Shown here in pieces: positions 1 through 64,000 of a stretch of DNA of 64,000 nucleotides (positions are counted from its first letter, which is position 1; the number at the start of each line of letters is the position of its first letter). A program made the translations under genes and the position numbers. A model generated the notes under the pieces. The model saw only the letters and a list, made by a program, of their open reading frames with translations, did no database searches and was not told the origin of the DNA. This DNA is from Oscillibacter valericigenes (GTDB taxonomy: Bacteria; Bacillota; Clostridia; Oscillospirales; Oscillospiraceae). The DNA lies in contig NZ_JACSNX010000004.1 of the NCBI RefSeq assembly GCF_016902445.1, positions 62,001 through 126,000 on the forward strand, given 5' to 3'.

Positions 1-509
1 TTTCTCTTTTGGTCTTGCCAAAAGAGAAAGGGGCCGTGCACGGTCCAAAGAGAAAAAACGCTTCGGCGGGTCGGTCCGCATGGATGCGGACCTCCTGCCG
101 CCGGCGGGGGATGGCTGGCGATCCCTTGCGGCAGTCAGGGACGGAAACGCCCGGCCCTTGGGGGCGTCCAGGCCCGGGGATGTACAGGGATACCCCCTGC
201 GTCTCTTTCCGCTGCCGCTCACGCTTCCGCGAAGGACCAGGCAGCGCCCAGCGGAGCGGAAGGTGCGGAAAGAGGAGCAGATCAAATGCGATCTTGCACC
301 CCGACCAACCTCGCAACCTCCGCCACGGGACGGCAGTCACAGGAATCGCAGAAGAGAATAGCGTGCCCGAAGGCCAGGCAAAATCGGCGCTTGCACCGAT
401 ACGCCGACCCCCGTCGCGCGGAGGGCAACTGCACCGGAGCGCGTCCAAGCCGCCTTTTCTTTTGGACCGTGCACGGCCCGTTTTCTTTTCCGCAAGACGG
501 AAAAGAAAA
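1..509. repeat. Non-coding block bounded by inverted hairpin repeats
   Basis: Positions 1-56 and 454-509 are inverted copies of the same 56-bp sequence and align without gaps. They share an identical core of 19 bases that includes GGGCCGTGCACGGTCC. Each copy also carries its own hairpin: TCTTTTGG/CCAAAAGA at 4-27, and TTTTCTTTTCCG/CGGAAAAGAAAA at 481-509. The bases that differ in the hairpins change in pairs, so pairing is kept. Between the copies I find no reading frame with a ribosome binding site or a recognisable product. The left copy starts at the window edge, so the block may extend further left. It could be a MITE-like element or a degenerate mobile remnant; no transposase is visible. 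Confidence 0.6.
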
Positions 510-595
510 TGGGGGGTGCATCCCTGCATGGGACCATGCCCCCTGCGGGAGCAGGATCCCCCAGTTGGCCCTTTCGGCCGGAAAGGAGAAACTTT

Positions 596-1225
596 ATGTC
601 GACTCGCAAGGACATCCAGACCTTTTTCAGCCTGCCCCTGGACTTCTCCATGCTGGAGCTGGAGCCGGAGACGGGTGAGGACCCGGTACGGTATTTCTGC
701 ACCCCGGAGAATGCCGAGGTCATCGGCTGGGGCAGCAGCGGCACCCACTTTGTCCTCCTGCCGGGGGACGAGGCGGTGTACTGCGTGGAACCGGAGCTGG
801 CGGGGGAGGGCACCTTCGTCCTGCCGGTGGGGGCGGACTTCCGGGAGTTCCTGTCCTATGTGCTCTTCTGTAAATGCACCAGCCCGCTGGCCCAGATCTT
901 TATGATGGACGAGGCCCGGTTCCGGAAGCTCCTGGCGGACAATGCGGCCAATACCTGGCCGGGCTGCGAGGAGGACTTCAAGAGACGGGACGTCTCCCTG
1001 GCGGCGGTGGCGGAGACCTTCGGCATCCAGCCCCGGGACCCCTTCCAGCGGGTGAAGGCGCTCCAGGCGATTTTCGACCCGTCGGTGCTGGTATTTTCTG
1101 ACGAGTATTATGACACCCTGGGCCTGGAGCACCCGTCACGCCCGGAGGATCGAGACATCATCACCGGCCGCGATGTGGCCGTCACCACGATTTTCTATAC
1201 GGATCATCAGGAGGACGTCCCATGA
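596..1225 (+). CDS. Unrecognised protein of 209 residues
   Basis: ATG at 596 is chosen because GGAAAGGAG lies 7 bases upstream; the frame is open further upstream but has no other SD. The protein is soluble and acidic, with no signal peptide or membrane segment. It starts MSTRKDIQTFF and has a central aromatic region (GWGSSGTHFVLLPG). I do not recognise the family. The overall look, with a short beta-rich N-terminal half that could hold a residue-binding pocket, is loosely like SMI1/KNR4 (SUKH) immunity-type proteins, but this is a weak guess. Its stop overlaps the next start (ATGA at 1222-1225), so the two were probably co-translated. Confidence 0.7.
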   Translation: MSTRKDIQTFFSLPLDFSMLELEPETGEDPVRYFCTPENAEVIGWGSSGTHFVLLPGDEAVYCVEPELAGEGTFVLPVGADFREFLSYVLFCKCTSPLAQIFMMDEARFRKLLADNAANTWPGCEEDFKRRDVSLAAVAETFGIQPRDPFQRVKALQAIFDPSVLVFSDEYYDTLGLEHPSRPEDRDIITGRDVAVTTIFYTDHQEDVP

Positions 1226-1566
1226 AAAAAGTCAAGATCACCGTCTTGAAAACCACCCTGGACAAGGAGCTGGCGGCGGAGTACGGCGCTGAGGGCCTGG
1301 GCCCCTGCCCCATGATGCGGGAGGGCCAGGTGTTCTACGCCGACTACGCCAAGCCGGAGGGGCTCTGCGATGAGGCCTGGAAGGCCATCTACTAGTATGT
1401 GTTCGCCCTGGCCCACGGGGCGGGGGAGGGCCTGTTCTACTACGGCGACTGGATCCGCAGGCCCGGCGTGGCCGTCTGCTCCTGCAACGATGGGCTCCGC
1501 CCTGTGATCTTCAAGCTGGAGGCCACGGAGGAAGAGGCGGTCATCGACTACACACCGGTGCGGTAA
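1222..1566 (+). pseudogene. TIGR04076 family protein interrupted by an in-frame TAG
   Basis: The reading frame from ATG 1222 to TAA 1564-1566 is open for 114 codons except for TAG at 1393-1395 (codon 58), in the context AAG GCC ATC TAC TAG TAT GTG TTC. Both halves read as one TIGR04076-like small protein of unknown function: GEGLGPCPM-type N-terminal part, then YVFALAHGAG, FYYGDWI and CSCNDGLRPV. From memory, family members usually have Gln at the interrupted position, so a single CAG to TAG change explains the stop. It is either a fresh nonsense mutation, a sequencing error, or amber readthrough. It overlaps the upstream gene by 4 bases. Confidence 0.75.
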
Positions 1567-1626
1567 AACCTTTATTTTCAATATCTTGCAAGGACGATTC
1601 CTTCACAGCAAAAAGGAGGGACTGCC

Positions 1627-1800
1627 ATGCTGCCCAAGGACCCATACATCCTCCTGAGCTTCGTCAACGCCCGTCTCCGGGACCAGTACGCGGACCTGGA
1701 GGACCTGTGCGCATCTCTGGACGTGGATGAGACATCCCTCCGGGAGACGCTGGCGGGGCTTGACTATCATTACGATTCCGTTTATCATCAGTTTGTGTAG
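1627..1800 (+). CDS. DUF4250 domain protein
   Basis: A 57-residue protein starting at ATG 1627 with AAGGAGGG about 7 bases upstream. The sequence matches the DUF4250 pattern: an N-terminal MLPKDPYILLSFVN, a central acidic helix, and a C-terminal DYHYD...QFV. The family is small, common in Clostridia and of unknown function. The composition suggests two short helices and no membrane segment. It sits 25 bases before the HIT gene and may share its transcript. Confidence 0.85.
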   Translation: MLPKDPYILLSFVNARLRDQYADLEDLCASLDVDETSLRETLAGLDYHYDSVYHQFV

Positions 1801-1825
1801 ATTTCATTTCAAAGGAGGTTTGAAA

Positions 1826-2164
1826 ATGTCCGATTGCCTATTCTGCAAGATCATCGCCGGGGAGATCCCCAGCAGCAAGGTCTACGAGGACGACGTGTGC
1901 TACGCCTTCAACGACATTGATCCCCAGGCGCCCACCCACTTCCTGGTGGTGCCCAAGGCCCACATCGGCTCCGTGTCCGAGATCACGGCGGACAACAGCG
2001 CCGTGGTGGCCCACATCTTTGAGGTCATCGCCAAGCTGACCAAGGAACAGGGCCTGGACAGCTACCGGGTGGTCTCCAACATCGGCGAGCAGGCGGGGCA
2101 GAGCGTATTCCACCTGCACTTCCATGTCCTCAGCGGACGGGATATGACGTGGCCGCCGGGCTAA
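1826..2164 (+). CDS. HIT family nucleotide-binding protein
   Basis: This 112-residue protein belongs to the HIT superfamily, Hint branch: purine nucleotide phosphoramidase or hydrolase, cytosolic. The active-site triad HLHFH is at residues 96-100, with the middle histidine (H98) as the expected nucleophile. The N-terminal CLFC (C4, C7) is the cysteine pair often seen in zinc-binding members. ATG 1826 follows AAAGGAGGT by 6 bases. Length is normal for the family. Upstream is the DUF4250 gene; downstream are two hairpins, the second of which is a convergent terminator. Confidence 0.93.
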   Translation: MSDCLFCKIIAGEIPSSKVYEDDVCYAFNDIDPQAPTHFLVVPKAHIGSVSEITADNSAVVAHIFEVIAKLTKEQGLDSYRVVSNIGEQAGQSVFHLHFHVLSGRDMTWPPG

Positions 2165-2260
2165 TGTGTACTTCGAGGGGGAGCAGGCTCCCCCTCGACC
2201 TCCCCCACCCCCAGTGACGTCGGTCACTGGGGACGCCGCCCTGGGCGGCTGGGTCAATGT

Positions 2261-2291
2261 ATTTTCGGCAGGCGCATGTCCTGCCGAAAAT
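2261..2291. repeat. 12-bp perfect hairpin
   Basis: ATTTTCGGCAGG at 2261-2272 pairs perfectly with 2280-2291 across a 7-base loop. It lies between the HIT stop and the stronger terminator at 2303-2342 and has no T-tract. It could be an mRNA 3'-end stabiliser or a remnant of a dispersed palindrome. Confidence 0.55.
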
Positions 2292-2302
2292 GATTTTATT
2301 TG

Positions 2303-2342
2303 AAAAAAGAACGGGGCCATGGAAATGGCCCCATTCTTTTTT
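2303..2342. terminator. Bidirectional intrinsic terminator
   Basis: An 18-bp stem with one mismatch (arms 2303-2320 and 2325-2342, GGAA loop) ends in T6 on the plus strand and, because the other arm begins with A6, in T6 on the minus strand. It separates the convergent HIT gene and SLH gene and can serve both. Confidence 0.88.
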
Positions 2343-2352
2343 GGGAAAGGAG

Positions 2353-3903
2353 TTACAAAACGCATTTTTCACAGGGGGTCAGACCTCTGCTCAATGCCTC
2401 TTCTAATGTAGATTCGTAATAGGTGCCGCCGTTACAGGAGCTATCGTAGTGATAGCGCTTTCCGGTTTGAGTGACATAGACTGTTCGAGAGTTTTCACTT
2501 GTGTCTAAATCCGGCACAGTCACTTCCTCGAAGCTGGAGAAGTCGGGGAAGGTGATGCGGACGCTGTCGCCGGTGGCGTTGACGGTCATGGACATATCAT
2601 AGTCCGCAGTCATGGCCATGGGCGTGCCGCCCTCCTCGGCAGGGACATTCATCTCCACGGAGAAGGTCATCTGGATGCTCTTCAGATCACCGCTGCGGTC
2701 CACGGTGTAGACAGCGGTGATGTCGCCGAAGCTCAGCATATCCATCATCGTCTGCAGATCCTCCGCGGGGAAGGTGCCGCCGCCCATCAGAGTGCTGAAA
2801 GCGGTCTCCATCATGCCGTTCATGGAGGAGCCGGTGATCCCCATGGTGTAGACGGTGTCGCTGCCCTGGGTCTTGGAGGTGATGGAGTTCACCATGGCCA
2901 GGCCGCTGACATTGACCACATCCACGGAGGCGCTGGCCTGAACCTGCTCCAGCAGAGCCAGCTGCTCCTCCAGGTTCACCTGGGTCTTGGTGCGGACAGC
3001 CTCGCCGTTTTCCACCGCGCTCTCCACATAGACCCAGCCGTCCTTCAGCCACTCCCGCATGGTCATGGTCTCGCCCATGGCACCGATGTCAAAGTCATAG
3101 GCCATCTGCAGGTCGTTCTCGTCCAGGATCATCTGCATGCTGCCGTCCATGGACATGGGCATGGAGACGGTCTCCCCGTCCTGGGCGACGGACATGTCGA
3201 TGGAGGCGGTGACATCCACATCCATAGCGGTGCTTTCCATATCGGCGCTGGCCTGCTGCAGGGCCCGGTAGGCCTCGATCTTCTCCGTCATGGGAGCGGC
3301 GGCCTGGGCGTCCACGGCGCCGCTGTCGATCAGGCTCTTCAGCAGGTAGGTGCTGCCGTCCTTCAGGTCCGTGCCCAGGGCCTGGTAGGTGACGGCGGCC
3401 AGGTCGTCCCGCAGGAACGTGCCGGAGAACATCAGGGGATCATAGAACCCCTTTTCCTGGGCAAAGGTCAGGGCGTCGGCATAGGCGAAGTCCGTGCCGT
3501 CCTCATATCCCAGGGCCCGCAGCAGGAATACCACGTAGTTCTGGGCGCTGCAGGCGCCGGTGCCGTAGGTGGTGGCGGAGGTGCCGTTGACGATGCCCTG
3601 GTCATGCAGCCAGGCCACATAGGGGGCGGCGGTGGCGCCCACGTCGGTGAAGGGCATGGTGATGTCGCCGGCCTCATAGGCGGTCTTGGCCTCGTCCTCG
3701 GCGCCGTAGAGGCGGACCAGCATGATGGCGGCCTCGGAACGGGTGGGGGCCCGGTCCAGTTCAAAGCCGTCGGATGTGCCCCGGAACACGCCGATGGCGG
3801 ACAGATCCTCTGCCACGGCGTCGTAGTCCGAGGCGGAGGCGCTCACGGCCATTGCCGCCGTCAGCAGCAGCGTCGCGGCCAGAACGGTGAAAATGCGTTT
3901 CAT
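2353..3903 (-). CDS. SLH-domain surface protein with C-terminal Cys motif
   Basis: A 516-residue exported protein. It begins MKRIFTVLAATLLL with a Sec signal peptide ending near ASAS. Residues about 25-190 hold SLH repeats (for example TRSEAAIMLVRLYG, and a Y-x-x-W-L-x-x-x-G-I-V-x-G type motif), which would bind the cell wall. Residues about 200-460 form a beta-rich domain resembling lipoprotein-type DUF6612/LppX folds (inference). The last 40 residues contain YHYDSSC...TPCEKC, a small Cys/His motif seen at the ends of varied clostridial exported proteins. ATG 3903 is preferred over an upstream ATG because it directly begins the signal peptide. A consensus sigma-A promoter lies upstream at 3969-3997. 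Confidence 0.85.
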   Translation of the reverse strand: MKRIFTVLAATLLLTAAMAVSASASDYDAVAEDLSAIGVFRGTSDGFELDRAPTRSEAAIMLVRLYGAEDEAKTAYEAGDITMPFTDVGATAAPYVAWLHDQGIVNGTSATTYGTGACSAQNYVVFLLRALGYEDGTDFAYADALTFAQEKGFYDPLMFSGTFLRDDLAAVTYQALGTDLKDGSTYLLKSLIDSGAVDAQAAAPMTEKIEAYRALQQASADMESTAMDVDVTASIDMSVAQDGETVSMPMSMDGSMQMILDENDLQMAYDFDIGAMGETMTMREWLKDGWVYVESAVENGEAVRTKTQVNLEEQLALLEQVQASASVDVVNVSGLAMVNSITSKTQGSDTVYTMGITGSSMNGMMETAFSTLMGGGTFPAEDLQTMMDMLSFGDITAVYTVDRSGDLKSIQMTFSVEMNVPAEEGGTPMAMTADYDMSMTVNATGDSVRITFPDFSSFEEVTVPDLDTSENSRTVYVTQTGKRYHYDSSCNGGTYYESTLEEALSRGLTPCEKCVL

Positions 3904-3968
3904 GGGGATTACCTCTCTTTCCTTTCTTTCCGGCACGCCGTGTCTCTCTCACAGCTGCCGTTTTGCTT

Positions 3969-3997
3969 ATCATAGCGTCCTTGCCGGGGCCTGTCAA
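3969..3997 (-). promoter_or_regulatory. Sigma-A promoter of the SLH gene
   Basis: On the minus strand TTGACA (3992-3997), a 17-base spacer and TATGAT (3969-3974) sit about 65 bases before the SLH gene start. This is one mismatch from full consensus, so strong vegetative expression is expected. Confidence 0.8.
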
Positions 3998-4016
3998 GAG
4001 ATTCCGCCCCTGGGGC

Positions 4017-4045
4017 TTTACAGATGGGAAATCTCTTGGTATGAT
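4017..4045 (+). promoter_or_regulatory. Sigma-A promoter of the XRE-comEC operon
   Basis: TTTACA (4017-4022), a 17-base spacer and TATGAT (4040-4045). It is divergent from the SLH promoter with only 20 bases between the two -35 boxes. The predicted transcript starts near 4052, leaving a leader of about 70 bases before the XRE gene. Confidence 0.75.
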
Positions 4046-4073
4046 AATTGCCAAGGCTCCGCATGGGCACAAT

Positions 4074-4118
4074 ATCACTCGAAAATGTAGCCATTTGGTA
4101 GCATTTTTTTCGGGTGAT
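4074..4118. promoter_or_regulatory. Imperfect inverted repeat in the XRE leader
   Basis: ATCACTCGAAAATG (4074-4087) is repeated inverted at 4102-4118, where three extra T residues interrupt the match. It lies between the predicted transcription start and the XRE start codon at 4125. It may be an autoregulatory DNA operator for the XRE protein or an RNA hairpin limiting its translation. Confidence 0.55.
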
Positions 4119-4124
4119 ACTTTA

Positions 4125-4355
4125 ATGGAGATTCAACGTTTGCGGGACCTGCGGGATGATCATGACAAGACCCAGCAGGAGATCGCTGATGTGCTGAATA
4201 TGCACCGCAGTGTGTACCGCCGCTATGAGAGCGGGGAGCGGGAGACACCCGCCTGGGTAGTCGTGAAGCTGGCGGAATACTACCATGTCAGCACAGACTA
4301 TCTGCTGGGGCGGACCAATGACCCGACGCCCTACCCGCCTGCCAAAACCAAATGA
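4125..4355 (+). CDS. XRE-family helix-turn-helix regulator
   Basis: A 76-residue DNA-binding protein made almost only of a Cro/C1-type HTH: RLRDLRDDHDKTQQEIADVL then the recognition helix region NMHRSVYRRYESG and the closing YYHVSTDYLLGRT typical of XRE proteins in Firmicutes. ATG 4125 begins the domain in register; the SD is weak, and a 45-base inverted repeat precedes it. Its stop overlaps the comEC start (ATGA at 4352-4355), so it is translationally coupled to comEC and possibly controls the operon. Confidence 0.88.
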   Translation: MEIQRLRDLRDDHDKTQQEIADVLNMHRSVYRRYESGERETPAWVVVKLAEYYHVSTDYLLGRTNDPTPYPPAKTK

Positions 4356-6601
4356 GGCGGCTGGCGGCCTTCTCGGCCTCCTTCGCCCTGGGCATCTATC
4401 TGGCCCAGTACCTGCTGCCGGCGGAGCATCTGCTTCCCCTGGCGGCGGGCTGCTTTGCCGCGGCCTGCCTTGCCCTGCTGCTGCCGGGTCTCTGGCGGAA
4501 GCGGGCGCTGCTCATCGGCACGGGCCTGGCCTTGGCCCTGGGGTGGAACTGGCTGTACGGCTATGCCGTCCGGGATCCGTTGGTGGGCCTGTCCGGTAGG
4601 TCAGGGACCGCCTCCATGACCCTGCTGGAGTACGCCGTCCCCACGGACTACGGTGCCAAGGTGACGGTGAAGCTGGAGGGGTACCCCTTGGGCAAGGTGG
4701 TCTACTACGGCGGGGAGGACCTGCTGGACCTCCGGCCGGGCCAGACGGTGACGGCCCAGGTGAAATTCCAGGACGCCGCCCGGCTCCGGGAGGACACCAT
4801 CACCAACTTCACCTCCCAGGGAGTGTTCCTGCTGGCCTACCAGCGGGGAGAGGACGCTGTCTACGGCGAGGGCTCTGCCGGCTCGCCCCGTTGGTGGCCG
4901 GCCCGGGCCGCCCGGGCCATGCAGGACCACGTGGCAGAGCTGTTCGACGGGGACGAGGCGGCCTTTTTGAGCGCCATCCTCACCGGGGATACCTCCGGCC
5001 TGTCGGAGGAGGCCCGCTCGGACCTGTCGGAGGCGGGACTGAGCCACATCTTGGCGGTATCCGGCATGCACTGCGGCTTTCTCATGACGCTGATCCTGCT
5101 GGTGACGGGGCGGCACCGGCGGCGTCTGCTGGCAGCGCTGGCACTGCCCATCCTGGTGTTCTATACCATTCTCACCGGGGCCAGCCCCTCGGTGGTCCGG
5201 GCCTGCATCATGGTGCTGTTTGTGCTGGCGGCGCCGCTGTTCCAGCGGGACAGCGACCCGCCTACCACCCTGTCTGCCGCCCTGTTCCTGATTTTGCTGG
5301 CCAACCCCTTCGCCGCAGCCTCCATCAGCCTGCAGCTGTCCTTCGGGGCCATGGCGGGACTGCTGTGGCTGACGCCGAGGATCCAGGATCTGCTGCTGGG
5401 GGAGAAATCCCGGGGAAAGGTGTACCGGCTGCTGGCCTCCAGCCTGTCGGCCACTGTGGGGGCCATGGTGTTCACAGTGCCCCTGTGCGCCGTCTACTTC
5501 GGCTCTCTGGTGCTGATCTCGCCGGTGAGCAACCTGCTGTGCCTGACGGCCTCCAGTGCCGTGTTCATGCTGGGATTGCTGGCGGTGCTGGCCAGCTTCC
5601 TCTGGCTGCCCCTGGGAGCGGTGATCGGCTTCCTCCCGGCCCTGCTGACCAAGTACATTCTTTGGACTTCCGGGGTGCTGGCGTCCCTTCCTTACCACGC
5701 GGTGTATCTCACCAACCCGTATCTGAAATACTGGCTGGTGTTCCTGTACGGCCTGTTCGCCGCCGCGTACTTCCTGCGGCCCCGGGCCCGGCGGAAATAC
5801 GCCGTGGCCACGGTCCTGGCGGCCATGTCCCTGGCGGTGACGGTGTGGCTGGGCGCGCCCCACTACACCCGCAGCGGTCTGGACGCCTATGTGCTGGATG
5901 TGGGCCAGGGGGAGAGCGTGCTGCTGTCCTCCGGCGGGCAGTTCGCCCTGGTGGACTGCGGCAGCCGCAACAGCTGGTACGACGCCGGCGGCATCGCGGC
6001 GGATCATTTGGCCACCATGGGCTGCGGGACCCTGGACTACCTGATCCTGACCCACTACGACTATGACCACGTCTCCGGCGTGACGGAGCTGCTGGCCCGG
6101 ACCCGGGTGGGAACCCTCCTGCTGCCGGATGTGGCCGACGACGCCGGAATGCGGCTCCAGGTGGAGCTGGCCGCCCGGGACCACGGTGCGGACATCCGAT
6201 ATGTCCGTGCGGAGACGTCCCTGCCCCTGGGGCGGAGCAGCCTCACCATCTACCCGCCGGGGGATGTGAAGGGAGACAACGAGCAGTGTCTGGCGATCCT
6301 CTGCACCTACGGTGACTACGATCTGCTGATCACCGGCGACATGAACATGGCGGCGGAGCGGCAGCTGATCGCCGAATACAATCTTCCGGACATCGAGGTC
6401 CTGGTGGTGGGCCACCACGGCTCCAAGTCCTCCACATCGGAGGAGCTGCTGGAGGCAGTGACGCCGGAGGTGGGCATCATCAGCGTGGGGGACAACAGCT
6501 ACGGCCACCCCACGGAGGACGCCCTCCGCCGTCTGGTTCTGGCGGATGTGGACATCTGCCGGACGGACAAGCAGGGCACCGTCCATCTATCTGTGAATTG
6601 A
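4352..6601 (+). CDS. comEC: ComEC/Rec2 DNA uptake channel
   Basis: A 749-residue polytopic membrane protein that moves single-stranded DNA across the cytoplasmic membrane during transformation. An N-terminal membrane and OB-like region is followed by the Competence domain (motif LSHILAVSGMHCG near residue 230) with many transmembrane helices. The C-terminal metallo-beta-lactamase domain starts at LDVGQGES (about 513), with HYDYDH at 568-573 and GHHGSK near 687, matching the nuclease-type metal ligands. It is full length. It overlaps the XRE gene and is followed by holA, a common clostridial order. Presence of comEC alone does not prove competence. Confidence 0.95.
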   Translation: MRRLAAFSASFALGIYLAQYLLPAEHLLPLAAGCFAAACLALLLPGLWRKRALLIGTGLALALGWNWLYGYAVRDPLVGLSGRSGTASMTLLEYAVPTDYGAKVTVKLEGYPLGKVVYYGGEDLLDLRPGQTVTAQVKFQDAARLREDTITNFTSQGVFLLAYQRGEDAVYGEGSAGSPRWWPARAARAMQDHVAELFDGDEAAFLSAILTGDTSGLSEEARSDLSEAGLSHILAVSGMHCGFLMTLILLVTGRHRRRLLAALALPILVFYTILTGASPSVVRACIMVLFVLAAPLFQRDSDPPTTLSAALFLILLANPFAAASISLQLSFGAMAGLLWLTPRIQDLLLGEKSRGKVYRLLASSLSATVGAMVFTVPLCAVYFGSLVLISPVSNLLCLTASSAVFMLGLLAVLASFLWLPLGAVIGFLPALLTKYILWTSGVLASLPYHAVYLTNPYLKYWLVFLYGLFAAAYFLRPRARRKYAVATVLAAMSLAVTVWLGAPHYTRSGLDAYVLDVGQGESVLLSSGGQFALVDCGSRNSWYDAGGIAADHLATMGCGTLDYLILTHYDYDHVSGVTELLARTRVGTLLLPDVADDAGMRLQVELAARDHGADIRYVRAETSLPLGRSSLTIYPPGDVKGDNEQCLAILCTYGDYDLLITGDMNMAAERQLIAEYNLPDIEVLVVGHHGSKSSTSEELLEAVTPEVGIISVGDNSYGHPTEDALRRLVLADVDICRTDKQGTVHLSVN

Positions 6602-6613
6602 GGTAACAGACCC

Positions 6614-7669
6614 ATGGCATACGCAAAAAAGACCCCCAAGGCCAGCGAGGCCTTTCAGAAACTGAAAAACGACCTGGCCGCCGGCAGGGCGGAGAACGCC
6701 TATATCTTCTACGGGGAGGAGACCTACCTCCGGGAGTACTATCTCAAGGAGCTGCGGCGCAAGCTGATCCCCGCCGGGTTCGAGGAGTTCAACTACCATA
6801 CCCTGGAGGGGAAGGACCTGACGGCGGAGACCCTGGCGGAGACGGCGGAGGCCATGCCCATGCTGGCGGAGCGGACGCTGATCGTGGTGTCGGACTTCGA
6901 TCTCTTCAAGCTGAACGAGGAGCAGCGGGAGAAGCTCATCGCCTTTCTGGAGGATATCCCGCCCTACTGCTGCGTGGTGTTCCTCTACGACACGGTGGAC
7001 TACAAGCCCAACCGCACCATGAAGAAGCTGTACAAGGCCGTCACCGAACATGTGCAGGTGGTGGAGTTCCGTCCGGCAGACAACAGCGACCTGGTGGTGT
7101 GGATCGCCCGACGGTTCAAGGCGCTGGGGAAGGAGATCGACCGCCAGACGGCGGAGTACCTGATCTTCACCTGCGGCGGCCTGATGACCGGCCTGGTGCC
7201 GGAGATCGCCAAGATCGGCGCCTACGCCAAGGGCAGGTCCATCACCCAGAAGGACATCGACGCAGTGGCGGACCCGGTGCTGTCGGCGGAGGTGTTCCGC
7301 CTGTCCGACGCGGTGCTGGCCGGGGACTACGACAAGGCGGCCCGCATCCTGGGGGACCTTCTGAAGATGCAGACGGAGCCCATCATGATCCTGGCGGCCC
7401 TGGGCAGCCAGCTGCGGCGGATCTATACCGCAAGGCTTGCCATCGACAGCGGCAAGGACAAATACTGGCTCATGGAGCTGTGGGAGATGAAGAGCGACTA
7501 CCCGGCAAAGCTCCTGCTCTCCGCCGCCAAAAAGACTACCGCCGCCTGGTGCGCCGACGCGGTGCGGATGTGCCAGGTGCTGGACCGGCGGATGAAGAGC
7601 GAGAAGGGCGTGGACGCTGTGGGCGAGCTGAAGCTGCTGCTGGTGCGGCTGGGGGCGCAGCGGCGATGA
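6614..7669 (+). CDS. holA: DNA polymerase III subunit delta
   Basis: The 351-residue clamp-loader subunit that opens the sliding clamp. The N-terminal AAA-like fold (YIFYGEETYLREYYL...) and the helical C-terminal domain with QLRRIYTARLA are typical of HolA/YqeN. Length is normal. ATG 6614 lies 12 bases after comEC with GAGGTAAC as SD. It overlaps the next gene by 4 bases (ATGA at 7666-7669). Confidence 0.93.
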   Translation: MAYAKKTPKASEAFQKLKNDLAAGRAENAYIFYGEETYLREYYLKELRRKLIPAGFEEFNYHTLEGKDLTAETLAETAEAMPMLAERTLIVVSDFDLFKLNEEQREKLIAFLEDIPPYCCVVFLYDTVDYKPNRTMKKLYKAVTEHVQVVEFRPADNSDLVVWIARRFKALGKEIDRQTAEYLIFTCGGLMTGLVPEIAKIGAYAKGRSITQKDIDAVADPVLSAEVFRLSDAVLAGDYDKAARILGDLLKMQTEPIMILAALGSQLRRIYTARLAIDSGKDKYWLMELWEMKSDYPAKLLLSAAKKTTAAWCADAVRMCQVLDRRMKSEKGVDAVGELKLLLVRLGAQRR

Positions 7670-8268
7670 GGAAGGTCAGAGAGGTCATCGTGGTGGAGGG
7701 CCGCTATGACAAGAACGCCCTGAGCCAGGTGGTAGATGCCACCATTATCACCCTGGGGGGCTTCGCCGTATTCAACGACCGGGAGAAGCTGTCCTTCCTC
7801 CGCCGCCTGGCGGAGGAGCGGGGGCTCATCGTCCTGACGGACAGCGACGGGGCCGGGTTTGTCATCCGCAATTATCTGAAGGGGGCCCTGCCGAAGGATC
7901 AGGTGAAGCAGGCCTACATTCCGGACATCCACGGCAAGGAGCGCCGCAAGCGCGCCCCGGGCAAGGAGGGAAAGCTGGGGGTGGAGGGCATGAAGCCAGC
8001 CGTCCTGCTGGAGGCCCTGCGCCGGGCCGGGGCCACCTTTGAGGACGGGGAGACGGCGGCAGGGAGCAGGGGAGATCCCATCACCAAGGCGGATCTGTTC
8101 GCCCTGGGCCTCACCGGCGGGACCGACAGCGCCGCCCGCCGCCAGGCTCTGCTGAAGCGGCTGGACCTGCCGGAGCACCTGACGCCCAACGGCATGCTGG
8201 AGGCCCTGAACCTGCTGTACAGCCGGGAGGCATTCCTGGACCTGGCCGCTGAAGAGCACGACCCGTAA
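7666..8268 (+). CDS. rnmV: Ribonuclease M5-like Toprim protein
   Basis: A 200-residue protein with an N-terminal Toprim domain: VVEGRYDK (catalytic Glu, residues 8-15) and LTDSDGAG (about 57-64). The DxD pair and Glu bind Mg2+. The C-terminal half fits DUF4093 of RNase M5, which matures 5S rRNA. It overlaps holA by 4 bases. In Bacillus rnmV sits beside ksgA instead, so the location differs; a related Toprim function cannot be fully excluded. Confidence 0.85.
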   Translation: MRKVREVIVVEGRYDKNALSQVVDATIITLGGFAVFNDREKLSFLRRLAEERGLIVLTDSDGAGFVIRNYLKGALPKDQVKQAYIPDIHGKERRKRAPGKEGKLGVEGMKPAVLLEALRRAGATFEDGETAAGSRGDPITKADLFALGLTGGTDSAARRQALLKRLDLPEHLTPNGMLEALNLLYSREAFLDLAAEEHDP

Positions 8269-8378
8269 AAGTAGGGGATGGCCGTTCCGGACGACGGATT
8301 TCGACAGCATTTTCCCTGGTTCCGGTGCTAGAATTTCCTCAGATGTGTGTGGATCGCAGACAGAAAGGGGAAATCGAG

Positions 8379-8627
8379 GTGCGCGCCTTCCTGGTAGGGA
8401 GAAGGCCGTGCCGCGGCATACCGGTGGACTACTTTCTGCTGGTGGAGGAGCGGGACGCCCTCTGGGAGCACTACGGCATCCGTGTGGAGAGCGGCGGGGA
8501 GCGGACGGAGATCCCTGGGATCACCGCCTCGCAGCCCGGGATCCTGTCGCTGCTGTCCAAACTGATGCGGGGAGAGGTGACCCCTGTCGCGGCGCGGTAC
8601 GTGGTGGAGGACTGGCTGTTGGAATAA
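8379..8627 (+). CDS. DUF6514 family protein
   Basis: An 82-residue protein that resembles DUF6514: it contains YFLLVEERDALWEHYGIRV and ends PVAARYVVEDWLLE, the typical VVEDWL tail. Function is unknown. I chose GTG 8379 because AAAGGGG ends 8 bases upstream; a longer in-frame reading from 8343 or 8325 lacks an SD. A perfect 16-bp terminator hairpin follows at 8645-8680. Confidence 0.75.
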   Translation: MRAFLVGRRPCRGIPVDYFLLVEERDALWEHYGIRVESGGERTEIPGITASQPGILSLLSKLMRGEVTPVAARYVVEDWLLE

Positions 8628-8644
8628 GGTCCTGCCGCAAAAGA

Positions 8645-8680
8645 GATCCGGAGGAGACACAACCGTGTCTCCTCCGGATC
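8645..8680. terminator. 16-bp perfect hairpin, convergent terminator
   Basis: GATCCGGAGGAGACAC (8645-8660) pairs fully with 8665-8680 around AACC. On the minus strand it is followed by TCTTTT; on the plus strand by only GTTTAT. It lies between the DUF6514 gene and the convergent XRE membrane gene. Confidence 0.75.
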
Positions 8681-8682
8681 GT

Positions 8683-9426
8683 TTATGCCGTTTTTGCCAG
8701 GGCCACCAGGAGAGCGGGCAGCACCGCGCTCAGGACCATCCCCGCAGCCAGAAGGCGCCCGCTCCGGCTGCGGAGCGGCACGCCCTTCCGCCGTGCCCGC
8801 TCTGCCAGCAGCCCCATGGGGAGGGACAGCAGATAGGTAAAACCCCAGCAGGCCCAGCCGTAGTGGCCGTGGCCCAAGGCAGCTCCTGCCGGATGAGGAC
8901 CCAGGAGGAACCCCGTGAGAAAGCCCAGCAGGAAATAGGCGCAGGTGACCAGGGAAAGGCGATACCGTCCCAGCAGCGCCGTCAGGACGGAGAGGGCCAT
9001 GGCCCACCAGAACAGGCCGCTGCTGAGCAGCCAGCCGTAGAGATAACTCCCGTCCCCGCCGGGCCGGTTCCAGACCAGCCATCCCAGCAGGGAGCTGCCC
9101 TCCATGGGGCACCAGAGGACCCGGCCCAGCAGATAGAAGATCAGATATCCCGCCAGGACCAGCCCGGTCATTTCGGCCCGGTGCCGCCAGTCCGGGCGGG
9201 GACGGGCCGACGCCGCCGGCGAGGCCTCTCCCGGCGGGAGCAGCAGGTCCACCGTGGTGTGAAAGAGCTCCGCCAGGCGGAACAGGTTCTCTGTACTGGG
9301 GGCGCTCTGGCCGGACTCCCACTTGGTCACCGCCTGGCGGCTGACATCCATCCGGCGGGCCAGAGCCTCCTGGGACATGCCGGCCCTCCGGCGGTGTTCT
9401 CGGATCCGCTGACCCAGCGTGGTCAT
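8683..9426 (-). CDS. XRE regulator fused to a membrane domain
   Basis: A 247-residue protein. Residues 1-65 form an XRE helix-turn-helix (MSQEALARRMDVSRQAVTKWESG, closing LFHTTVDLLL). A short linker leads to about five or six hydrophobic segments (for example LVLAGYLIFYLLG, LFWWAMALSVLTALLG, AYFLLGFLTGFLLG). Membrane-bound XRE proteins are common in Clostridia and are thought to sense membrane or envelope state; the signal here is unknown. The start ATG 9426 has GGAGGTGG upstream on the minus strand. It stands alone between convergent and tandem minus-strand genes. Confidence 0.88.
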   Translation of the reverse strand: MTTLGQRIREHRRRAGMSQEALARRMDVSRQAVTKWESGQSAPSTENLFRLAELFHTTVDLLLPPGEASPAASARPRPDWRHRAEMTGLVLAGYLIFYLLGRVLWCPMEGSSLLGWLVWNRPGGDGSYLYGWLLSSGLFWWAMALSVLTALLGRYRLSLVTCAYFLLGFLTGFLLGPHPAGAALGHGHYGWACWGFTYLLSLPMGLLAERARRKGVPLRSRSGRLLAAGMVLSAVLPALLVALAKTA

Positions 9427-9526
9427 GGGACCACCTCCTTTTCTGCCTCCATCCTACCAGATTCCGGCCCCCTTGGCTACCAACTACCCGGCAACAATCG
9501 GTTGCGGCGGCGGAAAAAAGGAGGGG

Positions 9527-10276
9527 TCACCGCTTCAAAAGCCGCCTGAGATAGGCGGCGTCCGGCAGGTTCACCGTCTGAAAGACGCCGTCATAGAACA
9601 CGGCGCAGTTGTTGAACACGCAGGGCAGGGATTTGGCCTTTTCCAGCGTGTCCACCTGCACCAGGGAACAGGGGACGCCCAGCTCGCCGCACACCTGACG
9701 AATGATGTCCAGGCTGTTGGCCACATAGGGGCACTGGTCGCTGTAGTAGACCGTCAGCGTCTTTTGCTCGATGGTCCCGGCCCTGGCCCGGTCCGTGAAG
9801 CGGGGGAGGGTGCTGTCGAAGGAGCGGGCCAGCAGGGCGTAGCCGTAATCCGTTTCGTCCGCCGTCACAAAGCCGTGCTTCCGGGCGAAGGCCTGGTCGG
9901 ACAGCCACGCCTTCTGCTTCTCCGCCCCCAGCATACAGACGCCGGACCTGCCCTGGGCCCGGGCGTCCGCCAGGCAGGACTCCAGCAGCGCCCGGCCGTA
10001 CCCCCGGCCCTTGTAGGCCCCGGCTACCCACAGGCAGTAGAGGTACAGGTAGTTATCCCCCTCCACCGGGACCCAGGCGGTCTCCAGCGGGGCGTACTCG
10101 ATAAAGACCTTCTCCTTCACGTCCAGCTTCCGGAACACGTGGCCCTCCGGCAGCCGGTCCGCCAGCCACCGGCGCTTGGCCTCCACGCCGGGGTGGGGCT
10201 TTTTGCTGCGGATGATGCAGCACAGGTGCTGGCTTGGAAGGGTCTCGGGGGTCAGGGTAATGAATGCAGCGTCCAT
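9527..10276 (-). CDS. GNAT acetyltransferase with YoaP C-terminal domain
   Basis: A 249-residue two-domain protein. Residues about 1-150 are a GNAT N-acetyltransferase with the acetyl-CoA loop AGAYKGRGYGRALL (near 85-98). Residues about 175-249 are a thioredoxin-like YoaP domain containing YYSDQCPYV and a C-terminal VNLPDAAYLRRLLKR. The domain order matches Bacillus YoaP. The substrate is unknown. The Cys in SDQCPY occupies the place of a thioredoxin-type motif but with only one Cys. It is a single gene; the upstream side is a repeat-rich spacer. Confidence 0.88.
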   Translation of the reverse strand: MDAAFITLTPETLPSQHLCCIIRSKKPHPGVEAKRRWLADRLPEGHVFRKLDVKEKVFIEYAPLETAWVPVEGDNYLYLYCLWVAGAYKGRGYGRALLESCLADARAQGRSGVCMLGAEKQKAWLSDQAFARKHGFVTADETDYGYALLARSFDSTLPRFTDRARAGTIEQKTLTVYYSDQCPYVANSLDIIRQVCGELGVPCSLVQVDTLEKAKSLPCVFNNCAVFYDGVFQTVNLPDAAYLRRLLKR

Positions 10277-10295
10277 TTGTGTCCTCGCTTTCTGG

Positions 10296-10396
10296 GGAGT
10301 TAGGAGTTAGGAATTAGGAGTTAGGAGTTAGGAGTTAGGAATTAGGAGTTTCGGAGCCGCCTGTGGCGGCGATCAGAATCGTCAGGCTCCGCCGGA
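10296..10396 (+). repeat. Heptamer repeat plus palindromic core (copy A)
   Basis: Eight tandem heptamers run from 10296 to 10351 in the order GGAGTTA x2, GGAATTA, GGAGTTA x3, GGAATTA, GGAGTTT. They are followed by two palindromes, GCCGCCTGTGGCGGC (10356-10370) and TCAGGCTCCGCCGGA (10382-10396). The same arrangement occurs inverted at 55140-55246. This copy lacks the right-hand heptamer arm. Confidence 0.8.
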
Positions 10397-10582
10397 CGCC
10401 GCGGAGGGACGCGGGCGGACGCCAACGCCCCCCTGCGTTTTGTAGGGGCCGACCTGTGTGTCGGCCCGTCCCCCGATGACGGAACGTCCCCGCCCCCCGA
10501 TGACGGAACGTCCCCGTTCCACGCCGTAGGGGCGGCAATCTGCCGCCCGGGGGCATGGTGCGGGGAACGCGGGCTGCAATTT
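10397..10582. repeat. Mosaic of short palindromes and a 24-bp tandem repeat
   Basis: This spacer holds no gene. Hairpin GGGCCGAC/GTCGGCCC is at 10446-10467 and hairpin GGGCGGCA/TGCCGCCC at 10530-10548; both are preceded by GTAGG, the layout of a dispersed REP-like repeat. Between them, CCCCCGATGACGGAACG and its tail repeat twice (10470-10492 and 10494-10516, offset 24). Together with copy A it forms a 300-bp repeat graveyard. Confidence 0.7.
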
Positions 10583-11107
10583 TTACCGATTTTCATACGC
10601 TTTTGCAAGATCTTCCCACTCTTTTTGATGGGTTTCCCACCACGCCGGGAACGCCGGGTCCTTCGGGGAGAGGGCAGGATTTATGGGGAACAATACAGCC
10701 TTGCTGTCGTGTTCCACTCTGGAGAATGCATTAAACAAGTGTGCCGCATATCCGAGATGTAAAAATTCAAGAATGATGCCCTTGCTCTGCGTCCACGTAC
10801 TTTTGTCGTACTTGATTGTAACAGACATGGGGGCAATAAATCCTTTTGATGTATGGACATCATGCAGTTGGGCAAAAAGATACTCTATGGTAGCACTATT
10901 AGCAGTAATTTTGTCCTTATCAAAAACGATGGGCTTTGAATCTTCTGAATATCCATTCTTTAGGGCAAATAAAATCGGAGCTGTCAGATTTTTAGTGTCA
11001 TCTGTCGCTAAGCACCGATTGAAGATAGCCCGGACATTGTCCTCGTTCAATTCCAGCGGATGGAAGCCCTCCTGCCGGATGACCGGCTTTTTGTTGAGAA
11101 ATCCCAT
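10583..11107 (-). CDS. Unrecognised low-GC gene, 174 residues
   Basis: The start ATG at 11107 has GGAGGAAGGGA just upstream on the minus strand. The protein is soluble, with no signal peptide (begins MGFLNKKPVIRQEGFHPLELNED). I do not recognise a domain. Central codons (about 10700-11000) are clearly more AT-rich than any neighbour and use AAA, TTT and ATA freely, pointing to recent transfer. It is flanked by a repeat-rich spacer on one side and the glnS promoter on the other, and is transcribed away from glnS. Possible roles such as orphan immunity or phage-related protein are only guesses. Confidence 0.65.
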   Translation of the reverse strand: MGFLNKKPVIRQEGFHPLELNEDNVRAIFNRCLATDDTKNLTAPILFALKNGYSEDSKPIVFDKDKITANSATIEYLFAQLHDVHTSKGFIAPMSVTIKYDKSTWTQSKGIILEFLHLGYAAHLFNAFSRVEHDSKAVLFPINPALSPKDPAFPAWWETHQKEWEDLAKAYENR

Positions 11108-11222
11108 TTCCCTTCCTCCCTCCGGCGCCCGGCGGGCACCTGTCGTTTTGCCCATGATACCAGAGCGGAATTTCTCTGACAAGGGGGACTTTCCAGGGCA
11201 GATCCGGCCCCAAAACAACATA

Positions 11223-11251
11223 TTGCAATTCCCCGTCAGATTTTGTATAAT
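11223..11251 (+). promoter_or_regulatory. Sigma-A promoter of glnS
   Basis: TTGCAA (11223-11228), a 17-base spacer and TATAAT (11246-11251), about 60 bases before the glnS start. There is no T-box-like leader in the short 5' UTR, so tRNA-controlled attenuation is not expected. Confidence 0.82.
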
Positions 11252-11310
11252 AAATATCCTAACGTGTACACATACCAACGACACCGCGCGAGAGGGAGGA
11301 ATGACAGCGC

Positions 11311-13008
11311 ATGGCAGAGGACATCAAGCTGACGCAGGACGAGGCGCCGGAGAGCCGGAACTTTATCCACGCTTTCATCGAGGAGGATATCGGCCCCGGC
11401 GGCCAGTTCGAGGGGATGACCGTCCACACCCGGTTCCCGCCGGAGCCCAACGGCTACCTGCACATCGGGCACTGCAAGGCGCTGATCATCGACTTCGGCA
11501 CGGCGGAGAAGTTCGGCGGCCTGTGCAACCTGCGGATGGACGACACCAACCCCGCCAAGGAGGACACCGAGTACGTGGACGCCATCCAGGAGGACATCCA
11601 CTGGCTGGGCTTCGACTGGGGCGACCGGTTCTACTACGGATCCGACTACTTTGAAAAGACCTACGAGCTGGCGGTGGGCCTCATCAAGAAGGGCCTGGCC
11701 TACGTCTGCGAGCTGACGCCCGAGCAGTTCAGGGAGTACCGGGGCGACACCAACACCCCCGCCCGGTCCCCCTGGCGGGACCGGCCCATCGAGGAGTCCC
11801 TGGACCTGTTCCAGCGGATGAAGAACGGCGAGTTCCCGGAGGGCAAGTACACCCTGCGGGCCAAGATCGATCTCGCCAGCGGCAACTTCAACATGCGGGA
11901 CCCGGTGCTCTACCGCATCCGGTATATCGAGCACCACCGCCAGGGCACCAAGTGGTGCATCTTCCCCATGTACGACTTCGCCCACCCCATCCAGGACGCG
12001 CTGGAGGGCATCACCCACTCCCTGTGCTCCCTGGAGTATGAGGACCACCGGCCATTGTACAACTGGGTCATCGAGCACACGGACGTGCCCTCCAAGCCCC
12101 GGCAGATCGAGTTCGCCCGCCTGGGCATCGACCACACGGTGCTGAGCAAGCGCAAGCTCCGCAAGCTGGTGGAGGAGCACTACGTCTCCGGCTGGGACGA
12201 CCCCCGGATGCCCACCCTCTGCGGCCTGCGCCGCCGGGGCTACACCCCCAAGTCCATCCGCAACTTCTGCGAGCGGATCGGCGTGGCCAAGACGCCCTCC
12301 ACCGTGGACTACGGCTTCCTGGAGCACTGCCTGCGGGAGGACCTGAACGAGACCGCCCAGCGGACCATGGCGGTCATCCGGCCCGTGAAGCTGACCATCA
12401 CCAACTACCCCGAGGGGCAGAGCGAGACCGTCACCGTGGAGAACAACCCCCTGGACCCCGCCGCCGGCACCCGGGAGATCACCTTCTCTCGGAACCTCTA
12501 TATCGAGTCCGACGACTTCCTAGAGGCCCCGGTGCCCAAGTACAAGCGGCTGTATCCGAACGGCCCGGAGTGCCGCCTGAAGGGCGCGTATCTCATCCGC
12601 TGCACCGGCTGCGTGAAGGACGCGGACGGCAACGTGACGGAAGTCCTGGCGGAGTACGACCCGGAGAGCCGGGGCGGCGATCCCGCCGACGGCCGGAAGG
12701 TGAAGGGCGCCACCATCCACTGGGTGGATGCCGCCACCGCCATCGACGCGGAGGTGCGCCTGTACGACAACCTGTTCACCGACGCGGACCCAGATGCCGC
12801 CGACAAGAACTTCCTGGAGTGCCTGAACCCGGACTCCCTGGAGATCCTCACCGGCTGCAAGGTGGAGCCGTCTATGGCGGACGCCGCGGCTCCCGCCAGC
12901 TTCCAGTTCATGCGCCTGGGCTACTTCTGCCTGGACAGCAAGGACTCCCGGCCCGGACACCTGGTGTTCAACCGCTCCGTGAGTTTGAAGGACAGCTTCA
13001 AGAAGTAA
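11311..13008 (+). CDS. glnS: Glutaminyl-tRNA synthetase
   Basis: A 565-residue class I aminoacyl-tRNA synthetase that charges tRNA-Gln with glutamine. PPEPNGYLHIGHC (residues 43-55) holds the HIGH signature and VLSKRK (277-282) the KMSKS-type loop. The C-terminal half (about 340-560) is the anticodon-binding double beta barrel. Length is that of bacterial GlnRS. ATG 11311 has AGGGAGGA upstream; another ATG at 11301 is out of frame. It is monocistronic, with its own promoter and terminator. Most Firmicutes make Gln-tRNA by amidation with GatCAB, so this is a lineage-specific, probably acquired, direct route. Confidence 0.97.
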   Translation: MAEDIKLTQDEAPESRNFIHAFIEEDIGPGGQFEGMTVHTRFPPEPNGYLHIGHCKALIIDFGTAEKFGGLCNLRMDDTNPAKEDTEYVDAIQEDIHWLGFDWGDRFYYGSDYFEKTYELAVGLIKKGLAYVCELTPEQFREYRGDTNTPARSPWRDRPIEESLDLFQRMKNGEFPEGKYTLRAKIDLASGNFNMRDPVLYRIRYIEHHRQGTKWCIFPMYDFAHPIQDALEGITHSLCSLEYEDHRPLYNWVIEHTDVPSKPRQIEFARLGIDHTVLSKRKLRKLVEEHYVSGWDDPRMPTLCGLRRRGYTPKSIRNFCERIGVAKTPSTVDYGFLEHCLREDLNETAQRTMAVIRPVKLTITNYPEGQSETVTVENNPLDPAAGTREITFSRNLYIESDDFLEAPVPKYKRLYPNGPECRLKGAYLIRCTGCVKDADGNVTEVLAEYDPESRGGDPADGRKVKGATIHWVDAATAIDAEVRLYDNLFTDADPDAADKNFLECLNPDSLEILTGCKVEPSMADAAAPASFQFMRLGYFCLDSKDSRPGHLVFNRSVSLKDSFKK

Positions 13009-13019
13009 ACAGAACGAAC

Positions 13020-13053
13020 AGCAGCGCAGCGGGACACCGCTGCGCTGCTTTCT
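13020..13053 (+). terminator. Intrinsic terminator of glnS
   Basis: A 12-bp perfect stem (13020-13031 with 13038-13049, loop GGACAC) is followed by a short T-rich tract (TTTCTT). It starts 11 bases after the glnS stop. Confidence 0.85.
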
Positions 13054-13105
13054 TCGTATCTGAGGGAAAAACCGGCTGCCGCTGCAGCATCGGGCGTATG
13101 TCCGC

Positions 13106-13516
13106 TTACAGGACGATCTCCTTGTCCAGCCGGTAGTAGGAGAAGGAGCCGCTGCCCAGCAGGGTGCCGTTTTGGTCCCGGACCTCCACGTCAAAGAAGG
13201 AGACATTGCGGCCGGACTTGGTCTCCCGGGCTTCAGCGATCAGACGGTCCCCCAGCTTGGCGCTCCGCATGAAGTTATAGGTGGCGCTGATCGTCACGGC
13301 ATAATAGCCGTGGGAGGCCATGGCGGAGCCGCTGGCCGTGTCCGCCAGGGAGAAGTAACAGCCGCCGTGGGGCACGCCTACGGGGTTGGCGTCATCCGGC
13401 GTGACGTCCATCACCGCCCGGGCGCAGCCGGGGCCGATCTCCTCCACAAAGATCCCCATCCGCTTGGCGTAGGGATTGGTGCTGTTCCGGGTGTCTCTGA
13501 GCTTTTCGTAGTCCAT
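13106..13516 (-). CDS. PaaI-type hotdog thioesterase
   Basis: A 136-residue 4HBT/PaaI family acyl-CoA thioesterase, probably cytosolic. The signature VPHGGCYFSLADTASGSAM carries the HGG turn and the catalytic acidic residue of the hotdog helix. The protein starts MDYEKLRDTRN. I chose ATG 13516 rather than 13525 because the SD AAGAGGA ends 8 bases before 13516 but abuts 13525. The natural substrate is not predictable. It stands alone, convergent with glnS. Confidence 0.88.
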   Translation of the reverse strand: MDYEKLRDTRNSTNPYAKRMGIFVEEIGPGCARAVMDVTPDDANPVGVPHGGCYFSLADTASGSAMASHGYYAVTISATYNFMRSAKLGDRLIAEARETKSGRNVSFFDVEVRDQNGTLLGSGSFSYYRLDKEIVL

Positions 13517-13682
13517 ATCTGTCATTCCTCTTGATCGATGTGTCACGGATGCTGCGGGCACCCGGTCTTTCACAGCTTACTCCGATTTTCTGGAAAATGC
13601 AATTTTTTTCTCATGGATTCAGGAAAATTTCAGGAAAGGGTGGTATCATTCCTGCATCTGAAACAGGAAAGGAGCTGTGACC

Positions 13683-15290
13683 ATGCGACGAGCTTACCCG
13701 GTCCTGCTGAGTCTGGCGCTGGCCGTGCCGGTCCTCACCGGCTGCGGCGGCCAGACGGCGGAGACCACCTCAGCCTTCCCGGACGCCACTTCCATCGTCC
13801 TCTCCGACGACGGCGTCACCGTGGACGGAGAGGCGGCGCCCGCCGACGAGACCGCCGCCGTCTATACTGCCCACGACATCGTCTACTACGAGGCGGGCCG
13901 CGACTTCACCTACGGCGAGGGAACGGAGGCCGACGAACACACCGCAGAAGAGGCGGCGGCCCACACGGTGGTCCACATCACCCAGCCCGGCACCTACGCC
14001 GTCAGCGGCACCCTCTCCGCCGGGCAGATCGCCGTGGATCTGGGGGAGGATGCGGAGGACGACCAGTCAGCGGTGGTGACGCTGATCTTGAACGGTGCGG
14101 ACATCACCTGTACGGTGGCTCCGGCAGTGATCTTCTACAGTGTCTATGAGTGCGGCAGCACGGACGAGGACGCCGCCGCGACCGTGGATACCTCCGCCGC
14201 CGGCGCCAACGTGCTGATTGCCGACGGCACCGTCAACAATGTCACCGGCTCCTATGTGGCCCGGATCTATGAGCCGGACAGCGTGGTGCTCAGCGAAGAC
14301 GGGACTGAGGTCGCGGACAGCAGCAAGCTCCACAAGTACGACGGGGCCGTTTACTCCAAGATGAGCATGAATGTGGGCGGCGGAGAGGACGGCAGCGGCG
14401 TGCTGAACATCACTGCCGACAACGAGGGACTGGACACGGAGCTGCACCTCACCATCAACGGCGGCAACATCAACATCACCTCCGGCAACGACGGCATCAA
14501 CACCAATGAGGACAATGTGTCCGTCACCACCATCAACGACGGCGTGCTGAACATCCAGGTCACCGGCGAGACCGGAGAGGGCGACGGCATCGACTCCAAC
14601 GGATATCTGGTCATCAACGGCGGCGCCGTCACCGCAGCGGCATGCGCCGAGAGCGGAGACGCCGGCATCGACGCCACCGCCGGGATCACCATCAACGGCG
14701 GCACGGTGATGGCATCCGGCAATACGTACGACCGGATCGACGGCGGGGACCAGACCTATGTGGTGTTTTCCTTCGCCTCCCGTCAGACCGACAGGGAGAC
14801 CTACACGCTGCAGAACGCCGACGGGGAGACGGTGGGCACCTGGACGCCGGTGAACGGCTTCACCTGCCTGGTGGTGTCCTCCCCGGACCTGACGGCGGGG
14901 GACTACACCCTGTGGCAGGGGGATACCCAGCTGGCCGGAAGCGCCTCGGACGGCATGGGCGGAGGCCGGCCTATGGACGATAGCCAGGTCCCGGGGGACT
15001 TCGATCCCCAGCAGGCACCGACGGACGGGGAACGCCCCCAGCGCCCGGAGGGCGAGGCGCCTGCGGAGCTCCAGGAAAACGCCGGCGGAGATGCCCCAGC
15101 CGATCCGCCGGAGCGTCCGGAGGGGGAGGCGGCATCTGACGGCGCGGAGCCTCCAGCAGACGGTCGCGGCCCCGGCAGCGAGGAAGACGGCCAGAGCGCC
15201 GCAGATCTGTCCGAAATCTTCGCACTGACGGACGGCGGGAACTTCTTCACCGGCGTCTCTCCGCTGGAGACTGCGGAGGCGGCCACCTGA
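13683..15290 (+). CDS. Cthe_2159-type carbohydrate-binding lipoprotein
   Basis: A 535-residue lipoprotein: the signal peptide ends in lipobox LTGC with Cys21. Residues about 90-400 form a right-handed beta-helix rich in INGG, NITADNEG, SGNDGINT and DGIDSNGYLVINGG motifs, matching Cthe_2159/DUF4353 polygalacturonate-like carbohydrate-binding proteins with Ca2+ loops. A long low-complexity tail rich in Pro, Glu, Gly and Ala (about 420-510) follows, with repeats of RPEGEA. ATG 13683 is chosen because the SD AGGAAAGGAG is 8 bases away; the GTG at 13677 is too close. It is monocistronic with a strong terminator. Confidence 0.88.
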   Translation: MRRAYPVLLSLALAVPVLTGCGGQTAETTSAFPDATSIVLSDDGVTVDGEAAPADETAAVYTAHDIVYYEAGRDFTYGEGTEADEHTAEEAAAHTVVHITQPGTYAVSGTLSAGQIAVDLGEDAEDDQSAVVTLILNGADITCTVAPAVIFYSVYECGSTDEDAAATVDTSAAGANVLIADGTVNNVTGSYVARIYEPDSVVLSEDGTEVADSSKLHKYDGAVYSKMSMNVGGGEDGSGVLNITADNEGLDTELHLTINGGNINITSGNDGINTNEDNVSVTTINDGVLNIQVTGETGEGDGIDSNGYLVINGGAVTAAACAESGDAGIDATAGITINGGTVMASGNTYDRIDGGDQTYVVFSFASRQTDRETYTLQNADGETVGTWTPVNGFTCLVVSSPDLTAGDYTLWQGDTQLAGSASDGMGGGRPMDDSQVPGDFDPQQAPTDGERPQRPEGEAPAELQENAGGDAPADPPERPEGEAASDGAEPPADGRGPGSEEDGQSAADLSEIFALTDGGNFFTGVSPLETAEAAT

Positions 15291-15303
15291 TCATACGCTC
15301 ACC

Positions 15304-15340
15304 GAAACGAGCGGGGCCGAAAAATGGCCCCGCTCGTTTC
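15304..15340. terminator. Bidirectional terminator, 15-bp perfect stem
   Basis: GAAACGAGCGGGGCC (15304-15318) pairs perfectly with 15326-15340. It lies 14 bases after the lipoprotein stop and 7 bases before the sigG stop, so it serves convergent genes. The T-tract is short on both strands. Confidence 0.78.
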
Positions 15341-15346
15341 CGACAC

Positions 15347-16117
15347 TCACAGATTCTTCTTGATGGTGTTGATGGCCCCCTTCTCCAGCCGGCTCACCTG
15401 AGCCTGGGAGATGCCCACCTCGGCACTGACCTCCATCTGAGTCTTGCCCTCGTAAAACCGCAGGGAGAGGATGCGCCGCTCCCGGTCGTCCAGACGCTTC
15501 ATGGCTTCTTTTAAGGCGATGCGGTCCGTCCAGCTCTCGTCGGTGTTCCGGGTGTCGCTGACCTGGTCCATGACGCAGATGGCGTCCCCGCCGTCGGAGT
15601 ACACCGGCTCGTACAACGAAACCGGGTCCACGATGGCATCCATGGCGAACACCACGTCCTCCCGGGGGATGCCCAGCTCCTGGGCGATCTGTTCCACCGT
15701 GGGCTCCCGCTGGTTCTCCGCCAGATATTTGTCCCGGACCTGGAGCACTTTATAGGCGGTGTCCCGCATGGACCGGGATACCCGGATGGCGCTGTTGTCC
15801 CGGAGATACCGGCGGATCTCGCCGATGATCATGGGCACGCCGTAGGTGGAGAAGCGCACCGGCTGGCTGATGTCGAAGTTGTCGATGGCCTTGATGAGGC
15901 CCACGCAGCCCACCTGGAACAGATCGTCGGCATTCTCCCCCCGGCCGCTGAACCGCTGGATCACGGAGAGGACCAGCCGCAGGTTCCCCTCGATCAGCTC
16001 CTGGCGGGCAGCCTGGTCCCCGGCCTTGGTGCGGCGGAGCAGCTCCATGGTCTCCTCGTTCTTCAAGACCTTCAGCTTTGCCGTATTGACCCCGGCGATC
16101 TCCACCTTGCCCTGCAT
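15347..16117 (-). CDS. sigG: RNA polymerase sporulation sigma factor SigG
   Basis: A 256-residue late forespore sigma factor. The N-terminus (VEIAGVNTAKLKVLKNEE) is the SigG-specific segment. Region 2 (DDLFQVGCVGLIKAIDNFD, then STYGVPMIIGEIRR) and region 4 (LRFYEGKTQMEVSAEVGISQAQVSRLEKGA) are intact. ATG 16117 fits the family N-terminus; the SD is only a weak TTGAGGGGG. In Bacillus sigG follows spoIIG, but here it stands alone, divergent from a ylmC-type gene. A forespore-type promoter (16155-16184) suggests SigF or SigG control. Confidence 0.96.
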   Translation of the reverse strand: MQGKVEIAGVNTAKLKVLKNEETMELLRRTKAGDQAARQELIEGNLRLVLSVIQRFSGRGENADDLFQVGCVGLIKAIDNFDISQPVRFSTYGVPMIIGEIRRYLRDNSAIRVSRSMRDTAYKVLQVRDKYLAENQREPTVEQIAQELGIPREDVVFAMDAIVDPVSLYEPVYSDGGDAICVMDQVSDTRNTDESWTDRIALKEAMKRLDDRERRILSLRFYEGKTQMEVSAEVGISQAQVSRLEKGAINTIKKNL

Positions 16118-16154
16118 GCGCTGCGCCCCCTCAAACCCGGAAACTTCATACGTC

Positions 16155-16184
16155 CAGTATGGCCGGAGGGCTTTTTTCCTATAC
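16155..16184 (-). promoter_or_regulatory. Forespore-type (SigF/SigG) promoter of sigG
   Basis: On the minus strand GTATA (16180-16184), an 18-base spacer and CATACTG (16155-16161) stand 37 bases before the sigG start. GTATA fits the SigF -35 (GYATA) and CATACTG fits the SigG -10 (CATNMTA) at six of seven positions. The two boxes also form an inverted repeat (CCAGTAT...ATACTGG). Confidence 0.65.
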
Positions 16185-16274
16185 TGGGAGCTTTTGTCGC
16201 TTTCTGCCCATCTGTGCGAAACGGTGTTGGGACAGTCCGTCTGCCGCATAGGCTCAGGGCAGGGGGTGAGCGCG

Positions 16275-16559
16275 GTGCAGTGCAGGATCCGGGATTTCCG
16301 GTGCAAGGAGGTCATCAACGTCTGCGATGGATGCCGACTGGGATACGTGTCGGACCTGGAGGTGATCGTACCGGAGGGGAAGGTGTCTGCCATCATCGTC
16401 TACGGCCCCGGCCGGTTTTTCGGCCTCTTCGGCCGCGGAGAGGAGTACTACATCCCCTGGGAGTGCATCCAGCGGATCGGGGACGACATCATCCTCATCG
16501 ACAAGCCCTTCCAGCGGCGGGATCCCCGGCTGGAGCGGAAGCGGCGGCAGCGGCGCTGA
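16275..16559 (+). CDS. YlmC/YmxH family PRC-barrel protein
   Basis: A 94-residue protein starting MQCRIRDFRCKEVINVCDG with the PRC-barrel core GYVSDLEV...GKVSAIIVYG and a basic tail (RRDPRLERKRRQRR). The YlmC/YmxH family is linked to sporulation in Firmicutes; the molecular role is not settled. GTG 16275 is preferred because GCAGGGGG ends about 8 bases upstream. It is divergent from sigG, consistent with a sporulation link. A 16-bp perfect terminator follows. Confidence 0.88.
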   Translation: MQCRIRDFRCKEVINVCDGCRLGYVSDLEVIVPEGKVSAIIVYGPGRFFGLFGRGEEYYIPWECIQRIGDDIILIDKPFQRRDPRLERKRRQRR

Positions 16560-16595
16560 CAAATGCCCCCGCGGCTTCTGCCGCGGGGGCATTTG
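16560..16595. terminator. 16-bp perfect terminator hairpin
   Basis: CAAATGCCCCCGCGGC (16560-16575) pairs fully with 16580-16595 around TTCT. It lies between the convergent ylmC-type and DUF4261 genes. The T-tracts are short (ATTTG), so efficiency rests on the GC-rich stem. Confidence 0.75.
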
Positions 16596-16613
16596 CGTAC
16601 AGTATCAGAGCGG

Positions 16614-18440
16614 TCACGGCGCATCCGGATAGGGGATCTTCAGCGTCATGCCGCCGTGCCAGACACCGGCGCTGCGGGAGATGGGCAGGTACTGCCCCTC
16701 GGAGAAGCCGATGGTCTCCCCGTCGTGGAAGGTCACATCCTCCTCCAGCACATAGCTGGACAGATCCAGCAGGAAGCTGTGCAGGTCGCCGGGCTCTACC
16801 TGGGCATCCAGCACCTCGATCTCGTCCTTGCCGAAGGACCGCAGCCCGTCGGTGTAGCCGCACAGGCCGCTTTCCCGGCGGTAGAGGCCCATCCACACCA
16901 GGTCCAGCAGAGGCAGATCCCCGTCCTCCATAGGCTGGGCAGCATTCAGATAGAATTCCGGCTGGTATACGGTGCCGTTGGCATAAATGCCCAATACGCC
17001 CCTCTGGCGGCAGGCGGCGCAGACCAGTTTCACCTGCAGCATGGCCGCTTCCCGGTGGTCCTGTTCCCGGGGCAGCACAGTCACCAGCAGCTGTCCCTGG
17101 TGGCGGGCCGCAGTCTCCGCCGCTTCCTGCCACAGGTAGTTGTGGGCAGCGTTTTCCTCCGCCTCCCCGTGTGGGACCGGGAAGGGGTACAGGCTTACCG
17201 CCGCCAGCATCCCATCCACCTCAAAGGTCAGCGTGCTGCCGCCGTCCTCGTCCTCCTCTGCCTCCGTCAGACATGGGATCCCGTACAGGTCCCGCAGGTC
17301 CTGACGGAACCGGTCAGGATCCCAGGCGGGGCTTTCCAGCAGGACAAAGGCCAGAAAGGCGCTGCCCTCCGGCTTCGCCAGGGCGGGCTGATCCTCCTTG
17401 CGCAAAGTGAAGTCCGGATCGAAGAGGACCAGCTGCTGGTCCTGGTCCCGGATGTAGCCCAGCCGCAGCGTCCGGTCCGGCTGGACCGCAAACCACTCCA
17501 GGGTCAGCCCCTCCGTGCCCAGCCCCGCCTGGGCGGTCAGGAAGGTCCGGCCCCGGCGGTCCAGCTCCGGCAGCCGCCGCACCAGCTCCCGCACCCAGGG
17601 GAGGGGAAACTTGGACAGCGCCGCCTCATTCAGGAAGAACCGTCCCAGCAGGCTGCCGCCCTGATAGGGCAGCCGGAAGGTGCAGTAGGGCGCGTCCGCC
17701 TCCCACCCTATGGGGGAGAGAACTTCCTTGATGGCGGCGAGGTTCTCCGGATCGCAGCAGATCCCGGCGATGGACTGCCGCTTCTCCGTCTCACTTTCGT
17801 CCTCGCCGGCCTGCAGGACCGCATCACACCCCGGATCGATCCAGTGGAACTCCATCTCCTCCAGGGTCCGGCCCTCCAGGATCTCCCGGCGGAGGGTGGT
17901 GAACTCATAGTCCCCGGGCACAAGCTCCAGTCCCCTGGCCACCGCCTCCAGGGCGCCGGCCTGGTCGCCGAAGTGGGCCCGGAGCTTGCCGACCTCCAGC
18001 CAGCCCCAGGGGTACGCCGGGTCCAGGGCCACGCCGGTCTCCGCATAGTGCCTGGCCTCCTCCAGACGGCCGCAGTACATCAGGGCGCAAGCGTAGCGAT
18101 AGTACCAGATGCCGCTCTTGGCCGCCTCTGCCGCCGGCTCCGAGGCGGGCATCCACTGGGCAGCCTTGTAGTAGTAGTCATAGTCGCCGATGTTGTTGCA
18201 GGCGTAGGCGTACCACAGGGACAGGTCCAGGTCGGCCCGGGCCTGCTCCTCGGTGAATTCCCCCCGGCGCACGCCGTCCCGGACCCGCTGGTCCATGTAG
18301 TCCAGCATTTTGTAGAAGTAGCCGGAGACGTCTCCGCACAGTTCCTCCAGTGCCGCCACATCCTCCGCTGTCAGGACCGGCAGTGCCTTTTGGCCCGGAA
18401 CCGTTCCATCCGGGGAGGATCTCTGCTTTTCAGTGTCCAT
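16614..18440 (-). CDS. TPR and DUF4261 domain protein
   Basis: A 608-residue soluble acidic protein. Residues about 40-200 are helical and TPR-like (WYAYACNNIGDYDYYYKAA, YACALMYCGRLEEARHYAETG, WGWLEVGKLRAHFGDQAGALEAV). The C-terminal part (about 440-600) matches DUF4261: it contains CGYTDGLRSFGKDEIEVLD, SYVLEEDVTFHDGETIGF and ends GGMTLKIPY. The middle may be a DUF4026-like region. Function is unknown; bacterial relatives occur as single genes. It has its own sigma-A promoter (18500-18528). No signal peptide is present, so it acts in the cytosol. Confidence 0.8.
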   Translation of the reverse strand: MDTEKQRSSPDGTVPGQKALPVLTAEDVAALEELCGDVSGYFYKMLDYMDQRVRDGVRRGEFTEEQARADLDLSLWYAYACNNIGDYDYYYKAAQWMPASEPAAEAAKSGIWYYRYACALMYCGRLEEARHYAETGVALDPAYPWGWLEVGKLRAHFGDQAGALEAVARGLELVPGDYEFTTLRREILEGRTLEEMEFHWIDPGCDAVLQAGEDESETEKRQSIAGICCDPENLAAIKEVLSPIGWEADAPYCTFRLPYQGGSLLGRFFLNEAALSKFPLPWVRELVRRLPELDRRGRTFLTAQAGLGTEGLTLEWFAVQPDRTLRLGYIRDQDQQLVLFDPDFTLRKEDQPALAKPEGSAFLAFVLLESPAWDPDRFRQDLRDLYGIPCLTEAEEDEDGGSTLTFEVDGMLAAVSLYPFPVPHGEAEENAAHNYLWQEAAETAARHQGQLLVTVLPREQDHREAAMLQVKLVCAACRQRGVLGIYANGTVYQPEFYLNAAQPMEDGDLPLLDLVWMGLYRRESGLCGYTDGLRSFGKDEIEVLDAQVEPGDLHSFLLDLSSYVLEEDVTFHDGETIGFSEGQYLPISRSAGVWHGGMTLKIPYPDAP

Positions 18441-18499
18441 CCATATGCTCCTTTCTGATCTGCCGTGTTTTGATATGAACTGAAAATCATCTTTCAGTC

Positions 18500-18528
18500 A
18501 TTATAGCAGACAAAATGGCGCAGCACAA
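18500..18528 (-). promoter_or_regulatory. Sigma-A promoter of the DUF4261 gene
   Basis: On the minus strand TTGTGC (18523-18528), a 17-base spacer and TATAAT (18500-18505), about 60 bases before the start at 18440. Confidence 0.7.
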
Positions 18529-18609
18529 CAGCAAACGGGCGGCCGCCTGCAAAAAGAAGACAAATTCTGTGCGATATCGGAATTTTACATAGCTTTTGGG
18601 AAAAAATAC

Positions 18610-18638
18610 TTGCATTGCACACCGAATTGTGATACTAT
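18610..18638 (+). promoter_or_regulatory. Sigma-A promoter of rpsB-tsf and its leader
   Basis: TTGCAT (18610-18615), a 17-base spacer and TACTAT (18633-18638). The leader to the rpsB ATG is about 118 bases and includes GC-rich segments that could fold (near 18690-18735). S2 autoregulates through its leader in several bacteria; I could not match a specific leader motif here. Confidence 0.72.
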
Positions 18639-18762
18639 ATTTCAGCATTCCGCACGGCGCGTCGACTTTCTGTCTGTGCCCGGACCCCAAAACGGCCGGG
18701 TTGGCAGGGGGGATGAAGCCGCCGGAGGTACAACTAAACTGAAATTGGAGGAACACACAACT

Positions 18763-19506
18763 ATGGCAAATTCTAGCGTCGTATCCATGAAGGCCCTGCT
18801 GGAGGCGGGCGTCCACTTCGGTCACCAGACCCGCCGTTGGAACCCCAAGATGGCTCCCTATATCTACACGGAGCGCAACGGCATCTATATCGTGGACCTG
18901 CAGAAGACCGTCCGCAAGCTGGAGGAGGCCTATAACTTCGTCCGCTCCCTGGCGGAGAGCGGCCAGTCCCTGCTGTTCGTGGGCACCAAGAAGCAGGCCC
19001 AGGAGGCCATCCGCGAGGAGGCCACCCGCTGCGGCCAGTTCTATGTGAACGCCCGGTGGCTGGGCGGCATGATGACCAACTTCAAGACCATGCGCACCCG
19101 CGTGGACCGTCTGAACCAGCTGAAGACCATGCAGGCCGACGGCACCTTCGACATGCTGCCCAAGAAGGAAGTCATGAAGCACCTGGGCGAGATCGCCAAG
19201 CTGGAGAAGTACCTGGGCGGCGTGAAGGACATGAAGAAGCTGCCCGGCGCCCTGTTCATCGTGGACACCCGCAAGGAGCGCAACGCCATCGCCGAGGCCC
19301 ACAAGCTGGGCATCCCCGTGGTGGCCATCGCCGACACCAACTGCGATCCCGACGAGATCGACTATGTGATCCCCGGCAACGACGACGCCATCCGCGCCAT
19401 CAAGCTGATCTCTTCCATCATGGCCAACGCCGTGCTGGAGGGCAAGCAGGGCGAACAGACCGAGGAGGCCGCCGCTGAGGAGACCGCTTCCGCTGACGCT
19501 GAGTGA
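18763..19506 (+). CDS. rpsB: 30S ribosomal protein S2
   Basis: The 247-residue small-subunit protein S2. It begins [22 protein letters not shown] and carries [27 protein letters not shown] sequence, GGMMTNF and [15 protein letters not shown], the family landmarks. The acidic Glu/Ala tail is common in Clostridia. TTGGAGGA is the SD, 9 bases upstream. It is first in the rpsB-tsf operon, 49 bases before tsf. Confidence 0.98.
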
Positions 19507-19555
19507 TCTGCGCGCATTTTTCTGAAGAAACCAAATCTGTTTGGAGGAATTCAAA

Positions 19556-20479
19556 ATGGCTTTTACCGCAGCTGATGTAAAGAACCTGCGCGAAATGACC
19601 GGCGTGGGCATGATGGATTGCAAGAAGGCGCTGACCGCCACCGACGGCGACATGGACAAGGCCGTGGAGTGGCTGCGCGAGAAGGGCATGGCCGCCTCCG
19701 CCAAGAAGGCCGGCCGCATCGCCGCCGAGGGCATGGCCTATGCCGCCGTCATCGACGGCGTGGGCGTGGTGGTCGAGGTCAATGCCGAGACCGACTTCGT
19801 GGGCAAGAACGAGAAGTTTGTGAATTTCGTCAAGGGCGTGGCCGCCACTGTGGCCAAGGCGAACCCCGCCGACCTGGACGCTCTGATGGAGTGCAAGTAC
19901 GACGGCACCGACATGACTGTCACCCAGCAGCAGCAGGAGATGGTGCTGGTGATCGGCGAGAACATCAAGGTCCGCCGGTTCGCCCGCTTTGCTGAAGGCG
20001 TCTCCGTTCCCTATGTCCACGCCGGCGGCAAGATCGGCGTGCTGGTGAACCTGGAGACCGATCTGCCCGCCGAGAAGGTGGAGGAGATCGGCAAGGACGT
20101 GGCCATGCAGATCGCCGCTCTGAACCCCCGCTTCTGGGACAAGTCCCAGGTGGGCCAGGACGTCCTGGACGAGGAGAAGAAGATCATGATGGTCCAGATG
20201 GAGAACGATCCCAAGATGGCCTCCAAGCCCGAGGCCGTGCGGGAGAAGATCGTCCTGGGCAAGCTGAACAAGTTCTACTCCGAGAACTGCCTGCTGCAGC
20301 AGGAGTTCGTGAAGGACGGCTCCATGTCTGTGGAGAAGTATATCGAGTCCTCCGCCAAGGCGCTGGGCGGCAAGGTGTCCTTCAAGGATGCCGTCCGCTT
20401 CGAGAAGGGCGAGGGCATCGAGAAGAAGCAGGAGAACTTCGCTGCGGAGATCGCCTCCATGGTGAAGGGCAACGGCTGA
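19556..20479 (+). CDS. tsf: Translation elongation factor Ts
   Basis: The 307-residue guanine nucleotide exchange factor for EF-Tu. The N-terminal UBA-like part (VKNLREMTGVGMMDCKKAL) and the core motif NAETDFVGKNEKF are present, with the dimerisation region beyond residue 140. ATG 19556 has TTGGAGGA upstream. A terminator follows the stop at 20494-20530. The last 19 codons plus the terminator are duplicated 254 bases downstream. Confidence 0.98.
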   Translation: MAFTAADVKNLREMTGVGMMDCKKALTATDGDMDKAVEWLREKGMAASAKKAGRIAAEGMAYAAVIDGVGVVVEVNAETDFVGKNEKFVNFVKGVAATVAKANPADLDALMECKYDGTDMTVTQQQQEMVLVIGENIKVRRFARFAEGVSVPYVHAGGKIGVLVNLETDLPAEKVEEIGKDVAMQIAALNPRFWDKSQVGQDVLDEEKKIMMVQMENDPKMASKPEAVREKIVLGKLNKFYSENCLLQQEFVKDGSMSVEKYIESSAKALGGKVSFKDAVRFEKGEGIEKKQENFAAEIASMVKGNG

Positions 20480-20493
20480 TTTTTGAACCGACA

Positions 20494-20530
20494 GGAGCGG
20501 ATGCGAAAGCATCCGCTCCGTTTGCTTCTT
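20494..20530 (+). terminator. Terminator of the rpsB-tsf operon (copy 1)
   Basis: GGAGCGGATGC (20494-20504) pairs fully with 20509-20519 around a GAAA tetraloop, followed by GTTTGCTTCTT. Confidence 0.85.
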
Positions 20531-20532
20531 CT

Positions 20533-20675
20533 CGATGCAGCCGGGCCAAGGGCCTGGCCGCCGCATCTGCGGCGTACAAGCGTTTTGCGGAGCAAAACCT
20601 TGGGGAGGCCGGGCTTCGCCTGGCCGACCAAAATCAAATCAGGGGCCCCCGCAGGACCGGAGGCCCTGTGGGGCG
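20533..20675. other. Spacer between the two tsf tail copies
   Basis: This GC-rich segment separates original and copy. It contains short inverted repeats such as GGCCTGGCCGCCGCA/TGCGGCG near 20550-20573 and CCCCGCAGGACC/GGCCCTGTGGGG near 20648-20673. No start codon with SD is seen. It may be an inserted repeat unit whose arrival accompanied the tail duplication. Confidence 0.5.
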
Positions 20676-20786
20676 GAAGAAGCAGGAGAACTTCGCCGCG
20701 GAGATCGCCTCCATGGTGAAGGGCAACGGCTGATTTTTGAACCGACAGGAGCGGGTGCGAAAGCACCCGCTCCGTTTGTTTCTGCT
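20676..20786 (+). pseudogene. Duplicated tsf 3' end with its terminator
   Basis: Positions 20676-20786 repeat 20422-20532 at an offset of 254 bases. The copy contains the last 19 codons of tsf in sense, its TGA (20731-20733) and the terminator (20748-20773). It has no start codon or SD and is a fragment. Changes are few: one silent third-position change, and an A/T to G/C pair swap in the stem (GGATGC/GCATCC becomes GGGTGC/GCACCC), which keeps the hairpin. The 143 bases between the copies hold no gene. Confidence 0.85.
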
Positions 20787-20877
20787 CCGCTCCGGACAAA
20801 AGGGGAATTGACAAATTATGGAACTGCGGTAAAATGGGAGCCAGAAGGGCCTGGCCCTGAAAAGAGGAGGGAGCACT

Positions 20878-21984
20878 GTGAAAAAGATCATTTCCTGTTT
20901 TGCGGCAACGGCATTGATTTTCTCTCTGAGCATCCCCGCACTGGCGGCAGGTGGGTTTGAAAAAGTCAACACCTACACGCCCGGACAGTTCACAGACGTG
21001 CCGGCGGACCTCTGGTGCGCCGACAATGTGCAGACCGCTTATGAATACGGCATCATGGGCGGCAAGAGCGATACGTATTTTGACACGGCCAGCAGTGTCA
21101 CTGTGGCCCAGACCATCGTTATGGCCTGCCGGCTCCACAGCGGCTACACCGGGGACGGCACGGAGTTTTCTTCCGGTTCCCCCTGGTACCAGCCCTATCT
21201 GGACTATGCTGCCGATAACGGCATCCTCTGGAAATACGATGCCTACGACGTGCCTATCTCCCGGGCGGGCTTTGCCATGATCCTCAGCAGCGCCCTGCCG
21301 GATGAGGCGCTGCCGGTGATCAGCAACATCGAGGAGGGCGCCATCCCCGATGTGCCCGTGGATGCCAGCTACGCGGAGGCGGTCTATCGGCTGTACGACG
21401 CAGGTGTGCTCACCGGAAACGACAGCTACGGGACATTCGCCCCCTTCAGCTACATCACCCGGGGTGCCGCTGCGGCCCTGATCGGCCGGATGGCGGATGC
21501 GTCTCTGCGCAAAGCCGTGACTCTGGAGAAGGCACCCTTCCAGCCGGTGGCCATCAGCCAGCTCCAGAATCGGTCCAGCCTGAAGAAGAGCTGTACGGAT
21601 GCGGAGTTTCAGGCGGCCTACGACGCGGCCCGGCAGGTGGTAGAGCCCCTGGCGGATCTGAGCCGGGAGGAGCAGCTGTACGGCATCGCGGTGGCGCTGC
21701 GGTACATGGCGGACAGCGGACAGGTGACCTACTCCACCTCTGCGCCCCACTACAACGACCCTTACGGCTACTTTGTGACAGGCGTCTCCTCCTGTGCCGG
21801 CTGTACCCGGGCCACGGGCCTGTGCCTGAACATGCTGGGCATCCCCTATGAGCATGTGAACGAAAACCAGTGGAGCCACCAGTGGTGCCGGGTCCCTATG
21901 CCCGACGGCTCCTACTGGATCTGCGACGCCTACGGCCTCTACTGCGGGCCGGAGCCGGCGCCTTATCAGCACCCTGTGTTCTAA
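20878..21984 (+). CDS. SLH-domain protein with transglutaminase-like C-terminus
   Basis: A 368-residue exported protein. The signal peptide is MKKIISCFAATALIFSLSIPALAAG. Residues about 30-205 hold SLH repeats (FTDVPADLWCADNVQTAYEYG, then ...AVYRLYDAGVLTGND, ITRGAAAALIGRMAD). The C-terminal 130 residues look like a transglutaminase-type cysteine peptidase fold: SSCAGCTRATGLCLNMLG (Cys), WSHQWC (His) and ICDAYG (Asp) give a possible triad. It is probably anchored to the wall polymer. GTG 20878 has AGAGGAGGGA upstream. It has its own terminator at 21992-22023. Confidence 0.87.
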   Translation: MKKIISCFAATALIFSLSIPALAAGGFEKVNTYTPGQFTDVPADLWCADNVQTAYEYGIMGGKSDTYFDTASSVTVAQTIVMACRLHSGYTGDGTEFSSGSPWYQPYLDYAADNGILWKYDAYDVPISRAGFAMILSSALPDEALPVISNIEEGAIPDVPVDASYAEAVYRLYDAGVLTGNDSYGTFAPFSYITRGAAAALIGRMADASLRKAVTLEKAPFQPVAISQLQNRSSLKKSCTDAEFQAAYDAARQVVEPLADLSREEQLYGIAVALRYMADSGQVTYSTSAPHYNDPYGYFVTGVSSCAGCTRATGLCLNMLGIPYEHVNENQWSHQWCRVPMPDGSYWICDAYGLYCGPEPAPYQHPVF

Positions 21985-21991
21985 CGTCTGT

Positions 21992-22023
21992 AAAAGGCGC
22001 CCCGCCTCGGCGGGGCGCCTTTT
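21992..22023 (+). terminator. Intrinsic terminator of the SLH-transglutaminase gene
   Basis: AAAAGGCGCCCCGCC (21992-22006) pairs with 22009-22023 and ends in TTTT. The symmetry makes it usable in both directions. Confidence 0.85.
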
Positions 22024-22097
22024 GTGCGGACAGGACCGCACTCTTCACGGCATTCCGGCACGGCAGAGGCGAATGCGCGGAAATCCGGTGATTTGCC

Positions 22098-22126
22098 TTG
22101 TATTGCAGGGGAAAAACTGGTATAAT
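22098..22126 (+). promoter_or_regulatory. Sigma-A promoter of the M50-scp operon
   Basis: TTGTAT (22098-22103), a 17-base spacer and TATAAT (22121-22126), about 39 bases before the M50 protease start. It is the only clear promoter before the eight-gene run through rluB. Confidence 0.78.
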
Positions 22127-22164
22127 ACTCCTATCTTTTGGGTTATGATCATTGGGAGAACTGT

Positions 22165-22827
22165 ATGCTGCACTATTTACAGGGCCTGCTTGCCGCACTG
22201 GATCTGACATCGCTGATGGATGCGGTGCTGCGGGTGGCCGCGATTTTTCTCTGCCTGACGGTCCACGAGACCTGCCACGGCCTGGCGGCCCTGGCCCTGG
22301 GGGACCCCACCGCCAAGTCCATGCACCGGCTGAGTTTGAATCCCCTGCGGCACATCGACTGGCTGGGGCTGCTGATGATGTTCGTGGCCGGGTTCGGCTG
22401 GGCCAAGCCGGTGCCGGTGGATCTCCGATACTTCAAAAAGCCAAAGCAGGGCATGGCGCTGACCGCTCTGGCGGGGCCTGTCTCCAACCTGCTGTTGGCG
22501 GTTGCGGCTATGCTGATCAGTAAGGTGATCTACCTTTACGCACCTTATTCTGCAGCGATGGATGTGGTGTTCAGCTTCTGCCTGTACACGCTGGCACCCC
22601 TCTCCATTGGCCTGGGGCTGTTCAATTTGATCCCCATTCCGCCCCTGGACGGCTCCAAGGTCCTGGCGGCGTTTCTGCCGGACCGGCAGTACATTGCGCT
22701 GATGCGCTATGAGCGGTACGGCATCCTGGTGCTGCTGGTGCTGTCCTTTGCAGGCATCGGCAGCAGTCTGATCTCCCGGGGCATCCTGGGGGTGTACAGC
22801 GCTCTGCTGACATTGTTTTTTGGCTGA
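22165..22827 (+). CDS. Site-2 protease family (M50) membrane protein
   Basis: A 220-residue intramembrane zinc protease. HETCH (H34, E35, H38) is the metal-binding HExxH in the first core helix, and NLIPIPPLDG (about residues 158-167) gives the third ligand. LNPLRHIDWLG is the family loop. About five membrane helices are seen. ATG 22165 is chosen because GGGAG is 6 bases upstream. This M50 subgroup often precedes scpA-scpB in Clostridia; its substrate is unknown. Confidence 0.9.
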   Translation: MLHYLQGLLAALDLTSLMDAVLRVAAIFLCLTVHETCHGLAALALGDPTAKSMHRLSLNPLRHIDWLGLLMMFVAGFGWAKPVPVDLRYFKKPKQGMALTALAGPVSNLLLAVAAMLISKVIYLYAPYSAAMDVVFSFCLYTLAPLSIGLGLFNLIPIPPLDGSKVLAAFLPDRQYIALMRYERYGILVLLVLSFAGIGSSLISRGILGVYSALLTLFFG

Positions 22828-22837
22828 GGTGAACGGT

Positions 22838-23623
22838 TTGGAGAACCCCGTATTCAAACTGGAAAAAGTGGTCCGCAGCAAGGCGGAAGAGGAGATGCAG
22901 GACTTTGAGGGCCCCCTGGACCTGATCCTGTACCTGCTGGGCAAGAACAAGATGGAGATCCAGGACATCTCCATCTCCCTGATCTGCGACCAGTACATGG
23001 TCTGGCTGGCCCGGCGGCAGGAGCTGGACCTGGAGGTGGCCAGTGAGTTCGTCACCATGGCCTCCCAGCTGGTGTACATCAAGACCCGGATGCTGCTCTC
23101 CATCGAGGATGAGGAGGCCCAGAGCGAAATGGACGCCCTGATCGCCTCCCTGGAGGAGCGGAAGCGCAACGAGAACTACGCCAAGGTCAAGACCATGGCT
23201 GCCCGGCTGGCGCCCATGGGGGAGTTCGGCCGGAACATCCTCACCCGTCCGCCGGAGCCGGTGAAGCGGGGCAAGATCTTTGCGTACGACCAGGCCCCGG
23301 CGGACCTGATCCTGGCCATGGCGGAGATCCAGAGCCGGGCGGAGCGGTCCCTGCCGCCGCCCCGGTCCGCTTTCTCCGACATCGTCCAGCACGAGCCCTA
23401 TCCCGTGGAGAGCAAGGCCCGGGAGATCCTGAGCCGGCTGAAGCATCAGGGCGTCACCCGGTTCCTTCTGCTGTTCCGGGGCAGCCGCAGCCGCAGCGAG
23501 GTGGTGGCTACCTTCCTGGCGGTGCTGGAGCTGTGCCGGGCCCGCATCCTGCATTTGGCGGGATCTGAGACGGACTGCACTGTCCGGCAGGAGCGGGAGA
23601 TGCCCGGCGATCTGAAATTGTGA
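22838..23623 (+). CDS. scpA: Segregation and condensation protein A
   Basis: A 261-residue kleisin that bridges the SMC dimer in chromosome condensation. The N-terminal DFEGPLDLILYLLGKNKMEIQDI is the ScpA signature; the C-terminal winged helix contains VVATFLAVLELCRA. I prefer TTG 22838 (MENPVFKLEKVV) because GAGGTG ends 6 bases upstream; GTG 22829 or TTG 22820 are possible and would add three or six residues. It overlaps or touches scpB via GTGA at 23620. Confidence 0.93.
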   Translation: MENPVFKLEKVVRSKAEEEMQDFEGPLDLILYLLGKNKMEIQDISISLICDQYMVWLARRQELDLEVASEFVTMASQLVYIKTRMLLSIEDEEAQSEMDALIASLEERKRNENYAKVKTMAARLAPMGEFGRNILTRPPEPVKRGKIFAYDQAPADLILAMAEIQSRAERSLPPPRSAFSDIVQHEPYPVESKAREILSRLKHQGVTRFLLLFRGSRSRSEVVATFLAVLELCRARILHLAGSETDCTVRQEREMPGDLKL

Positions 23624-23640
23624 GAGAGGATCATTTCAAG

Positions 23641-24282
23641 ATGGAGATGAAAGAGATCGAGTCCGCGGTGGAGGGCATCCTGTTCGCCTCCGGGGAGCCG
23701 GTGCAGACGGATCGGATCTGCGTGGCCCTGGAGATGGACCGCCCCACGGTGGAGCAGGTGCTCCAGAAGCTGATGGACTATTACGCCTATGAGCGCCGGG
23801 GCATCCGGCTGCTGCATATGGAGGACACCTGGCAGCTGTGCTCGGCGCCGGACTACGCGGACGTCATCCGGCGGGCCTTTGAGATCCGCAAGCCCGCCAA
23901 GCTCAGCCAGCCGGCGCTGGAGGTGCTGACCATCATCGCCTACTACCAGCCCACCACCCGGGCCTATGTGGACCAGATCCGGGGCGTGGACAGCGCCTAT
24001 ACCATCAGCCTGCTGCTGGACCGGAAGCTCATCGAGGAGTGCGGCCGGCTGCAGGTGCCGGGCCGGCCCCACCTATACCGGACCACCAAGCAGTTCCTCC
24101 GGGCCTTCCACCTGACCAGCCTGGACGACCTGCCGGAGCTGCCGGACCTGGGCGGCGAGGGCCAGATGCGGATCAGCGAGGACGGGCAGATCGTGGACCC
24201 GGCGGACACGGCGGCTGTCACCGGCGCTGACACGCCGGAGACGGCGGACGACCCGGCAGAAGAGGAAAACACAGAGGCCTGA
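23641..24282 (+). CDS. scpB: Segregation and condensation protein B
   Basis: A 213-residue partner of ScpA and SMC with two winged-helix domains. The N-terminal ESAVEGILFASGEPV and LSQPALEVLTIIAYYQPTTR are family landmarks. The acidic C-terminal tail (about 180-213) is low complexity. ATG 23641 sits 10 bases after GAGAGAGGA; a GTG at 23620 overlapping scpA is the alternative. Translational coupling to scpA is likely. Confidence 0.94.
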   Translation: MEMKEIESAVEGILFASGEPVQTDRICVALEMDRPTVEQVLQKLMDYYAYERRGIRLLHMEDTWQLCSAPDYADVIRRAFEIRKPAKLSQPALEVLTIIAYYQPTTRAYVDQIRGVDSAYTISLLLDRKLIEECGRLQVPGRPHLYRTTKQFLRAFHLTSLDDLPELPDLGGEGQMRISEDGQIVDPADTAAVTGADTPETADDPAEEENTEA

Positions 24283-24316
24283 GACCTTTTCAGACGACAC
24301 CGGGAGGTGACGGAGC

Positions 24317-25003
24317 TTGCCTGCACTGTGGATCACACTGACGGTCCTGCTGGCGCTGGCGATCGTGATCTGGCGGCTGCGGCTTGGGCTGTATGCGGCC
24401 TTCGGCAGCGGCCGGGCAACAGCGGACCTGACCATTGGCCCCTTCCGCATCCGGCTGACACCGGACAAAGAGACAAAAAAAACGGCGGGAGAACCGAAAA
24501 AAACGGGAAAACCTAAGAAGGAGCCCAAGGATCTGGCGGAGGCGGCCAAAAAAGTCCCGAAGCCCACGCTGGCGGACATCCGGGACGCCGTGGAGACGCT
24601 GTGGCCCGCCTCGAAAAAGGCGCTGCGCCGCACCCGGCGGGGCATTCGGATCCAGCCGCTGCGGCTGGCGGTGACGCTGGGCGGGGCGGAGGACCCTGCC
24701 GCAGCCGCGGAGCTGTACGGCGGCCTCCACGCCCTGATCTGGACCGGGATGCCGGCTCTGGAACAGCTGCTGGTGATCCCGGATCCGGCGATCCACCTTG
24801 GCATTGATTTTGACGCGGCAAAGACCCGGGCAGAGGGAGAGCTGGGCCTCTCCATCCGGCTGGGGACGCTGATCGCCGTAGGAGCGCAGCTGGCGCTGCC
24901 CGCCATCGGTTGGCTGCGGCGGTATTTGAAGCGGAAACAGCGGCAGCAGCCGCCCAGACCCGATACGACAGACAGCAAGGCGGCAGGTCCTCACGCCGCG
25001 TGA
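24317..25003 (+). CDS. DUF2953 domain membrane protein
   Basis: A 228-residue protein with one N-terminal membrane segment (LWITLTVLLALAIVIW), a Lys/Pro-rich linker (KKTAGEPKKTGKPKKEPKD) and a DUF2953-type domain (about 110-210). TTG 24317 is chosen because GGGAGGTG ends 7 bases upstream. In many Firmicutes a DUF2953 gene lies directly before ytfJ/gerW, as here, suggesting a sporulation role (inference from neighbourhood). Confidence 0.85.
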   Translation: MPALWITLTVLLALAIVIWRLRLGLYAAFGSGRATADLTIGPFRIRLTPDKETKKTAGEPKKTGKPKKEPKDLAEAAKKVPKPTLADIRDAVETLWPASKKALRRTRRGIRIQPLRLAVTLGGAEDPAAAAELYGGLHALIWTGMPALEQLLVIPDPAIHLGIDFDAAKTRAEGELGLSIRLGTLIAVGAQLALPAIGWLRRYLKRKQRQQPPRPDTTDSKAAGPHAA

Positions 25004-25021
25004 CGAGAAAGGATGGTACCC

Positions 25022-25420
25022 ATGGACGAGACAATGGACAAGAAGAGACCCCTCAGTGACCTGATGCGCTCCACGATGGACAAGATCCGCGAAATGGCGG
25101 ACACCAACACCATTGTGGGCCAGCCTATCACCACGCCGGACGGCGTGACGCTGATCCCCATCTCCCGGGTGAGCATGGGCTTCGGCTGCGGCGGAGCCGA
25201 CTACGGCAAGGTCCAGCCCAAGGACTTCGGCGGCGGCAGCGGCGCCGGCGTGAAGATCGAGCCGGTGGCGTTCCTGGTGATCCGGGAGGGCTCCACCCGG
25301 GTGCTGCCGGTGGCCATGCCTCCCATGACCACCCTGGACCGGGTGGTGGAGATGATGCCGGACCTGGTGGACAAAGTGGAAAAATATTTCGACAAGAAGG
25401 AAGAAAAAGAACCACAGTAA
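25022..25420 (+). CDS. ytfJ: GerW family sporulation protein (YtfJ)
   Basis: A 132-residue protein of the GerW/YtfJ family, needed for lysozyme-triggered or normal germination responses in Bacillus. The core VGQPITTPDGVTLIPISRVSMGFGCGGADYG-like stretch and a Gly-rich GGGSGAGVKIEPVAFLV are diagnostic. ATG 25022 is preferred because the SD AAAGGA overlaps the earlier ATG at 25013 but is 9 bases from 25022. It is 19 bases after DUF2953. Confidence 0.92.
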   Translation: MDETMDKKRPLSDLMRSTMDKIREMADTNTIVGQPITTPDGVTLIPISRVSMGFGCGGADYGKVQPKDFGGGSGAGVKIEPVAFLVIREGSTRVLPVAMPPMTTLDRVVEMMPDLVDKVEKYFDKKEEKEPQ

Positions 25421-25433
25421 ACGGGTTATACTA

Positions 25434-25459
25434 CCATCACCAAACGAATGAGGTGATGG
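25434..25459 (+). promoter_or_regulatory. Hairpin covering the dacF-like SD
   Basis: CCATCACC (25434-25441) pairs with GGTGATGG (25452-25459). The right arm is the SD region (GAGGTGATGGGAG) of the TTG start at 25463, so the hairpin could hide the ribosome site. Confidence 0.5.
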
Positions 25460-25462
25460 GAG

Positions 25463-26563
25463 TTGCAGACCCTGCTCCGGCGGCTGGCCGCCTTTGGAAT
25501 CGCCTTGGCGGCCCTGTTCAGTCTATTCCCTTGTCAGGCACACGCAGTCAGTACTTCCGCGTCTTCTGCCATTCTGATGGACGTGGACAGCGGCCGGGTG
25601 CTGTATGAGCAGAACGCCGACGCGAAGATGCTGATCGCCAGCACCACCAAGATCCTGACGGCCCTGGTGGCCATCCGGGAGGGAGACCTGAACGACGTGG
25701 TCACCGTCTCCCGGGAGGCGGCATACACCGAGGGGTCCTCCATGTATCTGAAGGTGGGGGAGCAGCTGACGCTGGAGACGCTGCTGTACGGATTGCTGCT
25801 GTGCTCCGGCAACGATGCCGCCGTGGCCATCGCGGAGCACATCAGCGGCAGCCAGGAGAAATTCGCGGACCTGATGAACGAGACGGCCCGGGACATCGGA
25901 ATGGAGCACTCCTCCTTTGCCAACCCCAACGGGCTGGATGACGAGGACCACTACTCCACGGCCCGGGACATGGCCCTTCTGGCCTGTGCGGCGGTGGAGA
26001 ACGAGACGCTGGTGCGGATGGCCTCCACCCGCAGCGTTACCATCGGCGGCCGGACCATGACCAACCATAACAAGCTGCTGAGCCAGGTGGAGGGGTGCAT
26101 CGGCCTGAAGACCGGCTACACCATGGCGGCGGGCCGGACGCTGGTGAGCTGCGCGGAGCGGGCGGGGCAGCGGCTGGTGGCGGTGACCCTCCAGGACGGC
26201 AATGACTGGGCAGACCATGCGGCGCTGTATGAGTACGGCTTCTCCACCTACCCGGCGAAGCTGGGGGCCTCTCTGGGCCAGACCATCCAGCGGGCGGCGG
26301 TGGAGAACGGCCTGAACGCCGCGGTGCCCCTGGTGGCGGCGGACAGCTTTGCCTGGCCCCTGGCGGAGGGGGAGACCCTGGAGATGGATGTGGAGCTGGA
26401 CGGCACCCTGCGGGCTCCTGTCCGGGCCGGAGACCGGGCCGGAGAGGCGATGTTCTCCGTCAACGGAAAAGAGGTGGGCCGGGTGGCGCTGCTGTGCGGC
26501 GCCGATGTGGCGCCCCGGATGGAGAGCGCCCTGAGTATTTTGAAGCAGGGACTGCCGGGATAG
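25463..26563 (+). CDS. D-alanyl-D-alanine carboxypeptidase (DacF-like)
   Basis: A 366-residue S11 family penicillin-binding protein that trims the peptidoglycan stem peptide. The signal peptide ends near CQAHA. Active-site motifs are S60-T-T-K63, S115-G-N117 and K217-T-G219. A PBP5-type C-terminal beta domain follows (about 275-355). TTG 25463 has a strong but pairable SD upstream. Its place after ytfJ suggests the sporulation-linked DacF/DacB group, but vegetative use cannot be excluded. Confidence 0.93.
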   Translation: MQTLLRRLAAFGIALAALFSLFPCQAHAVSTSASSAILMDVDSGRVLYEQNADAKMLIASTTKILTALVAIREGDLNDVVTVSREAAYTEGSSMYLKVGEQLTLETLLYGLLLCSGNDAAVAIAEHISGSQEKFADLMNETARDIGMEHSSFANPNGLDDEDHYSTARDMALLACAAVENETLVRMASTRSVTIGGRTMTNHNKLLSQVEGCIGLKTGYTMAAGRTLVSCAERAGQRLVAVTLQDGNDWADHAALYEYGFSTYPAKLGASLGQTIQRAAVENGLNAAVPLVAADSFAWPLAEGETLEMDVELDGTLRAPVRAGDRAGEAMFSVNGKEVGRVALLCGADVAPRMESALSILKQGLPG

Positions 26564-26573
26564 AGAGGACAAG

Positions 26574-27284
26574 ATGGAAGAACGACTGCAGAAGCTGCTG
26601 TCCGCCGCGGGGGTCTGCTCCCGGCGGACGGCGGAAGACTACCTCGCTGCCGGACGGGTGACGGTGAACGGCGAGACGGCCCGGCTGGGCCAGAAGGCGG
26701 ACCCGGACCGGGACGAGATCCTGGTGGATGGCCGGCCCCTGGCGCCCCGGGCGACGCCGGTGTACATCCTGCTGAACAAGCCCCGGGGATACGTGTCCAC
26801 TCTCTCTGACGAGAAGGGGAGAAAGACCGTGGCGGAGCTGGTGGCGGACTGCGGCACGCGGGTGTATCCCGTGGGGCGGCTGGACCTGGACTCCGAGGGC
26901 CTGCTGCTGCTGACCAACGACGGCGCCTGGGCCCAGCATCTGCTGCACCCGAGGCACGAGGTGGAAAAGACGTACCATGTCTCCGTGTTCGGCCCGGTGG
27001 CCGGCGCGGCTGCCCGGCTGGCGGCCGTCACAGACCTGGAGGGGGAGCCCATCCGCCCCGCCCGGGTGGAGGTCCTGCGGCAGACCGCAAGGACGGCGCT
27101 TCTGGCGGTGACCATCCATGAGGGGAAGAACCGGCAGGTCCGCCGGATGTGCGCCCAGTGCGGCCTGACGGTAAAACGCCTGCGCCGGGTGCGGGAGGGA
27201 GAGCTGGAGCTGGGAGATCTTCCGGCCGGCAGATGGCGGCAGCTCACTTCGGACGAGGTAAAGGCCCTGGGAACGGCGCCCTGA
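26574..27284 (+). CDS. rRNA pseudouridine synthase (RluB/RsuA family)
   Basis: A 236-residue enzyme isomerising uridine in rRNA. Residues about 2-60 are an S4 RNA-binding domain (RLQKLLSAAGVCSRRTAEDYLAAGRVTVNG). The catalytic motif GRLDLDSEGLLLLTND contains the nucleophilic Asp. HEGKNRQVRRMC is the C-terminal family motif. ATG 26574 is 11 bases after the dacF-like stop with GAGAGGA as SD. By neighbourhood it fits RluB (23S), though RsuA-type specificity cannot be read from sequence alone. Confidence 0.93.
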   Translation: MEERLQKLLSAAGVCSRRTAEDYLAAGRVTVNGETARLGQKADPDRDEILVDGRPLAPRATPVYILLNKPRGYVSTLSDEKGRKTVAELVADCGTRVYPVGRLDLDSEGLLLLTNDGAWAQHLLHPRHEVEKTYHVSVFGPVAGAAARLAAVTDLEGEPIRPARVEVLRQTARTALLAVTIHEGKNRQVRRMCAQCGLTVKRLRRVREGELELGDLPAGRWRQLTSDEVKALGTAP

Positions 27285-27298
27285 CAGGGCGCTCCCCG

Positions 27299-27323
27299 GC
27301 CGCTGCTGAGGCAGCGGCTTTTT
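27299..27323 (+). terminator. Terminator after the scp-rluB operon
   Basis: GCCGCTGC (27299-27306) pairs with GCAGCGGC (27311-27318), followed directly by TTTTT. It closes the operon that began at 22165. Confidence 0.85.
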
Positions 27324-27350
27324 CATGGGCAGGAAATTCCCGCAAAGCAT

Positions 27351-27378
27351 TTGAAATTTTGCGGATCTGTGGTACAAT
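27351..27378 (+). promoter_or_regulatory. Sigma-A promoter before the RpiR leader
   Basis: TTGAAA (27351-27356), a 16-base spacer and TACAAT (27373-27378). The predicted start near 27385 leaves about 195 bases of untranslated leader. Confidence 0.72.
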
Positions 27379-27384
27379 AGCCGC

Positions 27385-27580
27385 GAAGCGTCTATTGCAC
27401 CTTTGACCGCTCCGAAAAGGCGTCCGGCTTGGTCCCTGCGGGACCACCGCTGGGACAACTAGATACCGTTTCTGCCTTTGGAGCAGGTGCGGACCCCTTC
27501 GGAGCGTGCTGCGGAGCACTGTGCTCCGCAGCTGAAGGGAAACTGCGGCCCCTGTGGGACCGCATTCGGAGGAAACAGCA
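27385..27580 (+). ncRNA. Structured leader RNA of unknown class
   Basis: The leader folds on paper into nested helices. GCACCT (27397-27402) pairs with AGGTGC (27485-27490); inside it GCTCCGAAAAGGC (27409-27421) pairs with GCCTTTGGAGC (27474-27484); inside that TGGTCCC/GGGACCA forms a hairpin (27430-27446). A second domain has an 11-bp perfect hairpin (27508-27518 with 27522-27532) clamped by CCCTTC/GAAGGG (27495-27500, 27534-27539). A third GCGG...CCGC hairpin (27545-27563) ends 6 bases before the SD. I could not match a known riboswitch, T-box or 6S signature. Confidence 0.55.
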
Positions 27581-28447
27581 GTGGCAAAGAGCATCTTACA
27601 TATGATCGAGAGCAACATGTCCACATTTTCCAAGGGACAGAAGCGGATCGCCAATTACATCCTGCAGAATTCCGACAAGGCGGCTTTCATGACCGCCAGC
27701 AAGCTGGGGAAGCTCTCCGGCGTCAGCGAGTCCACGGTGGTACGGTTTGCCTCGGAGCTGGGATACGACGGGTATCCCAGCATGCAGCGGGCGCTGCAGG
27801 AGATGATCCGCAGCCGCCTGACCTCCACCCAGCGCATCCAGGCGGCGGACGATCAATTCGGCGGCCAGGATGTGCTGACTGCCGTGATCCAGTCCGACAT
27901 GGACAAGCTGCGGATGGTGTCCGACGAGGCGGACCGGACGGAGTTCAGCAAGGCGGTGGACCTCATCCTGGGAGCCCGGCATATCTACATTCTGGGGACC
28001 CGGAGCTCTTACTTCGTGGCGGGGTATCTGAACTTTTACCTCCACCTGCTCACCGGCAACGTGACGCTGGTGCAGTCCAACGCCGCCGGCGAGATCTTTG
28101 AGCAGCTGCTGCGGATCGGCCCCGGGGATGTGATGATCGCCATCAGCTTTCCCCGGTACTCCAAGGTCACCATGAACACCGTGAAGTTCGCTCAGGACCG
28201 GGGGGCCACCATCGTGGCGGTGACGGACAACGAGCTTTCTCCAGTCTACCAGATGGCGGATGCCGCTCTGCTGGCGCCCAGCGAGATGATCTCCTTCGTG
28301 GACTCCATGGTGGCGCCGCTGTCTCTCATCAACGCTTTGCTGATCGCCGTGGGCCGCCGGATGGGGACGGATGTCTCCCGCACCTTCGCGGACCTGGAGG
28401 ACATCTGGAACAAGTACGGCGTGTTTGGGAAGATGGACGATGAGTGA
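27581..28447 (+). CDS. MurR/RpiR family transcriptional regulator
   Basis: A 288-residue regulator. Residues about 1-75 are the RpiR winged HTH (FSKGQKRIANYIL, then LGKLSGVSESTVVRFASELGYDGYPSMQ). Residues about 125-265 are a SIS sugar-phosphate-binding domain (ILGTRSSYFVAGYL, VMIAISFPRYSKVTM, IVAVTDNELSPVYQMAD). GTG 27581 has GGAGGA 8 bases upstream. The ligand is unknown. It overlaps the next gene by 8 bases. No sugar-metabolism gene is near, so the target is probably elsewhere or tied to the long leader. Confidence 0.93.
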   Translation: MAKSILHMIESNMSTFSKGQKRIANYILQNSDKAAFMTASKLGKLSGVSESTVVRFASELGYDGYPSMQRALQEMIRSRLTSTQRIQAADDQFGGQDVLTAVIQSDMDKLRMVSDEADRTEFSKAVDLILGARHIYILGTRSSYFVAGYLNFYLHLLTGNVTLVQSNAAGEIFEQLLRIGPGDVMIAISFPRYSKVTMNTVKFAQDRGATIVAVTDNELSPVYQMADAALLAPSEMISFVDSMVAPLSLINALLIAVGRRMGTDVSRTFADLEDIWNKYGVFGKMDDE

Positions 28448-29696
28448 GACGATCGTGGTGGTGGGCGGCGGCGCCGCCGGCATGATGGCCGCCATCGCGG
28501 CGGCGGAGCGGGGCGCGTCTGTGACGCTGCTGGAACCCAATGAGCGGCTGGGCAAAAAGCTGAACATCACCGGCAAGGGCCGGTGCAACGTCACCAACAA
28601 CGCGGACACACAGACGCTGCTGGCCAATGTGCCCCGGAATGGAAAATTCCTTTACAGTGCCTTTTCCCGCTTTGATGGCCGGGATGCTATGACGTTTTTT
28701 GAGGCCCTGGGCGTACCATTGAAAACAGAGCGGGGAAACCGGGTATTCCCTGTCAGCGACCGGGCCTTTGACGTCAGTGCCGCACTGGAGCGGCGGCTGA
28801 AGGCCCTGCGGGTCCGTCTGGCCCGGGACCGGGCGATGGCGCTGGAGATCACCTCCGGTGCCGTCACGGCTGTCCGGGGAGCGCACGGCATCTATCCCGC
28901 CGGAGCGGTGATCCTGGCCACCGGCGGCGTCAGCTATCCCGCCACCGGCTCCACCGGTGAGGGGCATCGGATGGCCCGGGAGGCGGGCCACACGGTGACG
29001 CCCCTCCGGGGCTCTCTGGTGCCCCTGCGGGACTATGGCCTTGGGAGGACCCTCCAGGGCCTGAGCCTGCGGAATGTGGGTCTGACGGTGTTTGAGGACA
29101 AAAAGAAAATTTACACGGACTTCGGGGAGCTGCTGTTTACCCACTTCGGCGTCAGCGGACCACTGGTGCTGTCGGCCTCCGCCCACATGCGGCACTTTGA
29201 CAAGAAAACCTATCGGCTGGAGATCGATCTGAAGCCGGCTCTGGACGAACAGGCACTGGACAAGCGGCTGCTGCGGGACTTTGAGAAGTACGCAAACCAC
29301 GACTTCTGCAATGCCCTGGACGACCTGCTGCCCCAGAAGCTGATCGGCGCCGTGGTGGAGCGGACGGAGATCCCGCCTCATGAGAAGGTCCACGACGTGA
29401 CGCGGGAGCAGCGGCGGCGGCTGGGCCAGGTGCTCAAGCACTTCTCCGTGGACATCGCGGGGCCCTGCCCGGTGACGGATGCCATCGTCACCTCCGGCGG
29501 GGTGAAGATCGGGGAAATCGACCCCAAAACAATGGCGTCAAAGCTTGTAAAGGGATTATACTTTGCGGGAGAAATCATGGATGTGGACGCCTACACCGGC
29601 GGCTTCAACCTGCAGATCGCCTGGGCCACCGGCCGGGCGGCGGGGATGGCCGCGGCGGAGCAGGCCCCATCCGGACAAGAGGAAGAGGACACATGA
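28440..29696 (+). CDS. NAD(P)/FAD-dependent oxidoreductase, HI0933 family
   Basis: A 418-residue flavoprotein. GGGAAGMMAAIAAAERGA (residues about 8-25) is the FAD dinucleotide-binding motif, and GKGRCNVTNN the HI0933/YhiN landmark; GLYFAGEIMDVDAYTGGFN closes the FAD site. The reaction is unknown. Its place before cmk, plsC and ispH is conserved in many Clostridia. ATG 28440 overlaps the RpiR end, and ATGA at 29693-29696 couples it to cmk. Confidence 0.92.
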   Translation: MSETIVVVGGGAAGMMAAIAAAERGASVTLLEPNERLGKKLNITGKGRCNVTNNADTQTLLANVPRNGKFLYSAFSRFDGRDAMTFFEALGVPLKTERGNRVFPVSDRAFDVSAALERRLKALRVRLARDRAMALEITSGAVTAVRGAHGIYPAGAVILATGGVSYPATGSTGEGHRMAREAGHTVTPLRGSLVPLRDYGLGRTLQGLSLRNVGLTVFEDKKKIYTDFGELLFTHFGVSGPLVLSASAHMRHFDKKTYRLEIDLKPALDEQALDKRLLRDFEKYANHDFCNALDDLLPQKLIGAVVERTEIPPHEKVHDVTREQRRRLGQVLKHFSVDIAGPCPVTDAIVTSGGVKIGEIDPKTMASKLVKGLYFAGEIMDVDAYTGGFNLQIAWATGRAAGMAAAEQAPSGQEEEDT

Positions 29697-30373
29697 CCAA
29701 GACCATTCGCGTGGCCATCGACGGCCCCTCCGGCGCGGGGAAGAGCACCCTGGCCCGGAGCGCGGCCGCCAGGCTGAACTTTTTATATGTGGACACCGGG
29801 GCCATCTACCGGACCATCGGCTGTGCCGTCCGGCGGCGGGACATTGACCCCGGGGACCGGGCCGCTGTGGTGGCGGCGCTGCCGGCGCTGGACATCGGGC
29901 TGACCTACGGGGCCGACGGATTACAGCACATGGAGCTGAACGGAGAGGACGTGACGGCGGAGATCCGTCTGCCGGAGATCTCTCGGTATGCCTCCGTGGT
30001 GTCCGCCTATCCGGAGGTCCGGGCGTATCTGCTGGAGATGCAGCGGCGCCTGGCCCGGGAGCACAGTGTCATCATGGATGGCCGGGACATCGGCACCGTG
30101 GTGCTGCCGGATGCGGAGGTGAAGGTGTTCCTCACCGCCTCTGCAGAGGAGAGGGCCCGGCGCAGGATGCTGGAACTGCAGCAGCGGGGGACTCCGGAGC
30201 CCTACGAGGACATCCTCCGCGCCATTCAGGAGCGGGACTGGAACGACACGCACCGGGCCGCCGCGCCCCTGCGGCAGGCGGAGGACGCGGTGCTGCTGGA
30301 TACCACGGAGCTGGATTTTACGCAGAGCGAGGAAGCCCTGCTGCGGATCATCCGGGAAAGGGCTGGGCTATGA
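29693..30373 (+). CDS. cmk: Cytidylate kinase
   Basis: A 226-residue enzyme phosphorylating CMP and dCMP with ATP. The P-loop GPSGAGKST spans residues 11-19; VDTGAIYRT and DGRDIGTVVLPDAEVKVFLTAS are CMP-kinase landmarks; the LID region follows (EERARRR). Length is normal. It overlaps both neighbours by 4 bases, so this is a tightly coupled operon. Confidence 0.96.
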   Translation: MTKTIRVAIDGPSGAGKSTLARSAAARLNFLYVDTGAIYRTIGCAVRRRDIDPGDRAAVVAALPALDIGLTYGADGLQHMELNGEDVTAEIRLPEISRYASVVSAYPEVRAYLLEMQRRLAREHSVIMDGRDIGTVVLPDAEVKVFLTASAEERARRRMLELQQRGTPEPYEDILRAIQERDWNDTHRAAAPLRQAEDAVLLDTTELDFTQSEEALLRIIRERAGL

Positions 30374-30999
30374 ACGAAGAGAAGAAAGAGGTCCAGGAGA
30401 AGAGACCGCTGAACGGTTTTTTCGTATTCGTCTACTATCTGGTGACTTTGGTGGCGAACATCCTCCACCCGGTCACCGTCATCGGGCGGGAGAATCTGCC
30501 GGAGCACGGCGCCCTGCTGTGCCCCAATCACAACAGCAACTGGGACCCGGTGCTGGTGGCTCTGAAGGTGCCGGTGAACTACCGGCTCCACATCATGGCG
30601 AAGAAGGAGCTGTTCTGCAACAAGGTTTTTGACTGGGTGCTGCGGAAGCTGGGCGCCTTCCCCGTGGACCGGGGGGAAGGGGACATCGAGGCGGTGAAAA
30701 ACGCCCTGAAGGCCATCAAGAGCGGGGACAATCTGCTGATCTTCCCGGAGGGCACCCGGGTGGAGCACGAGGGGGATCTGCCCGCCAAGGGCGGCGTGGC
30801 CGTCATCGGCATCCGCTCCGGGGCGCAGTTCGTGCCGGTGTATGTGGAGGGGAACAAGCGGATCTTCCGCCGGACCCGCATCATCTTCGGCCAGGCCTAC
30901 CGGCCGGATGCCGCCAGCCGCAGACCTTCGCCGGAGGAGGTCCAGGCCATCGCCGACGAGGTCCTGCGCCGGGCCTACGCCCTGGGGAGGGAGACCTGA
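30370..30999 (+). CDS. plsC: 1-acyl-sn-glycerol-3-phosphate acyltransferase
   Basis: A 209-residue membrane-associated acyltransferase making phosphatidic acid. NHNSNWDP (H54 to D59) is the catalytic HX4D motif and FPEGTR the substrate-binding motif; an N-terminal hydrophobic segment (FFVFVYYLVTLVANIL) anchors it. ATG 30370 overlaps cmk; its TGA shares bases with the ispH start (30997-30999). Confidence 0.94.
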   Translation: MNEEKKEVQEKRPLNGFFVFVYYLVTLVANILHPVTVIGRENLPEHGALLCPNHNSNWDPVLVALKVPVNYRLHIMAKKELFCNKVFDWVLRKLGAFPVDRGEGDIEAVKNALKAIKSGDNLLIFPEGTRVEHEGDLPAKGGVAVIGIRSGAQFVPVYVEGNKRIFRRTRIIFGQAYRPDAASRRPSPEEVQAIADEVLRRAYALGRET

Positions 31000-32966
31000 T
31001 GACCGTTCTTCTGGCAAAGAGCGCCGGCTTCTGCTACGGAGTGCGCCGGGCGGTGGAGCTGGCGGAGCGGACCGGAGAGGAGACCGGCGGCTGCTGGATG
31101 CTGGGAGACCTGATCCACAACTCTCATGTGGTGGAGGACCTGGCCCGCCGGGGCGTCCGGCGGACGGAGGACCCCGGCAGCCTGAAGGCCGGAGACACGG
31201 TGGTGATCCGGTCCCACGGAGAGCTGAAGTCCGTGCTGGACGACCTGGACCGGCGGGGCATCCGTTGCATCAACGCCACCTGCCCCAACGTGTGCCGCAT
31301 CCAGCGGCTGGTTGCCCAGGCGGAGGCGGAGGGCCGTCGTCCGGTGATCATCGGCGAGCCGCGCCATCCGGAGGTGATGGGCGTGGCCAGCTGGTGCCGC
31401 GATCCCCTGGTGTTCGACGGGCCGGAGGCTGTGGAGGCCTGGCTGGCGGAGGATGAAAAAAACCGGGAAATCCCTGTCACCGCAGTGGCTCAGACTACCT
31501 GCATCCGTAAACTTTTTGAAACTTCTTGGAAAATCCTAAAAAAAGAGTGTACAAACGTAAAAATATTTGATACAATATGTACTGCTACGCATGAACGTCA
31601 GTCTGAGGCGGCTGAAATTGCCGCCAAAGCCGACGTGATGGTTGTGGTGGGAGACCGTAAAAGTGCCAACACCAAACATTTGACGGAAATTTGCTTGAAG
31701 AGATGCCCCCGTGTGGTCCAGATCGAACGCGCGGATGAGCTCTCGCCGGATTTTTTCGCTGGTTGTTCTGTTGCGGGTCTTACGGCTGGCGCCTCCACGC
31801 CTGCGGGCATCATTAAGGAGGTATATGCAACGATGAGCGAAGAAATCAAGGCGGCCGAGGGCAAAGAGGAGTCCTTCGAGGAGTTACTGAATCAGTCTTT
31901 TAAAACTTTAAATAACGGTGACCGGGTCACCGGCATCGTTACCGCCATTACTCCCACTGAGGTACAGGTGGACGTGGGCGCCAAGCAGGCGGCGTACATC
32001 AAGCTCAGCGAGCTGAGCGACGATCCCAACGTCAAGGCCGAGGACATCGTCCACGTGGGCGACCAGATCGAGACCTACGTGGTCCGGGTCAACGATGTGG
32101 AGGGCTATGCGGAGCTGTCCAAGAAGCGCCTGGACGCCGCCAAGGTCTGGGAGAACATCGAGCAGGCCGTGGAGGACAAGACGGTCTTGGAGGGCACTGT
32201 CACTGAGGAGAACAAGGGCGGCATCGTGGTGTCCGTCAAGGGCGTGCGGGTGTTCGTCCCTGCCTCTCAGAGCGGTCAGCCCCGGGGCGCCGATCTGTCT
32301 GCCATGGTGAAGCAGAAGGTCCAGCTGCGGATCACCGAGGTCAACCGTGCCCGCCGCCGCGTGGTGGGCTCCATCCGCTCTGTGGCCGACGAGGCCCGGA
32401 AGGCTGCCCAGGCTGAGCTGTGGGCCAACATCGAGGTTGGCAAGCACTACACCGGCACCGTCAAGTCCATGACCAGCTACGGCGTGTTCGTGGACATCGG
32501 CGGCGTGGACGGCATGGTACATATCTCCGAGCTCAGCTGGAGCCGGATCAAGACCCCCTCTGAGGTCTGCAAGGTGGGCGACACCCTGGATGTGTACGTC
32601 ATCTCCTTCGACCCTGAGAAGAAAAAGATCTCTCTGGGCGTGAAGGACCACAGCATCGATCCCTGGCAGGTTTTCATGGACAAGTATCAGGTTGGCGACG
32701 TGGCCTCTGTCCGCATCGTCAAGCTGATGAGCTTCGGCGCATTTGCCGAGGTCGTTCCCGGTGTGGACGGCCTGATCCACATCTCCCAGATCGCCGACCG
32801 GCGCATTGACAAGCCTGAGGACGTCCTGTCCGAGGGCCAGATCGTGGACGCCAAGATCACGGCCATCGACGAGGAGAAAAAGAAGATCTCCCTGTCCATC
32901 CGCGCCCTGCTGACCCCCGCGGCTGATGAGTCTGTGGAGGAGGAAGAGGCTCCCGCGGAGGAGTGA
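30999..32966 (+). CDS. ispH-rpsA: Fused IspH (HMBPP reductase) and ribosomal protein S1
   Basis: A 655-residue bifunctional protein. Residues 1-278 are 4-hydroxy-3-methylbut-2-enyl diphosphate reductase, the last step of the MEP isoprenoid route; C12, C95 and C194 ligate the 4Fe-4S cluster, with GDLIHN and RSHG as substrate motifs. Residues about 300-640 hold four S1 RNA-binding domains, for example KSMTSYGVFVDIGGVDGMVHISELSW. The fusion is known in Clostridia. The coding segment 31480-31830 is far more AT-rich than its flanks and contains a promoter-like sequence, and a strong SD/ATG (31815-31835) marks a possible separate S1 start. Confidence 0.96.
   Translation: MTVLLAKSAGFCYGVRRAVELAERTGEETGGCWMLGDLIHNSHVVEDLARRGVRRTEDPGSLKAGDTVVIRSHGELKSVLDDLDRRGIRCINATCPNVCRIQRLVAQAEAEGRRPVIIGEPRHPEVMGVASWCRDPLVFDGPEAVEAWLAEDEKNREIPVTAVAQTTCIRKLFETSWKILKKECTNVKIFDTICTATHERQSEAAEIAAKADVMVVVGDRKSANTKHLTEICLKRCPRVVQIERADELSPDFFAGCSVAGLTAGASTPAGIIKEVYATMSEEIKAAEGKEESFEELLNQSFKTLNNGDRVTGIVTAITPTEVQVDVGAKQAAYIKLSELSDDPNVKAEDIVHVGDQIETYVVRVNDVEGYAELSKKRLDAAKVWENIEQAVEDKTVLEGTVTEENKGGIVVSVKGVRVFVPASQSGQPRGADLSAMVKQKVQLRITEVNRARRRVVGSIRSVADEARKAAQAELWANIEVGKHYTGTVKSMTSYGVFVDIGGVDGMVHISELSWSRIKTPSEVCKVGDTLDVYVISFDPEKKKISLGVKDHSIDPWQVFMDKYQVGDVASVRIVKLMSFGAFAEVVPGVDGLIHISQIADRRIDKPEDVLSEGQIVDAKITAIDEEKKKISLSIRALLTPAADESVEEEEAPAEE
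31548..31576 (+). promoter_or_regulatory. Candidate internal promoter for the S1 part
   Basis: TGTACA (31548-31553), a 17-base spacer and TACAAT (31571-31576) lie inside the IspH coding region, in a locally AT-rich stretch. The transcript would start near 31583 and include the S1 half only. Confidence 0.5.
31815..31835 (+). promoter_or_regulatory. Internal SD and in-frame ATG at the IspH/S1 junction
   Basis: AAGGAGGT (31815-31822) is followed 10 bases later by ATG 31833, in frame (codon 279, MSEEIKAAEGK). It sits exactly at the domain junction and could start an independent S1 of 377 residues. Confidence 0.6.
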
Positions 32967-32984
32967 TCTGCCTTTGATTGCACG

Positions 32985-33023
32985 AGAGAAGCCAGACCCC
33001 ATGCGGGGCCTGGCTCTCTTTTT
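32985..33023 (+). terminator. Terminator of ispH-rpsA
   Basis: GAGAAGCCAGACCCC and GGGGCCTGGCTCTC pair (about 32986-33018) around ATGC and are followed by T5. Confidence 0.85.
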
Positions 33024-33029
33024 AAAATT

Positions 33030-33047
33030 TTGTGAGAATTTTCACGA
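33030..33047. promoter_or_regulatory. Rex-like redox operator
   Basis: TTGTGAGAATTTTCACGA matches the Rex operator pattern TTGTGAANNNNTTCACAA at 12 of 14 fixed positions. It ends 6 bases before the -35 box of the CoA-transferase promoter. Rex represses fermentation genes when NADH/NAD is low in many Gram-positives. Confidence 0.55.
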
Positions 33048-33053
33048 AATAGA

Positions 33054-33082
33054 TTGCTTTTCCCGAAGCGGCATGTTATAAT
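33054..33082 (+). promoter_or_regulatory. Sigma-A promoter of the CoA-transferase gene
   Basis: TTGCTT (33054-33059), a 17-base spacer and TATAAT (33077-33082), about 70 bases before the start codon. Confidence 0.8.
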
Positions 33083-33153
33083 CTTGTCAATCTATCGTAA
33101 TACAACGCGGGCGACATCATACAACAATCGGGAATTACAGGAGGAAACATGAT

Positions 33154-34500
33154 ATGAGCTACCAGGAAGTGTACAAACAGAAGCTGACGACGGCGGACGA
33201 GGCGGTCAAGGCCGTCCAGTCCGGCGACTGGGTGGACTACGGCTGGAGCGTCTGTTCCGCGGATGCGCTGGACAAAGCGCTGGCCCGCCGGATGGACCAG
33301 CTGACAGACGTGAAGATCCGGGGCGGCATCCTGACCCATCGGCCTGCCATTTTCGATGTGCCGGGCGCGGCGGACCATTTCACCTGGAACTCCTGGCACA
33401 TGAGCGGCATCGAGCGCAAGGCCGTCAGCGAGGGCTTCTCCTATTACATCCCCCTGCGGTATTCCGAGCTGCCGGGATATTACCGCAACTGCATCAAGAC
33501 GCTGGATGTGGCCATGTTCCAGGTAGCTCCCATGGATGAGCACGGCTGGTTCAACTTCGGCCCCGGCGGCTCCCATCTGAAAGCGGTGTGCGAGTGCGCC
33601 AAGACCGTCATCGTGGAAGTCAACAAGAACATGCCCGTTTGCCTGGGCGGCTTTGACAACTGCATCCACATTGATGACGTGGATATGATCGTGGAGGGTG
33701 AGAACCCCATCCTGGACGAGCTGGGCGGCGGAGGAGCTGCCAGCGAGGTGGATCTGGCGGTGGCCAATCTGGTGGTGCCGGAGATCTGCGACGGCGCCTG
33801 CCTGCAGCTGGGCATCGGCTCCATGCCCAACGCCATCGGCAAGATGATCGCAGAGAGCGACCTGAAGGACCTGGGCGTGCACACGGAGATGTATGTTGAC
33901 GCATTTGTGGACATGTCCATGGCAGGCCGCATCACCGGCCTGCGTAAGCCCTTTGACCGGGGCCGGCAGACGTATGCCTTTGCGGCGGGCACCCGGAAGC
34001 TGTACGACTTCATCGACAATAACCCCGGCTGCATGGCAGCTCCTGTCAGCTATGTGAACGACATCGCCCGGGTGTCCCAGATCGACAACTTCATCTCCAT
34101 CAACGGCGCGGTGGACGTGGACCTGTACGGTCAGGTGTCCTCCGAATCCTCCGGCACCCACCACATCTCCGGCGCCGGCGGCCAGCAGGACTTCGTCATG
34201 GGTGCCTACCTGTCCAAGGGCGGCAAGAGCTTCATCTGCTGCTCCTCCTCCTATATGGACAAGAAGACCGGCCAGCTGAAGTCCCGCATCCGGCCCACCC
34301 TGCTGGAGGGCTCTGTGGTCACCGCCACCCGCACCAACCTCCACTATGTGGTCACCGAGTACGGCAAGTTCAACGCCAAGGGCAAGTCCACCTGGGAGCG
34401 GGCTGAGGGCCTCATCGCCATCGCCCATCCCCAGTTCCGCGAGGAGCTGATCGCCGCGGCGGAGAAGATGCACATCTGGCGCCGCTCCAACAAGAGATAA
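33154..34500 (+). CDS. Acetyl-CoA hydrolase/transferase family, probable butyryl-CoA:acetate CoA-transferase
   Basis: A 448-residue cytosolic family-I-like CoA-transferase. [11 protein letters not shown] places the expected catalytic glutamate at E245, as in 4-hydroxybutyrate and butyryl-CoA transferases; [10 protein letters not shown] gives the Gly-rich CoA pocket, and [17 protein letters not shown] the C-terminal motif. It would move CoA from butyryl-CoA to acetate, the last step of butyrate formation. 4-hydroxybutyrate or propionate use is possible; sequence alone does not decide. It is monocistronic with its own promoter, terminator and a Rex-like site. AGGAGGA precedes ATG 33154. Confidence 0.88.
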
Positions 34501-34519
34501 AGAGACCTCCTATTCCCCC

Positions 34520-34556
34520 GGGTCCGGACGGCAGCATCTGTCGTCCGGACCCTTTT
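34520..34556 (+). terminator. Terminator of the CoA-transferase gene
   Basis: GGGTCCGGACG (34520-34530) pairs with CGTCCGGACCC (34542-34552), followed by TTTT. Confidence 0.85.
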
Positions 34557-34638
34557 GCCGCCTGTGTCCGGTGTTTCGCCGGGGAGAGCACAGTCCTGTG
34601 AGGATGCGTACAATAGTAAAAAAATTTCAAAAATATGC

Positions 34639-34667
34639 TTGTAAACACGCCCAAAAGCCGGTATAAT
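34639..34667 (+). promoter_or_regulatory. Sigma-A promoter of carD
   Basis: TTGTAA (34639-34644), a 17-base spacer and TATAAT (34662-34667), 80 bases before carD. Confidence 0.82.
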
Positions 34668-34747
34668 GGAATTTGTGAAAACAGAAAAGTGGAAATAGAG
34701 AGAGCGGGTTCCAGTCACCGCCTGGCGGAAATGGGAAGGAGATTACC

Positions 34748-35245
34748 ATGTTCAGCGTTGGGGATCTGGTCGTTCATCCAATGCACGGTGCCGGCGTGAT
34801 CGACGCCATTGTTCAGGAAAAGGTCGCGGGGAGTACACAGGACTACTATGTGTTCAAAATGCCGGTGGGTGGACTGCTGCTGAAGATCCCCACCGCCAAC
34901 AGCCAGGCCATTGGGATCCGCTCCATCATCCAGCAGCCGGAGGCGGAGGCGCTGATCAGTGCCATCCCCTCGCTGAAGGTGGAGGAGAGCAGCAACTGGA
35001 ACAAGCGGTACCGGGAGAACATGGTGCGGATGAAGAGCGGGGACCTGTACGAGGTGGCCCGGGTCATCAAGGGACTGATGTTCCGGGAGCGGAAGCGGGG
35101 CCTGTCCAATGGGGAGCGGAAGATGCTCCACACGGCCCGGCAGATCCTGCTCTCGGAGCTGGTGCTGGCAGAGGACAGCGGCTATGAGGAGGTGGAGGGG
35201 CGTGTGGAGCGGGCCATGCTCCAGCCGCCGGATCCACAGGGATAA
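34748..35245 (+). CDS. carD: CarD family transcriptional regulator
   Basis: A 165-residue RNA-polymerase-binding protein. Residues about 1-60 form the RID Tudor-like domain (FSVGDLVVHPMHGAGVIDAI, then YYVFKMPVGGLLLKIP), which contacts the RNA polymerase beta subunit. The rest is the helical DNA-binding domain (KSGDLYEVARVIKGLMFRERK). CarD stabilises open complexes. ATG 34748 has AAGGAG upstream. Linkage to ispD-ispF is conserved across Firmicutes. Confidence 0.94.
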   Translation: MFSVGDLVVHPMHGAGVIDAIVQEKVAGSTQDYYVFKMPVGGLLLKIPTANSQAIGIRSIIQQPEAEALISAIPSLKVEESSNWNKRYRENMVRMKSGDLYEVARVIKGLMFRERKRGLSNGERKMLHTARQILLSELVLAEDSGYEEVEGRVERAMLQPPDPQG

Positions 35246-35247
35246 GG

Positions 35248-35272
35248 TGTTCGCGGACAGCGTCCGCGAACA
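35248..35272 (+). terminator. Intercistronic hairpin between carD and ispD
   Basis: An 11-bp perfect stem (35248-35258 with 35262-35272, loop AGC) is followed only by TTCTG. It is probably a weak attenuator that sets carD above ispD. Confidence 0.5.
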
Positions 35273-35313
35273 TTCTGCTGTATTGGGAAACCGTTCCGGG
35301 GAGGTCGGATCAT

Positions 35314-36042
35314 ATGGCATTTTTCAAGAGGTTCCGGGAGGCTCAGCGGCCCCGCTGTGCAGCTCTGGTGGCGGCAGCGGGCAGCTCCTCCCGCATGGGG
35401 GGCGTCAACAAGCTGCTCCAGCCGCTGGACGGCGTCCCCGTGCTGGCCAGGACTCTGACGGCTCTGCAGCTGGCCAGGCGGATCGACGAGATCGTGGTGG
35501 CAGCCCGGGAGGAGGACTTCCTGGAGATCTCCCGGCTGTGCAGGACCTATGGCATCACCAAGTGCACCAAGGTGATCCGGGGCGGAGAGAGCCGGGCCCA
35601 CTCTGTGCTGCTGGCGGCGCTGGAGGCCGGGGAAGACATGGAGCTGCTGGCGGTGCAGGACGGCGCCCGCCCCCTGGTGACGCCGGAGCTCATCGACGCG
35701 GTGGCGGAGGCGGCGGCCCGGACCGGCGCGGCGGCTCCGGCGGTGGCGGTGAAGGACACCATCAAGTCCGTCCGGGAGGACGGCACGGTGGCGGAGACAT
35801 TGGACCGGTCGGTCCTGCGGGCGGTGCAGACGCCCCAGATCTTTGAGGGGAGCCTGCTGAAGGCCGCGCTGCAGGCGGCAGTCGAGGGGGACATCCCCGT
35901 GACGGACGACTGTTCCGCCGTGGAGCGGCTGGGCAAGCGGGTATACTTAGTGGACGGGGACGAGGAGAACCTGAAGATCACCACCCCCGTGGACCTGATC
36001 CTGGCGGAGGCCATTCTGCACGACAGGGAGGAGCGGTTATGA
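35314..36042 (+). CDS. ispD: 2-C-methyl-D-erythritol 4-phosphate cytidylyltransferase
   Basis: A 242-residue MEP-pathway enzyme joining CTP and MEP. The nucleotide loop AAAGSSSRMGG is near residues 21-31, VQDGARPLV is the substrate motif and TDDCSAVE a family landmark. ATG 35314 has GGGGAGGT about 10 bases upstream. It overlaps ispF by 4 bases. Together with ispH in this window it covers three steps of the pathway. Confidence 0.95.
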   Translation: MAFFKRFREAQRPRCAALVAAAGSSSRMGGVNKLLQPLDGVPVLARTLTALQLARRIDEIVVAAREEDFLEISRLCRTYGITKCTKVIRGGESRAHSVLLAALEAGEDMELLAVQDGARPLVTPELIDAVAEAAARTGAAAPAVAVKDTIKSVREDGTVAETLDRSVLRAVQTPQIFEGSLLKAALQAAVEGDIPVTDDCSAVERLGKRVYLVDGDEENLKITTPVDLILAEAILHDREERL

Positions 36043-36524
36043 CAGATCTGCGGATCGGACACGGATACGACGTCCACCGGCTGACGGAGGGGCGGCGGCT
36101 GGTGCTGGGAGGCGTGGAGATCCCCTGGGACTTAGGTCTGCTGGGCCACTCTGACGCGGACGTGCTGACCCACGCGGTGATGGACGCCCTGTGCGGCGCC
36201 GCCAAGCTGGGGGACATCGGCAAGCTGTTTCCGGACAGCGATCCCCGCTATGCCGGCATCTCCAGCCTGGAGCTGCTGCGGCAGGTGGCGGCGCTGCTGA
36301 AAAAAGGCGGCTGGGCCGTGGTGAACGTGGACGCCACCTTGATCGCACAGGCCCCAAAAGTGGGACCCTGCCGCCGGGAGATGGAGGCGAATCTCGCCGC
36401 CGTCCTGGGGGTGGAGACGAACCGGGTGAATGTGAAGGCAACCACAGAGGAGCATCTGGGCTTCACCGGGGATGGGTCCGGCATGGCCGCCCATGCCGTG
36501 GTGCTGCTGGAGCGGCTCCCCTGA
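36039..36524 (+). CDS. ispF: 2-C-methyl-D-erythritol 2,4-cyclodiphosphate synthase
   Basis: A 161-residue trimeric zinc enzyme. RIGHGYDVHRL (D and H zinc ligands), LLGHSDADVLTHAVMDALCGAA and the C-terminal TTEEHLGFTG are diagnostic. It overlaps ispD (ATGA at 36039-36042), so the two are translated together. A terminator follows. Confidence 0.97.
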   Translation: MTDLRIGHGYDVHRLTEGRRLVLGGVEIPWDLGLLGHSDADVLTHAVMDALCGAAKLGDIGKLFPDSDPRYAGISSLELLRQVAALLKKGGWAVVNVDATLIAQAPKVGPCRREMEANLAAVLGVETNRVNVKATTEEHLGFTGDGSGMAAHAVVLLERLP

Positions 36525-36525
36525 A

Positions 36526-36555
36526 AAAAGGACGTGCCCGACGGCGCGTCCTTTT
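36526..36555 (+). terminator. Terminator of ispDF
   Basis: AAAAGGACG (36526-36534) pairs with CGTCCTTTT (36547-36555); the right arm supplies the T-tract. Confidence 0.78.
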
Positions 36556-36606
36556 CGCACATCTGCCCGCTCTGCCCATAGAATGGGTAGAGAGGAGGAG
36601 TGTCCT

Positions 36607-36858
36607 GTGGAGCACTATTTGATCATTGCCCGCTCGGTGACTTACGCCCAGCGGATGCAGCGGGTGCTGGGACGGGCGGGGATCCGGAGCCGGATCTTCC
36701 GGGCCCCCCGGGACCTGACGGACCGGGGCTGCGCCTATGCTGTGCAGATCCCGGACACCGACCTGACGGCTGCCCTGGCGGCCCTTCACAGGGAGTCTTT
36801 GGACCCTGTTCAGATATTCCTGACCCAGCGGGGGACGTTCCGGGAGGTGAGACCGTGA
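36607..36858 (+). CDS. DUF3343 protein (possible sulfur/selenium carrier)
   Basis: An 83-residue protein beginning MEHYLIIARSVTYAQRMQRVL and containing RAPRDLTDRGCAYAVQI. The single Cys in GCAY fits the conserved Cys of DUF3343 proteins, which are proposed to carry reactive sulfur or selenium. GTG 36607 has GAGGAGGAG upstream. It overlaps the cysteine desulfurase by 4 bases, which supports acceptance of S or Se from that enzyme (inference). Confidence 0.82.
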   Translation: MEHYLIIARSVTYAQRMQRVLGRAGIRSRIFRAPRDLTDRGCAYAVQIPDTDLTAALAALHRESLDPVQIFLTQRGTFREVRP

Positions 36859-37979
36859 TCTACTTTGACAGCGCGGCCACCACCTTCCAGAAGCCCCGGG
36901 CCGTGGCCGATGCCATGCTGGCGGCTCTGGCCACCATGAGCTCCCCCGGACGGGGCGGATACCCCGCCGCCATGGCGGCGGCGGATGCCGCCTTCGACTG
37001 CCGGACGGAGCTGGCGGAACTGTACCACGCGGAGAGCCCGGAACAGGTGGTGTTCACCATGAACGCCACCCACGGCCTGAACATCGCCATCAAGAGCCTG
37101 GTGCCCCCCGGCGGGAGGGCCGTGATCTCCGGCTATGAGCACAACGCCGTCACCCGGCCCTTGGCGGCCCTGGGGGCCCAGGTGTCCGTGGCGGCGGCGC
37201 CACTGTTCCGGCCTGAGACGGTGACGGCGGCCTTTGACCGGCTCATCGTCCCCGGAACGGACGCCGTGATCTGTAGCCATGTGTCCAACGTGTTTGGCTT
37301 TGTCCAGCCGGTGGAGGCCGTCGCCGCCATTTGCCGGCAGCGGGGGGTGCCCTTCATCATCGACGCCTCCCAGTCCGCCGGAATGCTGACCCTGGACATG
37401 GCGGCCCTGGGGGCGGCCTTCATCGCCATGCCGGGCCACAAGGGCCTGTACGGGCCTCAGGGCACCGGTGTACTGCTGTGCGGAAAGGATGTCCCTGTCC
37501 GTACGCTGCTGGAGGGCGGGACGGGGAGCCTCTCCATGCAGCAGGAGATGCCGGATTTCCTGCCGGACCGGCTGGAGGCAGGCACCCACAATATGCCCGG
37601 CATCGCAGGGCTGCTGGCGGGGGTCCGATTCGTCCGCCAGCTGGGGCCGGAGAACATCTGCCGGGAGGAGCGGCTGCTGGCCCATCAGGCGGCAGAGGGA
37701 CTGCGCCGGGTCCCGGGGCTGACCGTCCACGCCCTGCCGGACCTTGCGGCCCAGGCGGGGGTGCTTTCCATCATACCGGAGCAAATGGACGCAGAGGCCC
37801 TGGGCGCCGCCCTGGCAGAGCGCGGCATCGCCGTGCGGGCAGGGCTCCACTGCGCGCCCCTGGCCCACCGCACCGCCGGCACGCTGAACACCGGAACAGT
37901 GCGGCTGAGCTTCTCCCACTGGAACACCCGGGAGGAGGTGGACCGGCTTCTGGAGGCCGTAGGAGAAATTTTCCAGTGA
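36855..37979 (+). CDS. Aminotransferase class V, cysteine desulfurase family
   Basis: A 374-residue PLP enzyme resembling the EF2568-type cysteine desulfurases (TIGR01977). K196 in MPGHKGLYG binds PLP; C333 in GLHCAPLAH is the catalytic persulfide Cys; DSAATTFQKP and ATHGLNIAIK are family landmarks. GTG 36855 has GGGAGGTG upstream. This subgroup is linked by others to selenium-dependent molybdenum hydroxylases. The pair with DUF3343 is tight, but no selD or hydroxylase gene is in the window. Confidence 0.9.
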   Translation: MIYFDSAATTFQKPRAVADAMLAALATMSSPGRGGYPAAMAAADAAFDCRTELAELYHAESPEQVVFTMNATHGLNIAIKSLVPPGGRAVISGYEHNAVTRPLAALGAQVSVAAAPLFRPETVTAAFDRLIVPGTDAVICSHVSNVFGFVQPVEAVAAICRQRGVPFIIDASQSAGMLTLDMAALGAAFIAMPGHKGLYGPQGTGVLLCGKDVPVRTLLEGGTGSLSMQQEMPDFLPDRLEAGTHNMPGIAGLLAGVRFVRQLGPENICREERLLAHQAAEGLRRVPGLTVHALPDLAAQAGVLSIIPEQMDAEALGAALAERGIAVRAGLHCAPLAHRTAGTLNTGTVRLSFSHWNTREEVDRLLEAVGEIFQ

Positions 37980-38016
37980 TTTTCTGAACAGACCGTGAAT
38001 TTTGGCCCGGTTTACC

Positions 38017-38045
38017 TTGCAATCTACAGGCAGATTTTATATAAT
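38017..38045 (+). promoter_or_regulatory. Sigma-A promoter of cdaA
   Basis: TTGCAA (38017-38022), a 17-base spacer and TATAAT (38040-38045), 37 bases before the cdaA start. Confidence 0.83.
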
Positions 38046-38082
38046 CTAGATATTCATGGCCTGAAAGGGATGATGACGTTCA

Positions 38083-38976
38083 ATGGATATGAGCGACGTG
38101 CTGACGATCGCCACGCTGCCCGGCACCATCGGCCGGTATCTGATGATGCTGCGGGTCCGGGACCTTCTGGATATGGCGATCGTGGGCTTTGTGTTCTACA
38201 AGATCCTGACGCTGATGAAGAGCACCCGGGCCGCCAGCCTGCTGAAGGGCGTGCTGGTGTTCCTGGCGGCGCTGATGCTGTCCTACATCCTGCAGATGCG
38301 CAGCATCACCTTCATCATGCGGTCTCTGGTGAGCTGGGGCGTGCTGGCGCTGGTGATCCTCTTCCAGCCGGAGATCCGGCGGATCCTGGAGGAGGTGGGC
38401 AGCCGCCGCTTCATCGCTTTCTTCTCCAGAACAGAGGCTGGCACCGCCGTGGAGCAGGCCATCGACCAGACGGTACTGGCCTGCACGGAGATGTCCCAGT
38501 CCCGCACCGGCGCCCTGATCGTGTTTGAGCGGGAGAACCTGCTGGATGACATGGTACGCAGCGGCACGGTGCTGGATGCGGCGGTGTCCAGCGAGCTTTT
38601 GAAGAACATCTTCTTCGTGAAGGCTCCCATGCACGACGGCGCCGTCATCGTTCGGAACGGACGGGTGCTGGGCGCCGGGTGCATGCTGCCTCTCAGCAAG
38701 AACGTGAACCTCTCCCGGGATCTGGGGATGCGCCACCGGGCCGGCATCGGCATGAGCGAGAACGCAGACGCGGTGGTGGTCATCGTCTCGGAGGAGACGG
38801 GGTCTATCTCCGTGGCCATCGGCGGCATGCTCAAGCGTCACCTGAAGCCGGAGACGCTGGCCAATATTCTGCGGAACGAACTGCTTCCGCAGGAGGCCGA
38901 CGAGGACAAGCCCAGATTCAGCCTGGCGAACCTGCTGCGGGCCGGGACCACGGGAGGCGAGAAGGATGAAAAGTAA
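38083..38976 (+). CDS. cdaA: Diadenylate cyclase CdaA
   Basis: A 297-residue membrane enzyme that condenses two ATP into cyclic di-AMP. Three N-terminal membrane helices (about 25-95) are followed by the DAC domain with D185-G-A and R217-H-R219, the catalytic motifs. ATG 38083 is the best start; the SD GAAAGGGA is somewhat distant. The C-terminus overlaps cdaR by 11 bases, the conserved cdaAR pair. Confidence 0.96.
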   Translation: MDMSDVLTIATLPGTIGRYLMMLRVRDLLDMAIVGFVFYKILTLMKSTRAASLLKGVLVFLAALMLSYILQMRSITFIMRSLVSWGVLALVILFQPEIRRILEEVGSRRFIAFFSRTEAGTAVEQAIDQTVLACTEMSQSRTGALIVFERENLLDDMVRSGTVLDAAVSSELLKNIFFVKAPMHDGAVIVRNGRVLGAGCMLPLSKNVNLSRDLGMRHRAGIGMSENADAVVVIVSEETGSISVAIGGMLKRHLKPETLANILRNELLPQEADEDKPRFSLANLLRAGTTGGEKDEK

Positions 38977-40288
38977 CGGCGGGCAGAAGGCACTCTACAT
39001 CGGGCTGTGCATGCTGGCGGCCGTTGTGGTGTGGATCTTCGCGGACAACTACGGGACAGACGGCTCTCCCATCACATATGAGAAGTGGTTCCGGGATATC
39101 CCCATCACCTATACCAGCGAGACGGTGCTGACCGGCCGGGGCCTGATGCTGCTGGAAGAGGGCACTGACGCCACGGTGGATCTGAAGATGCAGGGATCCC
39201 ACTGGGACCTGGCGCTGCTGGACAGCGACTATATCCGCGTCACTGTGGATCTGTCAGACGTGACCCGGACGGGAGAGCAGACGGTATCCTCCATCCTGGT
39301 GAGCTTCACGTACCCGTATTTCAACGGCAGGATCACCAGGACCCAGCAGAGCCCGTCGCCCATCACCCTGAATGTGGCGGAGCTGTACCACAAGACGGTG
39401 GACGTCCGCTGCGAGATCACCGGCAATGTGGCGGAGGGGTACTCCGCCGGCGAGCTGCAGATCAGCCCCACGGAGATCGAGGTCCGGGGCGACCAGGCGG
39501 ACGTGGATGCCGTCAGCTACGCCAAGGTGACCCTGGATCTGGGGGAGGATGCCACCTCCACGGTCTCCGGCGAACTGCCCATCCAGTTCTATGACGAAAA
39601 CGACCAGCTGCTGGAGGATACCAGCCTCCAGACCACGGAGGAGACCATCCAGGTGACGCTGCCGGTGTATGTGACGAAGGAGCTGCGGCTGACCATGGAC
39701 TTCCAGGAGTCCGCCGGCGCCCGGGCAAGCAACGTGACCTATGAGATCGAGCCGTCCACCATTCTGGTGTCCGGCCCGGCGGAGGTGCTGAACAGCATGG
39801 ACAGCATCGTGCTGGACACTTTTGACCTGGCATCCCTCGGCAGCACCACCAACTACAGCTACGCCATCCCCATCCCGGAGGGATGCGAGAACCTCAGCGG
39901 CGTGACCCGGGCGACGCTGCGCATCTCCTTTAGGGACATGCAGCGGACCACCGTCACTGCCACCAACTTCATTCTGCAGAACGCGCCGGACGGCCGGGAC
40001 GTGAACCTGCTGACCGAACAGCTGGCGGTGTCCATCTTCGGCACCAGCGGGAATGTGGAGGCCATCACCGGGGATGATATCCTGGTGACCGTGGATCTGG
40101 CGGACTTCGGCTCTGCCGTGGGCACCTATACCGTGCCTGCGGAGGTGACGGTGCTGGGCCGGGACGTAGGAGTTTCCGGCGGCCCTTACCGGGTACGGGT
40201 CACCATTTCCGAACAGACCGCAGATCAGCCGGCGGAGCCTGACGTTCCCGCCGGGGAGAACCCAGATACAGGAGACGAGACGACATGA
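38966..40288 (+). CDS. cdaR: YbbR/CdaR regulator of CdaA
   Basis: A 440-residue protein with one N-terminal membrane segment (ALYIGLCMLAAVVVWIFA) and four extracytoplasmic YbbR repeats (about 40-400), beta-rich with alternating V/T. It binds and modulates CdaA. Thr/Asp-rich C-terminal tail. In Bacillus glmM follows; here rseC follows, overlapping by 4 bases. Confidence 0.92.
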   Translation: MKSNGGQKALYIGLCMLAAVVVWIFADNYGTDGSPITYEKWFRDIPITYTSETVLTGRGLMLLEEGTDATVDLKMQGSHWDLALLDSDYIRVTVDLSDVTRTGEQTVSSILVSFTYPYFNGRITRTQQSPSPITLNVAELYHKTVDVRCEITGNVAEGYSAGELQISPTEIEVRGDQADVDAVSYAKVTLDLGEDATSTVSGELPIQFYDENDQLLEDTSLQTTEETIQVTLPVYVTKELRLTMDFQESAGARASNVTYEIEPSTILVSGPAEVLNSMDSIVLDTFDLASLGSTTNYSYAIPIPEGCENLSGVTRATLRISFRDMQRTTVTATNFILQNAPDGRDVNLLTEQLAVSIFGTSGNVEAITGDDILVTVDLADFGSAVGTYTVPAEVTVLGRDVGVSGGPYRVRVTISEQTADQPAEPDVPAGENPDTGDETT

Positions 40289-40695
40289 CACAGATCGCAA
40301 CGGTTGAACGAATTTTGGACGCAGATCACGCGGAGATCTCCGTGCCCCGCAAGTCCGCCTGCGGACACGACTGCGAGGAGTGCGCCGGCTGCGGCGTCTC
40401 CGGCGCGTCGGTGTACGCCCGGGCCAGCAACCCCATCGGCGCCCAGCCCGGGCAGAAGGTGGTGGTGGAGAGCAGCACCAAGAAGATGCTGCGGATCGTG
40501 GTGCTGGTGTACCTGATCCCGGTGGTGCTGTTTCTGGCAGGTTATGTGATCACCTCCATGCTGACCGCCAGTGTGGCGGCGCAGTATGCAGTGGCGGGCG
40601 CCGGATTCGTGCTGGGCATCGTGTTCGCCATCTTCTACGACCGCTGGCTGCGGGCGAGAGGCGGGCTGTCCTTCAACATCGTCCGGCTGTTCTGA
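40285..40695 (+). CDS. SoxR-reducing system RseC family protein
   Basis: A 136-residue protein. The N-terminal cytosolic part has CGHDCEECAGCG, a Cys-rich motif likely to bind metal or Fe-S; two membrane helices follow (IVVLVYLIPVVLFLAGYVI and YAVAGAGFVLGIVFAIF). RseC proteins are linked to electron transfer to SoxR or to sigma-E control in other bacteria; the role in Clostridia is unknown. ATG 40285 overlaps cdaR. Confidence 0.88.
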   Translation: MTQIATVERILDADHAEISVPRKSACGHDCEECAGCGVSGASVYARASNPIGAQPGQKVVVESSTKKMLRIVVLVYLIPVVLFLAGYVITSMLTASVAAQYAVAGAGFVLGIVFAIFYDRWLRARGGLSFNIVRLF

Positions 40696-40699
40696 GGCG

Positions 40700-41605
40700 G
40701 TGTTCGGCTATGTGCGGCCCCCGCTGGAGCTGCTGCCCCAGGCGGAGACGGACCGATTCCGGCGGACTTACTGCGGGCTGTGCCACACGTTGGGCGGGCG
40801 GTACGGTCCGGCGGCCCGGATGATCCTGAACTATGACTTCACGTATCTCGCCATCCTGCTGTCGGACCCGGCGGAGACGGAGCCCTGCCGCCGCCGGTGC
40901 GCGGCCAGTCCCCTCCGGCCCCGGGCGTATCAGCCCGCCTCACCGGCACTGGAGCTGGCAGCGGATGAGAGCGTGATCCTGGCATGGTGGCAGCTGCGGG
41001 ACGGTGTGGAGGACCACGGCTTCTGGAAGGGACTGGGGTACCGGAGCGGCGCTGCAGCGCTGAAGCGGGCCTACCGCAAGGCCGCGGCGTCCCGGCCGGA
41101 TTTTGACGCCAGGGTGCGCCGTCAGCTGGCGGCCCTGGCCGCTTTGGAGAGGGAACAGTGTCCCTCCATGGACGCAGCGGCGGACACGTTCGCCCAGCTG
41201 CTGGCTGCGGCCGCGGACGGCGTGGGGGACCCTGTCCGGCGGCGGGTACTGGAGCAGATGCTCTACCACCTGGGCCGGTGGGTTTATCTCGTCGATGCGG
41301 CGGATGACCTGCAGAAGGACGCCGCCTCCGGGAATTATAACCCCGTGGCCCTGCGGTACGGCCTGCGAAACGGCAGGTGGGACGAGGAGAGCCGCCAGGC
41401 GTTCGCCAAGACGCTGGACCACTCCATTCACATGATCGCCACGGCCTTTGAGCTGTGGGACTTCGGTGTCTGGCGCCCTGTACTGGAGAGCACGGTGTAC
41501 TCCGGGCTCTTCGCCGTGGGCCGGGCCGTTCTGGAGGGGACCTTCCACAAGCTGCCCCCCAGAGAACAGAGAAAGAAACACAAGAAGGCTGAGGAGACCA
41601 CATGA
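40700..41605 (+). CDS. DUF5685 family protein
   Basis: A 301-residue protein with the DUF5685 opening [13 protein letters not shown] and [12 protein letters not shown] (CxxC) followed by [12 protein letters not shown]. The helical middle resembles polyprenyl synthase-like folds. It likely binds metal through CGLC plus later Cys. GTG 40700 is only 4 bases after the rseC stop and directly gives MFGYV; the SD is weak. It overlaps the DnaJ gene by 4 bases. Function unknown. Confidence 0.85.
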
Positions 41606-42255
41606 ACGATCCCTATAAGATCCTAGGCGTACCGGAGGATGCTTCCGACGAGGAGATCAAAAAAGCATATCGGGAGCTGGCCCGGAAGTATCATCCGGAC
41701 AACTACCACGACAACCCCCTGGAGGATCTGGCCCAGGAGAAGATGAAGGAGATCAACGCCGCCTACGAGCAGATCACCAAGGAGCGTGCCTCCGGCAGAC
41801 GGACCGGCGGCGCCGGCGGCGCTTACGGCGGGGGCTCCTACGGCTATGGCGGCTATCAGAGCTACGGCGGATATGGGAGCTCCCAGAGCTACAGCGGCCA
41901 GAGCTCCGTGCTGCAGCAGGCCCGCATCGCCATCAACACCGGCAACATCAGCCGGGCGGAGGCGCTGCTGGCCAATTACAGTGACCACAACGCCGAGTGG
42001 AACTTTTTAAAGGGCGTGGTGTGCTACCGCCGGGGCTGGATGGACGAGGCCCTGCGGTACTACCGCACCGCCGTTCAGATGGACCCGGGCAATGCCGAGT
42101 ACCGGCAGGCACTGGACTATATGGAGGGCACGGACGACACGGCCTATCGGCCAGGCGGCAGCTTCGGCACCCTGTGCAGCGGAAACCCCTGCCTGAGCAT
42201 GTGCTGCCTGTACACCCTGTGCAGCAGCGGCGGTTACTGGTGGTTCTGCTGCTGA
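41602..42255 (+). CDS. DnaJ-domain protein with TPR-like part and Cys-rich tail
   Basis: A 217-residue protein. Residues 1-65 are a J domain with HPD at 31-33, which stimulates DnaK ATPase. A Gly/Tyr/Ser-rich linker follows (about 70-110), then a short TPR-like helical region (about 112-170: [34 protein letters not shown]). The tail has nine Cys in the last 30 residues ([11 protein letters not shown] and [11 protein letters not shown]). No zinc finger of classical DnaJ is present. The DUF5685-DnaJ order recurs in Oscillospiraceae (from memory). Confidence 0.9.
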
Positions 42256-42282
42256 GGGACTGTGAGAGAGGAAGTTGAGACC

Positions 42283-43164
42283 ATGATCAAGAGCATGACC
42301 GGCTACGGCCGGGCCAGAGAGACGCGGAACAAGCGGGACATCACTGTGGAGGTCCGCTCTGTCAACAACCGATATCTGGACTGCACTGTGAAGATGCCCC
42401 GGATGTATGCCTTTGCGGAGGACGCCGTGAAGAAGCACGTCCAGCAGGCGGTCTCCCGGGGCAAGGTGGATGTGTTCATCACTGTGGATGCCACGGCGGC
42501 GGACGTGTCCAAGGTGGAGGTGAATCGGGAGCTGGCGGCCCAGTACGCCGCCGCTCTGGGAGAGCTGGCGGCCGTCTGCGGCGCGGAAGGCTACAAAATC
42601 GCGCCGGAGACCCTGGCTCGGTTTCCGGATGTCCTCACCGTCACGAAGGAGGACGAAGACCTGGAGGCCGTCAGCGCCGACCTCTGCGCGGTTTTGGACG
42701 AGGCCCTGACGGCGTATAATACCATGCGGGCCGTGGAGGGGAAAAAGCTGGCGGAGGACATCGCCGGCCGGCTGGACGCCATCGAGACATACACCGGCCA
42801 GGTGGAGGCGCGGTCGCCGGAGACGGTGGCCGAGTACCGTGCCAAGCTCACCGCCCGGATGGAGGAGGTGCTGCAGAGCACCACCATCGATCCCCAGAGG
42901 ATCCTGATGGAGGCCGCTATCTATGCGGACAAGGTGGCCGTGGACGAGGAGACCGTCCGCCTGCGGAGCCACGTGGCCCAGCTGCGGACCATGCTGGAGA
43001 GCGACGAGCCCATGGGCCGGAAGATGGACTTTTTGATCCAGGAGGTCAACCGGGAGTCCAATACCATCGGCTCCAAGTGCAACGACGTGGCCATCGCCAA
43101 CGTGGTGGTGGGCCTGAAGGCGGAAGTGGAGAAGATGCGGGAGCAGGTCCAAAATGTGGAGTGA
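42283..43164 (+). CDS. yicC: YicC family endoribonuclease-type protein
   Basis: A 293-residue protein beginning MIKSMTGYGRA, the YicC signature, with the C-terminal DUF1732 part (GRKMDFLIQEVNRESNTIGSK). E. coli YicC is an endoribonuclease acting on small RNAs. ATG 42283 has GAGAGGAA about 10 bases upstream. It starts the conserved run yicC-remA-gmk-rpoZ-priA. Confidence 0.95.
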   Translation: MIKSMTGYGRARETRNKRDITVEVRSVNNRYLDCTVKMPRMYAFAEDAVKKHVQQAVSRGKVDVFITVDATAADVSKVEVNRELAAQYAAALGELAAVCGAEGYKIAPETLARFPDVLTVTKEDEDLEAVSADLCAVLDEALTAYNTMRAVEGKKLAEDIAGRLDAIETYTGQVEARSPETVAEYRAKLTARMEEVLQSTTIDPQRILMEAAIYADKVAVDEETVRLRSHVAQLRTMLESDEPMGRKMDFLIQEVNRESNTIGSKCNDVAIANVVVGLKAEVEKMREQVQNVE

Positions 43165-43170
43165 GGGAAG

Positions 43171-43416
43171 ATGAAGCTCATCAACATCGGATTCGGCAAT
43201 CTGGTCTCCGCCGACCGCCTGGTGGCGGTGGTGGGGCCGGACTCGGCCCCCATCAAGCGCATGGTGCAGGAGTCCCGGGAGCGGGGCATGCTGATCGACG
43301 CCACCTATGGCCGCAAGACCGCGTCCATCTTCATCATGGACAGCGACCACGTGGTGCTGTCGGCCCTGCCGCCGGAGCGATTTGCGCCGAAAGAAGAGAG
43401 AGAGAACGAGGAATAG
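43171..43416 (+). CDS. remA: Extracellular matrix regulator RemA (DUF370)
   Basis: An 81-residue DNA-binding protein of the RemA/YlzA family, an activator of matrix and osmoprotection genes in Bacillus. [18 protein letters not shown] and [24 protein letters not shown] are diagnostic. ATG 43171 is 7 bases after yicC with GTGAGGG nearby. Confidence 0.95.
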
Positions 43417-43426
43417 GAGCGTGTGT

Positions 43427-44023
43427 ATGAGAAAGGGGAGGACCTTTGTGGTCTCGGGACCCTCCGGCGTGGGGAAGAGCACGGTGCTCAAGGCCCTGCT
43501 GGAGTCCCGGAAGAACCTGTATTTTTCCGTGTCTGCCACAACACGGGATCCCCGGCCCGGGGAGCTGGACGGAATCCACTACCACTTCATGGACGTGGAC
43601 TCCTTCCGTAAATGGATCGCCATGGACCAGTTTCTGGAGTACGCGGAGTACGTTGGGAACTTCTACGGCACTCCCAAGAAGTTCGTGGACGACGCCATGG
43701 AGGCCGGGAAGGACGTGATCCTGGACATTGAGATCCAGGGCGCTATCCAGGTGTGCAGCAAGCGGCCGGACACGGTGCGGATTTTCATCGCTCCGCCCAG
43801 CTGGGAGGAGCTGGAGCGCCGCCTGCGGGACCGGGGTACCGACAGCCCGGAAAAGATCCAGAAGCGGCTGCTGCGGGCCAAGGTGGAATTCCAGACGGCT
43901 CACACTTACGATTACTTTGTCATCAACGACACCGTGGAAAACGCGGTGGGGGAGCTGAACGCCATCATCACGGCGGAGCACTGCAAGCCCCAGGAGCGGA
44001 TGGAGATCATCAGCGGACGCTGA
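43427..44023 (+). CDS. gmk: Guanylate kinase
   Basis: A 198-residue enzyme phosphorylating GMP. P-loop GPSGVGKST spans residues 11-19; SATTRDPRPGELDGIHYHF is the GMP-binding part. ATG 43427 has ATAGGAGC 8 bases upstream. Same order as Bacillus (yloC, remA, gmk, rpoZ). Confidence 0.97.
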   Translation: MRKGRTFVVSGPSGVGKSTVLKALLESRKNLYFSVSATTRDPRPGELDGIHYHFMDVDSFRKWIAMDQFLEYAEYVGNFYGTPKKFVDDAMEAGKDVILDIEIQGAIQVCSKRPDTVRIFIAPPSWEELERRLRDRGTDSPEKIQKRLLRAKVEFQTAHTYDYFVINDTVENAVGELNAIITAEHCKPQERMEIISGR

Positions 44024-44084
44024 GCTCCCGCCCCTTCGCCTGAATAAATTTACGCCTGCAAGGCAGATAGGAAGTTGATCCATT

Positions 44085-44333
44085 ATGATGCTGTATCCTG
44101 CAATGAACAAGCTGACCGGCTACATTCCCAACCGCTACATGCTGGTGGACGTGGTGGCCCGCCGGGCCCGGCAGATCGCCGACGAGGCGGAGGAGACCGG
44201 CGAGCACCTGACGGAGAAGCCCGTCACCCTGGCCATCCAGGAGGTGGCGGACGGCAAGCTGGACGCCAGAAACATGGACCTGACCATTGAGGAGCCGGAG
44301 GATGTGCTGCCGGTGGAGGAGCAGGCCGAGTAA
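44085..44333 (+). CDS. rpoZ: RNA polymerase omega subunit
   Basis: An 82-residue protein with the omega pattern YPAMNKLTGYIPNRYMLVDVVARRARQI and VTLAIQEVADGKL, plus an acidic tail. ATG 44085 follows AGGAAG by 11 bases; ATG 44088 is an alternative. Lies between gmk and priA as in other Firmicutes. Confidence 0.95.
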   Translation: MMLYPAMNKLTGYIPNRYMLVDVVARRARQIADEAEETGEHLTEKPVTLAIQEVADGKLDARNMDLTIEEPEDVLPVEEQAE

Positions 44334-44351
44334 CAACAGGAGGGGCGAGGC

Positions 44352-46811
44352 ATGGAAACCGCAGAGATCGTGAAAGTCGCGGTGAGCGCCGCGCCCTATT
44401 CCATTGACAAGCCCTATGACTACCTGGTGCCTCCGGAACTGCTGGAGACGGCGGTGCCCGGAGTACGGGTCACCGTGCCATTCGGGAAAGGCAACCGCAC
44501 CAGTGAGGGCATCGTTCTGGCCCGGACCCAGGGGGAGAAGGAGCCAAAGCTGAAACCTCTGCTCTCCGTCCTGGACCGGGAGCCGGTGCTGGATGGCGAC
44601 GGCGTCGCCCTGGCCCTATGGCTGCGGCAGCGGTACTTCTGCACCCTGTTCGAGGCAGTCAAGACCATTCTGCCCGCTGGCCTCTGGTATCAGATCCGGG
44701 AGGTCTGGCATCTGGCGGAGGACATGGACCGCTATACTGCCGACGGCATGGCCGCCGGCATCCGGCGGGCCATCCCGGTGCTGGACGCGCTGTTCGCCGC
44801 CGGAGGCACCGCGGAGCTGAGCGACCTGGAGGCCGCCTGCGGCCCCGGTACGGGTGCCGTGCTGCGGGCGCTGCAGAAGGCAGGAGTCACGGTGTGCGAG
44901 ACCGCGGCCAAGCGCAAGACCGGCGACAAGCAGCGCCGGATGGTGGAGCTGGCCGTCAGCGCCGAGGAGGCCGCGTCCCTGACAGAGAAGCGGTCCTCCC
45001 CCCAGCGGCGGGAGGCGGTGCGCCTCCTGGCGGCGGAGGGGCGGATGAGCGCGGCGGAGGTGTGTTACTATACCGGCGTGTCCATGGCTGTCCTCCGGGG
45101 GCTGGAGAAGGCGGGCATCGTGGCTTTTTCCGAGGAGGAGGCGCTGCGGCTGCCGGACTTCTCTCAGGTGGAGCCCAGCGGCCCCATCGTCCTCAATGAG
45201 GAACAGGAGGCGGCCTTTCAGTCCATTCTGGCCCTGACCAAATCTGGCAGGCCGGAGGCGGTGCTGCTCCAGGGCGTCACCGGCAGCGGCAAGACCCAGG
45301 TCTATCTTCGCCTGGTCCAGGAAATACTGGATCAGGGACGGCGGGCCATGGTCCTGGTGCCGGAGATCGTGCTGACGCCCCAGATGATGCGGCGGTTCGC
45401 CGCCTGCTTCGGCGATCAGGTGGCCCTGCTCCACAGCGCCTTGCGGATGACGGAGCGGTATGACCAGTGGAAGCGCATCCGCCGGGGAGAGGTCCGGGTG
45501 GTGCTGGGCACCCGGTCCGCCATCTTCGCGCCGCTGAAAAATGTGGGGCTCATCGTTCTGGACGAGGAGCAGGAGAGCAGCTACCAGTCGGAGAACCCGC
45601 CCCGGTATCACACCCGGGACGTGGCTAAATACCTCTGCGCCCGGGACCGCGCCACATTGGTCCTGGGGTCCGCCACCCCGGCGGTGGAGACCGCCTGGAA
45701 CGCGGAGCAGGGGATCTATCACAAGGCGCTGCTGCGGCGGCGCTACAACCAGCAGGCCCTGCCCCAGGTGTTGGTGGCGGACCTGAAAGAGGAGATCCGC
45801 GCCGGCAACCCCGGCATGGTGGGCCGCATCCTGCGCCGGGAGCTGGCGGAGAACCTGGAGCGGGGGGAGCAGAGCATCCTGCTCTTAAACCGCCGGGGCA
45901 GCAGCCGCTATCTGCTGTGCGGGGAGTGCGGCCATGTGCCGGAGTGCCCCCGGTGCAGCGTGGCCTTGACATACCACTCTGCCAACGGGCGGCTCATGTG
46001 CCACTACTGCGGCCACTCGGAAAAGGCCAGCGATGCCTGCCCCGTCTGCGGAGGCATCATGAAGCACGTGGGCACCGGCACCCAGAAGGTGGAGGAGGAG
46101 CTCCGCGAGCTGTTCCCGGGCACGGAGGTGCTGCGGATGGACGCGGACACCGCCGACGGCCGCCACGAGCAGCTGCTGGACCGGTTTGAAAAAGAGCGTA
46201 TCCCCATCCTCCTGGGCACCCAGATGGTGGCCAAGGGGTTGGACTTCCCCAATGTGACGCTGGTGGGCGTGCTGGCGGCGGATCTGTCCCTGTACGTGGA
46301 CAACTACCGCTCCGCCGAGCGGACCTTCAGCCTGCTGACCCAGGTAGTGGGCCGGGCGGGCCGGGGCGGCAGCGCGGGGCGGGCGGTAATCCAGACCTAC
46401 ACGCCGGAGAACGACGTGATCCAGTGCGCCGCCCGGCAGGACTACCGGGGATTCTACGAAAACGAGATCCGGCTGCGGCGGCTGCGGCGGTTCCCGCCCT
46501 TTGCAGATCTGTTCACCTTCACCGTCTCTGGAGCGGAGGAGGGCGCCGTCCTCCGGGCGGCCGCCGCAGTGCGGGAGGAGCTGCGCCGTCTGTTCCGGCT
46601 GCCGGAGCTGGCCGCCGGTGCACCGGAGGTGCTGGGCCCTGCCCCGGCACCGGTGATGAAGCTGAACAACCGCTACCGCTACCGCTGTCTGCTGGTGGGG
46701 AAAAACGACAAGCCCACCCGGGAGGCGGTGAGCTGGCTTTTGAAATGGTTTGCGGGTGACCGCGCCAACCGGGGAATGAATCTGTTTGTGGACTGCAACT
46801 CCATGGAGTGA
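44352..46811 (+). CDS. priA: Primosomal protein N' (PriA helicase)
   Basis: An 819-residue DEXH-type 3'-5' helicase that restarts stalled replication forks. The N-terminal DNA-binding domain (KPYDYLVPPEL), Walker A GVTGSGKTQVY, Walker B LDEEQ, the zinc-binding Cys cluster CGECGHVPECPRC...CHYCG...CPVCGG and helicase motifs VAKGLDFPNVTLVGVL and QVVGRAGRG are intact. ATG 44352 with AACAGGAGGGG upstream. It leads the priA-def-fmt group. Confidence 0.97.
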   Translation: METAEIVKVAVSAAPYSIDKPYDYLVPPELLETAVPGVRVTVPFGKGNRTSEGIVLARTQGEKEPKLKPLLSVLDREPVLDGDGVALALWLRQRYFCTLFEAVKTILPAGLWYQIREVWHLAEDMDRYTADGMAAGIRRAIPVLDALFAAGGTAELSDLEAACGPGTGAVLRALQKAGVTVCETAAKRKTGDKQRRMVELAVSAEEAASLTEKRSSPQRREAVRLLAAEGRMSAAEVCYYTGVSMAVLRGLEKAGIVAFSEEEALRLPDFSQVEPSGPIVLNEEQEAAFQSILALTKSGRPEAVLLQGVTGSGKTQVYLRLVQEILDQGRRAMVLVPEIVLTPQMMRRFAACFGDQVALLHSALRMTERYDQWKRIRRGEVRVVLGTRSAIFAPLKNVGLIVLDEEQESSYQSENPPRYHTRDVAKYLCARDRATLVLGSATPAVETAWNAEQGIYHKALLRRRYNQQALPQVLVADLKEEIRAGNPGMVGRILRRELAENLERGEQSILLLNRRGSSRYLLCGECGHVPECPRCSVALTYHSANGRLMCHYCGHSEKASDACPVCGGIMKHVGTGTQKVEEELRELFPGTEVLRMDADTADGRHEQLLDRFEKERIPILLGTQMVAKGLDFPNVTLVGVLAADLSLYVDNYRSAERTFSLLTQVVGRAGRGGSAGRAVIQTYTPENDVIQCAARQDYRGFYENEIRLRRLRRFPPFADLFTFTVSGAEEGAVLRAAAAVREELRRLFRLPELAAGAPEVLGPAPAPVMKLNNRYRYRCLLVGKNDKPTREAVSWLLKWFAGDRANRGMNLFVDCNSME

Positions 46812-46839
46812 GCAGCCGTTTCTGAAGGAGGTCAAACAT

Positions 46840-47370
46840 ATGGCTTTGCGAAAGATCGTGGTGCAGGGGGACGAGTGCCTGTCGAAGGTGTGCCGTCCTG
46901 TGACGGAGTTCAATGCCCATCTGCACCAGCTGCTGGACGACATGACGGAGACACTGGAGGACGCCAACGGCGCCGGCCTGGCGGCTCCCCAGGTAGGGGT
47001 GCTGCGCCGGGTGTGCGTGGTGCTGGACGAGGGCTCTGAGGAGTTCATCGAGCTGGTGAACCCGGAGATCGTGGCCCAGAGCGGGGAGCAGACCGGGCTG
47101 GAGGGCTGTCTCAGTGTGCCCGGCAAGTGGGGCATCGTCACCCGGCCGGACGTGGTCCGGGTCCGGGCCCAGGACCGGTACGGCGACTGGTTCGAGGTGG
47201 AGGGCGAGGGACTGACGGCCCGGGCCTTCTGCCATGAGATCGAGCACCTGGACGGCCACCTGTTCGTGGAGCACATCGACCACTTCCTGTCCGACGAGGA
47301 GCTCCGGGCCTATCTGGAGCAGGAGGAGCGGGAGGCCCGGGAGGCCGCGGAAGCTCAGGAAGGGGAGTGA
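46840..47370 (+). CDS. def: Peptide deformylase
   Basis: A 176-residue metalloenzyme that removes the N-formyl group. Motif 1 GAGLAAPQVG, motif 2 EGCLS with ligand C90, motif 3 HEIEH (H132, E133, H136). ATG 46840 has AAGGAGG upstream. A Glu/Ala-rich C-terminal helix extends slightly beyond the core. Followed 4 bases later by fmt. Confidence 0.97.
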   Translation: MALRKIVVQGDECLSKVCRPVTEFNAHLHQLLDDMTETLEDANGAGLAAPQVGVLRRVCVVLDEGSEEFIELVNPEIVAQSGEQTGLEGCLSVPGKWGIVTRPDVVRVRAQDRYGDWFEVEGEGLTARAFCHEIEHLDGHLFVEHIDHFLSDEELRAYLEQEEREAREAAEAQEGE

Positions 47371-47374
47371 GCCC

Positions 47375-48289
47375 ATGCGGATCCTGTTCATGGGCACGCC
47401 GGATTTTGCCGTGGCGTCTCTGCGGCGGCTGGTGGCCGACGGCCATGAGATCTGCGGCGTGTTCAGCCAGCCGGACAAGCCCAAAAATCGGGGACATAAG
47501 TTGGTACCAACGCCTGTAAAGGAATATGCTTTGACGCAAAATATCCCCGTCTACCAGCCGGAGAAGCTGCGGGACGGCACAGCATTGGAGCTGGTGCGGT
47601 CTCTGACGCCGGAGCTGACGGTGGTGGCGGCCTACGGCCGCATCCTGCCGGAGGACATCTTGGAGGCACCCAAATACGGCTCCATCAACGTCCACTCGTC
47701 CTTACTCCCCAAGTACCGGGGGGCGGCCCCCATCAACTGGGCCATCCTGAACGGGGAGGAGACCACTGGCGTCACCATCATGTATATGGCGAAAGAGCTG
47801 GACGCCGGGGACATCATTTTGCAGAAGGAGACCCCCATCGGCCCGAACGAGGACGCCCAGACTCTGACGGTGCGGCTGGCGGAGCTGGGGGCGGAGGCCC
47901 TCAGCGAGGCTGTGACGGCCATCGGCGCGGGGACTTCTACCCGGATGCCCCAGGACGAGGGGGCGCAGACTTACGCCTCCATGCTGACGAAGGAAATGTC
48001 TCCTATCGATTGGACCCGCTCTGCCCGGGAGATCGATTGCCAGGTCCGGGGGCTGATCCCCTGGCCCTGCGCGGCCTGCACGCTGGCAGGGCAGCGATTC
48101 AAGGTTTTCCGGACAGCCCCTGGGGACCGGACGGACGCAGCTCCGGGCACGGTGCTCTCCGCCGGGAAGCAGGGCATCCGGGTGGCCTGCGGCGGGGGAG
48201 AGAGTCTCTATATCACGGAGCTCCAGGCAGAGGGCGGCAAGCGCATGGCCGCCGGCGCCTATCTGCTGGGACACCCGCTGGAGGTCTGA
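47375..48289 (+). CDS. fmt: Methionyl-tRNA formyltransferase
   Basis: A 304-residue enzyme formylating Met-tRNA-fMet. MRILFMGTPDFA at the N-terminus, the SLLPKYRGAAPINWAI catalytic loop (N, H and D residues around INVHSSLLP) and the C-terminal OB-like domain are all present. AGGGGAG precedes ATG 47375. Pairs with def. Confidence 0.97.
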   Translation: MRILFMGTPDFAVASLRRLVADGHEICGVFSQPDKPKNRGHKLVPTPVKEYALTQNIPVYQPEKLRDGTALELVRSLTPELTVVAAYGRILPEDILEAPKYGSINVHSSLLPKYRGAAPINWAILNGEETTGVTIMYMAKELDAGDIILQKETPIGPNEDAQTLTVRLAELGAEALSEAVTAIGAGTSTRMPQDEGAQTYASMLTKEMSPIDWTRSAREIDCQVRGLIPWPCAACTLAGQRFKVFRTAPGDRTDAAPGTVLSAGKQGIRVACGGGESLYITELQAEGGKRMAAGAYLLGHPLEV

Positions 48290-48322
48290 GCCCCGCCAGT
48301 TTCACGATTCGGGAGGTTTTCT

Positions 48323-49069
48323 ATGCCCTATTACGGTTACGGCTACTACAATTACACGGATTTCCTGGCCAATAACCTGTATTTCCTGCTGCTGATCCCT
48401 GTGCTGCTGCTGTCGATCTGGGCCCAGTTCCAGGTGTCCGGCAGTTTTCGGCGATACAGCCGGACCGCCACCCGCCGCCGGTTCACCGGCGCTATGGCAG
48501 CGGAGGCGGTGCTGCGGTTCAACGGAGTCTACGACGTGCCCATCCGGCCCTGCCGGGGGAATCTGACAGACCACTACGATCCCAGGGACAACACCATCTA
48601 TCTGTCTGAGGGAGTCTATGACGCCCCCACCATTGCGGCGGTGGGAGTGGCGGCCCACGAGGCGGGTCACGCCGTCCAGTATGCCCAGAACTACGCCCCC
48701 ATCCGGGTGCGATCCGCCATCATCCCCCTGACCCAGATCGGCTCCAGCCTGTCCTTCATCCTGCTGTTCATCGGACTGTTCCTGTACAGCCAGTCGCTGT
48801 TTTTCATCGGAATCGTATTGTTTTCCTTCACCACACTGTTCCAGCTGGTGACGCTGCCGGTGGAGTTCAACGCCTCGTCCCGGGCCATCCGGACCATTGA
48901 GGAGATGCAGCTGCTGTACGAGGACGAGCTGCCAGGCGCCAAAAAGGTGCTGCGGGCCGCAGCCATGACCTATGTGGCGGCGCTGCTGATGAGCTTGCTG
49001 CAGCTGCTGCGGTTCGTGCTGATCTTCATCGGCCGGGGCGGCGGACGGGACCGGGGAGGCAGCCGATGA
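48323..49069 (+). CDS. YugP-type zinc metallopeptidase
   Basis: A 248-residue membrane metalloprotease. HEAGH (H112, E113, H116) is the zinc site; EFNASSRA supplies the further ligand. Membrane segments lie near 18-36, 125-170 and 215-240. The N-terminus is Tyr/Gly rich. ATG 48323 follows GGGAGG. It overlaps rsmB by 4 bases, the usual order def-fmt-yugP-rsmB in Clostridia. Confidence 0.93.
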   Translation: MPYYGYGYYNYTDFLANNLYFLLLIPVLLLSIWAQFQVSGSFRRYSRTATRRRFTGAMAAEAVLRFNGVYDVPIRPCRGNLTDHYDPRDNTIYLSEGVYDAPTIAAVGVAAHEAGHAVQYAQNYAPIRVRSAIIPLTQIGSSLSFILLFIGLFLYSQSLFFIGIVLFSFTTLFQLVTLPVEFNASSRAIRTIEEMQLLYEDELPGAKKVLRAAAMTYVAALLMSLLQLLRFVLIFIGRGGGRDRGGSR

Positions 49070-50412
49070 GAGCCCCAAATGCCCGGGACACCGCGCTGGG
49101 TGTTCTGGTGAGCTGCCGCACTGCCGGGGCCTGGGCGGATGCTGCCCTGAAAGCGCAGCTCCGCAGGGACGGGCTGTCCGGGGCGGAGGCGGCGTTGTGC
49201 AGCCGCATCGTCTACGGCGTCATGCAGAACCGGCTGCTGCTGGACTTCTACCTGGGGTCTTACTGCTCCCAGAAAATCGACCATCTCCAGCCGCCCCTGG
49301 CGGAGATCCTGCGGATCGGGGCGTATCAGATCCTGTTTCTGGACAAGGTGCCGGACAGCGCCGCCGTCAACCAGGCAGTGGAGCAGGCCAAGGCCAACGG
49401 CCGGGCCAAGGCGTCCGGCCTGGTGAATGCCGTGCTGCGGCAAGTTTCCCGGAACAAGAATGACCTGCCGCTCATCCCGGACCGGGACGAGGTCCAGTAC
49501 CTCTCCATCCGGTACAGCCACCCCAAGTGGCTGGTAAAGCGGCTGCTGGCTCTGCTGGGACGGGAGGAGGCCGAGGTGGCTCTCGCCGCCGACAACGCCA
49601 CGGCGCCCCTGACTGTTCAGATAAACCCCTTGAAAACGACCATGGAGGACCTGACGGCCGAGCTGGAATCCTCCGGCGTTATCGTACGGAAGCACCCCTG
49701 GGTGCCCGGCTCTCTGGAATTGGAGCACGCCGGGGATCTGACGGCGCTGGCGCCGTTCCAGGATGGAAAATTCCTGGTCCAGGACCCGGCGGCCCGACTG
49801 GTGTCCCAAATTGCCGGGGTACGGCCCGGCATGCGGGTGCTGGACGTATGCGCCGCGCCGGGCGGCAAGTCCTTCGCCGCCGCCTTCCAGATGGAGGACC
49901 GGGGCGGGATCGTCGCCTGCGATCTCCACGAGAACAAGCTGAAACGCATCCGGGAGGGGGCGGAGCGGCTGGGCCTCGGGTGCATCCGCACAGAGGCCGC
50001 CGACGGCCGGGTATTCCGGCCGGAGTGGGAAGGTGCCTTTGACGCAGTGCTGGTGGACGCCCCCTGCTCAGGACTGGGCATCATCCGCAAGAAGCCGGAC
50101 ATCCGGTACAAGAAGCCCGATGACCTCTTTGCCCTGCCGGTGATCCAGCGGGCCATCCTGGACAACGCTGCCTGGTATGTGAAGCCCGGCGGAACGCTGG
50201 TGTACTCCACCTGCACCATCCTGCCGGAGGAGAACCAGGAGGTCACCGACGGCTTTCTCGCCGAGCACCCGGACTTTGTCCGGACGCCCTTCGCCCTGCC
50301 TGATCCGGTAGGGGAGACCGAGGGCCAGGTGACCCTGTGGCCCCACCGTCACCACACCGACGGCTTTTACATCTGCCGCATGGAGCGGCGGCTACTTAGG
50401 AGCGACCCATGA
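49066..50412 (+). CDS. rsmB: 16S rRNA (cytosine-967-C5) methyltransferase
   Basis: A 448-residue enzyme: an N-terminal NusB-like RNA-binding domain (about 1-140), then a Rossmann methyltransferase with SAM motif DVCAAPGGKSFAAA, motif IV DAPCSGLG and the catalytic-Cys region YSTCTILPEEN. The two catalytic cysteines are present. Overlaps yugP and rlmN by 4 bases each. Confidence 0.96.
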   Translation: MRAPNARDTALGVLVSCRTAGAWADAALKAQLRRDGLSGAEAALCSRIVYGVMQNRLLLDFYLGSYCSQKIDHLQPPLAEILRIGAYQILFLDKVPDSAAVNQAVEQAKANGRAKASGLVNAVLRQVSRNKNDLPLIPDRDEVQYLSIRYSHPKWLVKRLLALLGREEAEVALAADNATAPLTVQINPLKTTMEDLTAELESSGVIVRKHPWVPGSLELEHAGDLTALAPFQDGKFLVQDPAARLVSQIAGVRPGMRVLDVCAAPGGKSFAAAFQMEDRGGIVACDLHENKLKRIREGAERLGLGCIRTEAADGRVFRPEWEGAFDAVLVDAPCSGLGIIRKKPDIRYKKPDDLFALPVIQRAILDNAAWYVKPGGTLVYSTCTILPEENQEVTDGFLAEHPDFVRTPFALPDPVGETEGQVTLWPHRHHTDGFYICRMERRLLRSDP

Positions 50413-51452
50413 CCGATTTGAAATCACAGACATTGCCGGAGATGACGGCCTTCCTCCAGTCTCTGGGGGAGCCGGCCTTCCGGGGCAAGCAGGTGTTCAC
50501 CTGGCTCCATCGAGGGGTGACGGACTTCGATGGGATGACGAATCTCTCCAAGCCCCTGCGGGAAAAGCTGAAGGAGACCTGTTTCATCACCGCCCCCAAG
50601 GTGGCCCGGAAGCAGGTGTCCCGGCTGGACGGGACCATCAAATACCTCTGGGAGATGGGAGACGGCAACTGCATCGAGACGGTGCTCATGCAGTACCACC
50701 ACGGCAACACCGTGTGCATCTCCTCCCAGGTGGGGTGCCGGATGGGGTGCGCATTCTGCGCCTCCACCATCGCCGGCAAGGTCCGGGACCTGACCCCGGC
50801 GGAGATGCTGGACCAGGTGCTGTTCACCCAGATCGACTCCGGCCTGCCGGTGTCCAACATCGTACTGATGGGCATTGGCGAGCCTCTGGACAATCTGGAC
50901 ACGGTGCTGAAATTCCTGGAGCTGGTGAACCACCCCGACGGCATGAACATCGGGATGCGGCACATCTCCCTCTCCACCTGCGGCATCGTGCCGGGCATCC
51001 GGCAGCTGGCGGAGCTGGAGCTGCAGCTGACCCTCTCCGTGTCTCTCCACGCGCCGGACAGCGAGACGAGAAGCAGGATCATGCCCATCAACCGGGCCTA
51101 TGACGTGGAGGAGCTGTTCGCCGCCTGCCACGACTACTTCGACAGGACCGGGCGCCGCATCTCCTTTGAGTACGCCATGATCGACGGCGTCAACGACCAC
51201 GACTGGCAGGCGGACCTGATCGCCAAAAAGCTCCGGGGCATGCCGGGCCACGTGAACCTGATCCCCCTGAACGACGTGGTGGAGAGCCCCTACAAGCCCT
51301 CCCGCCGGATCGGGGCCTTTCAAAAACGGCTGGAATCCCACGGCGTCACCGCCACGGTGCGGCGGAGCCTGGGTGGAGATATCGACGCCTCCTGCGGACA
51401 GCTCCGCCGGAAGGCCATGGAAGAAGCGCAGAAAGGGGAGTGTTCCCAATGA
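50409..51452 (+). CDS. rlmN: 23S rRNA (adenine-2503-C2) methyltransferase
   Basis: A 347-residue radical-SAM enzyme. Cluster motif C110-x3-C114-x2-C117 (CRMGCAFC) is intact, preceded by VCISSQVG; GEPLDNLD and the C-terminal SCGQL with the methyl-accepting Cys are visible. Related Cfr lacks this context. Overlaps rsmB and prpC. Confidence 0.96.
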   Translation: MTDLKSQTLPEMTAFLQSLGEPAFRGKQVFTWLHRGVTDFDGMTNLSKPLREKLKETCFITAPKVARKQVSRLDGTIKYLWEMGDGNCIETVLMQYHHGNTVCISSQVGCRMGCAFCASTIAGKVRDLTPAEMLDQVLFTQIDSGLPVSNIVLMGIGEPLDNLDTVLKFLELVNHPDGMNIGMRHISLSTCGIVPGIRQLAELELQLTLSVSLHAPDSETRSRIMPINRAYDVEELFAACHDYFDRTGRRISFEYAMIDGVNDHDWQADLIAKKLRGMPGHVNLIPLNDVVESPYKPSRRIGAFQKRLESHGVTATVRRSLGGDIDASCGQLRRKAMEEAQKGECSQ

Positions 51453-52195
51453 ACCAAATGAATGTCTGGGGCATGACCGACATCGGCCTTGTCCGGAAGG
51501 AGAACCAGGACGCCTACGCCACGGCGCAGCATGAGGCCTCCGGCCGCACGGTGGGCGTGGTCTGCGACGGCATGGGCGGCCCCGCCGGCGGCCGGGTGGC
51601 CAGCCGGATCGCCGTCTCCGTCTATCTGGAGGAGCTGGAGAAGCTGCTGACAGCGGACCAGGACCCCCAGCAGCTGCTGGAGGCCTCCGCCCAGGCGGTG
51701 TCCCTGGCCAACCAGGCCATCCAGGAGGAGGCGGAGCGCCGGGAGGAGTGCCGGAACATGGGCACCACCCTGGTCTCCGCTATCTCCTATGACGCCGGCG
51801 TGGTGGTCACCAACGTGGGGGACAGCCGGGCCTATCACATCAGCGAGAACGGCATCACCCGCATCACCAAGGACCACTCCCTGGTGGAGAGCATGGTGGA
51901 CCGGGGGGACATCACCGAAGAGGAAGCCCGCCGCCACCCCAGCCGCAACCTCATCACCCGGGCCCTGGGGCCGGACATCTCCGCGGACTGCGACGGGTAC
52001 ATATGCCCGATGCAGGCCGGGGAGTATCTGCTGCTGTGTTCCGACGGGCTGGTGAACACCGTCACCGACCAGGAGATGCTCTTTGAGGTCATCCACGGGG
52101 ACGGGCCGGACACCTGCCTGGACCGGCTGCTGGCCATTGCCAGGAGCCAGGGCGCGCCGGACAATGTCACGGCCGTCCTGATGCAGATGCAGTAA
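51449..52195 (+). CDS. prpC: PP2C-type Ser/Thr phosphatase
   Basis: A 248-residue metal-dependent phosphatase that reverses PrkC phosphorylation. RKENQD, VCDGMGG, NVGDSRAY and CSDGLVNTV are the PP2C metal and phosphate motifs. ATG 51449 is preferred because the SD GGGGAG is 9 bases upstream; a GTG at 51440 is too close. Followed by its kinase 13 bases later. Confidence 0.96.
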   Translation: MNQMNVWGMTDIGLVRKENQDAYATAQHEASGRTVGVVCDGMGGPAGGRVASRIAVSVYLEELEKLLTADQDPQQLLEASAQAVSLANQAIQEEAERREECRNMGTTLVSAISYDAGVVVTNVGDSRAYHISENGITRITKDHSLVESMVDRGDITEEEARRHPSRNLITRALGPDISADCDGYICPMQAGEYLLLCSDGLVNTVTDQEMLFEVIHGDGPDTCLDRLLAIARSQGAPDNVTAVLMQMQ

Positions 52196-52208
52196 AGGGG
52201 GGAGACAC

Positions 52209-54212
52209 ATGGAACACAAGGACCCTTATATCGGGAGAATGCTGGACAACCGCTATGAGATCCTGGAGCGCATCGGCACCGGGGGCATGGCGGTGGTCTA
52301 CAAGGCCAAGTGCCACCGGCTGAACCGGCTGGTGGCCGTCAAGATCCTGAAGAGCGATTTGGCCCAGGACGAGGACTTCCGCCGCCGCTTCAACGCGGAG
52401 TCCCAGGCTGTCGCCCAGCTGTCCCATCCCAACATCGTGTCGGTGTACGACGTGTCCCGGGGCGGCGATATCGAATATATCGTCATGGAGCTCATCGACG
52501 GCATCACGTTGAAGCAGTACATGGAGAAGCGGGGCCAGCTGAACTGGCGGGAGTCCCTGCACTTCATCACCCAGATCATGCGGGGCCTCTCCCACGCCCA
52601 CAGCCGTGGGATCGTCCACCGGGACATCAAGCCCCAGAACGTGATGGTGCTGCGGGACGGCAGCGTGAAGGTGGCCGACTTCGGCATCGCCTGCCTGGAA
52701 AACGCCGCCCAGACCCTGACCCAGGAGGCCCTGGGCTCCGTCCACTACATCTCCCCGGAACAGGCCCGGGGGGACCGGATCGACGCCCGCAGCGACATCT
52801 ACTCCGCCGGCGTGGTGCTGTATGAGATGCTTACCGGCCGCCTGCCCTTTGAGGGGGACAGCGCCGTGTCCGTGGCCATCCAGCACCTGAGCTCCGTACC
52901 CCTGGCCCCCCGGGAGATCAACCCCGATATCCCGGAGCAGCTGGAGCTGATCTGCATGAAGGCCATGGCTCCGGATCTGGACAAGCGGTATCCGTCTGCA
53001 GATGCCATGATCGCCGATCTGGAGGCGTTCCGGAAAAACCCCGGCGTGAACCTGGACTTTGAGCTCAGCGACCTGCGGACAGAGGAGTCTGACGAGCCCA
53101 CCCAAAAGCTGCGGACTCCGGTCCCGCCCCAGAGCCACCGGCCGGGTCGGGAGTCCGCGTACGAGCGGAGCCGCCGCTATGAGGACGACCGATACGACGA
53201 GCGGCCCTCCCGCCTCAGCGGCGGCAAGAAGGCGGCTTTGATCGGCGGCGGCGCCGTGGTGGTCGTGGTGGTCCTGTTCTTCCTGTTCCGGGCTATCTTT
53301 GCCTCCATGGTCCCGGCAGCGGCGGACACCTACGCCGTGCCCCGGCTGATCGGCATGACGGAGGAGCAGGCCAACCAGCAGGCCAGCGTGGCGGACGGTA
53401 CCTTCCAGGTGGTAGTGGCGGGCACGGAGGCCAGCGACGCCGCCGTGGGCGAGATCGTCCGCCAGGACCCGGAGCCGGAGACGGAGAAGAAGGGCGAACT
53501 GCCCATCACCATCAACGTCTGGATCAGCGCCGGGGAGGACGTGGGCACCATGCCGGACCTGACCACCAACCCCGTGACCTATGAGCAGGCCCTGACCATC
53601 CTGCAGGATCTGGTGGAGGAATACGAGCTGAATATCCAGCCCTATGAGGAGACCCAGAAGGAGTACAACGACGAGCTGGCCGCCGACGTCATCATCTCCA
53701 CCACCCCGGCAGCGGAAGCGGAGCTCCACAAGGGGGACACCATCACCTTCGTCCTCAGCCGGGGCCCTCAGACCGTGCCGCTGATCCCGCTGGAGGGTCT
53801 GGAATTGTCGCAGGCGCAAAAGCAGCTGGATGCCATGGGGCTGGTTGCTGAGGTCCATGAAGAGGCCAGCGACACGGTGCAGGAGGGCTATATCATTCGG
53901 CAGAATCCAGAAGCCACGACAGAGGTGCCCGCCGGCAGCACCGTGGAGCTGTGGGTCAGCACCGGGCCAGAGGACTCCACCGGTGAAGAGGGGATGGAGA
54001 TGATTATGATTCCCCTGCCGGATGATCGGGAAACTGTAACACTTCAGGTACTGCAGGACGGCAATGAAATTCTCAATGAGACGGTAAACTGCGCTGACTA
54101 TCAGTACACGTTCCCCCTGCCTGTGTATGGCAGCGGAACTTCCTATGTGGAAATTCTGATTGACGGTCAGCACAGCAGTGCTTCCCAAGAGGTGACGTTC
54201 GGTGGGCTGTGA
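52209..54212 (+). CDS. prkC: PASTA-domain Ser/Thr protein kinase
   Basis: A 667-residue membrane kinase. Residues about 13-270 are the Hanks kinase: VAVKILK (Lys), HRDIKPQN (catalytic loop), DFGIA and SVHYISPEQARG. A basic juxtamembrane stretch leads to one membrane helix (ALIGGGAVVVVVVLFFLFRAIF, about 340-360), then three PASTA domains that sense muropeptides or lipid II. The last 70 codons are less GC-rich. PrkC governs spore germination signals in Bacillus. The start is ATG 52209 with AGGGGGGAG; it overlaps rsgA by 11 bases. Confidence 0.95.
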   Translation: MEHKDPYIGRMLDNRYEILERIGTGGMAVVYKAKCHRLNRLVAVKILKSDLAQDEDFRRRFNAESQAVAQLSHPNIVSVYDVSRGGDIEYIVMELIDGITLKQYMEKRGQLNWRESLHFITQIMRGLSHAHSRGIVHRDIKPQNVMVLRDGSVKVADFGIACLENAAQTLTQEALGSVHYISPEQARGDRIDARSDIYSAGVVLYEMLTGRLPFEGDSAVSVAIQHLSSVPLAPREINPDIPEQLELICMKAMAPDLDKRYPSADAMIADLEAFRKNPGVNLDFELSDLRTEESDEPTQKLRTPVPPQSHRPGRESAYERSRRYEDDRYDERPSRLSGGKKAALIGGGAVVVVVVLFFLFRAIFASMVPAAADTYAVPRLIGMTEEQANQQASVADGTFQVVVAGTEASDAAVGEIVRQDPEPETEKKGELPITINVWISAGEDVGTMPDLTTNPVTYEQALTILQDLVEEYELNIQPYEETQKEYNDELAADVIISTTPAAEAELHKGDTITFVLSRGPQTVPLIPLEGLELSQAQKQLDAMGLVAEVHEEASDTVQEGYIIRQNPEATTEVPAGSTVELWVSTGPEDSTGEEGMEMIMIPLPDDRETVTLQVLQDGNEILNETVNCADYQYTFPLPVYGSGTSYVEILIDGQHSSASQEVTFGGL

Positions 54213-55116
54213 GGGACGGATCCAGAAGGCCCTCAGCGGCTTCTACTATGTGAATACCGGCGCTGAGGTCCTCACCTGCCGGGCAAGAGGCAAGTTCCGG
54301 AAGGAAGGCGTCTCTCCCCTGGTGGGGGATCGGGTGGAGGTCCGGGAGCTGGGCAGCGGCGAAGGGGTCGTGGAGGCCATCCTGCCCCGGAAGAACGCCT
54401 TCGCCCGGCCGGCGGTGGCCAACATCGACCAGCTGGTGGTCATCGCCTCCGGGGCCATCCCAAAGACAGATCCCTTCCTCATCGACCGGGTGGCGTCCAT
54501 CGCCGCCCTGAAGGGCTGCGATGTGGTGGTGCTGCTGAACAAGTGCGATCTGGACAGCGCCGACGAGCTGTATGAAATCTACAACGCCGCCGGGTTCCCC
54601 ACCCTGCGGGTCAGCGCCGAAACAGGCGAGGGCATTGAGAAGCTGAAACCTCTGATCGCTGGGAAGCTGTCTGCCTTTACAGGCAACTCCGGCGTTGGCA
54701 AATCCAGTATTCTGAATGCCCTGGACCCCGAATTCAACATCCAGGTGGGGGACGTGAGCCAGGCCCTGGGCCGCGGCCGCCACACCACCCGGCATGTGGA
54801 GCTGTTCCACCTGAACTGTGGGGCGGATGTGGTAGACTCCCCGGGCTTCTCCTCCTTTGAGACGGACGAACTGAACCTGGAGCTGAAGCACCGCCTGCCG
54901 GAGACGTTCGTGGAGTTCCGGCCCTACCTGGACCAGTGCCGCTTCGTGGGGTGCAGCCACACCAAGGAGAACGGCTGCGCCGTGCTGGAGGCGGTGCGGG
55001 AGGGAAAGATCCAGAAGAGCCGGCATGCCAGCTATGTCCGATTGTACGAGGAGCTGAAGCCCCTCCAGGACTGGCAGGAGAAAAAGAGACAGGCAAAAAG
55101 CCCGCCGCGTCAGTAG
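54202..55116 (+). CDS. rsgA: Ribosome small subunit GTPase RsgA
   Basis: A 304-residue circularly permuted GTPase in 30S maturation. An OB fold (about 1-65) precedes G4 LLNKCDL, G1 GNSGVGKSSILN and G3 DSPGF, and the zinc motif C-x5-C-x-H-x5-C near the C-terminus. GTG 54202 with AGAGGTG upstream; it lies inside the end of prkC. The prpC-prkC-rsgA order is as in Bacillus. Confidence 0.96.
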   Translation: MGCEGRIQKALSGFYYVNTGAEVLTCRARGKFRKEGVSPLVGDRVEVRELGSGEGVVEAILPRKNAFARPAVANIDQLVVIASGAIPKTDPFLIDRVASIAALKGCDVVVLLNKCDLDSADELYEIYNAAGFPTLRVSAETGEGIEKLKPLIAGKLSAFTGNSGVGKSSILNALDPEFNIQVGDVSQALGRGRHTTRHVELFHLNCGADVVDSPGFSSFETDELNLELKHRLPETFVEFRPYLDQCRFVGCSHTKENGCAVLEAVREGKIQKSRHASYVRLYEELKPLQDWQEKKRQAKSPPRQ

Positions 55117-55134
55117 ACGCGGCGGACTTTTTGC
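55093..55134. terminator. Terminator of the prpC-prkC-rsgA operon
   Basis: A 19-bp stem with one mismatch (55093-55111 with 55116-55134) ends in CTTTTTGC on the plus strand. It overlaps the last codons of rsgA. Confidence 0.85.
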
Positions 55135-55139
55135 AGTCA

Positions 55140-55246
55140 GGAGATAGAAGATAGGAGGTAGAAGGTTTGATATCCGGCAGAGCCGGACGCATTAAGATTG
55201 CCGCCGCAGGCAGCACCATAACTTCTAACTCCTATTTCCTGACTCC
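55140..55246. repeat. 107-bp MITE-like element with heptamer inverted ends (copy B)
   Basis: The 25-base ends 55140-55164 and 55222-55246 are inverted repeats of each other with 20 of 25 matches, built of GGAGNTA-type heptamers. The middle holds two palindromes, TCCGGCAGAGCCGGA (55173-55187) and GCCGCCGCAGGCAGC (55200-55214). It is the inverted relative of 10296-10396. TCA stands on both flanks and could be a 3-base target duplication. Confidence 0.75.
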
Positions 55247-55311
55247 TCACTCTCCCCGCACCCTTCCCGCCGGACCGTATATAATGAGAGTGAGAAAGGG
55301 GCGTGGGACGT

Positions 55312-55467
55312 ATGTTTCGAAGAGGCGGCGGATGCACGCTGCTGGGCATCTGTGCGGCGGCGCTGGGGGCGGGGATCCTGATCGCGGCGATCTTCCCGGC
55401 GGGGCTGCTGATGTTTCTGGTGGCATTCCTGCTGATCGCGTGCGGCTGCGCCTGCTGCCGGCGTTAG
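55312..55467 (+). CDS. Small membrane protein with Cys-rich C-terminus
   Basis: A 51-residue protein, MFRRGGGCTLLG..., with one long or two short hydrophobic helices (about 9-45) and a tail CGCACCRR. ATG 55312 has AAAGGGG about 10 bases upstream. TATAAT at 55280-55285 could be a -10 box, though no good -35 is seen. I do not recognise a family. It lies 15 bases before spoVM and probably shares its transcript. Confidence 0.7.
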   Translation: MFRRGGGCTLLGICAAALGAGILIAAIFPAGLLMFLVAFLLIACGCACCRR

Positions 55468-55482
55468 AAAGGAGCGAGTTGG

Positions 55483-55557
55483 ATGCGGATCATGGTGTGG
55501 AAGTCCCCCAAGGCACTCAGCGGAATCTTACGAAAGCTGTTCAGGATATCGGAATAA
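55483..55557 (+). CDS. spoVM: Stage V sporulation protein M (SpoVM)
   Basis: A 24-residue peptide, too short for usual gene callers. Aligned without gaps to Bacillus SpoVM it keeps K7, P9, K10, L12, G14, I15 and R17, including the helix-breaking Pro9 that matters for binding. SpoVM is an amphipathic helix that recognises the convex forespore membrane and recruits SpoIVA, the first step of coat assembly. ATG 55483 has AAAGGAG 8 bases upstream. The position downstream of rsgA matches Bacillus (where rpe and thiN lie between). spoIVA itself is 4.6 kb away. Confidence 0.88.
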   Translation: MRIMVWKSPKALSGILRKLFRISE

Positions 55558-55580
55558 CCAGTCCCGGCCGAACATACAGT
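55552..55580 (+). promoter_or_regulatory. Sigma-E-like promoter before the SPOCS-LysM gene
   Basis: GAATAAC (55552-55558), a 14-base spacer and CATACAGT (55573-55580). The -10 box is a full match to the sigma-E pattern CATACANT; the -35 is partial. It starts inside the end of spoVM. Confidence 0.55.
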
Positions 55581-55722
55581 GTCAGCAGAGCGAGACTCCG
55601 TGGACATACGTAGCGGCGGCAGGGGCGGGAGAAGCGCCGCCGGCGGCCTCTTCCGTCCCTGCCGCCAGTTGCCTGCGGCGGGCTGTCCCCGGAGGACAAC
55701 GGCCGGAAAGGAAGGGCGAACC

Positions 55723-57261
55723 ATGGAACTGGAATTGAAAAAGACCTGCCTCGACGCCTATGAGACGAGCGCCGAGCTGACACTGACCCAGGAGGAGACG
55801 GCGGAGACCATCGTGCCGGACTACTGCCCGGACATCGCACGGATCATTGAGACCACGGGCCGGGTGTTTCTCCACAGCCGGGAGCTCCGGGACGGCAGGG
55901 GAACGGTCTCCGGAACGGTCCGGGTGACGGTGCTGTACACGCCGGAGGGGGAGGGAGGCATCCGAACCCTGGAATTTGCCATGCCGTTCACCGCGGAGAG
56001 CGACGGCCGCGGCCTTGCCGATTGTGCCGTCCTGCTGGCAGAGACAGAGACGGAGTTTCTGGAGACCCGGATGCTGAATCCCCGGAAGGTGTTCACACAC
56101 TGCAAGCTGGTGACCCGCCTCACCGGCTTCCAGCGCAGGCCCCTGTGGATCTGTACGGACGTGGAGGCAGGGCCGGAGCTGTGCATCGAAAAAAAGCAGG
56201 AACAGCAGCATGTCATCCTGCTGACGCATATCGTGGAGAAGGACTTCACCTTCTCTGAGCAGATGGACCTTTCTCCGGGCCGGGAGGGGGCGGCAGAGCT
56301 CCTTACCAGCCAGGTGTGCCCTGCGGTAACAGAGACAAAGATCGTGGGCAGCAAGCTGCTGTTCAAGGGCATCTTCACTGTCAGCCTTCTGTACCGGACG
56401 GCGGACGGCCGCTGCTGCACGTCCTCCGGAGAACTGCCCTTCTCCCAGATCATGGAGGTGGAGGGGGTACCGGAGGGGGCGGAGCCCACAGTCCAGCTGC
56501 AGCTCACAGGTGCGGACCTGCAGGTGGACGGCGCCGACGCCGAGGGCCGGGAGATCGCTGTGACGCTGTATCTCCACGCTACGGCTCTGGTGCGCCAGAC
56601 CCAGGAGGTCAGCATCCTCAGCGACCTGTACTCCACAGCCTACGACCTGACCTATGACGCCGCGCCGCTGGAGCTCACCTCCCTCCGGGAGCAGCTTGCC
56701 CGCCGCCAAAGCGTGCGGGAAGTGTTGGAGATCGGCGTGGTGGCGGACTCTATCCTGGCACTCTCCGTCACCTGCGGGCCGGTGGCCGTCAGCCGGGAGG
56801 GGGAGAGCACCGTTCTGCGGACCGGAGCGGATCTGCGGGCGCTGTATCTGGACGAGGGGGGCGTGCCCCTGGTGGCAGAACGGACCATCGATGTCAGCTG
56901 CCAGCTGGAGCTGCCGGAGGACTGCCGGGTCACTGCACGAGCTGCCTGTCGGGCGGAGATCCAGGGCAGTCTGACGGACCGGGGCATCGAGGTCCGGTTC
57001 CCGGTGGACTTCCAGGGGGCAGCGGCAGCGCGGGTGAAGCGGGCCTGCGTGTCCGGCGGCAAGATCGACACCGATGCTCCCAAGGACACTGCCGGCGCTC
57101 CGTCCCTGGTGCTGCGCTGTCTTGGAAAGCAGGAGACTGCCTGGGACCTGGCGAAGCGATACAACACCACCATCGGCGTGATCCTGGCGGCCAACCAGCT
57201 GGAGACGGAGGGGGACATCCCCAGGGACCAGCTGCTGCTGATCCCTCGGAAGCGGGCATAA
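55723..57261 (+). CDS. SPOCS (DUF3794) and LysM domain protein, spore coat type
   Basis: A 512-residue protein with repeated SPOCS/DUF3794 domains (about 1-440; for example VPDYCPDIARIIETTGRVFLH, then later repeats with CPAVTETKIVGSKLLFKG) and a C-terminal LysM motif (ETAWDLAKRYNTTIGVILAANQLE). SPOCS proteins occur in clostridial spore coats; LysM suggests binding to cortex or coat peptidoglycan. No signal peptide, so it is made in the mother cell. ATG 55723 has GAAAGGAAGGG upstream. A sigma-E-like promoter and spoVM lie just before it. Confidence 0.9.
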   Translation: MELELKKTCLDAYETSAELTLTQEETAETIVPDYCPDIARIIETTGRVFLHSRELRDGRGTVSGTVRVTVLYTPEGEGGIRTLEFAMPFTAESDGRGLADCAVLLAETETEFLETRMLNPRKVFTHCKLVTRLTGFQRRPLWICTDVEAGPELCIEKKQEQQHVILLTHIVEKDFTFSEQMDLSPGREGAAELLTSQVCPAVTETKIVGSKLLFKGIFTVSLLYRTADGRCCTSSGELPFSQIMEVEGVPEGAEPTVQLQLTGADLQVDGADAEGREIAVTLYLHATALVRQTQEVSILSDLYSTAYDLTYDAAPLELTSLREQLARRQSVREVLEIGVVADSILALSVTCGPVAVSREGESTVLRTGADLRALYLDEGGVPLVAERTIDVSCQLELPEDCRVTARAACRAEIQGSLTDRGIEVRFPVDFQGAAAARVKRACVSGGKIDTDAPKDTAGAPSLVLRCLGKQETAWDLAKRYNTTIGVILAANQLETEGDIPRDQLLLIPRKRA

Positions 57262-57327
57262 CCTCCTCAAAGCAGTTTCCCGCTTTGAAGAAAGCGCCGG
57301 TCCTCTGCGGGCAGGGTTCAGGAGACA

Positions 57328-57358
57328 AAAAGAGCGGAGCTTTTGGCTCCGCTCTTTT
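57328..57358. terminator. Bidirectional terminator
   Basis: AAAAGAGCGGAGC (57328-57340) pairs fully with 57346-57358; the arms carry A4 and T4, so it works for the SPOCS-LysM gene and the convergent ABC operon. Confidence 0.88.
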
Positions 57359-57377
57359 CTTGCGTTCTCTGGGATTC

Positions 57378-58163
57378 TCAGCCCTCGGAATACCGGGAGA
57401 GGAACTGCCGGGTCCGCTCCTCCCGGGGGTGCTCGATGACCTGGCGGGCATCGCCCTGCTCCACGATGACGCCGCCGTCCATAAAGATCACCTGGTCCGC
57501 CACATCCCGGGCGAAGGCCATCTCATGGGTGACGATGATCATGGTGGTCCGCTGCTCCGCCAGCTCCCGGATGACCCGCAGCACCTCACCGGTGAGCTCC
57601 GGGTCCAGGGCGGAGGTGGGCTCGTCAAAGCAGAGGATATCTGGGCGCAGCGCCAGGGCCCGGGCGATGGCCACCCGCTGCTGCTGCCCGCCGGAGAGCT
57701 GGCTGGGGTAGTGGTCCGCCCGCTCACTGAGGCCCATCTTCGCCAGCAGCTCCCGGCCGTCCGCCTGGATGTCCTCCAGGATCTTTTTCTTGTTCTCCTT
57801 GAAGTCCAGCTGCTCCTGGGCCAGCAGCTCCCGGGCCAACGTGACGTTCTTCAGGGCCGTGTACTGGGGGAACAGGTTGAAGGACTGGAATACCAGCCCG
57901 AAGTGGAGCCGCTTTTTCCGCACCTCGCTCTCCCGCTGGGTGGCGGGATCGGCGGCGTCGAAGATCAGATTGCCGGCCACGGAGATGGTGCCCTGGTCCG
58001 GTTTCTCCAAAAAATTCAGGCACCGCAGCAGCGTGGTCTTGCCGGAGCCGGAGGAGCCGATGATGGCCAGGGCCTGGCCCTGCTCCAGATCAAAGCTGAT
58101 ATCCTCCAGCACCCGGGTGGCGCCGAAGTGCTTTTCGATGTGATGTACTTCCAGAATTGCCAT
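57378..58163 (-). CDS. Amino-acid ABC transporter ATP-binding protein
   Basis: A 261-residue ATPase of the GlnQ/polar amino-acid family. Walker A GSSGSGKTT, signature LSGGQQQRVAIARAL, Walker B LCFDEPTSALDPE and the switch His (VTHEM) are intact. The insertion near residues 85-130 (FNLFPQYTALKNVTLARELL...) is normal. ATG 58163. Third gene of the importer operon, 15 bases after the permease. Confidence 0.95.
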   Translation of the reverse strand: MAILEVHHIEKHFGATRVLEDISFDLEQGQALAIIGSSGSGKTTLLRCLNFLEKPDQGTISVAGNLIFDAADPATQRESEVRKKRLHFGLVFQSFNLFPQYTALKNVTLARELLAQEQLDFKENKKKILEDIQADGRELLAKMGLSERADHYPSQLSGGQQQRVAIARALALRPDILCFDEPTSALDPELTGEVLRVIRELAEQRTTMIIVTHEMAFARDVADQVIFMDGGVIVEQGDARQVIEHPREERTRQFLSRYSEG

Positions 58164-58178
58164 ACAGCGTTTCCCTCC

Positions 58179-58952
58179 TTACTGAAAGAAGTCCAGCTTC
58201 TTTTCCAGCTTGCCCAACAGCACCGTGACGATGCCGCTGAAGATCAGATAGTAGACGGCAGTGAAGAACAGCGGCCAGGTGAGGCCGGCGATGCCGGAGT
58301 TGCCCTTCATGAAGGACTCTCCCATCCAGATGACCTCCTGCAGGGCGATGACCCGGGCCAGGGAGGTGTCCTTCACCAGGGTGATGATCTCGTTGGAGAT
58401 GGGGGGCACGATGCGCTTGATCATCTGCAGCAGGGTGATGTGGCGGAAGATCTGGGATTTGGTCATGCCCAGGACCTGCCCGGCCTCCTGCTGGCCCTTG
58501 GGCACCCCCTGGATGCCGCCCCGGTAGATCTCGGAGAAGTAGCAGGCGTAGTTGATGATGAAGGCCACGCACACGGCCATCATCCGGCCGGACTCGCCGC
58601 TGGGCCAGCTGAACCACCGCTGGATGCCGGGCACATAGAATAAGGCGATGATCTGCAGCACCAGAGGTGTGCCCCGAATGACCCAGACCACCAGGCGGCA
58701 GATGAGGCGGATAGGGCGGAAGGCGATAAGGGCCTTGGCGATCCGGCCCGGCGCCCGCTTCTGCCGCCGCAGGAACCAGTGGACCGGCCGGGCAAAAGGC
58801 GCTAGGCGGCTCATGGAGCCGAAGCTGATGACAAGCCCCAGGGGCAGCGCCCCGATGAGGGTGATGAAAAACAGCTGGAGGGTCTTGAGAAATCCGCTGT
58901 TCAGGGCGGACAGCACGGTCTGAAATGTGCTGGAGGTGAAAAATTCGATCAT
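58179..58952 (-). CDS. Amino-acid ABC transporter permease
   Basis: A 257-residue inner-membrane protein of the HisMQ family. The EAA loop is EAGQVLGMTKSQIFRHITLLQMIKR. About five membrane helices are seen; RGTPLVLQIIALFY is the family landmark, and an unusually long hydrophilic insertion (about 55-80) separates helices 1 and 2. ATG 58952 after the hairpin at 58998-59030. Confidence 0.93.
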   Translation of the reverse strand: MIEFFTSSTFQTVLSALNSGFLKTLQLFFITLIGALPLGLVISFGSMSRLAPFARPVHWFLRRQKRAPGRIAKALIAFRPIRLICRLVVWVIRGTPLVLQIIALFYVPGIQRWFSWPSGESGRMMAVCVAFIINYACYFSEIYRGGIQGVPKGQQEAGQVLGMTKSQIFRHITLLQMIKRIVPPISNEIITLVKDTSLARVIALQEVIWMGESFMKGNSGIAGLTWPLFFTAVYYLIFSGIVTVLLGKLEKKLDFFQ

Positions 58953-58997
58953 GGTATCGTCCTCTCAAGGTCAGTGTGATGGAGGGGAAAGCCGCCG

Positions 58998-59030
58998 AAA
59001 AGCAGAGCGCGCAGCGCGCGCTCTGCTTTT
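58998..59030 (-). terminator. Intercistronic hairpin after the binding-protein gene
   Basis: A 15-bp perfect stem (58998-59012 with 59016-59030, 3-base loop) with T4 on the minus-strand exit. It lies between the binding protein and permease genes, probably allowing more binding protein than permease. Confidence 0.75.
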
Positions 59031-59055
59031 GGATGGCGTTCGCAGGGACAGAGGG

Positions 59056-59931
59056 TCACTCCAGGATCACGGCGTCCTGCAGGCCGTAGGTGGTGGCCAC
59101 CTCCAGCACGGTACCGTCGGCCACCTTCTCCGTCAGGAAGGTATTGAAGGCGTCCACCAGGTCGGAGCCCTGCCGGAAGCCCACGCCGTACTCCTCAGAG
59201 GGCAGGTCCTGGGCCTCGTTCAGGTTCAGGCTGTAGACCAGATCGGCGTAGCTGGTGCCCTCGCCGGTCATCTCGGCGGCCATCAGCACGTCGATGACGG
59301 CGGCGTCGGACGTGCCGGCGGCAACCTCCATCAGGGCGTTGGACTGAGCCTGGACCGGCACGGTGGTGGCGCCCAGGGCCACGGCGGCGTCCTCACCGGC
59401 GGAGCCGGACTCCACGGCGATATTCAGGCCCTCCAGGCTGGTCAGGCCCTCGAACTCAGCGGCCCGGTCAGCGGAGTAGACCAGGGTCTGGTAGTTGGTG
59501 CAGTAGGGGTTGGACGTGCCCATGGCGGCCACCACGTCCTCAGTGAGGGTCATGCCGTTCCACACGCAGTCGATGGCGCGGGAATTCAGCTCCTCCACCT
59601 TGTAGTCCCAGGTGATCTCCTGGAACTCCACGGAGACGCCCAGGCTCTCGGCGAACAGCTTGGCCAGATCGGCATCAAAGCCGATCCACTCGTCGCTGCC
59701 CTCCGCCTTGTAGTCCATGGGAGCAAAGTAGGTGATGCCCACCACCAGAGAGCCCTTGTCCTGGACATAGGCCAGGTCGCTATCGGTTTCGGTGGTCTCG
59801 TCCGTGGCGGTGTCTTCCGTGGTCTGGTCGTCGGTGGCGGTCTCGCCGTCAGAGGTGCCGCCGCAGGCGGCCAGGGAGAGCACCATGGCAAGGGCCAGCA
59901 GGAGAGCCCAAAGCTTCTTCATGTTTTTCAT
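59056..59931 (-). CDS. Amino-acid ABC transporter substrate-binding lipoprotein
   Basis: A 291-residue solute-binding protein (SBP_bac_3 type). The signal peptide ends in lipobox LAAC with C23; an acidic Thr/Asp/Glu linker (about 25-50) follows, then LVVGITYFAPMDYK, IGFDADLAKLFAE and the C-terminal FNTFLTEKVADG. Fits cystine, glutamine or arginine-type importers; substrate not decidable. First gene of the operon, with its own promoter. GGAGGAT precedes ATG 59931. Confidence 0.94.
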   Translation of the reverse strand: MKNMKKLWALLLALAMVLSLAACGGTSDGETATDDQTTEDTATDETTETDSDLAYVQDKGSLVVGITYFAPMDYKAEGSDEWIGFDADLAKLFAESLGVSVEFQEITWDYKVEELNSRAIDCVWNGMTLTEDVVAAMGTSNPYCTNYQTLVYSADRAAEFEGLTSLEGLNIAVESGSAGEDAAVALGATTVPVQAQSNALMEVAAGTSDAAVIDVLMAAEMTGEGTSYADLVYSLNLNEAQDLPSEEYGVGFRQGSDLVDAFNTFLTEKVADGTVLEVATTYGLQDAVILE

Positions 59932-59984
59932 CGTCGATCCTCCAAATCTCCGAACGGGGATCCCGTTCGTTTCATTACATTAGC

Positions 59985-60013
59985 AGTTTACCACACTAAA
60001 TTATTTCTGTAAA
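59985..60013 (-). promoter_or_regulatory. Sigma-A promoter of the ABC operon
   Basis: On the minus strand TTTACA (60008-60013), a 17-base spacer and TAAACT (59985-59990), about 55 bases before the binding-protein start. Confidence 0.65.
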
Positions 60014-60086
60014 GCCGCAAAAACGGCCAAGAACAGAGAAGCCTGTTGCCGGAATTTGTGCATCTTCTCCAAAACAAGACGGGCTG

Positions 60087-60115
60087 TCATACTTTGTTCC
60101 GCTGGGACATAGAGA
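60087..60115 (+). promoter_or_regulatory. Sigma-E-like promoter of spoIVA
   Basis: TCATACT (60087-60093), a 14-base spacer and CATAGAGA (60108-60115), 38 bases before the spoIVA start. It fits the sigma-E pattern TCATATT/CATACANT at most positions, and spoIVA is a known sigma-E gene. Confidence 0.7.
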
Positions 60116-60153
60116 TGGAACAAGACTATGGAGCGGAAAAAGGACGGGATGCT

Positions 60154-61629
60154 ATGAATACCAGTATCTATCAGAATATCGCCACCCGCACCGCTGGGGA
60201 TATTTATATCGGTGTGGTGGGCCCCGTGCGCACCGGGAAGTCCACGTTCATCAAACGGTTCATGGAGACCCAGGTGATCCCCAACATCGATAACGTGTAC
60301 CGGAAGGAGCGGGCCCGGGATGAGCTGCCCCAGAGCGGCTCCGGCCGGACCATCATGACCGCCGAGCCCAAGTTCGTCCCGGAGGAGGCCGCCCAGATCC
60401 AGCTGCCGGACGGGGGAAACTGCTCCGTGCGGCTTATCGACTGCGTGGGCTACATGGTGAAGGGAGCCATCGGCCAGATGGAGGACGACGCCCCCCGGAT
60501 GGTCACTACCCCCTGGTACGACCACGAGATCCCCATGACCGAGGCGGCGGAGATCGGCACCCGGAAGGTCATCGCTGAGCACTCCACCATCGGCATCGTC
60601 ATCACCACCGACGGCACCATCTCCGACATCCCCCGGGAGGACTACCTGGAGGCGGAGGAGCGGGTGATCCGGGAGCTGCAGGAGCTGGGGAAGCCCTTCA
60701 TCGTTCTGCTGAACTCCGCCGACCCCCGGGGCGACCGGGCCCAGGCCATCGCCAAGGACATCTCCTCCCGGTACGAGGTCCACTGCATGGCTGTCAACTG
60801 CCTGGAGCTGGACGAGGACGCGGTGGCCGCCATATTGAAGGCGGTGCTCTACGAGTTCCCCATGCAGGAGCTGGACCTGTTCCTGCCTCCTTGGGTGGAC
60901 GCTCTGCCTGCCAGTCACCCCATCAAAGCGGGACTGTACGACGCCGTCCGCCAGAACACTGCACAGCTCCGCCATATCCGGGAGGTGGAGGGCGTCATCG
61001 CCGCCCTGGGAGAGAGCGAACACATCAGCGAGGCGAAGATCACCGCCATCGACCTGGGCACCGGCGTGGCCGCAGCTCGTCTGGCCCTGCCCCGGGAGCT
61101 GTTCTACCAGACCCTGTCGGAGCAGTCCGGCTTTGAGGTGGCCGATGACGGGGACCTGATGAGCCTGCTTACCAAGCTGGCGGCGGTGAAAGCGGAGTAC
61201 GACAAGGTGGCATCCGCCCTCCGGGACGTGCGGGAGACCGGCTATGGCATTGTGGTGCCGGGCATCGACGAGCTGAAGCTGGAGGAGCCGGAGATCATGA
61301 AGCAGGGCGGCCGTTACGGCGTTCGGCTGAAGGCCAGCGCCCCCAGCATCCACATGATCCGGGCGGACATCGAGACTGCTGTCAGTCCCATCGTGGGCAA
61401 CGAGAAGCAGTCCGAAGACATGGTGAACTACCTGCTCCAGGAGTTCGAGGGGGACACCAGCAAGATCTGGCAGTCCAACATCTTCGGCCGCAGCTTCCAC
61501 GAGCTGGTGAACGAGGACCTGCAGGCCAAGCTGAAGCGGATGCCGGAGGACGCCCGGCGGAAGCTCCAGGAGACGCTGACCCGCATCATCAACGAGGGCA
61601 GCGGGGGACTCATCTGCATCATTCTATAA
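60154..61629 (+). CDS. spoIVA: Stage IV sporulation protein A (SpoIVA)
   Basis: A 491-residue cytoskeletal ATPase that polymerises on the forespore and forms the coat basement layer. Walker A GPVRTGKST lies at residues 23-31, LIDCVGYMVKGA is the switch region and TTDGTI follows; the C-terminal IINEGSGGLICIIL is the conserved end needed for SpoVM interaction. Length matches Bacillus (492). ATG 60154 has AAAAGGA about 10 bases upstream. Confidence 0.97.
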   Translation: MNTSIYQNIATRTAGDIYIGVVGPVRTGKSTFIKRFMETQVIPNIDNVYRKERARDELPQSGSGRTIMTAEPKFVPEEAAQIQLPDGGNCSVRLIDCVGYMVKGAIGQMEDDAPRMVTTPWYDHEIPMTEAAEIGTRKVIAEHSTIGIVITTDGTISDIPREDYLEAEERVIRELQELGKPFIVLLNSADPRGDRAQAIAKDISSRYEVHCMAVNCLELDEDAVAAILKAVLYEFPMQELDLFLPPWVDALPASHPIKAGLYDAVRQNTAQLRHIREVEGVIAALGESEHISEAKITAIDLGTGVAAARLALPRELFYQTLSEQSGFEVADDGDLMSLLTKLAAVKAEYDKVASALRDVRETGYGIVVPGIDELKLEEPEIMKQGGRYGVRLKASAPSIHMIRADIETAVSPIVGNEKQSEDMVNYLLQEFEGDTSKIWQSNIFGRSFHELVNEDLQAKLKRMPEDARRKLQETLTRIINEGSGGLICIIL

Positions 61630-61640
61630 AAGCGGCCCCG

Positions 61641-61669
61641 GCGGGCACCGGATGTCCGGTGCCCGCTTT
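61641..61669 (+). terminator. Terminator of spoIVA
   Basis: GCGGGCACCGGA (61641-61652) pairs with 61655-61666, followed by TTTCC. The stem is strong and the T-tract short. Confidence 0.7.
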
Positions 61670-61742
61670 CCGGCTGCCCCGGCCGGACAGGCCTCCTTTG
61701 GGCCGGAACTTCCGGATTTCCAGGCTTTTCTGAGATTTTCTC

Positions 61743-61771
61743 TTGAAAACAGGCGAAAACTAGAGTATAAT
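61743..61771 (+). promoter_or_regulatory. Sigma-A promoter of the DUF1858-trmK operon
   Basis: TTGAAA (61743-61748), a 17-base spacer and TATAAT (61766-61771), 40 bases before the DUF1858 start. Confidence 0.83.
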
Positions 61772-61811
61772 ACCTCTGCTGAATTTTAGATTAGAATTGG
61801 AGGAACCTCTG

Positions 61812-62021
61812 ATGATCGAGATCAAGAAGGACACCATCATCGGTGACATCCTGGACGTGGCGCCTCAGACCGCGCCCATCTTCCTGTCCATCGGCATGCA
61901 CTGCCTGGGCTGCCCCTCCTCCCGGGGCGAGACCGTGGAGGAGGCCTGTATGGTCCACGGCGTGGACTGCGACAAGCTGCTGGCCCTGGTGAACGAGGAA
62001 GCCAACAAGAAGGCGGAATAA
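61812..62021 (+). CDS. DUF1858 redox-disulfide protein
   Basis: A 69-residue protein with the DUF1858 pattern: an N-terminal helix (DTIIGDILDVAPQTAPIFLSIGMHC), a CLGC redox pair (CxxC) and a C-terminal HGVDCDKLLALVNEE. Members often accompany hybrid-cluster proteins. TTGGAGGA is the SD, 8 bases before ATG 61812. It may share a transcript with trmK, 72 bases on. Confidence 0.92.
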   Translation: MIEIKKDTIIGDILDVAPQTAPIFLSIGMHCLGCPSSRGETVEEACMVHGVDCDKLLALVNEEANKKAE

Positions 62022-62093
62022 TTCCAAATCTGCGGGACGCATACGGGAGCTGCCTGTATGCGTCCTCCGCCGACAGCCGGACAGGAGGGCGCC

Positions 62094-62810
62094 ATGGGAA
62101 AACATCTGGAACTGACGCCGCGCCTGCGGCAGATCGCCGCCTGGGTGCCGCAGAACGCGCACCTCGCTGATGTTGGCACGGATCACGCCTATCTGCCCGT
62201 GTGGCTGACGCTGCAGGGCCGCGTGGCCTCTGCCATTGCCAGCGATCTGCGCCGGGGCCCCCTGGACCGGGCCCGCCAGACCGGCCGGCGGTACGGCGTG
62301 GAGGAGCGCATCACCTACCGCCTGGGCAACGGCCTGGCGGCGGTGCAGCCGGAGGAGTGCGACACCATCGTCATCGCCGGCATGGGGGGCGAGAACATCG
62401 CCCAGATCCTGGCCCGCGCGCCCTGGACCGCCGATGGCGGCCACACGCTGCTGCTCCAGCCCCAGAGCCGGGCGGAAGCGCTGCGGGCCTTCCTGGCGGA
62501 GAACGGCTATGCCATCCGGCGGGAGGCGCTGGTGCGGGACCGGGGATTCCTCTATCCCGTCATGGAGGCCGGGGCGGGGGAGATGACCCTGACCCTGGGC
62601 CAGCAGTGGGCCGGGGCGGATCTGCTCTATGACCCTCTGGGGGACCGGTACATCATCGAGAAGATCATCCAGCTCCAGGCGGCGGCGGCCGGGTCCAACC
62701 GGGCGGCGGCACAGTCGGCCAGGGAACGGGGCGACTACGCCCGGGCCGTCATCACGGAGCTTCTGCAAATGAGGGAGGAATGGCGCCATGCCAACGGTCC
62801 GGGAAATTGA
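62094..62810 (+). CDS. trmK: tRNA (adenine-22-N1) methyltransferase TrmK
   Basis: A 238-residue SAM-dependent enzyme. DVGTDHAYLPVWL is the SAM motif I and IAGMGGENIAQIL the family motif; a C-terminal coiled helix follows (AAAAGSNRAAAQSARERG). ATG 62094 has AGGAGGG upstream. It overlaps the Nif3 gene by 23 bases, and the trmK-Nif3 pair is conserved in Firmicutes. Confidence 0.95.
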   Translation: MGKHLELTPRLRQIAAWVPQNAHLADVGTDHAYLPVWLTLQGRVASAIASDLRRGPLDRARQTGRRYGVEERITYRLGNGLAAVQPEECDTIVIAGMGGENIAQILARAPWTADGGHTLLLQPQSRAEALRAFLAENGYAIRREALVRDRGFLYPVMEAGAGEMTLTLGQQWAGADLLYDPLGDRYIIEKIIQLQAAAAGSNRAAAQSARERGDYARAVITELLQMREEWRHANGPGN

Positions 62811-63579
62811 ACAGGCCCTGTTCCGCCTGGCCCCCAAAGAGGGCGCCATGGACTGGGACAACGTGGGGCAGCTGCTGGGGGACCCGGACCGGGAGGTCCG
62901 GCAGGTCCTGGTGGCTCTGGACATCACGGAGGCTGTGGCGGACGAGGCCATCGCCCAGGGGTGCCAGCTGATCGTCAGCCACCACCCGGTGATGAACTGC
63001 AAGTGGCTGCCGGTGCAGTCCGTCCGGCAGGACACGCCCCAGGGGCACCTGCTGCTGAAAATCCTGAAGAACGACCTGTCCGCCATCTGCATGCACACGA
63101 ACCTGGATGTGGCCCCCGGCGGCGTCAACGATGCGCTGGCCGCCGCCCTGGGGCTGGAGGACCCTGGGCCGCTGGAGGTCACGGACGGGATCTGCCGGGT
63201 GGGACACCTGTCAAGTCCTATGCCTTTCCAGGCATTCGCCCAGCATGTCTGCCGGTGTCTGCGGGCCAACGGCGTCCGGTACGCCGGGGCAGAGGGCCCG
63301 GTGCAGAAGATCGCGGTGGGCGGCGGCGCCTGCGCCGACTATGCGGACGCGGCCATCGCCGCGGGGTGCGACGTGTTCGTCACCTCGGACCTCAGCTATC
63401 ATGAATTCCTGGACGCGGAGGGGAAGGGCATCCGCCTGATCGACGCGGGCCATTTCCCCACCGAGGACCCCGTGTGCGCCGTGCTGGTGGAGTATCTGTG
63501 CGGACAGTTCCCGGGCCTCGACGTGTCCAAGTCCGCCTCCCACCGGGAGGTCATCCAGTATTACGTAGAAGGAGAGTAA
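62788..63579 (+). CDS. Nif3-like dinuclear metal center protein
   Basis: A 263-residue Nif3/YqfO family protein. Metal-binding motifs are VSHHPVM, MHTNLDVAPGGVND and near the end DAGHFPTE. The Bacillus insertion domain is absent, giving the short form. Function remains uncertain. ATG 62788 overlaps trmK; GAGGGAGGA is the SD. Confidence 0.94.
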   Translation: MPTVREIEQALFRLAPKEGAMDWDNVGQLLGDPDREVRQVLVALDITEAVADEAIAQGCQLIVSHHPVMNCKWLPVQSVRQDTPQGHLLLKILKNDLSAICMHTNLDVAPGGVNDALAAALGLEDPGPLEVTDGICRVGHLSSPMPFQAFAQHVCRCLRANGVRYAGAEGPVQKIAVGGGACADYADAAIAAGCDVFVTSDLSYHEFLDAEGKGIRLIDAGHFPTEDPVCAVLVEYLCGQFPGLDVSKSASHREVIQYYVEGE

Positions 63580-63585
63580 TCAGCT

Positions 63586-64000
63586 ATGTCCGGACATTCC
63601 AAGTGGCATAATATCCAGAAGACCAAGGGTGCGGCCGACGCCAAGCGCTCCGCCGCCTTCACCAAGATCGCCAAGGAGATCATCGTGGCCGTGAAAGAGG
63701 GCGGCGGCTCCGGCGACCCCAACAACAACTCCCGTCTGGCCACGGTCATTGCCAAGGCCAAGGCTGTGAACATGCCCAACGACAACATCAAGCGCACCAT
63801 CGACCGGGCTCTGGGCGCCGGCAGCACCGACAACTACGAGGCCGTCACCTACGAGGGCTACGGCCCCGGCGGCGTGGCCGTCATCGTGGAGGCCCTGACT
63901 GACAACCGCCAGCGCACTGCGCCGGAGGTCCGCCACGCGTTCGACAAGTGCAACGGCAACCTGGGCGCCCAGGGCTGCGTGTCCTGGTCCTTCGACAAGA
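63586..64000 (+). CDS. yebC: YebC/PmpR family protein (cut by the window end)
   Basis: The first 138 codons of a YebC/PmpR protein, a regulator or ribosome-associated factor for polyproline translation. [26 protein letters not shown] start, ARTF-like [14 protein letters not shown] and the later [14 protein letters not shown] are diagnostic. ATG 63586 is 6 bases after the Nif3 stop with AAGGAGAG as SD. The C-terminal part lies beyond 64000. Confidence 0.96.

Follow-up and report, generated by a model that had tools for sequence, protein, structure and literature searches.

The IspH–S1 fusion gene of the gut bacterium Oscillibacter valericigenes very probably contains a second, complete gene: rpsA, encoding ribosomal protein S1, appears to lie nested within the 3' end of ispH, sharing its reading frame, and to give a free 377-residue S1 besides the fusion. 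In the mechanism that we propose, translation from 30999 would give IspH fused to S1, and the nested gene would be served in the source clade by a sigma-A-type promoter at 31548-31576 within the IspH coding sequence. Its Shine–Dalgarno sequence (SD, 31815-31822) would be built from the codons of the last conserved IspH residues, K-E-V, its start would be the ATG at 31833, and free S1 would come from a transcript of ~1.4 kb that ends at a hairpin after 32985. Comparison among relatives shows selection on SD, start and promoter at the DNA or RNA level, beyond what protein coding requires. By comparative standards it is almost certain that the start site functions and very likely that the promoter does so in the source clade, where transcription from it would start near 31583. 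The features are located as follows in the window, that is, in the whole stretch of 64,000 nucleotides that was analysed:

30999..32966, + strand: ispH–S1 fusion open reading frame (ORF), 655 aa (NF000907, Pfam LYTB and four S1 stretches)
31503..31547, + strand: AT-rich, synonymously constrained stretch 5' of the -35 element (its part 31503-31538 is the third-ranked non-overlapping window, score 2.78)
31548..31553, + strand: -35 element TGTACA (TGT in 86/86 and ACA in 86/86 aligned rows)
31568..31576, + strand: extended -10 element TGATACAAT (TG-A-TACAAT; codon conservation in 86 rows, TGATACAATA in 105/172 wider fusions)
31581..31832, + strand: predicted start region and ~250-nt leader of the S1 transcript, within the ispH frame (placed from the position of the -10 element)
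31815..31822, + strand: SD AAGGAGGT, doubling as the K-E-V codons of IspH (AAG 86/86, GAG 86/86)
31833..32966, + strand: nested S1 ORF, 377 aa (ATG 86/86, NF005208, ribosomal-type codon usage)
32985..33023, + strand: hairpin and T run after the S1 stop (read from the sequence; a scan gives a 5-pair terminator-like site at 33005-33017)

The fusion itself is already known, being an IspH–S1 fusion of the NF000907 type (bifunctional IspH / 30S ribosomal protein S1); this model matches residues 1-650 with 716.2 bits against a cut-off of 624. Pfam LYTB covers residues 3-279, four S1 stretches lie in the same ORF, and NF005208 (30S ribosomal protein S1) matches residues 291-648 with 379.2 bits (cut-off 368). 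Genome-wide, the one LYTB match falls in this ORF, as do four of the nine S1-domain matches, the other five being single. The nearest named record to the IspH part is a Candidatus Oscillibacter, at 94% over IspH. As the ATG of the fusion (30999) and the stop codon of the preceding ORF (30370-30999) overlap, ispH is part of a run with the upstream genes; from the translations we read that ORF as plsC-like and the run as cmk-plsC-ispH.

The same architecture was described by Rao et al. (2015; PMC4746011) as an IspH-RPS1 'Rosetta stone' fusion, found mostly in anaerobic Firmicutes. According to that paper, organisms with the fusion have no further ispH or rps1 gene, the Clostridium thermocellum fusion is active when expressed with an N-terminal His-tag, and the roles of the fusion 'remain to be determined', the authors proposing an Fe-S switch linked via S1 to the ribosome. 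The product is treated there as one polypeptide, whereas we propose a nested second product; the main text contains neither 'promoter' nor 'start codon' nor 'internal'. A 46-kDa protein that co-purified with the C. thermocellum fusion would, by our own estimate, fit in size the free S1 of this 694-residue fusion, but we did not use it, as the accessible text identifies it as E. coli Rho (fingerprint, 69% coverage). Among the matches listed in the open-access literature, Rao et al. is the only paper on the fusion. The term IspH-RPS1 is used once in the accessible part of PMC12605070, and that of a C. ljungdahlii paper equates RpsA with Clju_c41620 and contains neither ispH nor lytB. The listed open-access matches, outside which many subscription papers lie, held no transcription-start or proteoform data on the locus. 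Judged from the open-access literature, from which many subscription papers are missing, the nested gene seems undescribed so far.

A first-pass annotation, made from the letters alone, had proposed that the ispH coding sequence turns AT-rich and holds TGTACA-17-TACAAT, followed by an SD and an in-frame ATG, and all of these are present exactly where it placed them. GC content is 0.375 at 31480-31599 against 0.67-0.73 in seven windows over 31000-31479. At third codon positions it falls to 0.275 at 31479-31598, compared with 0.736-0.848 in 12 of the 17 bins of the fusion gene, and a mean of 0.347 in 86 aligned fusions shows the dip to be common to relatives. The motif at 31548-31576 has a spacer of 17 nt between TGTACA and TACAAT, inside the 16-18 nt of sigma-A hexamer pairs, and carries the TGn of an extended -10; it agrees with the sigma-A (sigma-70 type) consensus at 9 of 12 positions (4 of 6 in the -35 alone), and the pair is conserved in the clade. 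The block 5' of it, 31503-31547, may be an UP-like element or a regulator site; in the close alignment, 86/86 rows have AAA at 31539 and 85/86 have it at 31542. Further downstream, AAGGAGGT is followed by ATG 31833-31835, which is codon 279 of the ispH frame and opens 377 codons up to the stop at 32966. The gap from GGAGG to this ATG is 11 nt, so that 31815-31835 holds an SD and an in-frame start at functional spacing, both conserved beyond coding.

In the source genome alone, the SD is unsurprising and the promoter only mildly surprising. We used 20,000 synonymous shuffles of the fusion gene as the null for both. A 9/12 promoter arose anywhere in the gene in 14.7% of them, or in 2.8% if TGn was required as well; none regenerated the exact promoter elements at their own place. 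A promoter scan over 5 kb gave one site, where shuffled sequence would give 0.8. AAGGAGGT was recovered at its own place in 58.6% of shuffles because AAG and GAG are preferred codons. Since codon usage in one genome leads one to expect the SD, the evidence must be comparative. When the other in-frame ATGs of 13 neighbouring gene segments were inspected (31833 excluded), one in 87 had GGAGG 4-11 nt upstream. With conservation added, SD and promoter both come out far beyond chance on comparison of sequences.

Close relatives were collected as 30 loci from 86 genus genomes, 78 from a contig search and 40 further stretches, giving 95 distinct junctions, from which 86 rows, source gene included, were codon-aligned and nine partial, unfused or distant rows left out. 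The contig-search loci carry a mild bias, one of six search words having spanned the start site; the genus-genome loci are unaffected. In the start region, ATT, AAG, GAG and ATG are each present in 86/86 rows, GTA in 84/86, and GCA in 82 of the 83 rows with Ala. Among the promoter codons, TGT and ACA of the -35 and the later ACA are likewise found in 86/86 and ATA in 80/86, with GAT in all 85 Asp rows and TTT in all 66 Phe rows. We scored synonymous constraint against each gene's own codon use in 627 windows of twelve codons. The window over SD and start, 31812-31847, ranks first (5.39), and the promoter window, 31539-31574, second (4.82, non-overlapping ranking); the third, 31503-31538, adjoins the promoter, and the fourth, 32439-32474, scores 2.43. 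Mild extra synonymous constraint is also seen inside the predicted leader, at 31662 and 31728-31763. Conservation of the SD in other fusions, which the first-pass annotation had named as a check, thus holds, with AAG GAG and ATG in 86/86 rows here and GGAGG in 169/172 wider fusions. Two of the collected loci, L089 and L118 (G043; one contig, found twice), are without the motif. About 37 nt of ispH with the GASTP codons are missing there, so that S1 is out of frame with ispH; the promoter, the SD and the ATG are all intact. We did not count this locus as a natural split, the ~37-nt gap lying in an assembled metagenome genome; it reflects either a misassembly or a really broken ispH.

For the wider comparison, IspH searches matched 269 of 295 genomes in the order sample, 262 of 291 in the class sample and 240 of 249 in the phylum sample. 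From among the matches listed we took 204 loci, best matches and hand-picked ones, the unfused loci being chosen deliberately. Removal of duplicates left 200: 172 fused, 22 with S1 adjacent or overlapping and 6 without S1 downstream, proportions that are not population estimates because the loci were not sampled at random. The counts over fusions must be read with the non-independence of related sequences in mind; Fusobacterium fusions are outside the comparison. GGAGG occupies the homologous codons in 169/172 fused and 18/22 adjacent loci, and in 0/6 of those without S1 downstream, a control group of only six. By sample, GGAGG is present in 66/66 fusions of the order, 55/55 of the class and 48/51 of the phylum, a split in which some same-order genomes stand within the class sample (they are moved to the order in the 71/50/51 split used for the promoter below). 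Where the site has Glu, as in 170 fusions, the codon is GAG in 170/170 (74.5 expected). In 169 of these 170 the preceding codon has G as its last base (79.2 expected), though the residue varies among K, E, R, M, S, G and Q, the codons seen being AAG, GAG, AGG, CGG, ATG, TCG, GGG and CAG; rows with Lys have AAG in 113/113 (58.6 expected). An in-frame start follows GGAGG in 169/169 fusions, as ATG in 165 and GTG in 4, after a gap of 11 nt (152), 8 nt (15) or 5 nt (2), compared with a background ATG rate of 2.5% in the two codons at such spacing. The replacement of a lost ATG by GTG is as a start codon would predict. Three of the 172 fusions are without exact GGAGG: L309 and L316 have GAGGGGG, and in L353 the site is gone. 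This last locus (G870) has lost the usual GGAGG and ATG and carries an SD-like AAAGGG, then ATG GAA AAC GAG, ~18 codons downstream; its S1 start may have shifted to that pair.

The unfused relatives have an S1 start at the same place. In 17 of the 22 adjacent loci, a start codon of the S1 frame (ATG in 11, GTG in 6) lies 9-13 nt after GGAGG, the S1 frame being shifted by +1 or +2 against that of ispH. The N-terminus of S1 often resembles the residues after 31833 (for example, MSEQ, MSEL or MSEE). For 10 of the 17, the homologous site is the first start codon of the S1 frame, which has a stop codon just before it; in the 6 that start with GTG, ATGs further on stay possible starts. Four adjacent loci (L240, L313, L326 and L327) are without GGAGG and have S1 start codons further downstream. 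In loci such as L257-L263, L265 and L266, the overlap is out of frame and the first S1 codons encode the last IspH residues. One locus sorted as unfused, L336, is probably a fusion with a later frame break. Together with the conservation of SD and start, the unfused loci lend support to the two products read by the first-pass annotation, the IspH–S1 fusion and a free S1 of 377 residues.

The promoter has a narrower range than the start site. TGATACAATA occurs in 105/172 fusions, namely 67/71 in the same order, 38/50 in the rest of the class and 0/51 in the rest of the phylum; outside fusions it occurs in 3/22 adjacent loci and 0/6 loci without S1 downstream. Ten fusions were unscored, and a search of the stretch alone found it in none of them. 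In the 162 scored fusions, ACA (114/162, 39.0 expected), ATA (114/156, 34.2 expected), GAT (117/122, 60.8 expected) and TTT (111/119, 68.2 expected) all exceed expectation. ATA exceeds expectation in adjacent loci too (10/16, 4.3 expected), as it does where no S1 lies downstream (4/5, 1.0 expected), so by these small numbers ATA alone is not specific. The 105 fusions with the -10 have as -35 hexamers TGTACA (48), TATACA (16), TGCAAA (11), TTTGCA (9), TTTACA (6) and others (15). The hexamer 17 nt 5' of the -10 matches TTGACA at 4 or 5 positions in 83/105, and the match peaks at this offset, with a mean of 3.75/6 compared with 2.97 for the best of 12 shifted offsets. As the SD is kept in 169/172 fusions but TGATACAATA in 0/51 beyond the class, the nested start appears general and the promoter clade-specific; where a fusion is missing TGATACAATA, free S1 would come from the ispH mRNA or from another promoter.

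These observations bear on several other readings of the site. Were the SD-like sequence a by-product of coding K-E-V with a preference for AAG and GAG, no initiation would take place at it, and the ease with which shuffles regenerate AAGGAGGT in its own place agrees with that. Yet AAG and GAG are invariant among the relatives at well above the expected numbers, the G bases persist while the residues vary, and GGAGG is absent from the six loci without S1 downstream. Relatives with other codon use and IspH genes without S1 thus led us to reject coding as the cause of the SD, and we hold this reading to be extremely improbable. A programmed pause at the domain boundary, giving IspH time to fold before S1, is very unlikely. 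Slowing of ribosomes by SD-like sequences has been proposed, and this one sits exactly at the IspH/S1 junction; however, a pause needs no start codon, and ATG or GTG follows in frame at 5-11 nt in all 169 GGAGG rows, the S1 start codon being at the homologous site in unfused relatives. The site might also be a disused relic of the pre-fusion S1 gene, given that neighbouring ispH and rpsA genes, as in unfused relatives, were probably the precursors of the fusions. A relic should drift synonymously, yet the strongest constraint in the gene sits there and GGAGG is kept across the order, class and phylum samples, and we find the idea hardly credible.

A further reading accepts the nested start as real but has it served only by the ispH operon transcript, through coupling or internal initiation, the promoter-like motif being another kind of element, for example a regulator site or an RNA feature. 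Beyond the class, fusions have the SD but not the promoter, adjacent loci are mostly without it, the -35 is weak, and ATA is enriched even in loci that lack S1, all of which suits such a reading; on the other hand, the constrained bases form a -35/-10 pair with TGn, and the TTGACA match is best at the 17-nt offset. We consider it unlikely, and prefer a nested rpsA with its own promoter in the source clade.

How the nested gene came about is suggested by the unfused loci. Overlapping adjacent genes with the downstream ribosome-binding site inside the upstream gene are a common arrangement, and the 17 unfused loci have it, the SD of S1 lying inside ispH. In the fusions, by contrast, the overlap is in frame, and therefore ispH has no stop of its own. 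It is likely that the fusion originated by such overlap, the S1 initiation region coming to lie inside the end of ispH: an S1 ATG in the ispH frame leaves about three codons for an ispH stop, so fusion would be almost automatic. Internal in-frame starts also yield the short forms of IF2 and CheA. As in Cas11b, for example (as described in the accessible part of PMC11899642), a downstream start would here give a second protein in the same frame. Unlike in such cases, the short product is an entire ribosomal protein and the long one joins two functions that are unrelated; the coding sequence also contains a promoter-like element in part of the class.

Beyond the existence of a nested gene, we lean towards the view that the nested free protein serves as the ribosomal S1 of these bacteria, with the fusion as a lesser, frame-locked product; all IspH would be S1-tagged, and separate promoters and starts would set how much S1 is tagged and how much free. 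The abundance of free S1, its place as the main ribosomal S1, independent supply of S1 as the purpose of the arrangement, and the fusion as a minor form from the ispH operon are what we infer. A nested SD in nearly all fusions examined means that a widely annotated 'fusion protein' is to be read differently. If S1 is also or mainly free, ribosomes need not all bear an Fe-S enzyme, the fusion may in part result from gene overlap, what the fused form does becomes open to test, and a separate ribosomal protein would be missing from the annotation of many anaerobes. If free S1 is the main form, the 'bifunctional IspH/S1' annotation across Clostridia often names the lesser product.

The putative S1 transcript was also examined for structure and codon usage. 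In the leader, the RNAalifold covariation term is 1.3, within the 0.2-1.8 of nine gene stretches of equal length, some of them overlapping the leader, and no Rfam family matches at gathering score within 30500-33400; these results give no support to a conserved leader RNA structure such as an autoregulatory ribosomal-protein leader would have. The mRNA is weakly structured at the start, where the windows at 31845 and 31830 rank third and fifth of 121; the two least-structured windows lie over the promoter. The hairpin at 32985-33023 is probably an intrinsic terminator closing a monocistronic S1 transcript. Codon adaptation, with 19 ribosomal genes of the source genome as reference (mean 0.704), is 0.722 for the S1 codons 321-655 and 0.592 for the IspH codons 2-150, compared with 0.397-0.675 for 11 window genes; because the IspH part is above 10 of these 11 neighbours, the contrast in the source genome is modest. 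Across 84 aligned genes (two rows were too short), all measured against the source genome's ribosomal genes, S1 exceeds IspH in 84/84, with means of 0.661 and 0.391. The gene next to the fusion, 33154-34500 (by our reading a CoA transferase), shows ribosomal-type codon adaptation (0.675), above the other ten window genes tested.
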